From: Anaerolineae bacterium | GTDB lineage: Bacteria > Chloroflexota > Anaerolineae > Aggregatilineales > Phototrophicaceae | Assembly (NCBI GenBank): GCA_022843745.1 | Contig: JALHNB010000047.1 | Span: forward strand, 1 to 55,099 | Direction: 5' to 3' | Length of the DNA stretch: 55,099 nt | Shown: piece after piece, positions 1 to 55,099 of the stretch | How the letters are laid out: each line of letters starts with the position of its first letter | How positions within the stretch are numbered: the first letter of the stretch is position 1 | Notes under the pieces: generated by a model | Database searches by the model: none | What the model was told of the DNA's origin: nothing | What the model saw: the letters and a program-made list of their open reading frames with translations, nothing else | Program-made: the position numbers and the translations under genes

Positions 1-28
1 AAATTTTTGTTATTCATTATATCGCGGA

Positions 29-67
29 TTGGTCATTGGTCGTTGGTCGATAGTCGTTGGTCGATAG
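29..67. repeat. short tandem heptamer-like repeat
   Basis: The units TTGGTCG and ATAGTCG are repeated in tandem. Similar short runs occur at about 1593-1618, 1676-1707 and 54885-54915, always between genes. They resemble the short tandemly repeated heptamers known from other bacteria; no function can be assigned. Confidence 0.5.
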
Positions 68-90
68 CGTCATACTTGAGATGATGTATG

Positions 91-220
91 GCAGGGCGAC
101 CCAACGGGATCGCCCCTACGAAATTATGTGTGTTGGTTCTCGGCAGGGCGCACGGCGGTGCGCCCCTACAATCAATGCGTATCGTGTGTGATGTAGGGGC
201 GAGGCATGTCTCGCCCCTAC
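91..220. repeat. three P1 palindromes in a row
   Basis: Three copies of the P1 palindrome lie at 91-119, 143-169 and 193-220. The core is GTAGGGGC (or GCAGGGC) on the left and GCCCCTAC on the right, with a variable self-complementary middle such as GAGGCATGTCTC. They sit just downstream of the solute-binding protein gene that ends at 238 on the minus strand, so they may act as transcription-ending or mRNA-protecting hairpins for it. The middle differs between copies while staying paired, which suggests selection on structure. Confidence 0.75.
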
Positions 221-237
221 GGTCATCGCGACACCGA

Positions 238-1527
238 TTACCCGCCGAGAACCTTGTTGGCTTCTTCACGCAGCAGCGCTACGCCATCCTCGACGGAAAG
301 CTGGCCGAACAAAATTGGGTCATGGAACAGCGGCCCAAAGACGTTGCCTGTGAAATTGCTCCAATTCGCCGGGTCTGGCGCGGGGATCGGGCTGGAATCT
401 TCGGCAACTGCGGCGACAAACCGGAAGGTTTCGGCGCTGGCGGCATCAAGCATCGGCAGCAGGTGGTCAGCGACGACGGTGGAGATCGGCACACCGCGTT
501 CGGCGAACAGCACTTCATTCGCGGGCAGATCGTTGGTGACATAGTTGATGAAATCGGCTGCCAGTTCGGGAGTCTCGCACTGCGAAGTGATCGAGAAGAA
601 CATTGACGGCTTCAGGTAATTCGACGGCTGACCACCTTCAGGGCGCGGGATCGGCCACAACTGGAAATTGCGCTCTTCGCCAGCGCCAGCGAAGACCGCG
701 ACCACCTGATTGCTCCACTGATACTGCATGGCGGAGTCACCCGTGACGATCATCGAGGCTTCGAGGGGAGCCTGGGCAAATTCGGCATATTCTTCGGGGG
801 TGGCAATTACGCCGTCATTCTGTAAGCGCAAAATCATATTGAAATGGTCAATTGTCGGCTGATCATCAGTGTAGCCGAGTGACTTGCCGTCTTCCGAAAT
901 CACAGGCTGACCATAACCCAGGTTCATGGTGCGCCAGAACTGGACATCGCCCAGCCCGGTTGTGCCTGCGGTCATCGCCCAAATGCCAAGATTTTCGTGC
1001 AGTTGGCGGGCAACTTCTTCAAATTCTGTCCATGTCCATGTGGTTGAGGGCAGTTCGATACCGGCTTCCGCAAAGGCATCGACATCAATAATAATCGACT
1101 GCGAGTTCGTCCCCAGGCTAATGCCGAAGGTTTCATCGCCCACTTTGCCGCCGTCCAGCAGCGAGGCCGGGACGTTGGATACGTCGATCTGGCTGGATTC
1201 GAAGAAGGGATCGAGAGGCATAAGCAGACCGCGTGATGCCCACTCGGTCAGGTAGGCATAATCCTGCTGCATCACGCACGGAAGCTGCTCACCAGCCGCT
1301 TTGGTATTTTCCAGCGTCCAATAATCGGTGAAGCTGGCGAATTCGTAGACAATATCGACATCGGGGTTGGCGGCTTCCCACATTTCGATGACTTTGATGG
1401 TGCGGTCATGACGATTTTGTGAACCCCACCAGTTGATTTGCAGTTCTGTTTTGTCCTGCGCGAGTGACGGGCCGACCAGCGCCGCCAGCAGGCCGAGGAT
1501 TATCGTTAAGAGCAGTAACTTTCGCAT
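238..1527 (-). CDS. extracellular solute-binding protein, ABC sugar-type (family 1)
   Basis: This 429-residue protein is a periplasmic or cell-surface binding protein of the kind that captures sugars or related solutes for an ABC importer. The N-terminus (MRKLLLLTIILGLLAALVGP) is a signal peptide ending at about residue 24, without a lipobox cysteine, so it may be secreted free. The rest has the family-1 pattern: a beta strand with INWWG just after the signal, a central YQW region and a late GVPIS stretch. The length is normal for the family. A GGAAGG ribosome-binding site lies 9 bases before the ATG. No permease or ATPase gene lies beside it, so its transporter partner must be elsewhere. The GntR-type regulator gene is divergent and probably shares the intergenic control region. 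The exact ligand cannot be told. Confidence 0.88.
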   Translation of the reverse strand: MRKLLLLTIILGLLAALVGPSLAQDKTELQINWWGSQNRHDRTIKVIEMWEAANPDVDIVYEFASFTDYWTLENTKAAGEQLPCVMQQDYAYLTEWASRGLLMPLDPFFESSQIDVSNVPASLLDGGKVGDETFGISLGTNSQSIIIDVDAFAEAGIELPSTTWTWTEFEEVARQLHENLGIWAMTAGTTGLGDVQFWRTMNLGYGQPVISEDGKSLGYTDDQPTIDHFNMILRLQNDGVIATPEEYAEFAQAPLEASMIVTGDSAMQYQWSNQVVAVFAGAGEERNFQLWPIPRPEGGQPSNYLKPSMFFSITSQCETPELAADFINYVTNDLPANEVLFAERGVPISTVVADHLLPMLDAASAETFRFVAAVAEDSSPIPAPDPANWSNFTGNVFGPLFHDPILFGQLSVEDGVALLREEANKVLGG

Positions 1528-1748
1528 TTGAATAAGCCTTCCTTGATTATTTGTCTTGTTTGTCTTTTTCGCCTCAAGCTGTTAGCTTTTAAGTCGATAG
1601 TCGATAGCTATTCGCTTTTAGCTTGTTTCAAGAACATGGGTTTCATAATCTCACGAAGTGTTTTTTGCTTTTGCTAAAAGCTAATGACTAGCAGCTAATA
1701 GCTTTTCAGCCTCCCTTGATCTAGTTGGCTATTGCGGGAAAATTTCAT

Positions 1749-1796
1749 ATCATATAGGATATATGATGTGCGTTCCAATATAGGATATAGGATATA
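1749..1796. promoter_or_regulatory. probable GntR operator cluster
   Basis: A perfect inverted repeat, ATCATATA-gga-TATATGAT (1749-1767), contains TATAGGATATA. The same 11-mer recurs at 1779-1789 and 1786-1796. All lie within 75 bases upstream of the regulator start at 1820 and between two divergent genes. By analogy with other FCD-type GntR proteins, this is the likely autoregulatory operator; the binding itself is inferred. Confidence 0.5.
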
Positions 1797-1819
1797 GCGC
1801 GAAAACGCAAGAGGTTATC

Positions 1820-2500
1820 ATGAAGGTCGAATTTCGCAGTAAAAACGAGATTGTTTATCAGCTTTTGCGTCAAGCGCTGGTGAATGGCGACTATAAGCCG
1901 GGAGATCGGTTGGTGATCGACCAACTCGCGGTGGAACTTGGCGTGAGCCAGATTCCGATCCGCGAGGCGATCCGGCAGTTGGAGGCCGACGGATTTGTCA
2001 CGATTGAGCCATATTCGGGCGCGACGGTGACGGATTTGAACGCCAACTTCATTTATGAGGTGTTCGCGCTGCTGGAAAATATCGAGGTGATTTGCAGCCG
2101 CACCGCCTGCCGCTGTATGACCGACACCGAACTGGAAAATCTGGCAGCGTTCATCCACAAGATGGACGCGAGTGTGGATAAGCCCGATCAGTGGTCGCAG
2201 GAAAATAAAGAGCTGCATCTGCTGGTGTGCGATTATGCACGGGCGGCGCTGACGAAAAAGATGATGCTGAAAGTTCTCGATCATTGGGATCGGCTGCGCC
2301 TGCATTATCTGAAGGATGTTTTTGGGCATCGGATTCATGTGGCGCAGGAGGAGCATAAGCAGATGCTTGAAGCCTTCCGTGCGCGTGACCCGGACGCGGT
2401 GGAGCGTATCGTCCGCCAGCATAACCAGAACGCGCTGGCACGGTATATCGCGCATTTGCAATCGGCAGGCTATATCGCCGTGCAGGAGGGGTGCGCGTGA
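1820..2500 (+). CDS. GntR-family transcriptional regulator (FadR/FCD subfamily)
   Basis: This 226-residue protein has an N-terminal winged helix-turn-helix (about residues 5-70, with the typical GDYKPGDRLVIDQLAVELG and PIREAIRQLEADGFV segments). An all-helical FCD effector domain follows (about 80-210), with acidic and histidine residues (such as LHLLVCDYA and HIVAQEEH-like HVAQEEHKQML) that often bind a metal and a small acid. Such proteins usually repress catabolic genes until a sugar acid or organic acid binds. An AGAGG site precedes the ATG. The gene faces away from the solute-binding protein gene and lies just upstream of the DapA-like and OYE-like genes, so both groups are candidate targets. 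The direct TATAGGATATA repeats before it suggest self-regulation. Confidence 0.9.
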   Translation: MKVEFRSKNEIVYQLLRQALVNGDYKPGDRLVIDQLAVELGVSQIPIREAIRQLEADGFVTIEPYSGATVTDLNANFIYEVFALLENIEVICSRTACRCMTDTELENLAAFIHKMDASVDKPDQWSQENKELHLLVCDYARAALTKKMMLKVLDHWDRLRLHYLKDVFGHRIHVAQEEHKQMLEAFRARDPDAVERIVRQHNQNALARYIAHLQSAGYIAVQEGCA

Positions 2501-2507
2501 GGGATTA

Positions 2508-2572
2508 ACCCCTCCCCCAGCCCCTCCCCATTTCGCAAGCTCATGGAGAGGGGAGTCGGGCGCGGGTGAGGA
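2508..2572. repeat. P2 palindromic repeat
   Basis: A CCCCTCCCC tract, a short middle (ATTTCGCAAGCTCATGGA) and GAGGGGAG form a G/C-rich hairpin. It starts 8 bases after the regulator stop codon. It is nearly the same sequence as the copy inside the gene at 52873-52930, and related copies lie at 10474, 11871, 35419, 40780 and 52168. Confidence 0.75.
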
Positions 2573-2632
2573 GATGAAGTTAGAAGCGGACGCGATAATG
2601 CGATTTCAGAAAATAAATCGGAGATCGTTTTC

Positions 2633-2660
2633 GTAGGGGCATGATATATCATGCCCCTAC
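2633..2660. repeat. P1 palindrome (ATGATATATCAT type)
   Basis: GTAGGGGC-ATGATATATCAT-GCCCCTAC is a perfect palindrome. An identical palindrome lies at 3803-3830 and a degenerate one at 54966-54993. A half copy, GCGCCCCTAC, follows at 2708-2717 as part of a partly duplicated stretch (CCCCTACCAACGC...ATATCCGGTTTA at about 2653-2687 and 2710-2746). Confidence 0.75.
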
Positions 2661-2789
2661 CAACGCGACGCTCGAATATCCGGTTTAAATCTCAATAGAC
2701 CATTATTGCGCCCCTACCAACGCAACGATGATATATCCGGTTTAGTGGTGAAAAGAGCAACAGGGCAACAGGTACGCGGGAGAACAAAA

Positions 2790-3743
2790 ATGATTACTGA
2801 TAGACAAGAGGCGAAGACGCAACCCCTACAACAGATCAAACCGAATCGGAAAATCACCGGGATTTCGGCGATTTTGCTGCCATATACTGACGATGGCGCG
2901 ATTGATTGGGACGGTTTTCGCGCCCATGTCGCCCGTACCTCCGACGCGGGGATTACGCCTGCGGTGAACATGGACACAGGCTACGTCAATCTGCTGACCG
3001 ACGACGAGCGCCTGGCGGTCTTGAAGCACACGCAGGAAACGCTGGGTGGCAGAAATTTCGTCGCGGGGGCATTCGTGGGCGATCAACCCGGCGATGCCTG
3101 GAATCCGGGTGCGGTTCTTCAAGCGGCGGCGCAGATTCAGCAGCACGGCGGGACGCCCGTGATTTTTCAGTCATATGGGCTGACGAGCCGGGCGGATATT
3201 GCCGGGGCGTATGCCGAGATCGGGCGCGAAGTCCCGCAGTTTATCGCGTTTGAGCTGGGCAAAATGTTCGCACCGTTCGGTCAGATATACAGCCTGGAAA
3301 CGTATGCCGAAATGCTCGATGTGCCGCAGTGTCTGGGCGCAAAACATTCGTCGCTGAGTCGCCAACTCGAATGGGAACGCCTGGAACTCCGCGATAGCCG
3401 TCGCCCCGATTTCAAGGTGTTTACGGGCAACGATCTGGCGATTGATATGGTCATGTACGGCAGCGATTACCTGCTGGGACTCAGCACATTCGCGCCGGAT
3501 TTATTCGCCAGACGTGATGCGATGTGGGCGGCGGGCGACCCCGGCTTCTACGAACTCAACGACATCCTGCAATATCTGGGATTTCTGGCGTTCAGGCCGC
3601 CCGTCCCGGCCTACAAGCACAGCGCGGCGCAGTTTCTAAAGTTACGCGGGTGGTTGAAAAGCGACCAGATACATCGGAACGCGACACGCAGGCCGGACAG
3701 CGATGTCGAGATTTTGCGCGATATTGTGGGGCGGTTAAGCTAA
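2790..3743 (+). CDS. dihydrodipicolinate synthase-family (DapA-fold) lyase/aldolase
   Basis: This 317-residue TIM-barrel protein belongs to the DapA/NanA superfamily, class-I aldolases that form a Schiff base with pyruvate-like substrates. The start [11 protein letters not shown] is chosen because GGGAGA lies 7 bases upstream; a longer reading from a TTG at 2706 would begin inside a repeat. Landmarks are [17 protein letters not shown] at the first barrel strand, the [15 protein letters not shown] segment where DapA has its GTTGE loop, and GAKHSS near residue 204, where the Schiff-base lysine is expected. The usual YN(I/V)P tyrosine segment is replaced by a FELGKMF-like stretch, so the substrate is probably not that of lysine synthesis. 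It begins a run of co-directional catabolic genes (OYE-like, hydrolase, MocA-like). Confidence 0.8.
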
Positions 3744-3802
3744 TTGTGACAAGGGATTTGCGACCCGGCAATTTTAAAGCGACACCTACCAACACGTGAT
3801 CT

Positions 3803-3830
3803 GTAGGGGCATGATATATCATGCCCCTAC
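3803..3830. repeat. P1 palindrome (ATGATATATCAT type)
   Basis: This palindrome is identical to the one at 2633-2660. It lies between the DapA-like and OYE-like genes, so the two copies bracket the DapA-like gene. Confidence 0.8.
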
Positions 3831-3925
3831 GCAAAATACCTCGCATTTCCCTAAACTATCGTGAACGAAAGTGTCGAGACGGGTAGGGGTGAGGGGAATT
3901 TATGTAGAGATGAGGTAAAAAAATT

Positions 3926-5356
3926 ATGACATACCGACGCATCGCGCAGTTACGCACAGCAGAGGATTTTCGGCGGCATCTGGAAGCTATTGGCGCGAGT
4001 CTGGATTTTGACGAGACGATGCAGGCCGGGGCAGACGCGCCTTTATCACAGCCGCACACGGTTGACGGCTTCACATTCAGCAATCGATTCGCGGTTTTGC
4101 CGATGGAAGGCTGGGATGGCACAACCGATGGGCATCCAACGGATCTGGTGCGGCGGCGCTGGCAGCGATTTGGCAGCAGCGGGGCGAAACTGATCTGGGG
4201 CGGGGAGGCTGTCGCGGTGCGGCCTGATGGTCGCGCCAATCCGAATCAGTTGATTATGAACGCCGACACAGTTGGTGAAATCGCGAATTTACGCGACATG
4301 CTGATCGCCACCCACCGCGAACGTTTCGGTGGCGATGATCCGGTGGTCGGCTTGCAGTTGACGCATTCGGGGCGGTTCGCGCGGCCTGTCGGCAAAGAGC
4401 CGAAAATCCTGTATCACCACCCATTTCTCGACAAAAAATTCGGCCTCGGTGACGACTACCCGCTGATGACTGACGACGAAATCGCCTATCTGATCGAGGA
4501 TTTTTTACACGCGGCAAAACGGGCGCAGCAGGCGGGCTTTGATTTTGTCGATGTCAAGCACTGTCACGGCTATCTGGGGCATGAATTTCTGAGCGCGGTA
4601 GATCGGGAAGGGCGCTATGGCGGGAGTTTTGAAAATCGGACGCGATTTTTACGCGAGGTCGTGGCTGGAATCCGTGCCGAAGCCCCCGGCTTAAAAATCG
4701 GCGTTCGCCTGAGCGCATTCGATTTGCTGCCGTTTCGCCCCGGCGCGGATGGAACGGGCGAGCCGGAAATTTACCAGAATGGCGATTATCGCTATGCGTT
4801 TGGGAGCGCTGGCAGTGGACTCGACGTGAATTTAGCGGAGCCGTGCGCGTTTCTAGATTTGCTGAAGTCGCTGGATATTCATCTGGCCTGCATCACGGCG
4901 GGCAGCCCATACTATAATCCCCATATTCAGCGTCCGGCGCTTTTCCCGCCGTCGGATGGCTATCAACCGCCGGAAGACCCGCTGGTCGGCGTGGCGCGGC
5001 AGATCAACGCGGTGGCAGCATTGAAAGCGCATTGCCCCGATATGACGATTGTCGGCACGGGCTATTCGTATTTGCAGGAATGGCTGCCGAACGTGGCGCA
5101 AAATGTCGTGCGAACGGGGAAGGCAGATTTTGTGGGCATTGGTCGGCTCATTTTGAGCTATCCCGACATCGTTGCGGACGTGCTGGACGGCAAATCGCTT
5201 CAACGCAAGCGCCTGTGTCGGACATTCAGCGATTGCACCACCGCGCCGCGAAACGGCCTCGTCTCCGGCTGCTTTCCACTGGACGATTTTTACAAAAATC
5301 ACCCGGACGCGGAGGCACTGGCGAAGTTGAAGCGACCAGAAACATCTCAGGCCTAG
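3926..5356 (+). CDS. NADH:flavin oxidoreductase, Old Yellow Enzyme family
   Basis: This 476-residue FMN-dependent TIM-barrel oxidoreductase probably reduces an activated C=C bond or acts on a related unsaturated or aromatic catabolite with NAD(P)H. Visible landmarks are [20 protein letters not shown] with the following GGEAVAV near residues 55-95, [11 protein letters not shown] near 148, and the [20 protein letters not shown] block with [10 protein letters not shown] near 205-240 (substrate/FMN-binding histidines and the family GGS.ENR signature). Late segments IVGTGYSY and [11 protein letters not shown] bind the FMN phosphate. It ends without the extra FAD/NAD domains of 2,4-dienoyl-CoA reductases. 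Start: GAGG lies 10 bases upstream of the ATG. It is probably in a transcription unit with the flanking genes. Confidence 0.88.
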
Positions 5357-5399
5357 AAGTGATATACTGGCTTTAACCACTTTCTAGCTGAGGTACTAC

Positions 5400-6224
5400 A
5401 TGGAAGCCAAAAATTTTCAACTCAGCGACGGGCGAAATCTTGCCTACGCGGAGTACGGTCAGCCGGAGGGGATTCCGGTATTCTTTTTTCATGGTACGCC
5501 GGGAGCGCACATTATGCCAGAGGGCGATATTGCGATGGCAGTCCGGCACAATTTACGGATCATCGCCACCGCCAGGCCTGGGTTTGGGCTGTCGGATTTC
5601 AAGCCGGGGCGGATATTACTCGACTGGCCGGATGATGTCGTTGAATTGGCGGATTTTCTGAAAATCCCGCAATTTGGGGTGATTGGACATTCCGGCGGCG
5701 GCCCTCATGCAGCGGCCTGCGCTTATAAAATTCCAGAGCGTTTGACACGCGCATCACTGGTGAGCAGCCTCGCGCCCTGTGATGCCTTTGGCGAATGCCC
5801 AGAGCCGCCGCCACTCGCTGAGCGCGAAGCCTATTATGCAGATTATGCGCAGTCGGTCAAAGCGGATGGAGATGCCTGGTTTACCAATGTTCTGCCCCGC
5901 GTTGGCGAGATGGATCGCAGCCGAGCGCGGGAGCTGAAGTCGTTTTATATTGAGTCATCTCAGGAATCGTTGCGCAATGGCTGGCGGGGGTATCTCCACG
6001 AAATGGAAATTCTGTATTTTCATCCCTGGCAATTTTCGCCTGCGGAGATTCGAGCGAAAGTTCACATTTTTCATGGTGAGGCTGATCCGGGCGTGCCTGT
6101 TTCGCATGGACGGTATCTGGCAGAACAGATTCCTCACGCTGAGGCGACGTATTTTCCGGGTATCGGTCATCAGATGCCCGAAGCGTGTTGGGACGTGATT
6201 TTCGAGAGTTTTGGAGCTTCGTAG
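5400..6224 (+). CDS. alpha/beta hydrolase
   Basis: This 274-residue cytosolic hydrolase has the classical triad: an oxyanion segment FFHGTPGAH, a nucleophile elbow GHSGGGPHAA (Ser about 97), an acid in HGEADPGVPV and the catalytic His in GIGHQMPEA near the C-terminus. The length fits a compact esterase or C-C hydrolase. It follows the OYE-like gene by 43 bases, with GAGG before the ATG, and probably acts in the same catabolic route; the substrate is unknown. Its stop codon TAG (6222-6224) is the TAG inside the left arm (GTAGGGGC) of a P1 palindrome, so a repeat insertion seems to have set the C-terminus of this protein. Confidence 0.85.
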   Translation: MEAKNFQLSDGRNLAYAEYGQPEGIPVFFFHGTPGAHIMPEGDIAMAVRHNLRIIATARPGFGLSDFKPGRILLDWPDDVVELADFLKIPQFGVIGHSGGGPHAAACAYKIPERLTRASLVSSLAPCDAFGECPEPPPLAEREAYYADYAQSVKADGDAWFTNVLPRVGEMDRSRARELKSFYIESSQESLRNGWRGYLHEMEILYFHPWQFSPAEIRAKVHIFHGEADPGVPVSHGRYLAEQIPHAEATYFPGIGHQMPEACWDVIFESFGAS

Positions 6225-6244
6225 GGGCGCACGGCGGTGCGCCC
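6221..6244. repeat. P1 palindrome, right arm shortened, overlapping a stop codon
   Basis: GTAGGGGCGCACGGCGGTGC followed by GCCC, where the usual CTAC is missing. The TAG in the left arm is the stop codon of the hydrolase gene ending at 6224. The middle CGCACGGCGGTGCG is the same as in the copy at 143-169. Confidence 0.7.
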
Positions 6245-6270
6245 AACTCACATATACCAGAGGAACATTT

Positions 6271-7344
6271 ATGAAAACATATCGCGCGGCGATCATCGGG
6301 ACGGGTGGAGTCGCGGAAAGTCATATACGGGCGATCCGCGCGGCGGGTGAGCGAGTCGAAATCGTCGCGGCGATGGACGTGGACGAAGCGCGAGTTAAAG
6401 CCTTCTGCGAGAAACATGATATTCCGCGCTTTTACACCGACTCCGGCGCGATGCTCGACGCGGCGCAGGCCGATCTCGTGCATATCGCCTCGCCAACAGG
6501 GATGCACTGCGATCAGGCGATTCAAAGTCTGGAGGCGGGCGCGTGGGTGTTTTGCGAGAAACCGTTGTGCGCATCACTGGCGGAATTTGACCGCATCAGC
6601 GAGGCCGAAAATCGAACAGGGCGCTACGTCAGCACAGTGTTTCAGTGGCGCTTCGGCTCGGCGGCGAAACACGTCAAAAAAGTGATCGAGTACGGCGAGA
6701 TGGGCGAACTGCGCGTGGCGGTGTGCAATACGCTCTGGTATCGGGCGCTGCCGTATTACGAAGTCCCCTGGCGCGGCAAGTGGGCGACGGAAACGGGCGG
6801 TGCGACGGTCACGCTCGGCATCCATCTGATGGATTTATTTCTGTGGTTTCAGAGCGAGTGGGAAGAAATTTTCGCGATGGCCGCCACGCTGGATCGCCCG
6901 ATTGAGACGGATAACGTGACGATGGCGATTGTGCGCTTCAAAAATGGCGCACTTGCCAGCATGAGCAACAGCGCACTTTCGCCGCGCGAGGAATCGCACC
7001 TGCGGATGGATTTTCAACGCGCAACCGTCGAGGTGACGACGCGCTCCCCGTATACCAACAAAAATTGGCGTTTTACGACACCTGAAAGTATGCCCGACCC
7101 CGACTCGCTGGCGCGGTGGCAGAATATCGAAGAAGATTTTTCCGGCTCACAGGCGGTTCAACTCATCGAACTGCTGGACGCGATGGATCGCAACGAGCGC
7201 CCGCCCATCAACGGCCCGGACTCGCGGCGGATTGTCGAGTTTATCGCCAGCCTGTACAAAGCGGCCTTTACCGGCCAGCCTGTCACGCGCGGCTCGATTG
7301 CGCCGGGGGATCGGTTTTATGAGGGCAACAATGGGGGCAGGTGA
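6271..7344 (+). CDS. Gfo/Idh/MocA-family oxidoreductase
   Basis: This 357-residue NAD(P)-dependent dehydrogenase family member typically oxidises or epimerises sugars, inositols or their derivatives. The start MKTYRAAIIGTGG is chosen because GAGGA lies 6 bases upstream; the longer reading from 6211 would run through the P1 palindrome. The N-terminal Rossmann fold shows GTGGVAESHI (residues 10-19), the IASPTGMH strand and the EKP motif (VFCEKPLC, about residue 96), whose Lys is catalytic in the family. The C-terminal half has the GGATVTLGIHLMDLF segment with the conserved histidine of the substrate site. It is last in the co-directional set that begins with the DapA-like gene. Confidence 0.9.
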   Translation: MKTYRAAIIGTGGVAESHIRAIRAAGERVEIVAAMDVDEARVKAFCEKHDIPRFYTDSGAMLDAAQADLVHIASPTGMHCDQAIQSLEAGAWVFCEKPLCASLAEFDRISEAENRTGRYVSTVFQWRFGSAAKHVKKVIEYGEMGELRVAVCNTLWYRALPYYEVPWRGKWATETGGATVTLGIHLMDLFLWFQSEWEEIFAMAATLDRPIETDNVTMAIVRFKNGALASMSNSALSPREESHLRMDFQRATVEVTTRSPYTNKNWRFTTPESMPDPDSLARWQNIEEDFSGSQAVQLIELLDAMDRNERPPINGPDSRRIVEFIASLYKAAFTGQPVTRGSIAPGDRFYEGNNGGR

Positions 7345-7377
7345 TCGCGACGAGTCGAATGAGGTATTTAGAATTTC

Positions 7378-8370
7378 ATGGTTGATTGGAATGGCAGTTT
7401 TGAAGGATACAGCCGGAAGGAATTGCGTCGTGCTATAAAGCGGGCTGAACCTTCGATTTTTGAGCATATTTTACAATTTCTTGAAGATGATCCTAAAACT
7501 TTTGGCTCTGTCTATGCCAAAACGCTAATGTGGCAATACATCCGACGATATGGGCTGAACGAAAGGGATATACATTGTTTAGAACTAGCCGCACTCAAAT
7601 ATCTTGAACGACCTATGCGGCCTGAATATAAGCGCATGTGCCAAACAATGTCGTTTATTGCAACACCGTCATTCTGGCAGGAAATTGAAAAGCAACTCGT
7701 AAGCGAGAATCCGGTTATGCAGTTAAATGCCTATTGTTTGCGTCAATATTCTGAAGGGTTGAACGCGGGTGAACGGAAGCGCCTAGAGGCAAAAACAATA
7801 AAGCGAGTAATTAAGAAACACTACTGGAAAAATAACAGGCAGCGATATGGGCCTTATTTTTGGGGGAAGCATGTATGGGAAGCAGTATCAAATCCTTCGG
7901 TGTGGAAAGATAAGCAAGTTGTGTATCGTGAACCCATTGACGCAGATTTACCCATATTGCGTAATGATAACGATTACCAACTGACTATATTAGACTTTAG
8001 CTATTGCGAACCCGATAAAGTAATTGATGCGCTAAACCCGATTCTTATAGGTGCCAAATATCAGAACGGAATCAGTGCTTGGGTATCCATTTTCTATGTA
8101 TTTGGTGAACTTAGTAGTAATCAAGCTCTTCCTATTATTGAGAATTTCTATACCACACGTATTGCTCATCAATTTGAAAGCGCAAAAAGATGGTTAACGA
8201 CTCAGGCAATCAGGCGCTCACTGCAAAGAATTGGGACACCAGAAGCACTGCAAGCCGTCGCGAAATATCAACATATCGGTTCGGCGACTGATGCACATAT
8301 GAAATCGTTCACGACAGGCTGGTTGGCAGACGGAAACATGCCCAAAAATGAACCTCATGCGGAGGAATAA
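7378..8370 (+). CDS. hypothetical protein, helical repeat-like
   Basis: I do not recognise this 330-residue protein. It is rich in helices, with repeating pieces such as FEHILQFLEDDPKTFGSVYA, VIDALNPILIGAKYQNGISA and EALQAVAKYQH that look HEAT/armadillo-like, suggesting a scaffold rather than an enzyme. No signal peptide or membrane segment is seen. Codon use is clearly more AT-rich (AAA, AAT, ATA, TTA codons) than in the flanking dehydrogenase and oxygenase genes, a hint of horizontal acquisition. The ATG at 7378 follows the MocA-type gene by 33 bases but has only a weak ribosome-binding site (GAGG about 18 bases upstream). GGAGG at its 3' end (8361-8365) serves the decayed gene that follows. 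Confidence 0.7.
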   Translation: MVDWNGSFEGYSRKELRRAIKRAEPSIFEHILQFLEDDPKTFGSVYAKTLMWQYIRRYGLNERDIHCLELAALKYLERPMRPEYKRMCQTMSFIATPSFWQEIEKQLVSENPVMQLNAYCLRQYSEGLNAGERKRLEAKTIKRVIKKHYWKNNRQRYGPYFWGKHVWEAVSNPSVWKDKQVVYREPIDADLPILRNDNDYQLTILDFSYCEPDKVIDALNPILIGAKYQNGISAWVSIFYVFGELSSNQALPIIENFYTTRIAHQFESAKRWLTTQAIRRSLQRIGTPEALQAVAKYQHIGSATDAHMKSFTTGWLADGNMPKNEPHAEE

Positions 8371-8373
8371 CTC

Positions 8374-8459
8374 CTGACCGAACGACGCATTTACGCAGCC
8401 TATGACGACAACGGCATCCACATGGATGCAGCGCCGCGAAATGCTGCCGGATACGCATT
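8374..8459 (+). pseudogene. 5' remnant of a DUF4291-like gene
   Basis: Directly after the unknown gene, a GGAGG site (8361-8365) stands 8 bases before a CTG codon. Reading from there gives LTERRIYAAYDDNGIH, then a damaged stretch and AAGYALN. The start strongly resembles what I recall of DUF4291 proteins (R-I-x-A-x-Y-D-D-x-x-I-x-V-Y-Q-A...A-x-x-A). The frame then runs antisense into the PhyH-like gene. I see a gene that lost its 3' part, possibly when the neighbouring segment was inserted. The family match is from memory and moderate. Confidence 0.4.
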
Positions 8460-9297
8460 AAACAGACTGCTTACGCTGCTTTTCCGGGTCGCGCGGGATC
8501 AAATTCTGAGGCTGCACAATCTTCCGGCGCTCTGGTGTCAGACGTGCCAGCAGTTCCGCCGAGGGTTGATAGCCCAGACGGAAATTACCCCACGACGGGC
8601 CGTAACGGTAAACGATGATGCGTCGATCACCGGGGTTGACGCGCCGAGCCGAGCCATGCGAAAGTGCATCGACAAACAGGATCGCATCGCCCGCCTTCAT
8701 ATGAACCTCGATAGCGCCGACGAGATTATCGAGCGACGCGACTCCACCCTTGTCACGGTACTTTGCGATGTCCGGGTGCGGAAAATTGGATTTATGACTG
8801 CCGGGGATAACCATCGTCGCGCCGTCGCCGGGGCCGATGTCGGTGAGCGCGATGAGGATGTTGATCTGACCGCACATGAAGCGTCCGACGTTATAGCGGA
8901 ACTGGGTGCGCTTGACGCCTTCGTGAGCGCCGGAATGCAGGGGTATGGCTCCACCGGGGCCACGCAAATTCACAAAATTCTCGTCAATGAACAGCGGCCC
9001 ATGATGGTAATCGAACGTCCCTTCGCCACCGACGAAATATTTGACCTTATCCAGCCACGAGGGATGGTCGATCAGGCGCTCAAACGGCTCACCGGCTTCG
9101 TAAATCTGTTGAAGATCAAGCCCCTGTTCAACTTTTTTCCCCGGCGCATGGACATAGCCGTACCAGTCTCCCGGACTCAGCGGCAGCATCTGGTCAACAC
9201 AGCCATTCAGCGCCGTAACTTCGTCGCCTGAGAGGGCGTTCTCAAGGATGAGATAGCCGCGCAAATCAAACAAATAAATATCCAGATCGGTCAGCAT
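8458..9297 (-). CDS. phytanoyl-CoA dioxygenase-family protein (HxG type), copy 1
   Basis: This 279-residue cupin-fold protein belongs to the PhyH group of Fe(II)/2-oxoglutarate oxygenases, which hydroxylate small molecules or their CoA esters. Landmarks are DIYLFDLRGYLILENAL at the start, the LFIDENFVN strand, LHSGAH (His121-Ser-Gly123), GPGDGATMVIPGSHKSNF, the distal SHGSARR (His214) and a following Arg pair expected to hold 2-oxoglutarate. The first iron-binding pair is normally His-x-Asp/Glu; here it is His-Ser-Gly, so the carboxylate ligand is missing at that place. A close paralogue lies at 12599-13429 (about 70% identical over 240 gap-free residues by hand count). It is divergent from a MocA-type gene. 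Confidence 0.85.
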   Translation of the reverse strand: MLTDLDIYLFDLRGYLILENALSGDEVTALNGCVDQMLPLSPGDWYGYVHAPGKKVEQGLDLQQIYEAGEPFERLIDHPSWLDKVKYFVGGEGTFDYHHGPLFIDENFVNLRGPGGAIPLHSGAHEGVKRTQFRYNVGRFMCGQINILIALTDIGPGDGATMVIPGSHKSNFPHPDIAKYRDKGGVASLDNLVGAIEVHMKAGDAILFVDALSHGSARRVNPGDRRIIVYRYGPSWGNFRLGYQPSAELLARLTPERRKIVQPQNLIPRDPEKQRKQSV

Positions 9298-9451
9298 CCG
9301 TGTTTTCTCCTGTTTTGCCTGCTGCTATGTGTTATTGCGCTATTATAGCTTGTTGTCAGAGCAGGGGCAGGGCAACTCAAGATTAGCGAACTGCTGTCGC
9401 CTATTTTATACTCTGATTAAATAAATCCCTCCAAAATAAAGGAGCAATCCG

Positions 9452-10474
9452 ATGACCATACGATTCGCCGCAATCGGCCTCAATCACAACCACATATACG
9501 GGCAGGTGGACTGCCTGATCCGCGCGGGGGCGGAATTCGTCTCGTTCTACGCCAAAGAGCCGGAACTCGTCGCGGAGTTTTCGGCGAAATATCCGCAGGC
9601 CAAACTTGCAACGGGCGTCGATGAAATTCTGGAGGACGAGTCGATTCAGGTCGTCACGAGCGCGGCGATCCCGATTGAACGCGCACCGCTGGGCATCCAG
9701 GTGATGCAGCACGGCAAGGATTTTTTGAGCGACAAGCCGGGGTTCGCCACGCTGGAACAGCTTGCCGAAGTGCGCGAAGTCCAGAAGCAAACGAAAAAAA
9801 TGTACTCGGTGCTGTTCAGTGAACGGCTGGAAAGCAAGGCCAGCGTCAAGGCCAGCGAACTGGTGCAGGCGGGCGCGATTGGGCGCGTGATCCAGACCGT
9901 CGGGTTCGGGCCGCACCGCATGTTCGGCTACACGCGAACCGGCAGGCCGGACTGGTTTTTCCAGACCAAATATTTCGGTGGCATTATTAATGACATCGGC
10001 AGCCACCAGATCGACCAGTTTTTGCATTACACGGGCAGCGGCGCGGAAACCGAGATCGCCTCGGCGCAGGTCGCGAATTTTAATCACCCGCAGTACCCGG
10101 AACTCGAAGATTTTGGCGATGTGGTGATCCGCAGCAAACACGCGACGGGCTATATCCGCGTCGATTGGTTCACGCCGGACGGACTCAGCACGTGGGGCGA
10201 TGTGCGGCTGTTTATCGTCGGCACGGATGGCTACATTGAGGCGCGGAAAAATGTCGATGTGGAAGGGCGCGCGGGCGGGAATCATCTGTTCGTGGTCGAT
10301 CAAAAAGGGTCGCGGTACATTGATTGCAGCGATGTCGTGCTGCCGTTTGGCGGGCAATTTCTGGACGACGTGCGCAATCGTACTGAAACGGCGATAACGC
10401 AGGAACACGCTTTTCTCGCGTCGGAATTGGCGCTGAAAGCACAGACGATGGCGACGAAGATAGGGCAGGTTTAA
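9452..10474 (+). CDS. Gfo/Idh/MocA-family oxidoreductase, divergent type
   Basis: This 340-residue protein has the two-domain layout of the family but an altered nucleotide loop (AIGLNHNHIYGQ in place of GxGxxG). SDKPGF stands where EKP is usual (Lys about 93), and NDIGSHQIDQFLHYTG carries the substrate-site histidine. The C-terminal half ends with the family pattern of a beta sheet and a terminal helix. Start: AAAGGAG lies 8 bases before the ATG. It is probably transcribed with the small gene at 10549 and the nitrilase-like gene. It is only distantly similar to the MocA-type protein at 6271. The substrate is unknown, though a polyol or sugar acid is likely. Confidence 0.88.
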   Translation: MTIRFAAIGLNHNHIYGQVDCLIRAGAEFVSFYAKEPELVAEFSAKYPQAKLATGVDEILEDESIQVVTSAAIPIERAPLGIQVMQHGKDFLSDKPGFATLEQLAEVREVQKQTKKMYSVLFSERLESKASVKASELVQAGAIGRVIQTVGFGPHRMFGYTRTGRPDWFFQTKYFGGIINDIGSHQIDQFLHYTGSGAETEIASAQVANFNHPQYPELEDFGDVVIRSKHATGYIRVDWFTPDGLSTWGDVRLFIVGTDGYIEARKNVDVEGRAGGNHLFVVDQKGSRYIDCSDVVLPFGGQFLDDVRNRTETAITQEHAFLASELALKAQTMATKIGQV

Positions 10475-10523
10475 CCCCTCCCCCGACCCCTCCCCATTTC
10501 GCTTCGCTCATAGAGAGGGGAGC
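10474..10523. repeat. P2 palindromic repeat
   Basis: A CCCCTCCCC tract, a middle with TTTCGCTTCGCTCATAGA and GAGGGGAG form a hairpin. It starts within the stop codon of the MocA-type gene, so it is the immediate 3' end of that reading frame. Confidence 0.75.
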
Positions 10524-10548
10524 AAAGTCAGGAGCAAAAGGATAGCCG

Positions 10549-10944
10549 ATGGAGGAATACAAAAATACGTGGGGATTGTATCCCTGGTTTCCAGAACGCG
10601 GCGAGCATCTTATTCATCCCACGCAACGCCAGGATATCCCTACAAATTCATACTATGGCAGGGTGTTTTACTGTTCAGGAACAAGCGATGATGGTTACTT
10701 GATACTGCACTTTATCAACCGTGATTATTTAGTCAAGCCGGATTTGTACAGGGTTGTACCCGATCCAAAATTCAACTTTGGAGATTGGGTCAAATTCATC
10801 AAAGCCTCGAATATTGTTATAGGTATGATATTGGGGATAGGTTGGCACTTTAGGGAAAACAGAGAATGCTACACCTTAACCATGAATGATCGAAAATTAA
10901 AAAAACGATATTGGGCCGAAGATTTGGAATTGATACAGCTATGA
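10549..10944 (+). CDS. small hypothetical protein
   Basis: I cannot name this 131-residue protein. It is rich in aromatic residues (NTWGLYPWFPERGE, GIGWHFRENRECY) with a basic YWAED tail. It has no signal peptide and one hydrophobic patch (IVIGMILGIGW). GATGGAGG overlaps the start. Its TGA stop overlaps the ATG of the nitrilase-like gene by ATGA, which implies translational coupling. Base composition is more AT-rich than in both neighbours, as in the unknown gene at 7378, so it may be a late arrival now coupled to the amidohydrolase. The WGLYPWFPE start may belong to a family of small unknown proteins. Confidence 0.7.
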   Translation: MEEYKNTWGLYPWFPERGEHLIHPTQRQDIPTNSYYGRVFYCSGTSDDGYLILHFINRDYLVKPDLYRVVPDPKFNFGDWVKFIKASNIVIGMILGIGWHFRENRECYTLTMNDRKLKKRYWAEDLELIQL

Positions 10945-11858
10945 AAATCAATGTGGCGACGTGCCAGTTTCCGGTCTCGGCGGATATTCGTGCCAATTGT
11001 GAGCATATCCTCACGCTGATGCAGGCGGCGAAAGCACAGGGCGCGGACGTGGCGCATTTCTGCGAGGGCAGCCTCAGCGGGTACGCCGGGACGGATTTTG
11101 AAACGTTCGAAACTTTTGATTGGGCCTATCTGAAACAAGCGACACTGGACGTGATGAACTGCGCGAAAGAGTTGCGCCTGTGGGTCGTGGTCGGCTCGGC
11201 GCATCCGTTGAGTGCGCCACACAAGCCGCATAATTGCAGCTATATCATCGACGACAACGGTGTGCTTGCAGATCGCTACGATAAGCTGTTTTGTGCGGGT
11301 GACGCGCTGGGCATGACGGGCGATCTGGCGCATTACAGTCCCGGCAATCATTTCGCCGTTTTTGACATCAAGGGCGTGCGCTGCGGAGCGCTCATCTGCC
11401 ACGATTACCGCTACCCGGAACTGTATCGCGAATATAAACAGCGCGGCGTGCAGTTGATGTTTCATTCGTATCATGCGGGTGGGGCTTCGGCGGATCGTTA
11501 TCAGGAAATTTCCGATTACGTGGGCGCTGAAAACAGGCATCTGATGGCTGGCGATACGCTGCCGGGGATCACGATGCCCGCCGGGATGATCGCGTCGGCA
11601 TCGAATAATTATGTGTGGATTAGCTGTCCCAATTCGTCGGCAAAAATAAGCTGCTGGCCGAGCTTTTTCGTGCGGCCTGACGGCGTGATTACCGGGATTG
11701 TCGATCTGCATAAAACGGGTATTTTGCTGTCAACCGTTGACACCGATGCCGAATTTTACGATTCGACAGTGGCGTGTCGGAATCAGGCGATTCATGGCAT
11801 TTACCACAGCGGCGAAGTGGTTGAGGATGCGCGGTCAGAGTCGCGGACGGCGCTGTAG
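10941..11858 (+). CDS. carbon-nitrogen hydrolase (nitrilase superfamily)
   Basis: This 305-residue amidase or nitrilase-type enzyme hydrolyses a non-peptide C-N bond. The catalytic triad is clear: Glu in HFCEGSLSGY (about residue 41), Lys in DRYDKLFC (about 117) and Cys in CGALICHDYRYPELY (about 154). The start MKINVATCQFPV fits the family and overlaps the preceding stop codon (ATGA), so the longer reading from 10911 is not needed. The C-terminus resembles the carbamoylputrescine/beta-ureidopropionase group in length but lacks an obvious subgroup signature. Its position beside MocA- and PhyH-type genes suggests a role in using an amide- or nitrile-bearing small molecule. Confidence 0.9.
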   Translation: MKINVATCQFPVSADIRANCEHILTLMQAAKAQGADVAHFCEGSLSGYAGTDFETFETFDWAYLKQATLDVMNCAKELRLWVVVGSAHPLSAPHKPHNCSYIIDDNGVLADRYDKLFCAGDALGMTGDLAHYSPGNHFAVFDIKGVRCGALICHDYRYPELYREYKQRGVQLMFHSYHAGGASADRYQEISDYVGAENRHLMAGDTLPGITMPAGMIASASNNYVWISCPNSSAKISCWPSFFVRPDGVITGIVDLHKTGILLSTVDTDAEFYDSTVACRNQAIHGIYHSGEVVEDARSESRTAL

Positions 11859-11870
11859 AATGTGTATTTA

Positions 11871-11967
11871 TCCCCTCACCCTAAATCCCTCTCCCACGAG
11901 GGGCGAGGGACTTGAAAACGTATTGCTCCCTTCTCTCCTTGTGGGAGAAGGGCTGGGGATGAGGGGA
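11871..11967. repeat. long P2-type hairpin
   Basis: Nested inverted repeats start with TCCCCTCA and end with TGAGGGGA. CCCTCTCCCACGAGGGG and CTCCTTGTGGGAGAAGGG lie inside. It lies 13 bases after the nitrilase stop and probably ends or protects that transcript. Confidence 0.7.
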
Positions 11968-12013
11968 AATGTGCATAAAAGGCTCTAGCTATCACTCGCC
12001 AAAAACCTCGTCC

Positions 12014-12042
12014 TTGACATAGATCAAGTGTTCGCATAAGCT
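12014..12042 (+). promoter_or_regulatory. candidate promoter of the VOC gene
   Basis: TTGACA, a 17-base spacer and TAAGCT stand 45-73 bases before the ATG at 12087. The -35 is perfect and the -10 is weak. Confidence 0.4.
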
Positions 12043-12086
12043 CATCAGATACAACCTACTCACAATATCAAAAAACGAGGTGCAGG

Positions 12087-12485
12087 ATGTTAGGTAAGCT
12101 CACCGCGACGGTGTTGATCGTCGAAGACCTGAAAAAATGCAGGGCGTTTTATCAGGATATGCTCGGACTCAAGTCGCAGTTCGACGACGATGTTTCGTCT
12201 GCATACCAGATCGAAGGTCATGATTTTGTGCTGCTGGAAACCGCCGCCGCCGTCGAAATGATGGGCGAGGGGGCTGTTTCGCCGGAAAAAGCAAATGGGC
12301 ATCGGACGCTGTTGTGCATCGGTGTCGAGGATGTTGACGTGACCTACAACACGCTCACGGCGAAGGGAGTCGCGTTCATCAAGCCGCCAAAAAGCCAGCA
12401 TTGGGGACGGCGCACGGCGTATTTTGCCGATCCCGAAGGCAATTTATGGGAACTCTGGCACACTATTCCTGAAGGGCAGGGTTAG
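12087..12485 (+). CDS. VOC-family protein (glyoxalase/bleomycin-resistance fold)
   Basis: This 132-residue single-unit VOC protein has paired beta-alpha-beta-beta-beta modules. Family marks are DLKKCRAFYQDMLGL at the start and FVLLETAA, HRTLLCIGVEDVD, AYFADPEGNLWELW. In metal-using members the ligands are H/E/H/E. Here Glu, His and Glu are in place (LLE, HRTLL, LWELW), but the first-strand His is a Thr (LTATVLIV), so it may bind a metal with three ligands or be a binding protein. GAGGTGCAGG lies just before the ATG and a candidate TTGACA promoter upstream, so it is probably its own unit. Confidence 0.85.
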   Translation: MLGKLTATVLIVEDLKKCRAFYQDMLGLKSQFDDDVSSAYQIEGHDFVLLETAAAVEMMGEGAVSPEKANGHRTLLCIGVEDVDVTYNTLTAKGVAFIKPPKSQHWGRRTAYFADPEGNLWELWHTIPEGQG

Positions 12486-12598
12486 GTCGGGCTGTGCATG
12501 TTTGTTAAGGGGAAATATCGTAGCACCATTGACTCGACACGATCCCCAGTCTGATGCACAATCGTGGGCATAGGCATCAGTTTGAGGAGAATAGTTTT

Positions 12599-13429
12599 AT
12601 GGTTTCTGATCTCGATATTTATCTTTTTGATCTGCGCGGCTACCTGGTTCTTGAAAATGCGTTGACCCAGGATGAAGTCGCAGCCCTGAACGCGGGCATC
12701 GACAAGCTGCTCCCGTTGAAGCGCGGCGAGTGGGCGGGCTATGTGCATGGACACGCTTACGGGATGAACGACGGCTTCAATTTGCAGCAGATTTACGAGG
12801 GCGGTGAGCCGTTTGAGAAGTTGATCGACCATCCCTCGTGGATTGATAAGGTCAAACACTTCGTCGGTGGCGAAGGCACATTTGACTGGCATCCGTCGCC
12901 GCTGTTTATCGACGAAAATTTCGTCAATCTGCGCGGCCCCGGCGAGGCGATTGGCCTGCATTCCGGCGGGCATACGGGGGTCAAGCGCAACCAGTTCCGC
13001 TATCACAACGGGCGATTCCAGTGCGGCCAGATCAATATTCTCATGGCGCTCACAGAGATGGGGCCGGGGGATGGCACGACGATGGTTGTTCCCGGCAGCC
13101 ACAAGGCCAATTTCCAGCATCCCGAATTCGAGAAATATTCGATGGGCAGCGCACACCCGTCGGTTGAAAACGTGACCGGCGCGATTCAGGTTTACATGAA
13201 ACCGGGCGATGCGCTGCTGTTTGTGGATGCGATCTCGCACGGCTCGGCGGAGCGCACGAACCCCGGCGAACGGCGCACGATTGTCTACCGCTATGGGCCG
13301 GGCTGGGGTAATTTCCGGCATGGGTATCAGGTCTCGCCAGAACTGGTCGCGCGGTTGACACCAGAGCGCCGGAAAATTGTGCAGCCGCATACGATTATGC
13401 CGCGTGAGCCGCAGAAGGCGCAGAGCTAG
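12599..13429 (+). CDS. phytanoyl-CoA dioxygenase-family protein (HxG type), copy 2
   Basis: This 276-residue paralogue of the protein at 8458-9297 is collinear with it over 240 residues without a gap (about 70% identical). The start MVSDLDIYLF is chosen over 12554 because GAGGAG lies 10 bases upstream and the paralogue begins at the same place. It shows the same landmarks: LFIDENFVN, LHSGGH (His121-Ser-Gly123), GPGDGTTMVVPGSHKANF, ISHGSAER (His214) and the Arg that follows. As in copy 1, Gly replaces the iron-binding Asp/Glu. The two differ most at residues 51-60 and 181-190, which are likely loops around the substrate. The gene ends with TAG, 4 bases before the remaining left end of a MITE-like element. 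Confidence 0.87.
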   Translation: MVSDLDIYLFDLRGYLVLENALTQDEVAALNAGIDKLLPLKRGEWAGYVHGHAYGMNDGFNLQQIYEGGEPFEKLIDHPSWIDKVKHFVGGEGTFDWHPSPLFIDENFVNLRGPGEAIGLHSGGHTGVKRNQFRYHNGRFQCGQINILMALTEMGPGDGTTMVVPGSHKANFQHPEFEKYSMGSAHPSVENVTGAIQVYMKPGDALLFVDAISHGSAERTNPGERRTIVYRYGPGWGNFRHGYQVSPELVARLTPERRKIVQPHTIMPREPQKAQS

Positions 13430-13602
13430 TCAGCATTTCAGCCTGATAATGGAATTTCCTGGCATTTCCACTAACCCCTTCTCATCGCAATGGGGAGGGG
13501 TATAAAATTGGCTTGACTTTCCCCGCTCTAATGCTTTGGTTGACCAACGGGAATGCCTGTGGCAGAGAGGGTGGGGGGATGAGCACATGTCAACAGAACC
13601 TA
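13430..13602 (-). mobile_element. MITE-like element, copy 1 (left end damaged)
   Basis: This segment matches the inverted sequence of the complete copy at 16575-16747 along its length. The shared blocks are CATTTCAGCC, AATTTCCTGGCAT, ACCCCT..GCAATGGGGAGGGG, AAAATTGGCTTGACT, AATGCTTTGG and ATGTCAACAGAACCTA. The right terminal repeat is intact at 13585-13600 and is followed by TA. The left terminal repeat is mostly lost (TAGTCAG in place of TAGGTTCTGTTGA). The TA at the right end is part of the TAG stop codon of the dehydratase gene. It has no open reading frame of its own, so any transposase must have been supplied in trans. Confidence 0.7.
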
Positions 13603-15498
13603 ATTTCCCGCCATCACCTCTTTGCCCTCCTGCCAGATGAGGTTGAGCAGACGCGCCATCACGTCGTCATCACTTTCGTCGTCCAGCAGCGTATCGATCT
13701 GGTCGATAAACAGCGGGGAGTCAAAATCGTCCGTCCAGGTGTTGAGCTGGATGATACCGGGGTGCAGCGTGCTGGCGGGCTGCTCGAAAGGCGTATAAAG
13801 CTCCTCGTGCAGCTTCTCGCCGGGGCGGATTCCGGTGATTTTGATGGCAATATCGATGTTGGGACGCAGCCCACGCAGACGGATCATGCGTTCGGCAAGC
13901 TCGATGATGCGCACCGTTTCGCCCATTTTGAGGATGAAAATGTCGTCACCCTGGGTCAGACAGGCCGCGTGGATAATCAGATTGACGGCTTCGGGGATGC
14001 TCATAAAATAGCGCGTCATGGCGGGGTCAGTGACGGTAAGCGGGCCGCCATTATCGATCTGACGGTTAAAAGTCGGGATAATGCTGCCCCGGCTGTTAAG
14101 GACATTGCCGAAGCGTACTGATGTAAAAATTGTGTGACAGCCATCTTCGTGGCAAAGCGCGTGGAGCAGCAGTTCGCAGGCGCGTTTGCTGGCGCCCATC
14201 ACGCCTTTAGGATTGACGGCCTTGTCGCTGGAGATCAGCACAAAGCGTTCTACATCCCACTGCCGTGAGAGCTGCGCCAGATTGAGCGTGCCTCCGACAT
14301 TGACGCGCAGCGCTTCCTGCGGGTAATACTCCATCATATCCACATGCTTGTAGGCGGCGGCGTGAAAGACGATCTGCGGCATATGTTTGGCGAAAATCCG
14401 CCGGAGTGATTCGGGCTGGGTGATGTCCGCCAGCGCAGCAATGATATTCGAACCCGGCCAGCGAGCCGCCAGTTCGATGCTCAGATCGTGGAGGCCGCTT
14501 TCGTTGTTGTCCAGCAGCAGAACTTTGACCGGGCTGTAATTCATAATCTGGCGGCTGAGTTCCGAGCCAATCGAACCCGCAGCGCCAGTAATCAGGATCA
14601 CTTTACCCGTGACCGCGTTCAGGTCAATGCCGGGATGCCGGGTGATGCTGGTGCGCCCGATCAGGTCTTCCGGCTGGACATCGCGCAGCATCGAAGCGCT
14701 GTAACGCGCATTAACCATCTCAAATAAATCCGGCACAACCTTAATAACGGCTTTTGTACTTTCACATAATGTGAGGATATTGCGGAAATCTGAACCTATG
14801 ATATTATGAATGGCAACGACAATTAAATCGATCTGTTGGTCAGCGGCGATGTCAACCAGGTTTGCGGTTGTACCCAACACCATGCAGCCTTCGACATACA
14901 TGCCTTGTTTTTTGGGATCGTCATCAATTAAACCCACGATTTGATAATCGTTTCTTGGAAATCGGTGTTTCATTTGCCAGGCCAGAACCTGGCCCGCTTC
15001 ACCCGCTCCTATAATGAGGACGCGGGTGTTTTGTTCGGGAAATTCGCGCTTCCAGATGGCTTTCCAGCGCCACGAGAGGCCGCTGATGAGCCGCGAACGG
15101 TAACGCACGGCGATAAAGCCGACGAGTGCCAGGAAATTGCCCAGCAGGATGACGCTGAGTGGGACGGAACGGGCAGGGAGCATCAGCGAGACGATGACCT
15201 GCGCCGTTGTGAACAAGGTGACAGGCGTGAGAATGACGCTGATGCCGTGTCCACTGGTGTGTGTCCAGATGCGCTGGTAAACCTCGAATATCAGCAGCAT
15301 GGCGATCATCCCAAGAGCTGAGACGATCATGAACGGCAGGCTTTGGAGATAATCGAGCGGTGCGCTGACCGAACGGGCGATAAACACGACGGAATATGCC
15401 CCCAGGACGATGAAGCTGTCGATTCCCATATACTGAAGCAGTCGCCAACGGTGAGTACGAAGTCCCTTCAAGGGGCTGCTGATCGGCTTTTGCGCCAT
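13600..15498 (-). CDS. nucleotide-sugar 4,6-dehydratase/5-epimerase, CapD/WbpM-like, membrane-bound
   Basis: This 632-residue protein probably acts on UDP-GlcNAc or a related sugar in capsule, O-antigen or glycan synthesis. Domain order: four membrane helices (about residues 25-135); a first NAD-binding fold with LIIGAGEAGQVLAWQM (about 165-180); then the catalytic extended SDR domain from about 310, with LITGAAGSIGSELSRQ, the SSDKAVNPKGVMGASKR block (the Met-x-x-x-Lys pair replaces Tyr-x-x-x-Lys, as in WbpM) and KMGETVRIIELAERMI. The length is normal for WbpM/FlaA1-like long forms. Its last codons run into a MITE-like element whose TAG is the stop codon. It is alone, without other glycan genes nearby. 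Confidence 0.92.
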   Translation of the reverse strand: MAQKPISSPLKGLRTHRWRLLQYMGIDSFIVLGAYSVVFIARSVSAPLDYLQSLPFMIVSALGMIAMLLIFEVYQRIWTHTSGHGISVILTPVTLFTTAQVIVSLMLPARSVPLSVILLGNFLALVGFIAVRYRSRLISGLSWRWKAIWKREFPEQNTRVLIIGAGEAGQVLAWQMKHRFPRNDYQIVGLIDDDPKKQGMYVEGCMVLGTTANLVDIAADQQIDLIVVAIHNIIGSDFRNILTLCESTKAVIKVVPDLFEMVNARYSASMLRDVQPEDLIGRTSITRHPGIDLNAVTGKVILITGAAGSIGSELSRQIMNYSPVKVLLLDNNESGLHDLSIELAARWPGSNIIAALADITQPESLRRIFAKHMPQIVFHAAAYKHVDMMEYYPQEALRVNVGGTLNLAQLSRQWDVERFVLISSDKAVNPKGVMGASKRACELLLHALCHEDGCHTIFTSVRFGNVLNSRGSIIPTFNRQIDNGGPLTVTDPAMTRYFMSIPEAVNLIIHAACLTQGDDIFILKMGETVRIIELAERMIRLRGLRPNIDIAIKITGIRPGEKLHEELYTPFEQPASTLHPGIIQLNTWTDDFDSPLFIDQIDTLLDDESDDDVMARLLNLIWQEGKEVMAGN

Positions 15499-15914
15499 GA
15501 CACGCTACTTTCCCTGCTAACTTAATTAGTGCTTCGTCAACTGGCCCTGTTTACAAAGTTCATTTTACTGTAACACTCTTTAAATTTTTGTGAATAAAGA
15601 TATTGTTTAGAAAAACTGACTTCCTCACAGATTTCATTATAGATAGTATCTGTACTCTGAAAAATCACCGGAATTACAAATCGCAAACCTCGTGCAGGCA
15701 AATAAGGAAGACTTTATCCCATGCCGCCTCTCGGTGCAGTGGTTCGGGGTACGACACTTTTAGAAAAGTACCTGCAAACAAGAAGGGCAGATCTCAGACC
15801 TGCCCTTGCGCAAGAACACCGCAGTTTCCGCAAAAGTATTTGGAAGTCCCCTTCGCCATGAAACGAGTATGGATCAGGCAAAGTTCTGCATGTGAACTGA
15901 AGTGTAGACAAAAC
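15499..15914. other. intergenic stretch without a recognised gene
   Basis: This AT-rich upstream region of the dehydratase gene is followed by a more balanced part (about 15680-15860) with CGCAAACCTCGTGCAGGC, CCGCCTCTCGGTGC and the hairpin at 15783-15807. An ATG-initiated frame of 46 codons (15721-15861) has no ribosome-binding site or resemblance to a family. The region could be a decayed gene or a structured RNA; I can support neither. Confidence 0.4.
15783..15807 (-). terminator. candidate terminator of the STAS-like gene
   Basis: The stem AAGGGCAG...CTGCCCTT has 8 pairs. On the minus strand it is followed by CTTGTTTG, a weak T-run. It lies about 110 bases past the stop codon at 15915. 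Confidence 0.4.
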
Positions 15915-16316
15915 CTACTTTATGATTGCCTTCAAATCAATGTTCTCTGTTAGACCCGGTTTTATTTGCTCAAGCTGTTCTATCGCACCTTCAGCACTCT
16001 CAAACATGGTTTTTGGGCCTTGCTGCTTGCTTAACGAGGTGAAAAGGGTGGAATAGACTTTACGAATGCGATCACTACTGAAAGCCGCGCTGAAGCCAAA
16101 ATTTTTGTGCTTGGCAAGCTCAGATAACCGGACAATCGTGCTAATTTCACTGGTGATATGCTGGCGAAAATCCATGAGAAAATATACAGGTTCCGGGGCT
16201 TCGGTGATGATTTTTTGCAGGCTGCTGACGTAGGTCTTATCTTCTTCAGCCGTTGGTTTAGTCGTCAGGGTAATGTAAAAAAAGTTAGGGGAAAGTTTCG
16301 TAATCGCGTAAGACAT
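15915..16316 (-). CDS. hypothetical protein, STAS/SpoIIAA-like
   Basis: This 133-residue soluble protein alternates strands and helices: FFYITLTTKPTAEEDKTYVS, PVYFLMDFRQHITSE, GFSAAFSSDRIRKVYSTLF and a helical C-terminus. The order and the central LMDFR strand resemble STAS/SpoIIAA-like proteins, which often bind partners or sense lipids; the resemblance is by pattern only. An AGAGGA site precedes the ATG. No partner gene lies beside it. Confidence 0.6.
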   Translation of the reverse strand: MSYAITKLSPNFFYITLTTKPTAEEDKTYVSSLQKIITEAPEPVYFLMDFRQHITSEISTIVRLSELAKHKNFGFSAAFSSDRIRKVYSTLFTSLSKQQGPKTMFESAEGAIEQLEQIKPGLTENIDLKAIIK

Positions 16317-16574
16317 GAAATCCTCTCAAGTGCTTCGATGTGTAATGTTCCATAATATTCCAATCAAATTATATATGCTGACAGCCAGAGATAAACGTAA
16401 GGTTGCTTCGCCAGCGGATCAAAGTGTGCCAATCACTGCCGTCTTTTATACAAGTTAAAAGGGCGCACAACCTCTGTGCCGCCTATGAAAGCTGTGATCC
16501 GCATTGAATGATGAAAGCGCATGATTACGCCCCTGCGAGAAAATACGCGGAATTGTGCGAAACATTTTTGACAG

Positions 16575-16747
16575 CTAGGTTCTTTTGACATTTACTCATC
16601 CTCACGCCCAACCGCTGCGCGTCTCCAAAGCATTGGAGAGGGGGAGTCAAGCCGATTTTAAGCCCCTCCCTATTGCAATGGCTGAGGGGTTTGGGGTGGG
16701 GATGCCAGGAAATTACATCACTTGGCTGAAATGTCAACAGAACCTAA
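16575..16747. mobile_element. MITE-like element, copy 2 (complete, TA target duplication)
   Basis: The terminal inverted repeats are GGTTCTTTTGACATTT (16578-16593) and AAATGTCAACAGAACC (16729-16744), 16 bases with one mismatch, each flanked by TA (16576-16577 and 16745-16746). A TA duplication and this layout fit a non-autonomous relative of IS630/Tc1-mariner elements. The inside holds two P2-like pieces (CTCCAAAGCATTGGAGAGGG; CCCCTCCCTATTGCAATGG) and no gene. Copy 1 (13430-13602) is the same sequence in the opposite orientation. The right-hand TA lies within the TAG stop codon of the gene at 16744-17187. Confidence 0.75.
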
Positions 16748-17187
16748 CTTAACCCGTGCTCCTGATACGCTTTTTCCTCATCGCCGGAAATATAGGCGAA
16801 AATTTTCGGCGTGTCGTCGAGCGTTTGCAGCATGTAGATCACCGGGAAATCGAGCGCCAGGTCGCTGCCATCTTTTTTCACATAGAAGGCCTGCCAATCG
16901 ACCTTGACCATGACGTGGAAATCGTCAAGAGGCGTGACGGTTAACGCCTTGACGTTCATCGACTTCGTGCCGATGCTGCGGTAATGGTCTAAGCCTTTGG
17001 CAACGTGGGCGCGAAAATCTTCACGACTGGCGGCGTGAACACCTTTGGGGCTGGCTTCGATGAAGGAATCAGTAAAGGCGTTGACCGTGCCTTCGACATC
17101 GACTTCCGGCCTATCTGCCAGCGCCTTGTTGATGCGTCCCGCGTAATTGTCGAAAAATCGCCTGATTTGCTCACGGATGTCTGACAT
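16744..17187 (-). CDS. NTF2/SnoaL-like small protein
   Basis: This 147-residue cytosolic protein has a likely cone-shaped NTF2 fold: an N-terminal helix (IREQIRRFFDNYAGRINKAL), a helix with AFTDSFIEASP, SREDFRAHVAKGLDHYRSIG, then a beta sheet with VKALTVTPLDDFHVMVKVDW and FPVIYMLQTLDDTPKIFAYI. Such proteins are small-molecule binders or enzymes, and nothing here tells which. The coding sequence runs into the right end of a MITE-like element, and the TAG stop belongs to the element's TA flank, so the last two residues (Leu-Ser) sit at the junction. GGAGCGACG stands before the ATG. Confidence 0.75.
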   Translation of the reverse strand: MSDIREQIRRFFDNYAGRINKALADRPEVDVEGTVNAFTDSFIEASPKGVHAASREDFRAHVAKGLDHYRSIGTKSMNVKALTVTPLDDFHVMVKVDWQAFYVKKDGSDLALDFPVIYMLQTLDDTPKIFAYISGDEEKAYQEHGLS

Positions 17188-17365
17188 TTTCGTCGCTCCT
17201 TGTGCGCTCGTTAAAGGAAATCGCTGCGGAGCGAGCCATCACAATCGGATGTTCCGCAGTCGCAATCCATTTTGTAAGAGTAAGGGATGCGCGTTAGATC
17301 GAGATATGAAATGCTTACAATTCGCGTTAAGGATGCGCGTGGGGGAGGGGCAAAGGGCAAGAAAA

Positions 17366-17436
17366 AAGGGCGCAGCACGCTGCGCCCCTACGAGGGATAT
17401 ATGTGTAAAGAGGGCGACTCACCGAGTCGCCCCTAC
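17366..17436. repeat. two P1 palindromes
   Basis: The copies at 17366-17391 (GGGCGCAGCACGCTGCGCCCCTAC core) and 17411-17436 (GGGCGACTCACCGAGTCGCCCCTAC core, each with a self-complementary middle) lie just past the end of the M4 peptidase gene. The left GTA is missing in both. Confidence 0.7.
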
Positions 17437-17447
17437 GGAAATTCGGA

Positions 17448-20090
17448 TTACGGTTCAGGGATGGACAGGGTAGTGGTCGCGCTCCATGCGCCGGGATTTC
17501 CGTTATCCCGTCCACGCACTCGCCAGTAGTAGATGCCGGGTTCCAGCGGCAGCGTCGGCGCGAAGGTGATGCCGTCTACAATGAAGCTGCTTGCACCCGC
17601 GTAATCGGAGGATTTCGCGATTTGCAGTTCATAGTTATCCGCCCAGGTCAGCGGATTCCAGGTCAGGGTCGGTGTGGTGTCTGACGTATAGTTGAGCAGA
17701 ACGCCGGGATCATTGCAGGCGTAAAGTTTCACATCGTCGAGGAACCAACCATACACAGCACCGGTATCATCCGCGCCGATCAACCAGCGGAAGCGAACAT
17801 TATTGCCCGCCAGTGATGACAGATTGTAGCGTGACGAAACCCAGCCGTTGCTGGTCTGGACAAAACCCTCACGACTCCCCAGAGGATTGCCAAAGCTGTT
17901 GTTGATGACCCCGTAGTAATCCCGTCCGTCGTCAAACAGCGAACCTGCGTCCTGCCATGCGCCGTTATTGACCGAGTATTCCAGCACCGCGCCGTCGTAA
18001 TTACTCAGCGGTGCGGAGTCAACTTCCAGCGCGACGCTGTGGTTGAAGTACAGATAATAGTTCGAGCCAGCGGGCAGCGCTTTGTTGGCGCTCGTCTGGA
18101 GATAGGACTCATAGACGAATCCCGTCGGGCCGCCATACAAACGCGGGTGATTCACCCCGAACAGCGATTTTGTACCACTGACCGCGTAAGATTGACCAAA
18201 AGTGAGTGAGGTTTCCTGCCATGCCCAGGCCTGTGGCATTCCAGAGGGGTTGACGAGTGTTCCGTCGATGAAGCCGCTTGCGCCACTTTCAAAATTCTGG
18301 TTGATCAGATAATTGCCGGGGAGTGTTCCTGTCGGGCAAAGATTGGCTTCGGGCGTAAACTCGACGGCGGCAATCGGGTCGATATTCATTTCAGTCGCTA
18401 GCGCAGCTTCGGCGGTTTCCACACAATCGGTAGCGGTGATGCCCAGTGGATTGCTGCCCGCGCGGATGGTGTTACAAGCCTGTACCATCGCTGCGCCCAG
18501 GACTTCGTAGTCCGCGCCAGAGGTGAGCAGTGTGGAATTGACGAGGTAGAAAATCGCGCCTGTCTTATCGTTGCCCAGCGGCGTGATGGTATAGCCGTTG
18601 AACGAGCCACCCTCTGCCATCAGGTAAGCGGCTTTGTTGGCGACACCAGAGTTAAAGTGAACGCCGCCGTTATCGCCCAAAAGCGGATCATCCCAGAACA
18701 GTATGCTCTGGGTGCGGTCTGGCTGGTCGAAAAGGGGTGGGTCTTCCATATCGCGGATTGGCGAACTCAAATCCTCGCCGAGAACCCATTTATCCCCAAC
18801 CTCATCAGGATCGCCGAAGCTGTCGATGCCGTTATGCTGGTCAAAAAGCTCGCCGAAAATATCGGACATGGCTTCGTTGATCGCGCCGGATTCGAACCAA
18901 TAGAACAGGCCGGATTCAAACTCGGTGACACCGTGCGATAACTCATGCCCGACGACATCATCAGCGGTAAAGAAATCGGCATCTCCGTAGACCATTTGCG
19001 CACCATTCCAGAAAGCGTTGGCATAGGGAACGCCGACCTGCTGGCGGAAGTTCACCGTCGAAATCAGGTTGAAGCCCTGGTTATTGATACTGTTGCGGTT
19101 GTGTTTGAGGTCAAAATAGTTGAACGTTCCGATAGCGAAGAAATGTGCAGCGTTCGCGGGTGACGCTGTGCCGCCATTATCGCACGAACCTGCCCCGAAC
19201 AAGGGCTTTGGCGCACCGCTGCACACCTGAGTACCGGGGAGGGTGACAGGCTGGAAGTTGGCGGTATAGGTGCGAACGACGGGGTACGGGAAATTCGGCG
19301 ATGGCAGAACCGATGCCGGGCTGCTGGCGAGGATGCTTGATGATGGCTGGCTGCCATCACGCAGCGCATTAATCCCCGATGTATGGAGCGTATCGATCTG
19401 GTTGAAGGCCAGCGCGATGCCGTTCAGATGGGCATCGACCAGCACCAGATAGCGGATCGGCAGCAGGCTTTGCGAAGGGGTGACTTCGGTGCGCCAGACC
19501 AGCCGGGGCATAAAGGCCAGCGGCGAGATCAGGCTCGGATCATAAATCCACAATGACGGTGTGCTGGCGGTCAATTCGCTTGCGGCGATGTTCTCCCGTT
19601 TGGCAACATCAGCGATGGCGAGCGTGGCTGCACTGGAAGCGTCAATCGTGGGTGTGGTCGAAAGGCTCAAACGCGATGAAACCTCACCGGAGAGCGCTGC
19701 CAGTTGACCAGAGGCATCATAATTGGCTATCAACTCACCACCGAGGATGGGGACACCCTGGTGAACCTGCTGATAGCGGAAAGAGATGCTGTCGGAAATC
19801 GAGCTGATTTTCGAGAGTTGAAGTTCCTGGGCAGCGTTTTGCAGGCCAAAATCGGCTGCATACAGGCCAATATCGACCAGTGCGGAGGCTGCGTCCGGCG
19901 TACCGCTGGAGGCGCGGGCGAGTCCGGCACTGTTGGTATCGATACCGATAAAGGTTGTGAGTCCTGTCGCACCATCGGTGATGACCTGGGCACCGCTGTC
20001 CTGCCGGGTGGGACTGGCGAAGGTGGCTGCACTCATGGAGAGCAGGCCAGCAATCACCGTGATAAGCACAATGCGCTTAAATAAACTCAT
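17448..20090 (-). CDS. secreted M4 (thermolysin-like) metallopeptidase
   Basis: This 880-residue exported zinc endopeptidase probably digests protein outside the cell. Order: signal peptide (MSLFKRIVLITVIAGLLSMS, cut near residue 26); an FTP/PepSY-like propeptide (about 75-200) that is removed on activation; and the M4 domain, with HELSHGVTEF at about residue 381 (HExxH zinc site), the third ligand in NEAMSDIFGEL (about 405) and a late VHFNSGVANKAAYL block with the catalytic His. After about 570 a C-terminal extension has a jelly-roll-like domain (FESGASGFIDG...FLDDVKLYAC) and a last fibronectin-III-like unit (TPTLTWNPLTWADNYELQIA), which probably bind a surface or substrate. It is likely monocistronic. 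Confidence 0.93.
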   Translation of the reverse strand: MSLFKRIVLITVIAGLLSMSAATFASPTRQDSGAQVITDGATGLTTFIGIDTNSAGLARASSGTPDAASALVDIGLYAADFGLQNAAQELQLSKISSISDSISFRYQQVHQGVPILGGELIANYDASGQLAALSGEVSSRLSLSTTPTIDASSAATLAIADVAKRENIAASELTASTPSLWIYDPSLISPLAFMPRLVWRTEVTPSQSLLPIRYLVLVDAHLNGIALAFNQIDTLHTSGINALRDGSQPSSSILASSPASVLPSPNFPYPVVRTYTANFQPVTLPGTQVCSGAPKPLFGAGSCDNGGTASPANAAHFFAIGTFNYFDLKHNRNSINNQGFNLISTVNFRQQVGVPYANAFWNGAQMVYGDADFFTADDVVGHELSHGVTEFESGLFYWFESGAINEAMSDIFGELFDQHNGIDSFGDPDEVGDKWVLGEDLSSPIRDMEDPPLFDQPDRTQSILFWDDPLLGDNGGVHFNSGVANKAAYLMAEGGSFNGYTITPLGNDKTGAIFYLVNSTLLTSGADYEVLGAAMVQACNTIRAGSNPLGITATDCVETAEAALATEMNIDPIAAVEFTPEANLCPTGTLPGNYLINQNFESGASGFIDGTLVNPSGMPQAWAWQETSLTFGQSYAVSGTKSLFGVNHPRLYGGPTGFVYESYLQTSANKALPAGSNYYLYFNHSVALEVDSAPLSNYDGAVLEYSVNNGAWQDAGSLFDDGRDYYGVINNSFGNPLGSREGFVQTSNGWVSSRYNLSSLAGNNVRFRWLIGADDTGAVYGWFLDDVKLYACNDPGVLLNYTSDTTPTLTWNPLTWADNYELQIAKSSDYAGASSFIVDGITFAPTLPLEPGIYYWRVRGRDNGNPGAWSATTTLSIPEP

Positions 20091-20239
20091 GAGTAAAAAA
20101 CACTCCTATCTATTGATTCATTCAAAGTCATTATCAATTATAGTACCTTTATTTCACCTAAACATGTGCGAATATTTTTTGTTGCAACGCCATTTGTTTA
20201 TTTTGCGTATTAGAAATTATAGAACATCGTGAGGAAAAT

Positions 20240-20608
20240 ATGTCGGATCAGGAACTTTATGCAATCGCACAGCAGCGAATCGACAGGCGCAATCGCCGCT
20301 GGACAATCTGGGCGTTTAACCTTGCTGGCTTGATTCTATCAGTCGCAGCGTTGATTCTGTTGGGCGATACAGCCTACAGCCAGCTTGCCGCAGCCGTGTT
20401 CATGGCGTGGGCGGGGGTGTTTACGCTCCATACCATTGTCGCCGCGCTGGGGCAGTCCCGCGATGGCGATATAGAAAATGAAGTCGCCAAACTGCGCAAA
20501 GCGACCACCTATGAGAAGCCCAAACGCCTCGAACTTTCCGAGGACGGCGAACTGGTCGATCTGGAAGATTGGGACGAGAACGAGGCGAAAGCCAAGCGGA
20601 GGTCGTAG
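20240..20608 (+). CDS. 2TM-domain membrane protein
   Basis: This 122-residue protein has a basic N-terminal helix (ELYAIAQQRIDRRNRRW), two membrane helices (about 27-48 and 52-73) and a charged tail rich in Glu/Asp/Lys. This matches the small 2TM family found in many bacteria, whose role is unknown. A GAGG site lies 6 bases upstream of the ATG. The stop TAG abuts the GTG start of the membrane-anchored hydrolase, and GGAGG in its last codons serves that gene, so the two form an operon. Confidence 0.82.
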   Translation: MSDQELYAIAQQRIDRRNRRWTIWAFNLAGLILSVAALILLGDTAYSQLAAAVFMAWAGVFTLHTIVAALGQSRDGDIENEVAKLRKATTYEKPKRLELSEDGELVDLEDWDENEAKAKRRS

Positions 20609-21685
20609 GTGAAGTTATTAGCTGCTATGTTTCGTGTTATCGTATCTATTGCTTTAGCCTTTCTAACGGTACTGGTTGGTCTTTTGATCTATATCTTTCG
20701 TTCCGGGCCGAAACTGCCGTCGGAAACCGATGCGATCATCGAGCAAGTTCTCAGCAGCGATCTGCCCGAATTGGTCAGTGGGCAAACGGGTTTTGCAGAG
20801 TCGGACGGCCTCCAAATCTGGTATGAAAGCATCAAGCCGGACGCAGTGCCAATAGGCACAGTGTTGCTCAACATGTCACATGCAGGCAGCGGTTTGGAAT
20901 GGCCTCCAAAATTTATTCGTTTGTTTGTCGATGCGGGTTATCGGGTCATTCGTTACGACCATCGTGGGACGGGCATATCAGATTGGGTCGAAAACTGGTC
21001 ACGCCAAAATCCGTATTTGATTGCGGACATGGCGGGCGATGCGCTCGCGGTGCTGGATGCGCTTCAAATTCAAAAGGCGCATATCGTCGGACTCTCACTG
21101 GGCGGGATGGTCGCGCAGGAATTAGCGACACGTGTGCCGGAGCGAGTCGTGTCGCTCACACTCATGATGACATCCGGCTTTATCGGCGATCCCGATCTGC
21201 CCAGTTTAACATCGCGCTTCCTGCTCACTTCCGTGCTGAAAGGCCTCCCCCTGCTAAAATATCGGATCGCGGGCGGCGAGAAAAATCTGATCAAGGAACG
21301 CATCGCGAAAATGATTTCATTTGTCGGCGATGAGAATCTGGACATCCGGGAAACCGCCGAAGTGGTGCTGTACGATATGCGTAAGCGTAGGGGTTTCAAT
21401 ATCAGGGCGGTATTTCAGCATCAGGCGGCTGTCAGCATGGCAGGTTCGTGCTATGAAAAACTGAAAACGTTTCATGCCCCCACGCTGGTCATTCACGGGA
21501 CGGCGGATCAACTGATTCCCGTTGAACATGGTCGAAAGCTCGTGGACATTCTGCCCAATGCCAGGGGATTGAGGCTGGACGGGGTAGAGCATATGTTCCC
21601 GTTTCCCAACATGATTCGCGTGAACGAAACGATTCTGGCGCATCTGTCGGAGTCTGGTCGTGATGAGGCGCAGCGGCCTTCGTAA
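20609..21685 (+). CDS. membrane-anchored alpha/beta hydrolase
   Basis: This 358-residue hydrolase is tethered by an N-terminal membrane helix (about 5-28). GTG directly follows the previous stop, with GGAGG 6 bases upstream, which decides the start. Triad: nucleophile in HIVGLSLGGMVAQELA (Ser about 155), acid in HGTADQLIPVEHG, and His in GVEHMFPFP. YDHRGTGISDW precedes the elbow, as in epoxide-hydrolase and peroxidase-like enzymes. The outward-facing domain may cleave esters near the membrane. It is coupled to the 2TM gene. Confidence 0.87.
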   Translation: MKLLAAMFRVIVSIALAFLTVLVGLLIYIFRSGPKLPSETDAIIEQVLSSDLPELVSGQTGFAESDGLQIWYESIKPDAVPIGTVLLNMSHAGSGLEWPPKFIRLFVDAGYRVIRYDHRGTGISDWVENWSRQNPYLIADMAGDALAVLDALQIQKAHIVGLSLGGMVAQELATRVPERVVSLTLMMTSGFIGDPDLPSLTSRFLLTSVLKGLPLLKYRIAGGEKNLIKERIAKMISFVGDENLDIRETAEVVLYDMRKRRGFNIRAVFQHQAAVSMAGSCYEKLKTFHAPTLVIHGTADQLIPVEHGRKLVDILPNARGLRLDGVEHMFPFPNMIRVNETILAHLSESGRDEAQRPS

Positions 21686-21702
21686 GAATTTTTTAACGAA
21701 CC

Positions 21703-21790
21703 GTGACATTCGGCGCAGTTCAGCGGTATATCAAATGCTGCTTGTTTGTGAGTTCGTGTTTCGTGGGAGGAGGATGCCATATCTTCCTCT
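21703..21790 (+). promoter_or_regulatory. phased promoter motif copy A with downstream hairpin, no gene
   Basis: GTGACA (21703) and TATATC (21727) form a -35/-10 pair inside GACATT-N13-CGGTATATC, the same motif and spacing as at 22042 and 24320. TTTGTGAGTT (21745-21754) is shared with copy C. A 9-pair hairpin GAGGAGGAT/ATCTTCCTC (21767-21789, loop GCCAT) follows. No open reading frame starts here. It may drive a short RNA or be a displaced duplicate of the promoter of the modular secreted protein. Confidence 0.45.
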
Positions 21791-22041
21791 CATTGCTTGC
21801 CCCAATGAATTGACCCCTATTGCTGCGCCGAGTCCTTTGCTTCTTCAATTTTGTCGTCAGCAAGCATAAGAAATGTATTTTAGGCGCGGCAAATCAGGAC
21901 AAATTGGGCGTTTAGCCGAATGAGTCGAAAAATCAGCGCATTAGTTAATGGAATAGTCGGGATATGCATCAATCTCAATACTGATGTTTTTATTTGTGAG
22001 TGTGAAAAACGTAAATAATTTGTGAATAATTGATCTTGATT

Positions 22042-22071
22042 GCGACATTCAGATTATCTCAACGGTATATC
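22042..22071 (+). promoter_or_regulatory. phased promoter motif copy B, in front of the modular secreted protein
   Basis: GCGACA (22042-22047), an 18-base spacer and TATATC (22066-22071) lie 47 bases before the chosen ATG at 22118. The motif GACATT-N13-CGGTATATC is exactly the same as in copies A and C. Confidence 0.5.
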
Positions 22072-22117
22072 GGTTTGTAGGTCGAAAAATCTGGTATTAG
22101 CCGATGGGGAGAGAGCA

Positions 22118-24217
22118 ATGTTCACAAAAAAATCTGCATTCGCAATTTTACTGTTTTGTCTGGTCACACTACTGGTTGTGACACCTATACTCGCCAACAA
22201 TTTTGCCTCAGGGGGCATCGATCCCATTGAACAGCGCGGCGACAAGGGTAAGGGCGGCGGGAACGGCAACGGCCAACCTCAGCCGACGGCAGAGGCAACC
22301 ATATCGAATATGCTGGGTTGTCAAAAAAATAATCCAGAGCGTTTGGATTGCTCCAGCCTGGAAGTCAGCGGCTACTGCGACGGATCAACCGCTGTATTTA
22401 CGATTACAAACACAGGTTCGCCCGGCGATGGTGATATGCGCGCCGCAACGCCTTATCGTTTGGTCGTCGATGGAGTAGTCGTCCAAAGCGGCGTTGTTCA
22501 GTTGGCGGGTGGCACATCCATGCAAGTCACTTACAGCGGCAGCGGGTCGGTCACGCTGGAGGCGGATCAGCAAGTAGGTCATCCCGGCAACAGCCATCCG
22601 CGCACAACCTTGAACTGTACTCCGGCGACTGAACCCCCTCAGCCGACTGTAGAAGTGACCCCTACTGAAGAAGTCGTACCGCCCGTCTTCAATGTCGTTC
22701 CGTACTGCGAAGTCGATGGCAGGACCAGCTTCGTCATTTCGAACAGCGGCGGCGTTATGCTTGCGGATGAGCCTTATGTCGTGATGGATGTTCATGGCGC
22801 TTTGATTAATCAGGGCGCGGTTCTGCTGGCAAGCGGCGAAAGTGTTACGCTGTCGTTTTTTGGCGAACAGTTAACGCTTACTATTGCCGGACAAACCTAC
22901 TACGCGACGACCTGTTATGTGCCTACCGAAGAAGTCACGCCCACCGATGAGCCGACGCTGGAAGTCACACCTACCGAAGAAGTGACGCCGGAAGAGACAG
23001 TCGCGCCACCTGTTTTCAATGTTGTCACCAACTGCGCCAGTGACGGCAGCACCGTTTTCACGATTTACAACGACGGCGGTGATATGCTGACTGAGATGTG
23101 GTACATGGTGGCCGATCAGTATGGGACAGTGGTCGCTGAAGGGACATTTATACTGACCAGCGGCCAAAGCTGGGATGTGATGGCTTCCGGTACTGGTTTG
23201 ACGCTTTCATTGGACGGCGTGTCATATAGTGCGCAGACCTGCTACGTGCCAACCGAAGAAGTGACACCCGAAGAAACAACTGAACCGCCTGTTTTCTATG
23301 TTGCTCCGGGCTGCGCCAGCGACGGCAGCACCGTTTTCACGATTTACAACAACGGCGGCGACATGCTGACCGAGACGTGGTACATGGTGACGGATCAATA
23401 CGGTACGGTGGTTGCCGAGGGGACGGTCATGCTTGCTTATGGCGAAAGCATGGATCTGACGATATTCGGCACGAATTTGATGCTTTCGCTGGATGGGGCG
23501 ACATACAGCGCATCGACGTGCTACGTCCCAACTGAAGAAGTGACACCCGAAGTCACGCCGGACGCGCCCATTCTAAATGTTGCTGCGTATTGCACGACTG
23601 ATGGTGGCGCTATTTTCACGATCACCAATGACGGCGGCGACATGCTGACCGAGACGTGGTACATGGTGACGGATCAATACGGCACAGTCGTTACCGAAGG
23701 GACATTAATGCTCGCCAACGGTCAAAGTCTGGACGTATCAGCTTCCGGCCCTGGCTTGACGCTCTCGCTTGGCGGCATTGCTTACTATGCGACAACCTGC
23801 TATGTACCCACCGACGAGCCAACACCAGAGGTGACACCCACTGATGAACCGACACCAGAAGTGACACCCACTGATGAGCCGACACCCGTGCCAACCGACT
23901 CTCCGTTGGCCTGCCAGAAAAATAACCCGGATCGCCTGGACTGCTCCAGCCTCCGTGTGGGCGGTTCATGCGATGCCAACACAGCCGTCTTTACCATTGG
24001 AAACACGGGCGAAGCTGGTAACGGCGGTATGCGTGCCCCAACCGTCTACGCGATTTTCGTGGATGGTGTACTGGTTGAAACGGGCAGCGTTGATCTTAAC
24101 GGCGGCGACTCGATGCAAGTTAGTTACGAAGGCAGCGGCGCGATTACACTGATCGCTACGCAGCAGGTCGGACATCCCGGCAAAAGCCAGCCGCAAGCAA
24201 CGGTCAACTGCGCCTAA
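22118..24217 (+). CDS. secreted modular protein, A-B-B-B-B-A architecture
   Basis: This 699-residue exported protein starts at MFTKKSAFAIL; GGGGAGAGAG lies just upstream, and a longer reading from 22040 would include the promoter. After the signal peptide (cut near residue 27) and a Gly-rich stretch come six domains joined by Thr/Glu/Pro linkers such as TPTEEVTP. The first and last (A, about 22312-22620 and 23909-24214) begin with QKNNPxRLDCSSL and end with VNC or LNC. The four in the middle (B, from about 22679, 23008, 23287 and 23567) each carry two Cys, the first near the start and one in TCYVPT. B3 and B4 share a 50-base stretch exactly, so they duplicated recently. This resembles a stalk or adhesin-like surface protein; no enzyme motif is seen. 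Confidence 0.8.
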   Translation: MFTKKSAFAILLFCLVTLLVVTPILANNFASGGIDPIEQRGDKGKGGGNGNGQPQPTAEATISNMLGCQKNNPERLDCSSLEVSGYCDGSTAVFTITNTGSPGDGDMRAATPYRLVVDGVVVQSGVVQLAGGTSMQVTYSGSGSVTLEADQQVGHPGNSHPRTTLNCTPATEPPQPTVEVTPTEEVVPPVFNVVPYCEVDGRTSFVISNSGGVMLADEPYVVMDVHGALINQGAVLLASGESVTLSFFGEQLTLTIAGQTYYATTCYVPTEEVTPTDEPTLEVTPTEEVTPEETVAPPVFNVVTNCASDGSTVFTIYNDGGDMLTEMWYMVADQYGTVVAEGTFILTSGQSWDVMASGTGLTLSLDGVSYSAQTCYVPTEEVTPEETTEPPVFYVAPGCASDGSTVFTIYNNGGDMLTETWYMVTDQYGTVVAEGTVMLAYGESMDLTIFGTNLMLSLDGATYSASTCYVPTEEVTPEVTPDAPILNVAAYCTTDGGAIFTITNDGGDMLTETWYMVTDQYGTVVTEGTLMLANGQSLDVSASGPGLTLSLGGIAYYATTCYVPTDEPTPEVTPTDEPTPEVTPTDEPTPVPTDSPLACQKNNPDRLDCSSLRVGGSCDANTAVFTIGNTGEAGNGGMRAPTVYAIFVDGVLVETGSVDLNGGDSMQVSYEGSGAITLIATQQVGHPGKSQPQATVNCA

Positions 24218-24243
24218 ATAATTAACTTTAGTTTCATCAAACA

Positions 24244-24270
24244 GGGAGGTCGTAATGGGCCTCCCTTTTT
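24244..24270 (+). terminator. Rho-independent terminator of the modular secreted protein
   Basis: GGGAGG (24244-24249) and CCTCCC (24260-24265) pair around a 10-base loop and are followed by TTTTT. It begins 27 bases after the stop codon. Confidence 0.8.
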
Positions 24271-24319
24271 GAGTTCAGTTTTTAACAATGCGTGTGTTAA
24301 TCCCACTTGAAAGAAATTT

Positions 24320-24432
24320 GCGACATTGAGCGCGACTCTGCGGTATATCTTTTGTGAGTTAATTTCGCTTGTTTGGATAACATATTTGAATGGACGGGAG
24401 AAGGTATCCTCACAGCCTTCTCCCATCGCTTT
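24320..24432 (+). ncRNA. phased promoter motif copy C with perfect terminal hairpin: candidate short RNA
   Basis: GCGACA (24320) and TATATC (24344) have the same spacing as copies A and B. About 46 bases later a perfect 9-pair hairpin, GGGAGAAGG/CCTTCTCCC (24396-24424), ends in ATCGCTTTT. A transcript from about 24356 to 24432 would be near 75 bases. TTTGTGAGTT is shared with copy A. No frame or ribosome-binding site is seen, so it may be a short RNA or a promoter-terminator relic. Confidence 0.35.
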
Positions 24433-24487
24433 TCCGCCCATTCGTAATCGCCACACCTGAATACTGACAAACCATCCTCGCCATATT

Positions 24488-24515
24488 CTTTGCGTTCTCC
24501 ACGCCTTTGCGTTAA
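24488..24515. repeat. P3 repeat (ACGCAAAGGCG type)
   Basis: Read on the minus strand this is TTAACGCAAAGGCGTGGAGA followed by ACGCAAAG. A similar copy lies at 36861-36888 on the plus strand. Repeats of this kind are scattered in many bacterial genomes. Confidence 0.55.
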
Positions 24516-24561
24516 GTTTTGAATCTTATTTCCAAAATAATGTTTTTAAGGCGATTTTTAA

Positions 24562-25605
24562 ATGACTGACGCAAATATTTCTGAAGCCGAAATTTATCGT
24601 TTTGCCTATGACGCGCTCATCGCCAGCGGCGTTCGTGAGGACGTGGCGCAGGCAACCGCACGCGGCCTGTGGCTTACGTCGCTGCGAGGCGTGGATTCGC
24701 ACGGCATCCGGTTGCTGGTGCATTATGTCCATGCGGTGCGCGGCGGACGGATCAACCCGAATCCGAATTTTCGCTGGCGGCAGACGGCTCCAGCGACAGG
24801 CACACTGGATGCGGATCACGGCTTCGGTCACGCGGCGGGCATGGCGGCGATGCGTCACGCGATTAATCTGGCGCATGGGGCAGGGGCGGGATTTGTGTCG
24901 GTGCGCAATTCGACTCACTGTGGCGCGATGGCCTATTTCGCGCTGGAAGCCGCCGCGAATGATATGATCGGCCTCGCTTTCACACACGCCACGCCAAAAG
25001 TCCAATCCCCCGGCGCGACGCGCCCATTTTTCGGCACGAATCCGGTGTGCATGGCTGCGCCGATGATGGATGACACGCCATTTTGCTTCGATTCGGCGAT
25101 CACACAGTACAGCTTCAACAAGGTGCGCCAGTTCCGCGAGGATGGTCAGCCGGTGCCGCCGGGGATCGCCTCGGATGTCAACGGACACATGACGCTCGAC
25201 GCGGACGCGGCTTTTCAACTGCTGCCGTTGGGCATTTACAAAGGTTTTGGGCTGGCGATGATGGTCGATATTTTATGCGGCCTGCTGTCGGGGATGCCGT
25301 CCGGTGATGAGGTGTCGTCGATGTTCGAAAATCCTCTGTCGGAGCGCCGCCTGTTGGGTCACTTTTTCGGCGCGATCCGCATTGATGCGTTTCTGGAACT
25401 CGACCATTTCAAGCGCCAGTTGAAGCGCAACGCCGATAAAATCCGCAGCGAGCCGCGCCTCGACCCGAATCAGCCTGTGATGATCCCCGGCGACCCGGAA
25501 AACGCGATTGAGCATGAGCGCCGGAAAACGGGCATCCCGATCAAGGCGCTGGATAGGGCGAAATTTGAAGCGCTGGCGGCGGAGTTGGGGATCGCGCCGC
25601 CCTAG
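24562..25605 (+). CDS. Ldh family oxidoreductase (malate/L-lactate dehydrogenase type, Ldh2-like)
   Basis: This 347-residue NAD(P)-dependent oxidoreductase reduces or oxidises 2-oxo/2-hydroxy acids; relatives act on malate, sulfolactate, ureidoglycolate and delta-1-piperideine-2-carboxylate. Landmarks are VDSHGIRLLVHYV (residues about 51-63, with the catalytic His in SHG), GAGFVSVRNSTHCGAMAYF (about 111-130), FFGTNPVCMAAP (nucleotide-binding stretch) and PLGIYKGFGLAMMVDILCG. The length is full. AAGG before the ATG at 24562 is a weak ribosome-binding site. It stands alone; the substrate cannot be told. Confidence 0.9.
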   Translation: MTDANISEAEIYRFAYDALIASGVREDVAQATARGLWLTSLRGVDSHGIRLLVHYVHAVRGGRINPNPNFRWRQTAPATGTLDADHGFGHAAGMAAMRHAINLAHGAGAGFVSVRNSTHCGAMAYFALEAAANDMIGLAFTHATPKVQSPGATRPFFGTNPVCMAAPMMDDTPFCFDSAITQYSFNKVRQFREDGQPVPPGIASDVNGHMTLDADAAFQLLPLGIYKGFGLAMMVDILCGLLSGMPSGDEVSSMFENPLSERRLLGHFFGAIRIDAFLELDHFKRQLKRNADKIRSEPRLDPNQPVMIPGDPENAIEHERRKTGIPIKALDRAKFEALAAELGIAPP

Positions 25606-25618
25606 ATCGAAGCGTGGA

Positions 25619-26116
25619 TTATTTCCGGGCGCGCTGCGGCACCAGGAACACCGGACATTCGGCCTCTGCGATCACTTTTTGAGCAACACTGCCCATCATC
25701 AGGCGGCTGAGGCCTGTGCGTCCATGCGTGGACATGGCAATGGCATCAACGTTGAGTTTGCGCGCGGCCTCCAGGATACGCTCGGTGGGGTTGCCCTCGG
25801 CGACTTCCTTATAAACCTTCACACCCAGGCTTTCGATAGGCGCGGCGGTTCTGTCCAGGTAACTGTTGGCATTCTGCCAGGCGAGGTCTGCTTCAGCAGT
25901 GTCAACAGGTAATATCGCGGATGCCAGCATTGCTACGCCATCTTCCAAACCTTTGGCCGCGCGCTGGGGCATTTTAATCATCGGCAGGGTTTTTTCGACT
26001 ACCGTGATTAGCGTCAGGGTGCCGTGTGGCTGCACGAGGGCGAGGGCGTATTCAAGCGCACGTTCCGATAGTTCAGATTGGTCTATGGGGACAAGTACAT
26101 GTTTGATTTGCATCAT
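25619..26116 (-). CDS. universal stress protein (UspA family)
   Basis: This 165-residue single-domain cytosolic protein has an ATP-binding Rossmann-like fold. Landmarks are KHVLVPIDQSELSERALEYA at the start and the late MSTHGRTGLSRLMMGSVAQK loop followed by ECPVFLVP, which is the ATP-binding pattern Gly-x2-Gly-x9-Gly-Ser. The start is set at the first of two ATG codons because GGAGAG lies 4 bases upstream; a longer reading from 26233 has no such site. It converges on the dehydrogenase gene. It probably helps survival under starvation or stress. Confidence 0.9.
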   Translation of the reverse strand: MMQIKHVLVPIDQSELSERALEYALALVQPHGTLTLITVVEKTLPMIKMPQRAAKGLEDGVAMLASAILPVDTAEADLAWQNANSYLDRTAAPIESLGVKVYKEVAEGNPTERILEAARKLNVDAIAMSTHGRTGLSRLMMGSVAQKVIAEAECPVFLVPQRARK

Positions 26117-26424
26117 ACTGCTCTCCAGGATAAAGGGACTTAATGGTTGTATCACCAATGCTTGTGAATGAAATTTATCAATGTGACCGCAAGGGATAGC
26201 AACGTTGACTTCGCAAATGCGAAAACCTGTCATCGGTTTTAAGATTCTTATATTATCTTAGAGCTGAAGAATGTGTGGGGAGTAGTGATGTATGTCATGA
26301 ATGCTGCGCCGTTTGTCAGAGCTGGCGGAATCGTCAATGAGGGAAGAGATGCCGACAGGGATACAACACAATGCAGCAACGACAGCCTGCCTCAGCGCCG
26401 ATTATGTGTACCTCGCTGGCAGCA
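26117..26424. other. intergenic stretch without a recognised gene
   Basis: This is the 5' region of the USP gene. An ATG-initiated frame of 46 codons from 26288 shows no family match, and no clear ribosome-binding site is seen. No hairpin or repeat stands out. Confidence 0.4.
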
Positions 26425-26829
26425 TTAGCGGGCAACAAACTCACTGACGCATGCCTTTAGTTCCTGCAAGATGCCTTCCGAACGGTACGGCTTGGTGATG
26501 TAGCCATCAAAGCCCGCCAATTTGCCGCGTTCGATATCCTTCGGCATGGACAAAGCCGTGAGCGCGATGATCGGCACATTATCCAGGTATGGCCGGGCGC
26601 GAAGCTGTTTCTGTAGCTCCCAGCCGTTGATAACAGGCATCGCCAGGTCGAGCAAAATGAGATTTGGCTCAAGGGCCTCTACAGTCTCTAACACTTTTGT
26701 CGAGTCCGTCATGCCGATCACGGTGGCCTGTCGCGATTCCAACACGAGCGTAATCAGCTTCAGATTGTCAGCTTTGTCCTCGACGATGAGGACGCGCCAG
26801 CTTGAAATATCGGAAGTTAAACCTGTCAT
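26425..26829 (-). CDS. single-domain response regulator
   Basis: This 134-residue protein has only a receiver domain. The phosphorylation site is Asp in LILLDLAMPVINGWE (about residue 59). An acidic pair stands in LIVEDKADN (about 15-16), then Thr in IIALTALSM and Lys in YITKPYR complete the receiver core. There is no output domain, so it signals by protein contact, probably in a relay with the five-PAS kinase whose gene ends 160 bases upstream on the same strand. CAGGATT lies just before the ATG. The first five codons are repeated upstream (26923-26940) as a mini-frame MTGLT-stop. Confidence 0.9.
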   Translation of the reverse strand: MTGLTSDISSWRVLIVEDKADNLKLITLVLESRQATVIGMTDSTKVLETVEALEPNLILLDLAMPVINGWELQKQLRARPYLDNVPIIALTALSMPKDIERGKLAGFDGYITKPYRSEGILQELKACVSEFVAR

Positions 26830-26920
26830 AATCCTGTCCTAATTGAGTACCGATCCGTAATCCCTAATCTCTCCGCATCCACGTCATGGCGGGCTTCAGA
26901 TAGCCAGGTTTACGGAAATA

Positions 26921-26945
26921 TACTAAGTTAAACCTGTCATATTCT
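26921..26945 (-). repeat. duplicated start of the response-regulator gene (mini-frame MTGLT-stop)
   Basis: On the minus strand, ACAGAATATGACAGGTTTAA repeats the start region of the response regulator (26816-26838) nearly exactly. It encodes MTGLT and then TAG (26923-26925). It may be a relic of a duplication or a short upstream leader; it has not been shown to be translated. Confidence 0.5.
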
Positions 26946-26989
26946 GTTGTACTACTTAAGTTAACCCTGCTCATGGTTATTCTCGCGGT

Positions 26990-29900
26990 TCATTCGGCAA
27001 TAAGCGGCAGATGGATCGTAAACGTGCTGCCTTTTTCGACTTCACTTTCCACTGCAATGCTGCCACCCATTAATGTAACCAACCGTTGAACAATTGCCAG
27101 ACCCAATCCAGTCCCTTCATAGCGGCGAGTGGATGAGTTATCAACCTGGCGGAACTGCTCAAAGACATAACCTAACGCTTCTGCTGGGATGCCGATGCCC
27201 GTGTCACGGACGATAATCATCCAGCAGCTATCATCCAGTTTCATTATATTCACATCCACCTGGCCCACAGAAGTGAACTTAATGCCATTACCAACAAGAT
27301 TAATAAGGATTTGCTTCAGACGCATTTCATCGCCAAGGAGTCTCCTCGGCAGGGCAGGATCCAGAAAAGTGACCAGCTTCAGACCCTTCTGGTCAGCGAG
27401 GTTTTGGAAATTCCGCTGAATATCTTCAATCATTGCGCAGAGGTTGACATTCGTGTTGCGCAGCTCAAACTGCCCCGCTTCTATCTTCGAGATGTCGAGG
27501 AGGGTGTTGATGAGCGCCAGGAGGTGTTCGCCGTTGCTCAGAATAATATTGATATACTCGCGCTGAGGGTCGTTCAGGTTGCCAGTCAGGTTATTCAACA
27601 TAGCATCGGAAAATCCGATAATGGCGTTGAGGGGTGTGCGTAATTCGTGCGACATGGTCGCCAGAAATTCGCTTTTCAGGCGATTGGCTTCTTCGGCGCG
27701 TTTGCGAGCCTCGTCCAGTTCCTGCTCAAACTGTTTGCGCAGGGTGACATCGCGGATCGCGCTGGCTATCAGTGATTGCCCATCCGTCTCAATGGGACTC
27801 AGGCTGATCTCGACGGGAAAGGTCGTGCCATCCTTGCGGGTCGCATGCAAGTCCTTCCCGCTGCCCATTGTGCGTGCGTGTGAGAATTCGACATACTCCT
27901 GGCGATGCTGAACGTGCGTGGACTGAAGCATTTCGGGAATCAGCACTTCAACTGTTTTGCCGATCAAATCCGCCTTCGAATAGCCAAATATCTGCTCGGT
28001 CTGGGTGTTGATAAGCGTGATGCGGCCTTCGGTATCGGTGATAATCATCGGGTCGGGCGCGGATTCCAGAAGTGCGCGAAACAGATTTTCTACCTGCTTA
28101 CGTTCGGTCAGATCAGTAACTACCGAAAACGAGCCAATGATCTGCCCGTCTTTGAGGCGCGGTGTGCCGGTAATCAAGGCATGAACCATGCGTCCATCCG
28201 GCTGCCGGAAGCGGGTTTCATAGGTCGAAGTTTCACCGATCTGTCTGCGGCTGCGCGCTTCAAGTAGTGTTTGGTGGTCTTCGGGTATCGTCACGTCCAT
28301 CGGTGATTTGCCAATGATTTCTTCCTGGGGACGACCAACGATGCGGGCATAGGCCGGGTTGACATATTCAAAGCGCCCCTCGGCATTCACGACGGTCACA
28401 CCTTGTCCAAGCGCGTTCATCACCTGCTGGGCAAAATCGCGCTGCTGCTGAAGTTCATGCTCGATACGTTTGCGCTCACCGATGTCCTGAACGCCAATAT
28501 AAACGCGAATCACTCTCTGATGTGTTTCGTCCCATTCGGGTCGTCCATAGCTGCGCAGCCAGCGGACTTCGCCGCGGGTGTTGATAATCCGAAATTCGCT
28601 GATGTCATCTTGGCCGGAGCGCAGCTTTTTGTGGCGTGCCCTGAAAATGTCCTGATCGTCCGGGTGGACAGGCATACTCAGTTGAAAATCCTTGTGAGCA
28701 TCTTCAAGCCTGTGGCCCGTAATTTCCTCAAACGCGCCGACGACCCATTCAAGCTGTGCCTCGTCGTCCGAAATGTAGCGATAGGAGCAGGCATAGTCCC
28801 AAAGCACGCTGGAGAGGTTGCGGTAGCGTTCCTCACTTAATCGCAGCGCTTCTTCGGCACGTTTGCGTTTGGTAATATCACGGTTGACCGCGACAACGCC
28901 CACAGGATTACCCCATTCGTCGTGAAAAAGTATGATGGAGCCAAAAACGTGAATCAGGCTGCCATCTTTCCGCTGCTGAACGACTTCACCAGTCCAGTGA
29001 CCCTGTTCCTGGAACTCGCGGATAACCTGTTCTCTGGTGTTTTGCGTGTCGTACATTGTGTTCAGAATCGCGGCGGTTGACTGGCCGATGACTTCTTCAG
29101 AGCGCCAGCCGTAGATGTTTTCAGCCGCTTTGTTCCAGCTCTGAATATTAAAGTTGAGGTCGGTGGCAATGACGGCATCCGTTACGGCCTCCTGGAGGCT
29201 GGCATGGAAACGAAGCTGGCGCTCACGTTCCATGCTTTCGGTCAGGTCACGCGCGACTTTGGAATAGCCCACAAGGACGTTGTTTTCGTCGCGTATGGCG
29301 GTAATGACGATGCTGCCCCAGAAGCGCGACCCATCCTTGCGCACCCGCCAGCCTTCACCGACAAAGTGACCGTCGCGTTCGGCGATCTGCAAAATGCGCT
29401 GAGGCTCGCCCCTCATGATGTCTTCGGGCGTATAAAAACGGCTGAAATTCTGACCGATAATTTCCTGCGCCGTATAGCCTTTGAGATTTTCCGCGCCGGG
29501 ATTCCAACTGACAATATTGCCGCTGCGATCCAGCATGAAAATCGCGTAATCCCGCACACTGTTCACCAGCAGCCGCAGCGTCCGTTCGCTGACTTCCAAC
29601 GCCACATTCGTCTGTTCGAGTTCGATGGTGCGGGCTTGGACACGCTGTTCGAGTTCGTCGTGTGCCTGACGCAGCGCTTCCATGGCCTGGCTTCGCTGGC
29701 TGTCGATCAGGTTCAGCGAACAAGCAAACCAGAAAATGAGGCCCCCAAACAACACGGCGTTCGCCAGGGCGACTATCACCATCCCAAATTCCGCTTCAAA
29801 AAGCCCTGTTTGCTGAATTTGAAGGCGCAGCCAGGCGATGAGCAGCGGCGCGAAAATCGCGATGGGCAGCAAGCGCCTCGCTAGCAGGCCGCCCGCGTGA

Positions 29901-30547
29901 TCGGACAGGATGACCGCCGCCGGGCCGCGCTCCATATCGGCAAAAAAAACGCCTGCGCAGAGGATAATAAATGTGACGGCAGTCAGCACGGCAATTGTGG
30001 ACTGGGCGTTCATCTGATAAAGCGAGTCCACGCCGTAGATATAGCCCGCCAGCGCCGAAAGTGCCAGCAGCCCGGCGAAGAGCGCGAGTGCCTGTGCCAG
30101 CGCAACATATCTGGATCGCGTGATGAGGATCAGGCTGCTGCCGATAAAGCAAAAATTCAGCGCAGTCACGAACGCCATCCGGCCAGGAAGGTTTGTGGAA
30201 GTTGGCGTTAACACATCCTCGATCAACAATTGGTCGATGCCCAGATTCCAGCCAAACCCATATTCGACCAGCGTCAATAAACCAACCGCAACGACCATTA
30301 CGCTGAACACGTGGGCAAGGCGAGGTCGGCTGCGCCACAGGATCAACGCGCTGCCTGTCAGCACGAAGCACAGGGCCGCATTGAATTTCATCGTCACCGG
30401 GCTAGGCAGGATATTTCTCAGGGGCAGAATATTCAATATCCAGCTTAGAATCACCAGACTGCCGATGGCGATAACGATGATACCTGCCAGGTGCGAAACG
30501 GTTCGCATTCGGACTACCCGACCCGCATGAGATGACTCTGCGCTCAT
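26990..30547 (-). CDS. large membrane sensor histidine kinase with five PAS domains
   Basis: This 1185-residue kinase combines about eight membrane helices (residues 1-285), a coiled-coil segment, five PAS domains (starting roughly at 322, 445, 579, 709 and 826), a HisKA helix pair with MSHELRTPLNAIIGF (His about 966) and a HATPase with the N box, DTGIGI and GTGLGLAI. The PAS domains with WNPGAENLKGY-type sequences often bind haem, flavin or small ligands. The membrane part contains MKFNAALCF, FGWNLGIDQL, GGLLARR and is shared with the kinase at 44332-47844. It has no extra receiver domain, so the single-domain regulator downstream is its likely partner. Confidence 0.92.
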   Translation of the reverse strand: MSAESSHAGRVVRMRTVSHLAGIIVIAIGSLVILSWILNILPLRNILPSPVTMKFNAALCFVLTGSALILWRSRPRLAHVFSVMVVAVGLLTLVEYGFGWNLGIDQLLIEDVLTPTSTNLPGRMAFVTALNFCFIGSSLILITRSRYVALAQALALFAGLLALSALAGYIYGVDSLYQMNAQSTIAVLTAVTFIILCAGVFFADMERGPAAVILSDHAGGLLARRLLPIAIFAPLLIAWLRLQIQQTGLFEAEFGMVIVALANAVLFGGLIFWFACSLNLIDSQRSQAMEALRQAHDELEQRVQARTIELEQTNVALEVSERTLRLLVNSVRDYAIFMLDRSGNIVSWNPGAENLKGYTAQEIIGQNFSRFYTPEDIMRGEPQRILQIAERDGHFVGEGWRVRKDGSRFWGSIVITAIRDENNVLVGYSKVARDLTESMERERQLRFHASLQEAVTDAVIATDLNFNIQSWNKAAENIYGWRSEEVIGQSTAAILNTMYDTQNTREQVIREFQEQGHWTGEVVQQRKDGSLIHVFGSIILFHDEWGNPVGVVAVNRDITKRKRAEEALRLSEERYRNLSSVLWDYACSYRYISDDEAQLEWVVGAFEEITGHRLEDAHKDFQLSMPVHPDDQDIFRARHKKLRSGQDDISEFRIINTRGEVRWLRSYGRPEWDETHQRVIRVYIGVQDIGERKRIEHELQQQRDFAQQVMNALGQGVTVVNAEGRFEYVNPAYARIVGRPQEEIIGKSPMDVTIPEDHQTLLEARSRRQIGETSTYETRFRQPDGRMVHALITGTPRLKDGQIIGSFSVVTDLTERKQVENLFRALLESAPDPMIITDTEGRITLINTQTEQIFGYSKADLIGKTVEVLIPEMLQSTHVQHRQEYVEFSHARTMGSGKDLHATRKDGTTFPVEISLSPIETDGQSLIASAIRDVTLRKQFEQELDEARKRAEEANRLKSEFLATMSHELRTPLNAIIGFSDAMLNNLTGNLNDPQREYINIILSNGEHLLALINTLLDISKIEAGQFELRNTNVNLCAMIEDIQRNFQNLADQKGLKLVTFLDPALPRRLLGDEMRLKQILINLVGNGIKFTSVGQVDVNIMKLDDSCWMIIVRDTGIGIPAEALGYVFEQFRQVDNSSTRRYEGTGLGLAIVQRLVTLMGGSIAVESEVEKGSTFTIHLPLIAE

Positions 30548-30603
30548 AATTTCCTCAAGCTAAATTACAAGTTATTATAAGCCGGATTGATTCTAAAATC
30601 CCT

Positions 30604-30831
30604 TAATCCCGCTGCCTTCATGCTGAATCGCGCCAGCGTTTTCACGGCAGCATTTACTTAAATTTCAATAAGGGTGACAAAGCGCATGTCGAGGATAGCT
30701 ACTTGCCGGAAAGCTATGCGCGTCTGCTCGATCTGAAGGCGAAATACGATCCGGAAAATCTACTCCACTTCAGCGATCCGCTGTCCGCTTGTGAAATAAA
30801 ATCGCTGCTTCAGCGATCCGCTTGCGAATAA
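30604..30831 (+). pseudogene. C-terminal remnant of a berberine-bridge-type FAD-linked oxidase
   Basis: The plus-strand frame (ends TAA at 30829-30831) reads HGSIYLNF...EDSYLPESYARLLDLKAKY followed by DPENLLHF. This is the usual C-terminal signature of BBE-type FAD oxidases (YxNF...Y...YxRLxxxKxxYDPxNxF). A stop codon precedes the frame, and the FAD domain is absent. The tail carries a 15-base direct repeat (CTTCAGCGATCCGCT) at 30768-30782 and 30808-30822. It is a fragment left from an earlier gene. Confidence 0.7.
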
Positions 30832-30838
30832 CGATCTC

Positions 30839-32461
30839 CTATTGCGGGGGTGGTGCCACGTGACCTTGCCACGTTTTCGGGTACGCTGTCCACGCCCATC
30901 GAACCAGACAAAAAATAGTCACGGTAGCCAGGACACCGACAAGTATGACTTGAAAGTTCTGGCTTCGATTAGGGTCGCGAAAATCGAGCAACTGGTTTCC
31001 CCAGGATGGGGTTGGAGGCCGGACACCAAAACCGAGCATACTCAGGCTGATTTCCAGCGTCAGCATGGTGGCGGTTGCGAGTGTAAAAACAGGCAGACTT
31101 GTCCGCAGCCATAAACGCGGGCTGCCATCCTGCATGGATTCGAGCGCTGCTTGCGACCCGCGTAAAACGGAAGGCCAGCCGAATATAACCAGCGCGATGA
31201 TCCATGTATAGGGAGCGAAACCGGATGCTATTACAGCCACAATAGCCAATGTCGGGATTGAACTCACAACGAGGGTGAACGTATCAAGGATCAGTGAACC
31301 GATCTTTGGAAATCGTCCGGCAAATGTGGCTGCAAGAAACGCAATGAAGGTGGTGGTTGCGCCAGCCACAGCGCCAATCATCAGCGAGGTTTGTGTGGCC
31401 AGGAGCAAGCGCGCAAGCTGGTCACGGCCTATGAAATCGGTGCCAAGCAGATGACCTGCCGTGCCGGGTGGCAGAAAGCGGTCTTCCATATTAGTATCGT
31501 TCGGATCGACACGCAGCACGTACCTGTTAATGATCGGCGCGGTCATTGCCAAGACAATGACGATTAACAGGAACGCAAGCGCTGGGCGAAAGCGTCGTAT
31601 TGGCTCAATCACCACATTTTTGGCAGGTATTTCCTGTTTGATGGGCGTATGAGCCATCATAGAAGGATTTTTTCGCGAGGCGATCCAGGCCGTCGTCAGT
31701 AAATGGGTTGAGTAGACGATGATGCCCATGAATAAAAGTAGAGATGAGATAGAAAACCAATCCTGTATCAGTATCGAATCGATGAACATATTTCCGACCC
31801 CGCGCCACGAGAAAATCGCTTCGACAAGCGCCAGATTACCTAAGAAAGCTGCGACGACAGCCGCCGGGGTATTCAGCCCAAGCCTGCGCTGGCGTGAAAA
31901 TTGATGCCAATGTAAATAAGTTCCGACAGTGGGAATTGCCAGAGCGAGGCTGGGCATGACCAGATAGACCAATCTTTGGAAAATCGGCATTCCTGGTTCA
32001 GCGTCTTGAGGGGCGCGGCCTGACAGGGGTAGGAGGTGTAATAACATACCGAAGATGAGGATGAGCAGGACGCTCAAGAAGGCAGCAGGCATCGCGGCGC
32101 ACAAACTCTCGATGACCCTGATAGGCCAGCGGGCAATGAGTCGACTGAGTACCCAGACCAGCAGCAGTGCCGCCACTACCAGCTCAATCGTCGCGGGTAG
32201 CTTGGAAAGGATGGCCTCGGACACGTTAAGGTCGCGTATGAACGATATGCCCTGGATCATGTGCGTCATCCAGTGTATGTATTGTGCAGGAATAGGCTGC
32301 TTGAATGCGTAGGTTGCTTCCCGCATTTCATATATTTCCCGAAGTTGATCGCCAGATAGGAAATCGGCAATGATCAGCCCTTTAGGCAGTAGAATCACGC
32401 TAAAAATCGCGACGAAGCTGATGCCGAACATCACCATAGCGGCATGTATCAGACGGATCAT
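30839..32461 (-). CDS. fused DppB/DppC-like peptide-type ABC permease with both EAA loops missing
   Basis: This 540-residue polypeptide joins a DppB/OppB-like half (about 1-275; SGRAPQ, IFSWRGVGNMFIDSILIQDW) to a DppC/OppC-like half (about 290-540; HLLGTDFIGRDQLARLLLAT, LSMLGFGVRPPTPSWGNQLL). The two halves are usually separate proteins. Compared with recalled E. coli DppB and DppC, the segments before FSWRGVG and SMLGFG are about 30 and 19 residues shorter, so the EAA loops that dock on the ATPase are missing from both. No ATPase or solute-binding gene lies next to it. It may be a decayed transporter, or a membrane protein with a changed role; an intact frame of this length argues against simple decay. 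Confidence 0.75.
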   Translation of the reverse strand: MIRLIHAAMVMFGISFVAIFSVILLPKGLIIADFLSGDQLREIYEMREATYAFKQPIPAQYIHWMTHMIQGISFIRDLNVSEAILSKLPATIELVVAALLLVWVLSRLIARWPIRVIESLCAAMPAAFLSVLLILIFGMLLHLLPLSGRAPQDAEPGMPIFQRLVYLVMPSLALAIPTVGTYLHWHQFSRQRRLGLNTPAAVVAAFLGNLALVEAIFSWRGVGNMFIDSILIQDWFSISSLLLFMGIIVYSTHLLTTAWIASRKNPSMMAHTPIKQEIPAKNVVIEPIRRFRPALAFLLIVIVLAMTAPIINRYVLRVDPNDTNMEDRFLPPGTAGHLLGTDFIGRDQLARLLLATQTSLMIGAVAGATTTFIAFLAATFAGRFPKIGSLILDTFTLVVSSIPTLAIVAVIASGFAPYTWIIALVIFGWPSVLRGSQAALESMQDGSPRLWLRTSLPVFTLATATMLTLEISLSMLGFGVRPPTPSWGNQLLDFRDPNRSQNFQVILVGVLATVTIFCLVRWAWTAYPKTWQGHVAPPPQ

Positions 32462-32842
32462 AGGGATAAGCTTTCTGTAAATTTATCATTCAACAGCTAT
32501 AACCATAACAAGCTCTCTGCAAACCCATCATTTAATAGCTATAACGATAATAGTTCGGGAAAATATAAGCGTCAAATTTAAAAGGCTGAATTTGAAATCA
32601 ATGACTCTGAAAATAAACGGATTCCTGAATTACGCGACTCCCGGCGCACACATGGACTGCGCGGCGTTTGCAACAGTCTGGTTAAGAGGATGGACATACG
32701 GTGTGGCGTGCGCTGCCGAAGATGATGGCGGGCGGGTGAGATTAAGGAGAAACATTATGTGTGACGGAAGCAGGGAATATTAGCGCGAATGTGGCGGTAG
32801 GGAAAGGGACACGGCAGCGCCATGCCCCTACAAATCAGCTAA
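32462..32842. other. intergenic stretch: tandem 42-bp duplication, no recognised gene
   Basis: After the duplication (32468-32551), the region holds a 63-codon ATG frame (32592-32783) without a ribosome-binding site and of odd composition. I do not call this a gene. A degenerate P1 palindrome lies at 32797-32831. Confidence 0.45.
32468..32551. repeat. tandem duplication, two units of 42 bp
   Basis: Units 32468-32509 and 32510-32551 match in about 35 of 42 positions, with conserved AAGCT.TCTG.AAA and AGCTATAAC.ATAA. They stand immediately upstream of the permease gene (start 32461, minus strand) and could be a repeated operator or leader. Confidence 0.6.
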
Positions 32843-33607
32843 TTACTCAGCGACCTCCGTCACCAACTTCCGCGTGAAGAAATCGGCCATTTCGTTGAAG
32901 GCATCGGCGGCGACATCATCGGTGCGAAGCTGTCCGCCTTCGAGCATGAAGCCGTGCGGTTCGCCGGAATAGACTTTTAATTCAAATTCCTTGCCGCCAT
33001 CATCGAGCGCAGTGACATAGCGATAAATATCGGCAATCGGGCTGGGTTCATCTTCTGTACCGTGAATCACCAGCATCGGCGCGGCCAGTTGATCGACCAC
33101 ATCGGCGGGTGCGGTGGGTGAGGCGTTATACGGGAAGCCGTACCAGGCGACTCCGGCTTTCAGGCTGGCGATCTGCGGCAGGAGGAGCATGGTGTAACGC
33201 CCACCCGCGCAGAATCCCGTCAGCCCGATGCGCTCAGGATCGACTTCATCCCGCGCACTCAAAAACGCGATGCTGTCCTCGACCAATAATTTCACCACAT
33301 CGTCGGCAGGGCTTTGCTCAAACGTCTGCCAGCCCACTGCCAGCACGACAAATCCTTCCGCCGCCAGTTGGTCAGCCATCGTCTTGTAGCCTTCTTCCAG
33401 CCCGCGAAACGAGTGGATCAGGACGATAGCGGGATAATTTCCGTCGAATTCTGGCGCTACCAGATAAGACGCATAAGCCTGATCGCCACTCATGATGTCC
33501 ACATCGCTTCCAACGACTGCCAGGGGACTGTCCTGGGCGGAGGCGGGCATCAAAACAGTCAAAACGGTGAGCAGCACGAGAACGATGACAACAATTTTGG
33601 TTTTCAT
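32843..33607 (-). CDS. secreted dienelactone-hydrolase-family protein
   Basis: This 254-residue alpha/beta hydrolase has a signal peptide (MKTKIVVIVLVLLTVLTVLM, cut near residue 24). The nucleophile is a Cys in GLTGFCAGGRYTMLL (about residue 134), as in true dienelactone hydrolases. The acid lies in HGTEDEPSPIAD and the His in SGEPHGFML. An oxyanion strand, IVLIHSFRGLEEGYK, stands near residue 65. True dienelactone hydrolases act inside the cell on chlorocatechol products; this exported one probably cleaves another lactone or ester. AAGGAAA lies before the ATG. Confidence 0.88.
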   Translation of the reverse strand: MKTKIVVIVLVLLTVLTVLMPASAQDSPLAVVGSDVDIMSGDQAYASYLVAPEFDGNYPAIVLIHSFRGLEEGYKTMADQLAAEGFVVLAVGWQTFEQSPADDVVKLLVEDSIAFLSARDEVDPERIGLTGFCAGGRYTMLLLPQIASLKAGVAWYGFPYNASPTAPADVVDQLAAPMLVIHGTEDEPSPIADIYRYVTALDDGGKEFELKVYSGEPHGFMLEGGQLRTDDVAADAFNEMADFFTRKLVTEVAE

Positions 33608-33887
33608 ATACGCTTTCCTTTATCTACACTCAATCAAATGGTAAACATTGCGAACACACTTAATCTAACGTTAAATGTTACGAACGGACAGCAGAAGCAT
33701 AACGTGAGCTGCACAGTGAGGGCAAAAAAATTTAGCTGCATCTCATAATTGTGGTTACGAACGGAAATACGCCGTTGGATTTTTGCGGGTCAGCCGAGGC
33801 TGTTTTGCGTGGAAATACACATGATTCGTGGCGAGGCTTAAGGTAAGATATTGGCGCACGGGATTATCGAAGGTTAAAAGGGCAAAC

Positions 33888-34520
33888 ATGACGGAAAAAC
33901 GGGATCGACGTTACACAGGCACGGATGTTGACATCACCTACAATCTCAAGCGCTGTATCCACGCCGAACACTGCGTTCATGAGCTTGCGCAGGTTTTCGA
34001 CAGGAACGCGCGTCCCTGGATTAACGCAGATGGCGCATCCGCTGACGAAATCGCCACAACAGTTCGCGATTGTCCCTCTGGTGCGCTGCATTACTGGCGC
34101 AAGGACGGCGGCGCGGCGGAACCGATACCGGAGAAAAATACGGTCATTGTCTGGCGTGATGGGCCGCTGCAATTCACGGGCGATCTGCGGCTCGGCGAGG
34201 GCGAAACACGGGCGACGTTGTGCCGCTGCGGTGCATCGCATAATAAGCCATTTTGCGATAATTCGCACAAGGACATCGGGTTTTCAGCGCAGGAGGTTGA
34301 GCCAATTGATGCGAATGTCGAGATTTCCGGCGGGTCGCTAATGATCCGTCCTCGCCCCGATGGGCCGCTGAAAATCGAGGGCAATCTGGAGATTCGCGAC
34401 GCGGCGGGAAACACGCTGTTTGTCGGCAATGAGACGGCGCTGTGCCGCTGCGGTCATTCGGGTAAAAAGCCGTTTTGCGACGGCACACACAACAAAATCG
34501 GATTCAAGACGGAAGAATAA
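33888..34520 (+). CDS. iron-sulfur protein: Fer4_19 domain plus two CDGSH domains
   Basis: This 210-residue redox protein has three metal-binding modules. A divergent one-cluster ferredoxin-like domain (Fer4_19; ITYNLKRCIHAEHC, then RDCPSGALHYW; about residues 12-70) is followed by two CDGSH zinc-finger-like [2Fe-2S] domains, CRCGASHNKPFCDNSH (about 108-123) and CRCGHSGKKPFCDGTH (about 185-200), each with three Cys and one His. The start MTEKRDRRY is chosen as GGGC..AAC lies just before the ATG and matches the domain boundary. Such proteins transfer electrons or clusters. A small GNAT gene lies 16 bases downstream, a common pairing. Confidence 0.9.
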   Translation: MTEKRDRRYTGTDVDITYNLKRCIHAEHCVHELAQVFDRNARPWINADGASADEIATTVRDCPSGALHYWRKDGGAAEPIPEKNTVIVWRDGPLQFTGDLRLGEGETRATLCRCGASHNKPFCDNSHKDIGFSAQEVEPIDANVEISGGSLMIRPRPDGPLKIEGNLEIRDAAGNTLFVGNETALCRCGHSGKKPFCDGTHNKIGFKTEE

Positions 34521-34536
34521 GGATCACACGGATAAT

Positions 34537-34845
34537 ATGGACACCAATAAAACAGATAACATGGACAACATCGAAGTCAGGCACAACGTCGAGGAGACGC
34601 GGTTCGAGGTGCAGTTAGGCGACCAGATCGCGATCCTGGAGTACGACATCGCCGGGAATAACATGGTTTTCACGCACACCGAAGTGCCGCCAGCGTTCGA
34701 AGGCAAGGGTGTTGCTGGCAAAATGGCGCAAGTCGCGCTGGATTACGCCGTTGAAAAAGGCCACAAAATTCAGGCGTTCTGCCCGTTTGTGAAGTCATAC
34801 GTTCAGCGCCACAAGGAGTATCAGCCGCATACCTGGGGATATTGA
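34537..34845 (+). CDS. small GNAT-like N-acetyltransferase (YjdJ/YidJ-type)
   Basis: This 102-residue protein is a minimal acetyltransferase fold. Landmarks are FEVQLGDQIAILEYDI, FTHTEVPPAFEGKGVAGKMA (acetyl-CoA phosphate loop, about 45-63), VEKGHKIQAFCPFVKSYV and HKEYQPH. Family members may acetylate small metabolites or a protein, or act as partners of CDGSH proteins. The ATG at 34537 has AAGGA 13 bases upstream; a second ATG at 34561 is possible and has none. It follows the CDGSH gene, so co-transcription is likely. Confidence 0.85.
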   Translation: MDTNKTDNMDNIEVRHNVEETRFEVQLGDQIAILEYDIAGNNMVFTHTEVPPAFEGKGVAGKMAQVALDYAVEKGHKIQAFCPFVKSYVQRHKEYQPHTWGY

Positions 34846-34925
34846 GTGCGGAAGTGATTAGTGATGAATTGAAAGTAATGAGTGCTGAGTAAAAACGGGA
34901 CTAACGACTAACCGAGGATGCGATT

Positions 34926-35396
34926 ATGTCAACGGATGTTCGACAGCAGCTTGTGAATTTGCTGACGGTGCGGCAGGCACATATGATTTTTGAGGATGCC
35001 GTGCAGAATTTCCCGGCGGCGCACATCAACACGCGCCCGCCCAATGTGGAGTACACCTTCTGGCATTTGCTGGAACATCTGCGCATCTGCCAGTGGGATA
35101 TTCTGGATTACTGTCGCAATCCCAACTACAAGGAACTCAAATTTCCCGATGATCTGTGGCCTGCGAAGGATGCGCTCACGGACGAGGCGGGCTGGCAAAA
35201 AACGATTGACCAGTTTTTAGCGGATCGTGCCGAATTCGTTGCGCTTGTGCAGAACCCGGAGACCGACCTGCACGCGGCGATCCCGCATGGCTACGATGGG
35301 CATACGATTTTTCGTGAAGTTCTCGTCGTCGCCGATCATAACGCCTATCACATCGGCGAATTGGGGATTTTACGGCAGGTGATCGGCGCGTGGTGA
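34926..35396 (+). CDS. DinB/YfiT-like four-helix protein (first)
   Basis: This 156-residue protein is a four-helix bundle with a likely metal site: His in WHLLEHLRICQWD (about residues 42-54) and two His in DHNAYHIGELG (about 137-147). The three histidines match the DinB family, which includes thiol-dependent S-transferases for bacillithiol or mycothiol and damage-induced proteins. The ligand thiol is unknown here. Two further DinB proteins lie at 43597 and 47892, only weakly like it. GAGGATG lies just before the start. Confidence 0.85.
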   Translation: MSTDVRQQLVNLLTVRQAHMIFEDAVQNFPAAHINTRPPNVEYTFWHLLEHLRICQWDILDYCRNPNYKELKFPDDLWPAKDALTDEAGWQKTIDQFLADRAEFVALVQNPETDLHAAIPHGYDGHTIFREVLVVADHNAYHIGELGILRQVIGAW

Positions 35397-35418
35397 GTTA
35401 AATGAACCTCACCCCCGA

Positions 35419-35444
35419 CCCCTCTCCAATGCTTTGGAGAGGGG
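35419..35444. terminator. P2-type hairpin between convergent genes
   Basis: CCCCTCTCCAA (35419-35429) and TTGGAGAGGGG (35434-35444) form a perfect 11-pair stem with a 4-base loop between the DinB gene and the end of the next, converging gene. It may end both transcripts; there is no T-run on the plus strand. Confidence 0.55.
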
Positions 35445-35466
35445 AGAAGGGGTTAAAATGGAAATT

Positions 35467-36738
35467 TTAGCGGAGCGCGTCTTCCAGGCCGATGATCATT
35501 TCATCGACGGCTTCTTCGACGCTGTAATCGCCGACGAGAATCTTCTGGAACGCAGGCAGCGCGACTTCGCCAGCCCAGCCGGGAGCGCCAACAAAGGCGA
35601 CAGGCTTGCGGCCAACGGCGACAGCATCCAGCGCGGCGGCGTAAATCGGGTTGCCGGTGATGCGTTCGTCATTGACGACAGCTTCCGTAACCGGGAAGTA
35701 GCCAGTTTCTTCCAGGAACGCAATCGCCGGGTCGTTTTCGCCCCAGAAGCTGATCCAGGCGAAGGCGGCATCGGCGTTGTCTTCTTTCATCAGGCCGTTG
35801 TAGAGATAGCTGACGCGGGATATGTGTTCAACCGGGCCAGCGGGCTTGACGGCTGTTCCGAACTGGACACCGGGTTCGAGCGCGGCGCTGATTTCGACCA
35901 GTGAACCAGTGTGATGCCAGATCATCGCGGTTTGCCCGGTTTTGAAGCTGGTCATAATCTGGCTGTAGCTGTCTTCTGGTGCGCTTGGCTGGACAACGCC
36001 ATCAGTGGTGTAGAGGCCAGACCAGAACGCCATCGCTTCAATCGCTTTGTCGCGGTCAATGGCAGCGTTGCCGTCTGCGTCGATGATGGGCGAGCCGAAG
36101 GATTCGAGCATGTCGATGATGAAGCCTTGACCACCCGCACCGCCGCGCATCGCGAAACCATAGCGGCCTTCGTCGGGGTTGGTGAGGGCGATAGCGGCAT
36201 CGCGGAATTCTGCGAAGGTCGTCGGGACGGCGATTCCGGCTTCGTCGAACCAGTCCTTGCGATAATACATCCAATCGACAAAGGTGAAGGCCGGGATGCC
36301 GTAGATTTTGCCGTCAACGGTGACAGATTCCATACGATTGTCCGGGAAAAATTCTTTCAGTTCCCAGTTGTTGATGCGCTCGGTGAGGTCAACCACACCG
36401 CCCATTGCCAGCATATCCGGCAGGCGATCCGCCGCGATCATGGTGGTGTCGGGACGGGTATCGGCCTGCACCGCGAGCGTGAATTTCGCCATAAAATCGG
36501 CGTTGGGGATATTTTCCTGGACGAGTTCAACGCCAGGATATTTTTCCTTGAACATGGCGATGACGCGCTCCATGCCCTTGAACTCGCTCTCGCTGGTGAA
36601 GTGATGCCAGTAATTAACCGTGCCGCTGAGGTCTTGTGCGGCTGCGAAGGCCATCGGCAGGCCGTTCGCCAGCGCCATCCCTGCGCCACTCATCGCGGCG
36701 GCTTTGAGGAAATCGCGGCGTGACATTCCGTTTTTCAT
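35467..36738 (-). CDS. Tat-exported extracellular solute-binding protein (family 1)
   Basis: This 423-residue sugar-type binding protein is exported folded by the Tat system: the N-terminus has SRRDFLKAAAMSGAGMALAN, with the twin Arg and the FLK that follows. After the signal, GTVNYWHHFTSESEFKGMER and YPGVELVQENIPNADFMAKF are typical of family 1, with GIPAFTFVDWMYYRKDW in the middle. AGGAGA lies before the ATG. It has no permease or ATPase next to it, as with the binding protein at 238, and differs in sequence from it. The ligand is unknown, although a sugar or oligosaccharide is likely. Confidence 0.9.
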   Translation of the reverse strand: MKNGMSRRDFLKAAAMSGAGMALANGLPMAFAAAQDLSGTVNYWHHFTSESEFKGMERVIAMFKEKYPGVELVQENIPNADFMAKFTLAVQADTRPDTTMIAADRLPDMLAMGGVVDLTERINNWELKEFFPDNRMESVTVDGKIYGIPAFTFVDWMYYRKDWFDEAGIAVPTTFAEFRDAAIALTNPDEGRYGFAMRGGAGGQGFIIDMLESFGSPIIDADGNAAIDRDKAIEAMAFWSGLYTTDGVVQPSAPEDSYSQIMTSFKTGQTAMIWHHTGSLVEISAALEPGVQFGTAVKPAGPVEHISRVSYLYNGLMKEDNADAAFAWISFWGENDPAIAFLEETGYFPVTEAVVNDERITGNPIYAAALDAVAVGRKPVAFVGAPGWAGEVALPAFQKILVGDYSVEEAVDEMIIGLEDALR

Positions 36739-36860
36739 TTAACATTCTCCTTAAAAAAATCGAAAATCTCTTACAGACGAAACAAAAATAGTGAACACCC
36801 TGTAATTATATATTATAAATCTTTTCGCGCCATAAGTTGGAGCAGGGACAGGTCGGAATT

Positions 36861-36888
36861 TGACGCAAAGGCGCAAGGAACGCAAAGT
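36861..36888. repeat. P3 repeat (ACGCAAAGGCG type)
   Basis: GACGCAAAGGCGCAAGGAAC followed by GCAAAG is related to the copy at 24488-24515. It lies in the 312-base gap before the SH3-type gene. Confidence 0.55.
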
Positions 36889-36962
36889 GGCGCAGAGGAG
36901 AATAGCCTTGGCGCTTTGCTTTTCCTAAGTTTGATGCAAATACCCCAATTTTAGTTTCTATG

Positions 36963-36968
36963 TATAAT
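36963..36968 (+). promoter_or_regulatory. candidate -10 box of the SH3-type gene
   Basis: A perfect TATAAT stands 84 bases before the chosen start at 37052. The -35 is weak (TACCCC at 16 bases), so only the -10 is suggestive. Confidence 0.35.
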
Positions 36969-37051
36969 CGTCTCTAGCATTATTTTCGGATGGGTTGTTT
37001 TCTTCTACCCTCATTGCAAAAACCGCATATTTAGAACTAGGAGATAGCATC

Positions 37052-38698
37052 TTGGCGAGTAGAACCTCCCACAGTGTCCTGTTAACTATCTTTCTATTGG
37101 CTCTGCTGAGTGTACTGTTGCCTGGAACTGTTTTCGGGCAAAATGATGGGGCAGCTACCTGCCCAAATTCACTACCACCACAGATGGTTGTAGGTGAAAA
37201 TGGCCGACTAATCCCTGGCCCTGGGCTTAAAAATCGTATTCGTCAACAAGCTACAACAAGTTCTGATCAAGTTGGCACAATAAGCGAAGGTGATGTTTTT
37301 ATAGTTCTGGATGGCCCCGAGTGTGCTGATGGCTATGCTTGGTGGCAAATCGACTTTGACGGTGTGGTCGGCTGGACTGTCCAGGGGGATAGTCAGGGAT
37401 ATTGGATTGAACCACTCATAAGCACAACGTCTGATTCCGCTGCGATTGATGCCGTTGCGATTGATGCCGTTGATTTTGAAATTACTGAACTTGAGGTTGA
37501 ATATGATCAGGCAGTAGGTGACTTGATTTTCCTCAATACCAATATGGAGAACTTCCCCGGCACGTTAGCGTTTAACTGGAATTCTGAAGAAATGCAATTC
37601 CACTATCTTGGTGAAGCGGTGTATGGTGGAACATATAAATTTACGGGTCGAGAGTTCACGGAATTCGACTCATTAGGGACAGAGATGAACATTGTCCCAC
37701 ATCTGGTTACGTTCCAGGGTACGAAAGGTGATGTAGTGGGGATCGAACTGATAAATCTAGGTGAAGAGAAAAGGCTCGTAATTGGAGGGATCGCTGGGCC
37801 AAGTGGTGGAACTGACTACATAACCATGCCAGGATATGAACGCCTTGAGTTAGGAGGTGTTGACAACTTGCGTGCAACCCAGATTTCCCTGCGAGAGACA
37901 GGGGTTTTCACTATTCGTATCGAAGGATTGTTTTATAGTGTTGTTGGGCTTTCAGACATCCCCTCATACACATTATCGCTGGAACTCGTCGAGGCAGCAC
38001 AGCCGCCAACATCGACTCCTGCTGTCGTAGCAACACTGGATCCGGCTATGCTCACGGATCGCAGACCTCATCCCGAATTGACAGCAGAAGACCTGGCTCA
38101 ACCGCTCTTGCCAGTCAGTGGTGAGTGGCAGCAGACACAAACCGCCTGCGATGGAGCGATACAAACGAGCACACAAACTCTGTACGTTTTGGACTTTGGT
38201 CGCGTGATCCTCACAAGGCTACCATCACGAATAGATATGTTTAGCAATTATCTTCGTACACAAGAAGGCATGTATATCTTGCAGTCGCGGAGCAGAACGG
38301 AATGGACTGTTCGCTCACCTGATTTCATTACCTACGAGTTAAAAACAGACGAATGTACCATTCTGGGCTATTATGAACTGCTCACGATTGACCGCTCGGC
38401 GGTGCCAGAAGCAGCACCCTCAATGCCTGATTTTCAAGTGGCGGATCAGGTGCGGTTTAGGATAAGCACCCCGCTTCTTGACGAAGCAGGTTATGCCAGC
38501 TTTCCAGTCAGTGTTTTAGTGTTGCCTAACACCGTAGGAACGATATTGAGTGGTCCTATAGTTAATAATGACCCCATTCCTGGAACGCACTGGTATGAAG
38601 TGCGTATTACCAATGTCATTGGCGATGTTACCCTTGAAGACGAGGGCTGGATACCCGCCAGTGTTGTCAACGAAGTCGTCATGGAAGTAGTGGAATAG
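37052..38698 (+). CDS. secreted protein with N-terminal bacterial SH3 domain and C-terminal SH3-like domain
   Basis: This 548-residue exported protein starts at a TTG codon: AGGAG lies 8 bases upstream, and the reading from TTG gives a signal peptide (MASRTSHSVLLTIFLLALLS, cut near residue 30), whereas the longer frame from 36995 has no ribosome-binding site. An SH3-type domain (about 50-115: NRIRQQATTSSDQVG, WWQIDFDGVVGWTV) and a second one at the end (about 470-545: VLPNTVGTILSG, HWYEVRI, GWIPASV) flank a longer central part without a known motif. SH3 domains of this kind bind cell-wall or peptide ligands. A secreted Zn-peptidase-like gene follows 74 bases later. Confidence 0.78.
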   Translation: MASRTSHSVLLTIFLLALLSVLLPGTVFGQNDGAATCPNSLPPQMVVGENGRLIPGPGLKNRIRQQATTSSDQVGTISEGDVFIVLDGPECADGYAWWQIDFDGVVGWTVQGDSQGYWIEPLISTTSDSAAIDAVAIDAVDFEITELEVEYDQAVGDLIFLNTNMENFPGTLAFNWNSEEMQFHYLGEAVYGGTYKFTGREFTEFDSLGTEMNIVPHLVTFQGTKGDVVGIELINLGEEKRLVIGGIAGPSGGTDYITMPGYERLELGGVDNLRATQISLRETGVFTIRIEGLFYSVVGLSDIPSYTLSLELVEAAQPPTSTPAVVATLDPAMLTDRRPHPELTAEDLAQPLLPVSGEWQQTQTACDGAIQTSTQTLYVLDFGRVILTRLPSRIDMFSNYLRTQEGMYILQSRSRTEWTVRSPDFITYELKTDECTILGYYELLTIDRSAVPEAAPSMPDFQVADQVRFRISTPLLDEAGYASFPVSVLVLPNTVGTILSGPIVNNDPIPGTHWYEVRITNVIGDVTLEDEGWIPASVVNEVVMEVVE

Positions 38699-38772
38699 GA
38701 TTGAAGGCTGAAAGCTATCGAGTCTATGAAAGCGTGGACTCGATAGCTGCACTAGCCAAAGGGAGTTTTTGG

Positions 38773-40167
38773 ATGAGGCAGATGGCGCTGGTTGGTGTTA
38801 TTTGGGGTTTGCTTAGTCTTCTGGCTGGATCCGTGGTGGGGCAGGAGCAGAATGATTATATGTTTGGCTGCCCTAACTCTAGTATAGCAATTTACTTATT
38901 TAATCCGAGCGTGAGCGGTTGGGAAACTGAGTGGAAAACCTATATTGACGTTATTCATGAGGCAACGTGTGATATCGATAATTTTTGGAAGCAGGCCAGC
39001 GATCTTCCCTTGCCTTATTACCCGCCACGATATGTGACGCAGGAAATAGACCAATATCCATACCAGACACCGAGTGATCTAGCAAGAAGAGAACAAGGGG
39101 CTTGTGACAGACGACCAGAATTTATAGATGCTCATGGTTATTATTGCCCTCAGCCTGAAAGTATTGTGTTGAGTGAGTACACGTTGTGGCGTAACTATGG
39201 AATATGGCGAAACAACCAAAGACAAAATCTACTCATTGTACATCTGCTGGCGCATGAATGGGCACATCACATCCAGACTACTTTTCCTGATGTCTACTAC
39301 TCGGAGTCACAGGCCGAATGTTTTGCAGGTGCATACTTCCAATATGCGACTCAGAACTCGGCTATAACTGATGTTGACATTACAGAGGAAGCCTGGAAAG
39401 CACTGCTAACGAGTATCGGATCACAAGGGCGTGATAACTATGTTAGCGATGACCGTGCTGCATGGTTAATGATGACGGTTGATGAACAGGTTAGGGCACT
39501 TGAGCAAGGTTTTCGTGGCGGTGTTAGTGGTTGTTTTGTTGAACCGACACCAATCGTCTGCTCAGAATCTGCGCCGGATATTTCGGGAATCGATTACTCT
39601 CGCCTCATATTATCAAATTGGACTCATGCCCGAGAGGGCTGGTTCGCTTATAGAGACTCTATAGCTGGCATAATGACTTCAAATTATTTGCGATACGTTG
39701 CAGAGGTGGAAGACCCAATGGAATTTGTTCCACCGTTGCTTGGTGAAGATAACGGAAGGTTGATCGTCGCTAATGATCAGTTGTCGGATAAGCCACCAGA
39801 ATTTGGGCGAGCTGGAGCTTCTGGAGATTCGACAATACCAGCTACCCCAAGTCCATCCCCATGTGCTTTTCTCGACATCCCCGGATATGTGGATACCTGG
39901 AACAATGACGGTCTTACCTGGCGCATTTTTGAAGGAGTGACATGTCGGGGCGCGAGTCGTCTGGCGATGGGGCCAAGTTGTAATCAAAACGATGTAGATA
40001 ATGTTTACTCAGCGATCACTCAACTTGGAACGACGACATTTGCGGTCGTTTTAGTGGTAGCGCCTGAAACACCCTGGTTGCGCAATCATTATTTCCGGTG
40101 GGCTGTCGATGTGTATTCGCGACAGGTTGTGAGATTGGCAAATGCAAATGCACCACCGCGTGGGTGA
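38773..40167 (+). CDS. secreted zinc metallopeptidase-like protein (PF04228-type motif)
   Basis: This 464-residue exported protein has a signal peptide from MRQMALVGVIWGLLSLLAGS (cut near residue 26); GGGAG lies 7 bases before this ATG. The motif HLLAHEWAHHIQ (HExxH, about residues 162-166) with a later QAECFAGAYF (about 185-194) is the pattern of neutral zinc metallopeptidases of the YpfJ type (HExGHH...QADCFAG). The C-terminal third has several Cys and no clear motif. The gene follows the SH3-type gene closely and is likely in one operon. AT content in both genes is higher than in the neighbours. Confidence 0.75.
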   Translation: MRQMALVGVIWGLLSLLAGSVVGQEQNDYMFGCPNSSIAIYLFNPSVSGWETEWKTYIDVIHEATCDIDNFWKQASDLPLPYYPPRYVTQEIDQYPYQTPSDLARREQGACDRRPEFIDAHGYYCPQPESIVLSEYTLWRNYGIWRNNQRQNLLIVHLLAHEWAHHIQTTFPDVYYSESQAECFAGAYFQYATQNSAITDVDITEEAWKALLTSIGSQGRDNYVSDDRAAWLMMTVDEQVRALEQGFRGGVSGCFVEPTPIVCSESAPDISGIDYSRLILSNWTHAREGWFAYRDSIAGIMTSNYLRYVAEVEDPMEFVPPLLGEDNGRLIVANDQLSDKPPEFGRAGASGDSTIPATPSPSPCAFLDIPGYVDTWNNDGLTWRIFEGVTCRGASRLAMGPSCNQNDVDNVYSAITQLGTTTFAVVLVVAPETPWLRNHYFRWAVDVYSRQVVRLANANAPPRG

Positions 40168-40179
40168 TTATATTTGTTG

Positions 40180-40194
40180 TTGAGCATTGCTCAA
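40180..40194. promoter_or_regulatory. perfect palindrome upstream of a VOC gene
   Basis: TTGAGCA-T-TGCTCAA is a perfect 15-base palindrome, 72 bases before the VOC ATG. It could be an operator or an RNA hairpin; no T-run follows. Confidence 0.4.
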
Positions 40195-40265
40195 ATTGAA
40201 TCAATCCAGTGCGACCCTATAATATGTGTAGCCTTTAACAGCCTATTTCGGAGAACAATTTCGCT

Positions 40266-40727
40266 ATGCTCGTCAATTATTTTCACTTTAGTTTTACGGT
40301 TTCGAATCTGGAGCGCTCGATTGATTTTTACACCAACGTCATCGGTATGAAGCTGGTCGGGACACAGATTCACGATCAGCCCTACACCAGCGTACAGGTC
40401 GCGTTTCCCAACGCCGTGCTGAAGGCGGCGCGTCTGACCATCGACGGCATCCCGGCGGCGCGTTCCGGCCATCTGCTGGAATTGATTGAGTACGTCAATC
40501 CGCGCGGAGAGCCGACTGATACAACCACCAATCGGCCTGGGTCGGCGCATATGGCGTTTCAGGTGGATGATTTATTGGCGGCCTACAAACGCATGAAAGC
40601 GCAGGGTGTGCGCTTCAAGTCCGAGCCTGTGCGCATCATGGCCGGGCCGAACGAGGGTGGCCTGACGATCTATTTTCTCGATCCCGACGACATCACGCTG
40701 GAAATGGTACAGCCGCGCGGGAGCTAG
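40266..40727 (+). CDS. VOC-family protein with a complete metal-ligand set
   Basis: This 153-residue protein has two paired beta-alpha-beta-beta-beta modules. HFSFTVSNLERSIDFYTNVI at the start carries the first His, HLLELIEYV the Glu, HMAFQVDDLLAAYKRM the second His, and DDITLEMVQP the last Glu. So all four metal ligands (His, Glu, His, Glu) are present, as in dioxygenases and lactoylglutathione-lyase-like enzymes. CGGAG lies 12 bases before the ATG. It is probably a separate unit, converging on the unknown gene at 40952. The substrate is unknown; extradiol-dioxygenase- or methylmalonyl-CoA-epimerase-like roles are possible. Confidence 0.88.
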   Translation: MLVNYFHFSFTVSNLERSIDFYTNVIGMKLVGTQIHDQPYTSVQVAFPNAVLKAARLTIDGIPAARSGHLLELIEYVNPRGEPTDTTTNRPGSAHMAFQVDDLLAAYKRMKAQGVRFKSEPVRIMAGPNEGGLTIYFLDPDDITLEMVQPRGS

Positions 40728-40779
40728 GGAGCAGGTGTTTGTTAATTCAAATTGCGACTTATAAAGTGCTATAAATCAA

Positions 40780-40842
40780 GAACCCCCTCCGTCGCTAACG
40801 CGACACCTCCCCCGAATTCGGGGGAGGCAGGGTGGGGGTGAA
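40780..40842. repeat. P2-type hairpin between convergent genes
   Basis: CCTCCCCC-GAATTC-GGGGGAGG (40806-40827) is a perfect palindrome inside a longer C/G-rich repeat. It lies between two genes that converge, so it may end both. Confidence 0.65.
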
Positions 40843-40951
40843 GCAGAATAAGCACAAAATGTTGTTGTAATACACATTTATAAACATGCACTCAGCACTT
40901 TAGTCTCAGCGCTAAAAAGCTGACAAGCTGAGACGCTGAAACGCTGATCCG

Positions 40952-42115
40952 CTACAGCCGTCCTTCCGGCATCCGATCCGCTTGCAGGGCGGCGATCTGC
41001 TCCGGCGTAAACGGCGCTTCAAAAAGGTCGGCGGATTCGTGGTAGCAGCGGAACAGATCAACGATGAAATGCAGGCGATCCGGCAGACGCGCCCAATCCA
41101 CAGCGCCGCTGCCATCGGGTGAATTGGGAGTGGTGTCAAGATTTTCGAGCAACGTAAGCAGATCAGCCAGCGCAAGTTCTTTGAGCGAGTCGGGAAATTC
41201 GGCGGGAATATCGCTGCCGAGGCGCAAAACCACGTCATGGGGCAGGGTGATGGTCATCATATATTCGGTGATGAGCAGATGTGCCTGTCGTCGCGCTTCG
41301 CCAATGATACTGGCGAATACCCTGTCAAGCGGATGTGGGCGATTAAACAGGAGTTGAAAAAGGAGACGCAGGCGCACCCACCAACCGCGATTGGGAAACA
41401 GCGCGTTGATAAACCGCAGCCGAAATTCCTGGTAATCGACAAATGCCGCGTCCAGCGCTTCGGCAATTTCGGGCTGGAGGCGTGTCTGCTCGTGGTAGCC
41501 GATTTCGATGTTTGCAAGCAGCATCATCTCGGCGCGGGTTTTGGCATCGGCCTCGAAAAACGCCTGATAGTAGCGCCCAAACGCCTGCCGCAAATACTGC
41601 TGACCATCGGGCGGATCGCCGGGGCGCAGCGCATCGCAGAATCGCGCTAAATTTTCCGCGTCAAAAGTTTCGTCGTTCAGGCACATGGCTGAAAACCGCG
41701 CAAATTCACGACCAATTTCCTCATAGACTTTTTTGTTGCCACGTCCAACCGCGTCACTGGCGCGATCAAAGGCCGCGAGGGGATTCAACAGTTCGGCGAC
41801 GGTTTCCTGTATTTCCGTCGGCGACTGTGTTGAGCCGAGTGTGCGGGCAGCGGACGTGATATCAGCGGCCTGCGCGGTGACGGCAGAGCGCAGAATATTT
41901 TCGAGCGTTCGCGCCAAATCCTGCTTGCGGATGGTCTGCCCGGCTTGTTTGGATGCCCACGTCGCGAAGGTACACCAGTTGGCGGCGATACCTGTGCGGG
42001 AGGTGAGCGCCAGCGCCAGTTGGTGATAGCAGTAGGTGATGTGCAGATTGCGGATCACCGCGTCGGTGCGGGCGGCGATCTGATCGACTTCCTCGACGGT
42101 GGGGATGTGGGACAT
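40952..42115 (-). CDS. hypothetical helical protein
   Basis: I do not recognise this 387-residue soluble protein. It is nearly all-helical. The N-terminal part has YCYHQLALALTSRTGIAANW followed by CTFATWASKQAG, with two Cys and a His; then DEFARF-like EIGREFARFSAMCLNDETF and GYHEQTRLQPEIAEALDAAF. Most of the rest is basic and helical. No signal peptide or membrane segment is seen. It lies 64 bases after the FHA gene on the same strand, so the two are probably co-transcribed and the FHA protein may control it. Metal or haem binding by the His/Cys-rich start is possible, but unproven. Confidence 0.7.
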   Translation of the reverse strand: MSHIPTVEEVDQIAARTDAVIRNLHITYCYHQLALALTSRTGIAANWCTFATWASKQAGQTIRKQDLARTLENILRSAVTAQAADITSAARTLGSTQSPTEIQETVAELLNPLAAFDRASDAVGRGNKKVYEEIGREFARFSAMCLNDETFDAENLARFCDALRPGDPPDGQQYLRQAFGRYYQAFFEADAKTRAEMMLLANIEIGYHEQTRLQPEIAEALDAAFVDYQEFRLRFINALFPNRGWWVRLRLLFQLLFNRPHPLDRVFASIIGEARRQAHLLITEYMMTITLPHDVVLRLGSDIPAEFPDSLKELALADLLTLLENLDTTPNSPDGSGAVDWARLPDRLHFIVDLFRCYHESADLFEAPFTPEQIAALQADRMPEGRL

Positions 42116-42179
42116 ATTTTGTAAAGCTCACTTCAAAAATGGTGGATGTTCCATCCCATTATAGCTTTACATGCGGCAT

Positions 42180-42656
42180 TTATTGGGTGTAAATATACAG
42201 AATGAGCTTGCCCAGGCGCACTTCATCCGCGTAGCGCAGGAGATAGGGTTGATCGGGCATTAAACGCTGACCGTTCAGATACGTGCCATTCGTGCTGCCC
42301 AGGTCGGTGATGGTCGGGGCTTCCGGCGCATAATCAATGGCTGCATGGATGCGCGAAACACCCAGTTCGGCTGCATCAAAGAGTGACAAATCGACATGCG
42401 GTTTAATCGCACCTTCACGCTCGGCGCGGCCTATCGTGCCTCGTTTACCATAGGGCAGTGTAAGCGGTTTTACGCCCTGGCCCGTAAGGATCATCAGTGT
42501 CAATTCAGGTTCAGTGGGCGGCAGGGGTAGCAGCGGTTTATTTTTGACTTCATGAAGCACATGGACGACCAGCGTCTGGCGCAATTCCTTGCCACAATAG
42601 CGACAAATGATCGAGCCTTCGCGGTTTTCTTCTCCACAGGATTGGCAGTTTTTCAT
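42180..42656 (-). CDS. zinc-ribbon plus FHA-domain protein
   Basis: This 158-residue protein starts with MKNCQSCGEENREGSIICRY, a four-Cys zinc ribbon (CxxC...CxxC). After a short linker comes the FHA domain (about residues 60-155), with GKRGTIGRAEREG, SRIHAAIDY and GSTNGTYLNGQ, the residues that bind phosphothreonine. The ATG at 42656 is preferred over a TTG two codons earlier. FHA proteins of this layout read Ser/Thr-kinase output. Its partner is probably the unknown protein encoded just downstream. Confidence 0.87.
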   Translation of the reverse strand: MKNCQSCGEENREGSIICRYCGKELRQTLVVHVLHEVKNKPLLPLPPTEPELTLMILTGQGVKPLTLPYGKRGTIGRAEREGAIKPHVDLSLFDAAELGVSRIHAAIDYAPEAPTITDLGSTNGTYLNGQRLMPDQPYLLRYADEVRLGKLILYIYTQ

Positions 42657-42943
42657 GAGCAATAACCTGATGACTCAAATTTCTATAACGATGAGTTGAT
42701 GCTCTGGTAATACACGATGCCCTGATTCTCCGATGATGTCGCATCCCAAACTGTCGTCGAGGGTTGCAAATTCCCTAATAGTATAGTGAAGGTTGGGGCA
42801 AAATGGTCGTGAATTTTTTGTGAATAATTTCGAACGACATTTCGAAATATTACTCATAATTTATGCCTGGAATGAGGCCGAGTCGTTCGCGGATGGAATG
42901 TTCGGTATCATGGAGAGGTAGGTTCGGATACAGCAGGAGAAAG

Positions 42944-43540
42944 ATGAACGCGATATTTTTTGAATCACAGGCCGAGTTTCACCAGTGGCTTGAGGAAAAT
43001 CACGATCAGGTGAAAGAAATCTTCATCGGATTTTACAAGACGAAATCCAAAAAGAAGGGAATCACCTACCAGGAAGCGCTGGACGAGGCGCTGGCCTACG
43101 GCTGGATCGATGGTGTGCGCAAATCGATTGATGAGGACAGCTACACCATCCGGTGGACGCCGCGCAAACCGGGGAGTATCTGGAGCGCGGTGAACATCAA
43201 GCGCGTGGCAGAACTGACCGAAGCGGGGCAGATGCAGCCCTCCGGCATCAGGACATTTGACGAACGCAAGCCGGAAAAGGCCGGGCTGTACGCCTACGAA
43301 AATCGGCCCCAGGAATTTGACGAGGCGCAGGCGGCGAAATTTCGAGAGCATCCGGCGGCGTGGGAATATTTCCAGTCTCAAGCACCATCTTACCAGCGGA
43401 CATCCATCTGGTGGGTGGTGAGCGCCAAGCAAGAGAAAACGCGCTGGAAGCGTCTGGATGAACTCATCGACTATTCGGCGAAAGGCCAACGCATGACGGA
43501 TGTATGGCGAAAAGGAAAATCTGTTGACAAAGAGGCTTAA
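42944..43540 (+). CDS. YdeI/OmpD-associated family protein
   Basis: This 198-residue cytosolic protein has the family pattern FFESQAEFHQWLEENHDQVK, YQEALDEALAYGWIDGVRKS, IRWTPRKPGSIWSAVNIKRV and AGQMQPSGIRTFDERKPEKA. Members are linked to polymyxin or bacteriocin tolerance in enterobacteria, although most are uncharacterised. AGGAG lies 8 bases before the chosen ATG; the longer frame from 42863 has none. It is followed 56 bases later by a DinB gene, probably in one operon. Confidence 0.87.
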   Translation: MNAIFFESQAEFHQWLEENHDQVKEIFIGFYKTKSKKKGITYQEALDEALAYGWIDGVRKSIDEDSYTIRWTPRKPGSIWSAVNIKRVAELTEAGQMQPSGIRTFDERKPEKAGLYAYENRPQEFDEAQAAKFREHPAAWEYFQSQAPSYQRTSIWWVVSAKQEKTRWKRLDELIDYSAKGQRMTDVWRKGKSVDKEA

Positions 43541-43596
43541 CGAATAGACAACAAGGCCTAACGGATAGACAATATGAGTGAATGATGGGAGACGAG

Positions 43597-44076
43597 ATGC
43601 CTATAGCGATTGAAGACTTCACCAGTGAACTTTTCGAGATTTTTGACGAAACGTTTGAGCATGTTCAGGGGATTTATCTGGATCGAGGAACATCACTGTT
43701 CGAGACACTCGACACGATTTCGGCTGAGGAAGCGTCCATCCCGGTATCGGCAAGCTGCGCGACGATTGCGGCTCAGGTGGCGCATGTACGCTTCTATCTG
43801 GAAGTGTTAGAAGGCTATATGCTGAATAAGCCCATCGCCAAGGTAGACTGGAAAGAAATCTGGCGCACCGTGAGCGTGGTGACGCCGGAAGAATGGGAAG
43901 CCAGCAAAGCACTTCTGAAGGAAACCTACCAGCGAATCCGTTCACTGATGAAAAGCTTGGCTACCTGGGATGGTGAGAACGAAATCGCAGGCGCACTGGC
44001 GATTCTGGTGCATACGGCCTATCACCTGGGCGAGATTCGGCAGGCATTATGCGTCGTGAAACACAGCGAAACGTAA
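43597..44076 (+). CDS. DinB-like four-helix protein (second)
   Basis: This 159-residue protein is another DinB-type bundle, with histidines in QVAHVRFYLEVLE and HTAYHLGEIRQAL, of which the last pair matches the family's C-terminal metal site. The start MPIAIEDFTSEL follows GGGAG by 6 bases. It lies after the YdeI-like gene. It is only weakly similar to the DinB proteins at 34926 and 47892. Confidence 0.8.
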   Translation: MPIAIEDFTSELFEIFDETFEHVQGIYLDRGTSLFETLDTISAEEASIPVSASCATIAAQVAHVRFYLEVLEGYMLNKPIAKVDWKEIWRTVSVVTPEEWEASKALLKETYQRIRSLMKSLATWDGENEIAGALAILVHTAYHLGEIRQALCVVKHSET

Positions 44077-44172
44077 AAATCCGGTTCGGCTCTGCGCCCA
44101 CATGAATCCATTTTCATCGTAATTATGTGTCGGAGCAATCATGCACCTTAAGAAATGAATATGGTGTATGAT

Positions 44173-44200
44173 GTAGGGGCGAGGCATGCCTCGCCCCTAC
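44173..44200. repeat. P1 palindrome (GAGGCATGCCTC type)
   Basis: GTAGGGGC-GAGGCATGCCTC-GCCCCTAC is a perfect 28-base palindrome, a one-base variant of that at 193-220. It lies between the DinB and kinase genes. Confidence 0.8.
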
Positions 44201-44331
44201 GAAACCCGGTACTACGGCCTATTTTGTTAAAATGCATCGTAATGCCCCACGAACGCAGTGATCCCTATTCGAATCTCAGGATAAAATATTGAATGACGAA
44301 GGAAACAATTGTTCAGGGTTAGGAATGTCTT

Positions 44332-47300
44332 ATGAACGCCGCGCTATTCGATGCTCGTTTAATTGCCAGGCTGCAAACCCTGTCGCGACTGGCCGCAATC
44401 GTGGCGATTGGTGTTGGCTGTATGGTCATCATCGGATGGCTGTTCAATATCGAGCTGTTCATGAGCATCTATCCCGGCCTGGTTGCGATGAAATTCAATA
44501 CGGCAATAGGCTTTATCCTGGCCGGCGTGGCGCTGTTGAGCGTGCGGAGACACCCGCGACTCGCACAATTCCTTGCCGCGTTCATTATTCTGCTGGGTCT
44601 GCTGACAGTATGTGAGTACGCCTTTGGCTGGAATCTGGGCATCGACCAGTTATTTATCCGCGATCCGATCACGCCGACAAATCATTTCCCTGGCCGCATG
44701 TCGCCCATCGCGGCCATAAACTTTTGCCTCATCGGGACCAGTCTGCTGCTCTTTATACGAACTCGCCGTTTTGCGCTGGCGCAGTCGCTCACACTTGTGG
44801 CGGGGTTCATGTCGCTGCTGGCGCTGGCGGGCTATTTGTACGGCGTTCAGCCGCTTTATCAGATCAGTATGTTCTCGTCCATTGCCCTGCATACCACGAT
44901 CACATTTCTGGTTCTTTGCGTGGCGATTTTCTTCATCGAGCCGGAGCAGGATTTTGCAGGCAAGATTCTCATCAATCGCGCGGGTGGGCTGCTGGCGCGT
45001 CGGTTGATACCAGGGGTTATTTTAATTTCGCTGATTTTAGGATGGCTGCGGCTGAAAGGTCAAGAGGCGGGATATTACGATACACAATTTGGTGTGGCGC
45101 TGCTGGTGATGTCCACGATTATTGTGTTTATTGTGCTCGTCTACTGGGCGGCGCGTTCATTGAACCGGATCGATGCGCGAAGAGCCGAGGAAGAAGCCCA
45201 GCGGCAGCAGGCAGACGAAGCCATAGCGCGTTATACGCTGCGGCTGGCAATGCTGCACGAGATTGACCGGGGAATTCTCGAAGCCGGGTCAATCGCAACG
45301 GTCATCGAGGTGGCGCTGACCCATTTGCGGCAGCTTGTTCCATGCCAGCGTGTGGATGTCACGTTACTTGATGAGGCTACCGGGGAGGCCGTTATTTTTG
45401 CGGTAGGCATCGAGGGTGAGACCAAACTCGGCAAGGGTGTCCGCATTCCTGTCCCGCCAGATGTTTTTGAAGGCTATGATGCGCGGCATATCAGGATATT
45501 TGCGGACATTCGGCTGTTCCAGGAAACAAAACCGCGCGCGAAGCAGCTTATCAAGGAGGGATTGTTATCGGCGCTCAGTGTGCTGCTGATGGATCGGGAA
45601 CGTCCGATTGGAACGCTCGGACTGTTTGCCGCTACGCCCGATTTTTTTACGGCTGAACACCAGGAGATCGTGGTCGAGGTTGCGAACCAGGTTGCCATCG
45701 CGATCAATCAACTGCGCCTCTCGGAAGAGCTAGCACGTCGTGCGGCGGAGCTGGAGCAGCGTGTTACTGAGCTGATTGAGGCGCGTGTAGAAGAACGCAC
45801 CAGTGAACTCAGTGATATGAACACTGCCTTGCAGGAAGTTCTGATCCAACGCAAACTTGCTGAAGATCAGTTCCGGGCGCTGCTGGAGTCCGCACCCGAT
45901 GCCATGATTATCACCAACCCGGATGGCGATATTCAGCTCATCAATGCCCAGACCGAGAAGTTTTTCGGCTATTCCCACGCTGAACTCGCGGGTTTACCCA
46001 TCGAAATGCTGATCCCCGAACGTTTTCGCAGCCTTCATCCTGCTAACGGTGCCGATGCCTTACACGAACGCAACACGGGCATGGGGTTGGAACTGTACGG
46101 ATTGCGAAAAGATGGCAGCCAATTCCCTATCGAAATCAGTATCAGCCCGATTGAGACAGAAGGAGGCCTCCTGGTCGCCAGCGCGATCCGTGACGTGACT
46201 GAACGGAAGCTGGCTGAAGAAGCTCTGAAAATGCGAATCGCTGAAGAACACGAGTTCCAGGATTATCTTAAGGCGCTGCATGAAGTCACCATTGAGCTGA
46301 CGACCATCAGCGACCTGGATGCCTTCTACAAACGCGCTGTTGAGCTGGGGCGGCAGCGCCTGGGGTTTGACCGGCTGGGGCTTCTGCTGTATGACGCGGA
46401 GCATTCGCTTGCCACGGGGACTTACGGAACGGATGGCAGCGGCAACCTGGTATCCGAGCATCACCTGCGCTTTGATCCGGGAGGGCTGACCGGTATTTTG
46501 ATGCGTGCGCTGGAAAAAGAAGAACATTTTGTGCTGGAGGAAGACGCGCAGCTACTTGATGACCACAAGCCGATGAGCAGGGGCTGGAATGCCGCTGCGG
46601 TTCTGTGGAACGGGACTGAAAAACTCGGTTGGCTGGCAGTCGATAATGGTGTGCAGCATAAGCCGATCAGCAAACCACTCCTCAATGTGCTGTCGCTTTA
46701 CGCACTGACGCTGGGAACACTGCTGGGGCAGAAGCGGACTCAGGCAGCCGTCCAGGAGAGCGAAAGGCGCCTGAACCTGCTGGCGCAGAATTCGCCGGAT
46801 ATCATCTACGTGATTGATTTGTCTATGGGGGAAATGTCGTATCTGAATCGCCCTGGATTTTTAGGCTACTCCCAAAGCGAAATCCAGCGGCCAGAATCGC
46901 TCCTGAGTGCCGTCCATCCGGACGATAACCCCCGTCTGTTGGCTCACTGGGGTGAAGGTTTGATTGGCGGCAAACTCAAACAGGGCATGATTGAATATCG
47001 CCTGAAAGATAAGCAGGGAGAGTGGCAGTGGATACAGAGCCGGGAAATGATCTTTTCGGCTGCACCGGACGGGACACCGACCCAAATTCTGGTGACGCTG
47101 ACGGTCATCACGGGCCGCAAGCAAGCCGAGCAGCAGGCAGTCGAACTGCAACATGAACGCGAACGGGTCAAAATGCTTTCGGATTTCGTGACCAATATGT
47201 CGCACGATTTTCGCACGCCGCTCACGATCATGAGCACAAATCTGTATCTCATGTCACGGATCACTGAACCGGAAAAGCAAAAAAGCTATCTGGCAAGCAC

Positions 47301-47844
47301 AGAACAGCAAATTTTAAGCTTGACGCGGTTGATAGACCGTCAGCTAACGATGGTGCGCCTGGACAGCCAGACCACTGTTGCGCTCCAACCTCTTGATGTG
47401 AACCTGATCGCCTCGAATCTGGGCTTTATCATCGGCTCGGAAGCGAAACCGAAGAATATCACCATCGTCAGTGTAATATGCGAAGGCCGCCTGATGGTTC
47501 AGGGGCATCCAGACGATCTCAGCATGGCGTTTGCGGAGTTAGGAAAAAATGCGGTGCGCTATACGCCCGACAACGGCACGGTCACGATCCACACGCGGCG
47601 AGAGAATAATCAGGCTGTGATTGAAGTGAGCGATACAGGCATCGGGATTGCGGAGGGGGATTGGGATCGTATCTTCCAACGGCTGTATCGCATCGATGGT
47701 TCGCGTTCATCCCAAACGGGCGGGACAGGCCTCGGCCTTCCTATCGCAAAGCGGATTATTGAGCTTCATCAGGGTACGATTAGTGTGGAAAGCGTTGAAG
47801 GAGAGGGCAGTACATTTCGGGTGCTGTTGCCTCTCAGCGAATAA
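44332..47844 (+). CDS. large membrane sensor histidine kinase with two GAF and two PAS domains
   Basis: This 1170-residue kinase has about eight membrane helices (1-280) that match those of the kinase at 26990-30547 (MKFNTAIGF, FGWNLGIDQLF, GGLLARR). A GAF domain (about 301-470), a coiled coil, a PAS domain (about 516-625), a second GAF (about 644-800), a PAS domain (about 816-935), a HisKA with MSHDFRTPLTIMS (His about 963) and a HATPase with N box (GKNAVRY), DTGIGI and GTGLGLPIAKR follow. It lacks a receiver. No response regulator gene is next to it; the DinB gene follows. GAF/PAS sensors of this kind read small ligands, redox state or light. Confidence 0.92.
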   Translation: MNAALFDARLIARLQTLSRLAAIVAIGVGCMVIIGWLFNIELFMSIYPGLVAMKFNTAIGFILAGVALLSVRRHPRLAQFLAAFIILLGLLTVCEYAFGWNLGIDQLFIRDPITPTNHFPGRMSPIAAINFCLIGTSLLLFIRTRRFALAQSLTLVAGFMSLLALAGYLYGVQPLYQISMFSSIALHTTITFLVLCVAIFFIEPEQDFAGKILINRAGGLLARRLIPGVILISLILGWLRLKGQEAGYYDTQFGVALLVMSTIIVFIVLVYWAARSLNRIDARRAEEEAQRQQADEAIARYTLRLAMLHEIDRGILEAGSIATVIEVALTHLRQLVPCQRVDVTLLDEATGEAVIFAVGIEGETKLGKGVRIPVPPDVFEGYDARHIRIFADIRLFQETKPRAKQLIKEGLLSALSVLLMDRERPIGTLGLFAATPDFFTAEHQEIVVEVANQVAIAINQLRLSEELARRAAELEQRVTELIEARVEERTSELSDMNTALQEVLIQRKLAEDQFRALLESAPDAMIITNPDGDIQLINAQTEKFFGYSHAELAGLPIEMLIPERFRSLHPANGADALHERNTGMGLELYGLRKDGSQFPIEISISPIETEGGLLVASAIRDVTERKLAEEALKMRIAEEHEFQDYLKALHEVTIELTTISDLDAFYKRAVELGRQRLGFDRLGLLLYDAEHSLATGTYGTDGSGNLVSEHHLRFDPGGLTGILMRALEKEEHFVLEEDAQLLDDHKPMSRGWNAAAVLWNGTEKLGWLAVDNGVQHKPISKPLLNVLSLYALTLGTLLGQKRTQAAVQESERRLNLLAQNSPDIIYVIDLSMGEMSYLNRPGFLGYSQSEIQRPESLLSAVHPDDNPRLLAHWGEGLIGGKLKQGMIEYRLKDKQGEWQWIQSREMIFSAAPDGTPTQILVTLTVITGRKQAEQQAVELQHERERVKMLSDFVTNMSHDFRTPLTIMSTNLYLMSRITEPEKQKSYLASTEQQILSLTRLIDRQLTMVRLDSQTTVALQPLDVNLIASNLGFIIGSEAKPKNITIVSVICEGRLMVQGHPDDLSMAFAELGKNAVRYTPDNGTVTIHTRRENNQAVIEVSDTGIGIAEGDWDRIFQRLYRIDGSRSSQTGGTGLGLPIAKRIIELHQGTISVESVEGEGSTFRVLLPLSE

Positions 47845-47891
47845 ATCAGCAAACCAGTGAAAATAATTCCGTTCTACTTTGGAGGTCTGTA

Positions 47892-48404
47892 ATGATTAAT
47901 CTTGCGACATCTATCACGCTGATGAGCCAGCAGGCTGAACTGATCCGCCAGATGACGCTGGGCATATCTGCCGAGCAAGCGCGCTGGAAACCGGATGCCG
48001 AGTCGTGGTCGATTCTGGAAGTGGTGAATCACCTTTACGACGAGGAGCGCGAGGATTTCCGCACCCGTCTCAAGCATATTTTAGACCGCACGGAAGGACA
48101 GCCACCGGAGATTGATCCGCAGGGCTGGGTGACGGCGCGGCAGTATAACCAGCGTGAACTGCAAGCCTCAATGCTCAATTTCTGGCAGGAGCGCAGCGCC
48201 TCACTGACATGGCTGCGCAGCCTGTCGAATCCCGATTGGGATGTGGCGATTGACACACCCTTCAGACATATACGAGCCGGAGATATGCTCGAGTCATGGG
48301 TGGCGCACGATTTGCTGCATCTGCGCCAGATGGTCGAACTGCGCTATACCTATCTCAGGCAGGATGTCGCGCCGTATGAGATCGGGTATGCGGGCGATTG
48401 GTAA
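47892..48404 (+). CDS. DinB-like four-helix protein (third)
   Basis: This 170-residue protein has the DinB arrangement: an N-terminal helix (LIRQMTLGISAEQARWKPD), VVNHLYDEEREDF with the first His and HDLLHLRQMVELR with the second pair. The ATG follows GGAGGT by 7 bases. It lies 47 bases after the kinase gene, which might make it an output of that kinase's signalling unit, but this is inference. Confidence 0.85.
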   Translation: MINLATSITLMSQQAELIRQMTLGISAEQARWKPDAESWSILEVVNHLYDEEREDFRTRLKHILDRTEGQPPEIDPQGWVTARQYNQRELQASMLNFWQERSASLTWLRSLSNPDWDVAIDTPFRHIRAGDMLESWVAHDLLHLRQMVELRYTYLRQDVAPYEIGYAGDW

Positions 48405-48450
48405 ATTTTTGCATGTAGGGCGTTCTGTTGGGCGCAATGATGCAGCAACG

Positions 48451-48478
48451 AAAAGGGTTTGATACATCAAACCCCTAC
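48451..48478. repeat. P1-like palindrome
   Basis: AAAAGGGTTTGATACATCAA followed by ACCCCTAC keeps the right arm CCCCTAC with a changed left arm. A left-arm-like GTAGGG lies at 48415-48420. Confidence 0.55.
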
Positions 48479-48524
48479 GAAAACGGTTCGCTATGACTGA
48501 TTTATTGGCGACGGCGGCAAAAAC

Positions 48525-49424
48525 ATGGAAATTTCCAAACAAACATACACCTACAAAACCGTCGGCGAATGCCAAATCCAGGCGGATGTGTACCGCGCAC
48601 CGGGCAACGAAATCCGGCCTGCGATTTTGTGGATTCACGGTGGGGCGCTCATCATGGGCAACCGCGAAACGCTGGCGGCTGACCAACTCGAACGCTACAT
48701 CGCGGCGGGGTTTGTCGTCATCGCAATCGATTATCGACTCGCGCCGGAGACCAAGCTCGACCAGATTATTGACGATATTCGTGATGCTTACGCCTGGGTG
48801 CGGGATAGCGGCGCGGAAAAATTTCGAATCGACCCGGAGCGCATCGCTGTGATCGGGCATTCGGCGGGCGGCTATCTGACGCTTATGGCTGGATTTTGCG
48901 TCATGCCCAGGCCGCGTGCATTGGTCGCGTTTTACGGCTATGGCGACATCGTGGGCGCGTGGTACAGCGAGCCAGACACGTTCTACCGCCAATTTCAGCT
49001 GGTGACGGAGGACGAAGCGCGGCACGTCGGCGGCGAAACGCCCTACACAGGCGCACCCTTTGGCAGCGCATCCGAGACGCGATTCCGTTTTTATCTCTAC
49101 TGTCGTCAGCAGGGAATTTGGCCGAGCGAAGTGGGCGGTCATGATCCGGCTCAGGAAGCGGATTGGTTCACCGCCTACTGCCCGATCCGCAACGTGACAC
49201 CGGATTATCCACCTACGATGCTCATTCACGGTGAGCAGGACACCGATGTCCCTTTCGAGCAGTCGGCGCTGATGGCGAACGAATTGGCGCGGCAGGGTGT
49301 TGACCACCTGTTTATCGCGCTGGCAGGGCAGGGACACGGTTTTGACGGCAAGGGGATGAGCGATCCCATTGTGGCGAACGTGTTCGATCAGATCGAGGCG
49401 TTTTTGAACCAATCGTTGGCGTAG
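48525..49424 (+). CDS. alpha/beta hydrolase (esterase/lipase, HSL-like)
   Basis: This 299-residue hydrolase has ILWIHGGALIMGNRE (oxyanion HGG, about residues 36-50), YRLAPE, the nucleophile elbow VIGHSAGGYLTLMAG (Ser about 112), an acid in HGEQDTDVPFEQSAL and His in AGQGHGFDG. These match hormone-sensitive-lipase-like bacterial carboxylesterases. The ATG has only a weak upstream site. It probably cleaves a short- or medium-chain ester. It is flanked by P1-like repeats (48451 and 49461) on both sides. Confidence 0.87.
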   Translation: MEISKQTYTYKTVGECQIQADVYRAPGNEIRPAILWIHGGALIMGNRETLAADQLERYIAAGFVVIAIDYRLAPETKLDQIIDDIRDAYAWVRDSGAEKFRIDPERIAVIGHSAGGYLTLMAGFCVMPRPRALVAFYGYGDIVGAWYSEPDTFYRQFQLVTEDEARHVGGETPYTGAPFGSASETRFRFYLYCRQQGIWPSEVGGHDPAQEADWFTAYCPIRNVTPDYPPTMLIHGEQDTDVPFEQSALMANELARQGVDHLFIALAGQGHGFDGKGMSDPIVANVFDQIEAFLNQSLA

Positions 49425-49460
49425 TCGTCCGGCGAGAAAATGTTGACGACGATATGAAAT

Positions 49461-49488
49461 GCTGGGCGAAGCAGCGCCTCGCCCCTAC
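49461..49488. repeat. P1-like palindrome
   Basis: GGGCGAAGCAGCGCCTCGCC with the right arm CCCTAC; one arm has diverged. It lies between the convergent hydrolase and MDR genes. Confidence 0.55.
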
Positions 49489-49521
49489 GAATACCGTCAT
49501 CGGGACGCAATATTTTGCCTC

Positions 49522-50502
49522 CTACACGCCGGCAGTCGCAATTGTAATGACGACTTTTCCACGTGCTTGTCCGGCTTCCAGATAACGGAGCGCTTCAGCC
49601 GTCTCACCGAGGGGATAGCAGCGATCAATCACCGACTTGACCTTGCCGGATTCCATCAGCGTTTTGATCTCGTTCAGGTCTTTCTGATCGGGATTCGCCA
49701 TCAGATTCCCCATTTTCTGACCGCCTCTGGAAAGCAGCGGCCCCGAAATCATCGACTTTAGAATCTCAGCCGTCGAGCCGCCCGCCAGGACGTAAATGCC
49801 GTTGGGCGTGAGGGCGCGTTTATAGTCCGCAATTGGGCGATAGGCGGCGGTGTCCAGAATAAAATCGTAGCGCTGCCCGTTCCGCGTGAAATCTTCCTGC
49901 GTGTAGTCAATCACATGGTCTGCCCCAATCGAGCGCACGGTATCCATTTTGCGGGTGCTGCACACGCCTGTCACCTCCGCTCCAAATGCTTTGGCGATCT
50001 GCACCGCGAACGTCCCGACTCCACCGGACGCGCCGTTCACGACCACTTTTTGCCCTGGGCGAATTTGCTCACGGAAGCCTTGCAGCGCAGTAACCGCCGC
50101 CATCGGAACAGCCGCCGCTTCCTCGAAGCTGATGTTGGCGGGCTTGGCGACGAGGTATTTTTCCGGCACAGTCACATATTCGGCAAAAGCGCCCCGACCA
50201 CAATCGGCCAAGTCGCCAAAAACTGCGTCACCGGGGCGAAACTGCGTGACACTTTTACCAACCGCTTCCACCACGCCCGCCATATCCGAACCTGGGATCG
50301 GCTGCTTGGGTTTTCGAAGGCCTCCAGTCATCAGGCGCACCAGAAACGGCGTTCCACTGACGATATACAAGTCGGCAGCGTTCAGGGACGCGGCGTGGAC
50401 TTTGACGAGGACTTCGTTGTCCTTCGGGGTCGGCTTTTCGACATTTTTGAGGTGCAGGACATCTGCTGGTGATCCGTATTCGGTGTAGACGATTGCTTTC
50501 AT
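49522..50502 (-). CDS. NAD(P)-dependent MDR oxidoreductase (quinone oxidoreductase-like)
   Basis: This 326-residue medium-chain dehydrogenase/reductase lacks the Zn ligands of alcohol dehydrogenases. The GroES-like half has VLVKVHAASLNAADLYIVSG and IPGSDMAGVVEAVG; the Rossmann half has VVNGASGGVGTFAVQIAKAF (about 143-162) and VCSTRKMD, which suits NADPH. The C-terminal ARGKVVITI is the family end. It resembles quinone reductases and RTN4IP1-type enzymes acting on quinones or enones. The start MKAIVYTEYGSP has a GGAGTTACCCA stretch before it. A P1-like palindrome lies at its 5' side (50554). Confidence 0.9.
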   Translation of the reverse strand: MKAIVYTEYGSPADVLHLKNVEKPTPKDNEVLVKVHAASLNAADLYIVSGTPFLVRLMTGGLRKPKQPIPGSDMAGVVEAVGKSVTQFRPGDAVFGDLADCGRGAFAEYVTVPEKYLVAKPANISFEEAAAVPMAAVTALQGFREQIRPGQKVVVNGASGGVGTFAVQIAKAFGAEVTGVCSTRKMDTVRSIGADHVIDYTQEDFTRNGQRYDFILDTAAYRPIADYKRALTPNGIYVLAGGSTAEILKSMISGPLLSRGGQKMGNLMANPDQKDLNEIKTLMESGKVKSVIDRCYPLGETAEALRYLEAGQARGKVVITIATAGV

Positions 50503-50553
50503 TGGGTAACTCCATAATTGATGTTGGTCGAGTGAAAATTGTGCAAGACTAAG

Positions 50554-50580
50554 GCAGGGCGCAGTACGCTACGCCCCTAC
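50554..50580. repeat. P1-like palindrome
   Basis: GCAGGGCGCAGTACGCTACG with the right arm CCCCTAC. It lies between the MDR and HAAS genes. Confidence 0.6.
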
Positions 50581-50660
50581 AAGGTGTGCAGGTTAGCTAT
50601 CAGGCTGTTCGTTAAATTTGCGAGTTGGGTGAGGCAGCTTCTACGAGAGAACTTTGTCTG

Positions 50661-51644
50661 TTAGCCGCCGATCTGGACAGAGAAGGGGATGGTGGCGGCG
50701 CGATAGTTCCACAGCTTGACCAGCTTCACCCCTCGCGAGACCAGCGAAATGACCACGCTGCTGATGAGGATAATCTCCGGTAGCTGCCGGACAACGGCGA
50801 TGTCCGCAACCTGTGGGACTGTGACCAGAATGTGTTCCACGAATGGCTTGGAGACGACAAAGTAGGCACAGACCATCGCGAACATTTCCACCACTGTTTC
50901 GGTCAGCCACAAACCAACATTCCAGCGTTTGCGCCGCAGCACCAGCACACGCAGGCCGAGCAAGGTAGTCGAGGAGATGATGAGCAGGATCGTCCAGTTC
51001 GGCGGGATTGGGATGACATCACCGGGGTCGCTGAGGTTGAAACGCAGCGTCAGCCCGCCGACATGCAGAAAATAGAGCATGACAAGCACCACCAATGTGC
51101 CGAAAGCCAGCTCGAAAGCGAATTCGAAGCGGTCAACGGCTTTGGGATCATCGACTTCGGGCAGTTCCAGTGGGTCGAACTTCGTTTCAATCTCGTCGAG
51201 TTCTACGCCGGAACGCTGGATGATCGCGAAAATCAACACCACCACCGCCGAGAACATAAAAGTCGCCTGCAATGCACCGGCCAGTGTCTCCAGGAACATG
51301 TCGATCACCGACTTCGGCTGCTCGGAAGATACAACCCCGATAATGCTCAGAACGACGGCGATGGTTGGCACCAGCAGCCAGCCATAGCGCAGAACCATCA
51401 TCATAAACGGATAGAGATCGGGGCCAACGAGATACTGCTCACCGCCGTAGCGGACAGCCATCAGGCGCGGGTCGCCGAGTTCCGCCAGCACGGAAGCGAT
51501 TTCCGCCTGGGTCGGCGTGCCTGGATAGCGGTCATCCAGTTGATCCTGAATCTGCGAACGGAGTTCCGCTTCAATCTCCTCGCGTTCTTTTGGCGGTACA
51601 TACTCCCCGACCTGGTGGACATAGCGATCGATTAAATTAGTCAT
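50661..51644 (-). CDS. HAAS-type membrane protein
   Basis: This 327-residue protein has a soluble N-terminal three-helix HAAS domain (about 5-70: YVHQVGEYVPPKEREEIEAE and LAELGDPRLMAVRYGG), followed by several membrane helices (about 80-310) with acidic loops such as LDEIETKFDPLELPEVDDP. HAAS proteins are commonly encoded beside PadR regulators and are thought to be controlled by them. Its ATG overlaps the PadR stop by 8 bases, which shows coupling. No transporter gene lies nearby. The function of the membrane part is unknown. Confidence 0.85.
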   Translation of the reverse strand: MTNLIDRYVHQVGEYVPPKEREEIEAELRSQIQDQLDDRYPGTPTQAEIASVLAELGDPRLMAVRYGGEQYLVGPDLYPFMMMVLRYGWLLVPTIAVVLSIIGVVSSEQPKSVIDMFLETLAGALQATFMFSAVVVLIFAIIQRSGVELDEIETKFDPLELPEVDDPKAVDRFEFAFELAFGTLVVLVMLYFLHVGGLTLRFNLSDPGDVIPIPPNWTILLIISSTTLLGLRVLVLRRKRWNVGLWLTETVVEMFAMVCAYFVVSKPFVEHILVTVPQVADIAVVRQLPEIILISSVVISLVSRGVKLVKLWNYRAATIPFSVQIGG

Positions 51645-51984
51645 GTTTTTCTCCTTCTAGGATGCGCCGCATCATTTCAATTGTCTCGAACCATTCCGCG
51701 CTCAGGGCAGCCAGAACTTCACGTCCGGCGGGGCTGATGCGGTAATATTTGCGGGGTCGCGATTCGCCGACTTCCCACTCGCTTTCCAGTAATCCCTGCT
51801 TTTCCAGCCGCCGCAGCAGCGGGTAAAGCGTCCCTTCCTCGATCTCCAATCCCTGCTCGACCAGCCGCTGGATGAGGCTGTAGCCGTAACGGGCGGTGTC
51901 CATCTGGCTGAGAACCGCCAGCACCACGACACCGCGCCGAAGCTCTAACCGGAGATTATTGATCTGTTCGTCTTGATCGCTCAT
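51637..51984 (-). CDS. PadR-family transcriptional regulator
   Basis: This 115-residue winged helix-turn-helix protein has LRRGVVVLAVLSQMDTARYG, YSLIQRLVEQGLEIEEGTLY followed by PLLRRLEKQGLLE (recognition helix and wing), and a Trp/Pro-poor dimer helix at the end (SAEWFETIEMMRRILEGE). The start MSDQDEQINN is chosen over ATG 52008 because AGAGG lies nearer. It is coupled to the HAAS gene by an 8-base overlap. The operator array at 52042-52122 lies upstream, within its promoter, so it probably represses itself and the HAAS gene. Confidence 0.9.
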   Translation of the reverse strand: MSDQDEQINNLRLELRRGVVVLAVLSQMDTARYGYSLIQRLVEQGLEIEEGTLYPLLRRLEKQGLLESEWEVGESRPRKYYRISPAGREVLAALSAEWFETIEMMRRILEGEKHD

Positions 51985-52041
51985 ATCATGTGTGGCCTCT
52001 TTGTACATGCAACTTTTTGCCCGTTATTGTATGTAGTCTCT

Positions 52042-52122
52042 TATACTGTGTGGCCTGCTATACTGTGTGAACGATGATACTGTGTGCCGCACAGTGATAA
52101 TATACTATACGTCGCACAGTAT
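52042..52122. promoter_or_regulatory. PadR operator array, 17-bp phased repeats
   Basis: TATACTGTGTG occurs at 52042-52052 and 52059-52069, and GATACTGTGTG at 52076-52086, each exactly 17 bases apart. The last one joins an inverted GCACAGT arm to give the dyad ACTGTGTGCCGCACAGT (52079-52095). A further CGCACAGTAT lies at 52113-52122. It covers the PadR promoter. PadR proteins typically bind dyads of this kind. Confidence 0.65.
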
Positions 52123-52128
52123 TGTCAA
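52099..52128 (-). promoter_or_regulatory. promoter of the PadR-HAAS unit
   Basis: On the minus strand, a perfect TTGACA (52128-52123), an 18-base spacer and TATATT (52104-52099). The PadR operator arm CGCACAGTAT lies between the -35 and the -10, so binding would block the polymerase. Confidence 0.6.
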
Positions 52129-52167
52129 CCCCCCAGTATTGCGGGGCACAAGGTCTTGAGAACAAAC

Positions 52168-52206
52168 TCACCCCCAAGCCCTCTACAAATTCAGAGAGGG
52201 GAGCAA
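52168..52206. repeat. P2-type repeat
   Basis: ACTCACCCCCAAGCCCTCTA followed by CAAATTCAGAGAGGGGAG. It lies in the 342-base gap between the divergent PadR and metallohydrolase genes, downstream of the operator array from the PadR side. Confidence 0.6.
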
Positions 52207-52327
52207 GGAAACGCCCACTTGCAAACCTCGTCCTTCCGAAAAATACATCACGGGTCTTAGACGGGTTATGAAAGGCCAAAATATCGCGAGTGGGGTACAA
52301 TCAAACAAAAAAGATGGGAGATTTTTC

Positions 52328-54877
52328 ATGCCGGATTATAAACCCCTCGCGATAGACAATTTTTTGAACACAGGCGCAGCGATCTTTGACACGCCGCCGA
52401 AAATCGGACAGCAAATTTTTCACGGGCTGCCGTTCAACATCGGCGCGGACGCGGGACGCTGCTTCCTCGGATTCGGTGGAGATTCTGGGGCAGGCGCAGT
52501 TACTATTCCCGTGAACGACACGGCTTTCAACCTGATTTTCGCCAATACGCTGCTGGAATCGCAGGTGTTGAAGGGCGAACCGATTGGGCGCGTGATCGCC
52601 AATATTCTCGTGCATTACTCTGGCGGCGAAATCGAGCGCGTACCCATCCGTGAGCGCTTCGAGATCGGGATTGTGCCGACGGCGTGGGGACAGTGGCCGT
52701 TCGTGGCTGTGCCGGAGCAAAAGGACTTTTTGGCGGAACGCAAACAAGGCCCCTGGGAGCAGACGGGTTGGCGGCAGACCGAAGCCGCCTATGCCCACGA
52801 CAATCACTATTACCTGTGGGCGTGGCGCAATCCGCTGCCGGAGCAGGTCATCGAAAAATTGGTGATTGAGCCACCCCTCCCCCAACCCCTCCCCATTTCG
52901 CAGGCTCATGGAGAGGGGAGTCAAACCCCTTCTTCGATAAACTCAGTGCGCAAATTTATCATCGCGGCGATCACGCTGGGGCAGGTGGATGAGGAGCCAT
53001 TTTTCCGGCAGGGTCGCCGTCCGGTCAAAATCACGCTGCCGCAGGACGAGTCAAAAAGCTTCAATTTGCAGGTTGATGTGGATCGCGGCGTAGCGACCTA
53101 TGCCTATCCGCTGCCCGCACAGACTGCCGACGAATTTTTGAGTGACGATCTGAAAGGTTTTGGTCAGACCGCCAACCAGAGCAACAGTCCGGCCTATGTC
53201 GAAATCGCTGCGACTCCTTCGGCGACGGTCACGGTCAAGGCCAACGATGCTGAAGTCGGGCAGGTGAAATGGGGCGATTTGCAGGCTGGCGGCAAGGTCG
53301 ACTTGCCCGGAATCAGCCTCGAAGTGGTCGATCCGGGGCGCAATTGGGTACATACGACGGTACTGGACGACGCGACTGGCGAACCGTTGCCGTGCCGCAT
53401 CCATTTCCGTTCGCCGAAGGGCGTACCGTATCAGCCGGACGGTCATCACAATCATCTTTTGAGCGACATGGGAACGTGGCATATCGACATCGGCGGCGAT
53501 ATGCACCTGGGGCAGATCACGTATGCCTATATTGATGGGCGCTGCCAGGGTTGGCTGCCACGCGGCGAAGTGATTGTCGATGTGGCGCGGGGCTATGAAT
53601 ACGAGCCGCTGCGGACGCGCGTACAGATCGAACCCGGCCAGCAGGAATTGACGCTCCGGCTGAAGCGCTGGACGAACATGAATCAAAAGCGCTGGTTCAG
53701 CGGCGATTCGCATGTCCATTTTCTGGGCGCACAGGGCGCTCATCACGAAGCGCAGGCCGAAGATTTGAATGTCGTCAATCTGCTGGCGTCCCAATGGGGA
53801 CACTTGTTCACCAACACCGAGGATTTTATCGGTGCGCCATCGTTGAGCAACGGCGGCAACACGATTGTCTACACGGCGCAGGAAAATCGCCAGCATATTT
53901 TGGGCCATCTGACGCTGTGGGGGCTGAAAAAGCCGGTGAGTCCGCGCGGCACGGGTGGGCCGGATGAAGGTGCGCTCGGCGGGACGCTGGATGTCACGAT
54001 GTCGGCCTGGGCGGACGCGACTCGTGCGCAGGGCGGCACGGTGATTATCCCGCATATCCCGAATCCGAACGGCGAACCCGCCGCGCTAATCGCCACAGGC
54101 CGCGCCGATGCCGCTGAGATGCTCGTCCACAGCGAATATCCGCACATCGAATATTATCGCTATCTCAACGCGGGCTACAAAATGCCGCTGGTGGGCGGGA
54201 CGGACAAGATGGACAGCGCCGTTCCGGTTGGCTTGTATCGCACCTATGCCTATGTGCCGCCGGACGAGGAATTTACTTACGATAACTGGACAAAAGCCGT
54301 CCGCGCGGGGCGCACATTTTTAAGCGGTGGGCCGATGCTGACGTTTACGGTCAACGGCGCACAGATCGGCGATACGATGACGCTGCCGGAGGGCGGCGGT
54401 ACGTTGGAAATCGAAGCGACGGCGGAGTCGATTTTCCCGATTCACACGCTGCAAATCGTCCAACAGGGGCAAGTGGTCGCCTCAACCGAAGAAGCGAAGG
54501 GCGCGAAAAAATTGACGCTGAAGGCGCAAATTAAGGTCGATGGGCATACGTGGTTCGCGGCTCGCTGCGGCGGTCAGAATTACACCACCGTCCAGCATCA
54601 CGACGGCTGGCAGCGCGGTATTTTCGCGCATACGTCGCCGATTTATGTGGGCGTGGGCGGCGAATGGTCGATGTTTGACCGCGTGACGGCGGAATATATG
54701 CTGACATTGATCGAGGGCAGCTTGGCGCATATCCATGACCGCGCCGCGCATTATCCCGAAGGCACAGTGACGCATCATCACGGGGAATCCGATCATCTGG
54801 CGTATCTCGAACGACCATTCCGCGAGGCGATTGCGGCGATCCACCGCCGGATGCACGAGAACGGGATACCACACTAG
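52328..54877 (+). CDS. CehA/McbA-family metallohydrolase with in-frame P2 repeat
   Basis: This 849-residue protein starts at MPDYKPLAIDNF (GGGAG 9 bases upstream; the longer frame from 52268 has none). The N-terminal half (about 1-440) is beta-rich, with a carboxypeptidase-regulatory-like segment (DDATGEPLPCRIHFRSPKG). The C-terminal half is a PHP-like TIM barrel: WFSGDSHVHFLGAQGAHHEA (about 455-475, metal-binding His), VVIPHIPNPNG-like TVIIPHIPNPNGEPAAL, VGGTDKMDSAVPVGLY. CehA/McbA members hydrolyse carbaryl-like carbamates or related esters. About 24 residues (EPPLPQPLPISQAHGEGSQT and following) come from a P2 repeat inserted in frame at 52873-52930. Confidence 0.8.
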   Translation: MPDYKPLAIDNFLNTGAAIFDTPPKIGQQIFHGLPFNIGADAGRCFLGFGGDSGAGAVTIPVNDTAFNLIFANTLLESQVLKGEPIGRVIANILVHYSGGEIERVPIRERFEIGIVPTAWGQWPFVAVPEQKDFLAERKQGPWEQTGWRQTEAAYAHDNHYYLWAWRNPLPEQVIEKLVIEPPLPQPLPISQAHGEGSQTPSSINSVRKFIIAAITLGQVDEEPFFRQGRRPVKITLPQDESKSFNLQVDVDRGVATYAYPLPAQTADEFLSDDLKGFGQTANQSNSPAYVEIAATPSATVTVKANDAEVGQVKWGDLQAGGKVDLPGISLEVVDPGRNWVHTTVLDDATGEPLPCRIHFRSPKGVPYQPDGHHNHLLSDMGTWHIDIGGDMHLGQITYAYIDGRCQGWLPRGEVIVDVARGYEYEPLRTRVQIEPGQQELTLRLKRWTNMNQKRWFSGDSHVHFLGAQGAHHEAQAEDLNVVNLLASQWGHLFTNTEDFIGAPSLSNGGNTIVYTAQENRQHILGHLTLWGLKKPVSPRGTGGPDEGALGGTLDVTMSAWADATRAQGGTVIIPHIPNPNGEPAALIATGRADAAEMLVHSEYPHIEYYRYLNAGYKMPLVGGTDKMDSAVPVGLYRTYAYVPPDEEFTYDNWTKAVRAGRTFLSGGPMLTFTVNGAQIGDTMTLPEGGGTLEIEATAESIFPIHTLQIVQQGQVVASTEEAKGAKKLTLKAQIKVDGHTWFAARCGGQNYTTVQHHDGWQRGIFAHTSPIYVGVGGEWSMFDRVTAEYMLTLIEGSLAHIHDRAAHYPEGTVTHHHGESDHLAYLERPFREAIAAIHRRMHENGIPH
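52873..52930. repeat. P2 repeat inserted in frame in a coding sequence
   Basis: ACCCCTCCCCCAACCCCTCC, then CCATTTCGCAGGCTCATGGA and GAGGGGAGTC, nearly identical to the intergenic copy at 2508-2555. The reading frame is open through it and encodes a Pro- and Gly-rich stretch, between two parts of the metallohydrolase that would otherwise join. Confidence 0.75.
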
Positions 54878-54965
54878 ATAATTCTTTAGTCTTTAGTCGT
54901 TAGCCTATAGCTATTAGCCATAATGGTTGGGGGTATAGGGTACGATAGCTTAGTAAATCGGGCGC

Positions 54966-54993
54966 GGTAGGGACATGATACATCATGCCCCAT
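54966..54993. repeat. P1-like palindrome (ATGATACATCAT type)
   Basis: GTAGGGAC-ATGATACATCAT-GCCCC. It is a degenerate form of the palindromes at 2633 and 3803; the right CTAC is missing. Confidence 0.5.
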
Positions 54994-55011
54994 ATGCACC
55001 AACTTAAGAAA

Positions 55012-55060
55012 AGAAGGGTATCCTGAAGTGGATACAAAACCAAAGAAAGGAAACCCTTCT
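55012..55060 (+). promoter_or_regulatory. nested hairpin upstream of a partial frame
   Basis: An outer stem AGAAGGG/CCCTTCT (55012-55018 and 55054-55060) encloses an inner stem TATCC/GGATA (55019-55023 and 55030-55034). It ends 2 bases before the ATG at 55063 and so could hold back translation. Such leader structures are common ahead of transposase genes; the link is inferred. Confidence 0.35.
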
Positions 55061-55062
55061 CG

Positions 55063-55099
55063 ATGATAACAATAACGGATTTACCCCAACAGGTGCAAA
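55063..55099 (+). CDS. partial frame at window edge, possibly transposase start
   Basis: Only 12 codons are visible: MITITDLPQQVQ. There is no clear ribosome-binding site except AAAGG at 55046-55050. The preceding nested hairpin and the sharp change in sequence style suggest an insertion-sequence end, but a family cannot be named. Confidence 0.3.
   Translation, partial: MITITDLPQQVQ

Follow-up and report, generated by a model that had tools for sequence, protein, structure and literature searches.

The permeases DppB/DppC and OppB/OppC of the type I peptide ABC importers (E. coli DppBCDF, 8z1v-8z1z; M. tuberculosis OppABCD, 8j5q-t, and DppABCD, 8wd9-b) are the best matches by sequence to the protein described here and also match its structure model. 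In E. coli DppB and DppC, the TM1-TM2 and TM3-TM4 regions are periplasmic and the coupling helix, which joins TM4 and TM5, is cytoplasmic (excerpts of PMC12136057). As far as those excerpts go, each of the published TMD-NBD contacts runs via the coupling helix, and the DppC residues F239, L240, and L259 contribute to closure of the periplasmic gate (PMC12136057).

Fused permeases are already known, as shown by FbpB of the T. thermophilus FbpBC system, which carries both halves in one chain and serves an importer with the ATPase FbpC. FbpB retains its EAA loops. A precedent for an ABC-importer membrane component acting free of an ATPase is the solitary BioY, an S-component that reportedly works without its ATP module, according to the title of a paper from 2013 cited in PMC4820897; BioY presumably differs from the present protein in fold and family. 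Among the paper titles and abstract openings surveyed, we found none describing a Dpp permease that has been eroded on its inner face.

The window that we analyzed is a stretch of 55,099 nucleotides from an Anaerolineae bacterium (GCA_022843745.1, contig JALHNB010000047.1, positions 1 to 55,099). The fused protein that it encodes shares with the Dpp/Opp permeases a B half followed by a C half, each of six helices, as well as the outer-face motifs of the C half. Unlike those permeases, it is one chain in which the EAA loops are cut in both halves and the cytoplasmic conserved residues are mostly gone, and unlike the Dpp/Opp systems, and FbpB with its FbpC, it has no ATPase gene nearby, nor is there a nearby gene for a Dpp-type binding protein.

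One open frame carries both permease halves

The original prediction had described a fused DppB-DppC permease with a frame intact over 540 codons. This was borne out in that we found a single ORF, on the minus strand (the strand had not been given), in which residues 1 to ~266 align with DppB-type permeases and ~267 to 540 with DppC-type permeases and in which the two end landmarks that had been named, IFSWRGVG and LSMLGFGVRPPTPSWG, are both present. The features of the gene are as follows.

30839..32461, minus strand: fused DppB-DppC-like permease, 540 aa, ATG start, internal stop absent
31664..32461, minus strand: B half, residues 1-266, DppB-like by alignment; 13/23 periplasmic and 4/27 cytoplasmic conserved residues kept
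31592..31678, minus strand: fusion joint, about residues 262-290; most relatives have a stop codon here and two genes
30839..31663, minus strand: C half, residues 267-540 plus the stop, DppC-like; 20/21 periplasmic and 4/17 cytoplasmic conserved residues kept
31856..31897, minus strand: B-half coupling-region remnant, residues 189-202, SRQRRLGLNTPAAV; about 11 residues missing inside it and 19 after it relative to intact DppB
31091..31102, minus strand: C-half coupling-region remnant, residues 454-457; deletions of about 12 residues near SLP and about 8 directly after
31403..31456, minus strand: retained motif on the C-half outer face, GHLLGTDFIGRDQLARLL, residues 336-353, from the alignment and conservation counts
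30983..31036, minus strand: retained TM5-TM6 loop on the C-half outer face, LGFGVRPPTPSWGNQLLD, residues 476-493, from the alignment and conservation counts

Homology to the Dpp/Opp permeases was evident from the NCBIfam models Opp4C (E 1.1e-26) and Opp2B (E 5.2e-22), with the B-type models covering mainly residues 3 to ~184 and the C-type models starting from ~295, although every one of the 25 models listed scored far below its own cut-off. The same was true of Pfam, where PF00528 scored 13.4 bits (cut-off 26.4) and PF19300 scored 17.7 (cut-off 23.8). Judged by its sequence, the protein is a descendant of Dpp/Opp permeases. Because it falls short of the family cut-offs and lacks a recognizable coupling loop (see below), we do not class it as a working ABC permease. 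Like FbpB-type permeases, it has two six-helix halves in a single chain, given the 540-aa frame and the helices of both halves in the structure model.

Within its own genome (7.96 Mb, 117 contigs), the top identity was 41 percent, to a DppC-type gene over residues 293-519, thus within the C half only, and no close orthologue was found in the searches made. In most relatives, B and C are distinct consecutive genes that often share a reading frame and are parted by a stop, the loss of which would be a simple route to the fusion.

The coupling loop is lost from both halves

It had been predicted that about 30 and 19 residues were missing at the coupling loops, and our counts agree closely: 11 + 19 = 30 residues in the B half and 12 + 8 = 20 in the C half. 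The TM4-TM5 region measures 20 residues in each half of the window protein, against 39-40 in the 99 B rows and 34 in 113/113 C rows of the family alignment, and in neither half is the EAA motif, which marks the coupling loop of Dpp/Opp and FbpB-type permeases, recognizable. The edges of the gaps at the B-half remnant vary with the alignment, and two alignments placed the gaps at the C-half remnant differently. Among the smaller losses are 7-8 residues in or after TM2 and 3-4 before TM3 in the B half, and 6 residues before TM1 and 6 at the C-terminal GDG motif in the C half. A regular expression for the EAA motif, which left 65 ORFs unmatched, was discarded because the pattern was too strict.

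Conserved residues are lost along one side of the membrane

Sidedness labels were taken from the six-helix topology of E. coli DppB/DppC, with the boundaries drawn by eye on one reference pair (L014). In a wide set of 99 B and 113 C rows, with columns conserved at 70 percent and defined on family rows without the fused proteins, the window protein kept 8/44 cytoplasmic, 24/53 membrane, and 33/44 periplasmic conserved residues. The difference between the cytoplasmic and periplasmic counts was significant (Fisher 1.4e-7; 2.4e-4 when only aligned positions were used), and none of the family rows was as lopsided as the window protein (0/99 B, 0/113 C). The C half alone kept 20/21 outer but only 4/17 inner conserved residues, so that the conserved periplasmic segments of DppC are retained. 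An earlier run had returned one B row in 100 that was as lopsided, and this row (L070) was dropped because it is out of frame from its middle on. This row derives from a Bosea record (Root381; L070:2875-3774), in which the DppB gene combines a mid-gene loss of frame with an ambiguous base, either a sequencing error or a broken gene.

The same picture emerged from a set of 12 pairs with columns conserved at 80 percent, in which 10/59 cytoplasmic, 31/91 membrane, and 42/69 periplasmic residues were kept (cytoplasmic versus periplasmic, Fisher 3.6e-7; 3.7e-5 without the deleted positions). A distant intact pair from the same genome (L012) served as a control and kept 48/66 cytoplasmic, 52/105 membrane, and 46/80 periplasmic residues; the asymmetry was also absent from the three further control pairs shown on this set. 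An ordinary pair from the same genome with similarly long branches (L011) was not lopsided either (differences of -0.13 and -0.07). With the coupling loops left out altogether, the asymmetry persisted at conservation thresholds of 0.6, 0.7, and 0.8 (P = 0.00065, 0.0002, and 0.0001 with gaps and 0.04, 0.005, and 0.0007 on aligned positions only) and was weaker at 0.9, a threshold that leaves few columns (P = 0.02 with gaps and 0.17 on aligned positions only).

The cytoplasmic segments of the window protein carry 18 K+R and 5 D+E, and the outside segments carry 15 K+R and 19 D+E; this charge bias, as read from the predicted segments, fits the usual membrane orientation. DppC residues F239 and L240 align to about residues 475-476 of the window protein, which is the start of the kept outer loop.

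A second fused protein occurs in another genus

The search for homologues that the original prediction had called for was successful in part. We found, and confirmed by blastp, a fused DppB-DppC protein of 623 aa from the same family but another genus (L134; G005:C31:2238-4106), the locus matching the window protein with an E value of 6.7e-24 and no stop over query residues 200-523. Its coupling regions are both shortened, to 30 (B) and 16 (C) residues against 39-40 and 34 in the family, and a similar form thus exists in a second genome, but its B loop is only partly lost. The second protein keeps 14/44 cytoplasmic, 25/53 membrane, and 30/44 periplasmic conserved residues (Fisher 0.0013; aligned positions only, 0.036). 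All 99 B rows are less lopsided than its B half and 111/113 C rows less so than its C half, the other two C rows being as lopsided. GTDEIGRD and QPPTPSWGN are retained in its C half. Its B half passes the PF00528 cut-off (34.3 against 26.4), showing that it is less eroded than the window protein.

At 27 percent identity, the two fused proteins are no closer to each other than to ordinary permeases. They join in the C-half tree (support, 82.5), with the warning that long branches may be meeting there, and do not join in the B-half tree, in which a single clade is not rejected (p-AU 0.43). Judged from these trees and identities, the window protein and the second protein are related only distantly, and the latter may be an independent case. 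Its gene lies behind a prmC-like gene on the same strand with a gap of ~60 bp (L134:316-3107), in surroundings that include a transglutaminase-like gene, two membrane proteins (one a weak PMT_2 match), an Exo_endo_phos-type nuclease, and a class V aminotransferase, and no ABC ATPase was found among the 6 other ORFs scanned there. The two proteins are therefore alike in their B-then-C fusion, short coupling regions, less well kept inner face, and want of a neighboring ATPase among the ORFs scanned, and unlike in that the second has prmC-like and transglutaminase-like neighbors, a partial B coupling region, and a B half above the Pfam cut-off. With a loop-shortened fusion present in a second genus as well, a single accident is a less probable origin.

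A profile of both fused proteins, searched against 154 genomes of the order with the best 8 candidates scored per genome, gave no third stop-free B-C frame among the matches listed, nor a fused frame in a genome of the same genus as that of the second protein (G025). When 20 suspect loci were examined by blastp, only the second protein was truly fused, the other long frames being separate B and C genes or out-of-frame extensions. Exact peptides found no relative in the species collection; conserved patterns confirmed 504 relatives there, 80 of which were retained. A screen for fused ORFs flagged two (L040, L050), which are both the window itself, and none among 220 others. Among 2,040 plasmid records searched by tblastn, the sole record with at least 80 percent coverage holds two genes with a stop between them. 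We also noted DppC-type genes of 518-556 aa, where ~310 aa is usual, in four genomes of one family (L135-L138); each has a separate B gene beside it, and they are an extended or inserted form of DppC.

Neighborhood and possible partners

The prediction that no ATPase lies nearby held: Pfam found neither an ABC ATPase domain nor a Dpp-type binding protein (SBP_bac_5) in 42 window ORFs. These took in 41 of the 59 ORFs that reach 150 aa, as well as a shorter one (134 aa); all 18 of the rest overlap scanned ORFs. There is thus no cluster-encoded ATPase or binding protein, and both types exist elsewhere in the genome, which has 36 SBP_bac_5 matches (two of them short) and 24 OppD/F-type ATPase tails. 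With no Dpp-type binding protein in the window and many in the genome, a range of partners is conceivable. Three binding proteins (C1:352446, C7:131340, and C39:44317) have no permease within 4 kb among the best 150 of 223 candidates, and we regard them as candidate partners, a lead and no more. Two of the SBP_bac_5 matches (C1:352446-353876 and C18:75176-76621) have profile positions 1-52 downstream of positions 62-365 on the same strand and may be permuted, doubled, or neighboring genes.

Several neighbors of the fused gene deserve mention.

26990-30547, minus strand: 1185-aa histidine kinase containing several PAS domains, immediately downstream of the permease and co-oriented with it, gap of 291 bp
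26425-26829: lone response-regulator receiver after the PAS kinase
30676-30783, plus strand: short remnant DKAHVEDSYLPESYARLLDLKAKYDPENLLHFSDPL, a gene relic in the gap that separates permease and PAS kinase
238-1527 and 35467-36738, minus strand: two SBP_bac_1-type solute-binding proteins, the second with a TAT signal

By its position, the PAS histidine kinase is a possible partner of the fused permease. The DKAHVEDSYLPESYARLLDLKAKYDPENLLHFSDPL remnant, which we take to resemble the C terminus of FAD-linked oxidases, is weakly matched by two long frames of contig C15 in its own genome, at 55 and 52 percent across ~22 residues. The SBP_bac_1-type pair may be orphan binding proteins; neither an ABC ATPase nor an ordinary permease occurs in the scanned window ORFs. 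The neighboring dienelactone hydrolase has a close match in 41/154 genomes, and of ten short loci, only the window's own places the permease or the CDGSH gene next to the hydrolase. The stretch 32462-32842 has no second copy in its own genome, no tandem repeat was found upstream of the fused gene, and promoter-like matches were at the level of chance (4 observed, 2.8 expected).

Structure model

An AlphaFold2 model built on 13 rows had a mean pLDDT of 65.0 and a pTM of 0.70, a confidence at which a channel, a closed bundle, and a receptor are indistinguishable. Its C half superposed on E. coli DppC (8z1x_B) with Z 21.4 and an rmsd of 3.2 over 244 aligned residues, and the whole chain superposed on FbpB (9j4r_A; 15 percent identity) with Z 19.3 and an rmsd of 3.6 over 367 aligned residues within 16-530. 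Since ordinary permeases fed the model, its likeness to DppC is not independent and means compatibility only.

Signs of constraint on a heavily eroded gene

On the 12 pairs, the window protein retains 83/175 aligned conserved residues, with 44 more positions deleted, and its end branches, at 3.75 (C) and 8.53 (B), exceed the respective medians of 0.35 and 0.32. However, the ordinary pair L011 also has long end branches (6.23 and 5.54), showing that long branches alone say little about decay. We simulated neutral decay by substitutions only, in 600 runs (200 from each of three pairs), to a retention of 54 percent, a target derived from an earlier count of 78/152 scaled to a typical member. None of the 600 runs was stop-free at that retention, the mean number of stops being 8.3-9.9. 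The simulation presumes that the extra divergence follows loss of function, and it would miss a gene whose divergence took place under selection and whose death is recent.

Hydropathy of the TM stretches, in columns chosen by hydropathy, was 2.07 for the window protein, ~1.3 after neutral decay, and 1.73-2.06 in the 12 pairs; in columns set by topology on the wide set, the values were an ordinary 1.83 and 1.75, against family means of 1.85 and 1.86. TM hydropathy is therefore preserved, not raised. The notion that the TM stretches are more hydrophobic than those of all relatives, which came from the 12 pairs (2.07 versus at most 2.06), was rejected because it did not hold on the wide alignment. 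A coding pattern is also kept in the GC content by codon position (56/44/58 percent; flanking noncoding DNA, 46 percent), and the codon score of 0.02 is above that of random synonymous coding (-0.13) and below those of 9/10 other window genes. Where a pseudogene should show a lost frame and a uniform loss of constraint, the frame here is open and the loss is nonuniform.

What the fused protein may be

The original prediction that an ABC permease has been converted to a role free of ATP is supported in part, fitting the docking loop lost from both halves, the lack of an ATPase nearby, and the selective loss of the cytoplasmic face, of which the loop loss is a part and which suits a protein no longer coupling to ATP; the protein as a whole is heavily eroded. 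Tentatively, and short of an even chance, we favor a constrained, ATP-independent membrane protein that keeps the outer, binding-protein-facing side of a Dpp permease, with a function that we infer. Under this proposal, a DppB-DppC gene pair would have been joined into one frame, both halves would have lost their coupling loops and most of the remaining cytoplasmic face, and selection would have maintained the hydrophobic bundle together with the outer face, that of the DppC half in particular. The fused protein would be made and inserted in the membrane in the usual orientation, as family topology and the charge bias suggest, and would still offer its periplasmic docking and gate surface to an oligopeptide-type binding protein whose gene lies at another locus of the genome. 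With the ATPase contact presumably absent, docking would not drive transport, and the protein would probably be a docking place for a Dpp-type binding protein, free of ATP and of transport, acting as an ATP-independent receptor, anchor, or competitor for that binding protein.

Next in order comes the possibility, which we consider unlikely, that a duplicated DppBC pair lost its function and is decaying in a frame that is open by chance. The strong overall erosion and long branches, the scores below the Pfam permease-family cut-off, and the oxidase-like C-terminal remnant (30676-30783) adjoining the gene all speak for decay, and a gene long under constraint may have lost its function only recently. 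Yet no neutral run remained stop-free, the frame has stayed open despite several separate losses, 20/21 outer residues of the C half were kept while the inner ones vanished, and another genus has its own open fused frame, likewise with short coupling regions. A passive facilitator, ranked after decay and likewise improbable, would have the bundle conduct a solute, released by a binding protein or alone. Retention of the outer gate loop of the C half would suit it, as would the example of BioY, albeit from another family, but the membrane residues, which include the path-forming helices, are kept less well (31/91) than the outer face (42/69), an objection softened by the intact L012 pair, which shows the same order more weakly (52/105 and 46/80). 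Polar residues, moreover, make up 1.8 percent of the hydropathy-chosen TM columns, against 2.7-7.0 percent in the others.

It is far less probable that the protein is still an ABC permease whose ATPase is coupled via a diverged contact. Such an ATPase could be supplied in trans by one of those with the 24 OppD/F-type tails, and the second fused protein keeps part of its B coupling region; against this, both coupling helices are lost, 8/44 cytoplasmic conserved positions are all that is kept, and the published TMD-NBD interactions all go via the coupling helix in the excerpted account (PMC12136057). Least credible of all is an artefact of assembly or sequencing, a chimera or collapsed reads. 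The genome is indeed a draft in 117 contigs with an estimated contamination of 4.04 percent, but separate losses, a fusion, and substitutions throughout one open frame exceed what any single misjoin could produce, the genome holds no close parent sequence (top identity, 41 percent), and a similar protein is present in an independent genome.

Implications

Enzymes that are dead but retain a binding face, such as pseudokinases, are well known. If our favored reading is true, a dead ABC permease with its motor side erased and its outer side kept would be the transporter counterpart of such pseudoenzymes; the docking surface for a binding protein would be useful without transport, and the protein would provide a natural test of the outer face alone. 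Even if these were merely decaying genes, they would still be unusual in having lost residues mainly from a single membrane face. More doubtful, but conceivable, is the wider reading that peptide-importer permeases have become ATP-free membrane receptors, perhaps repeatedly in one family, through selection that removed the motor side and kept the side facing the binding protein. In that event, soluble binding proteins might report to, or be held at, the membrane by a "dead" permease.
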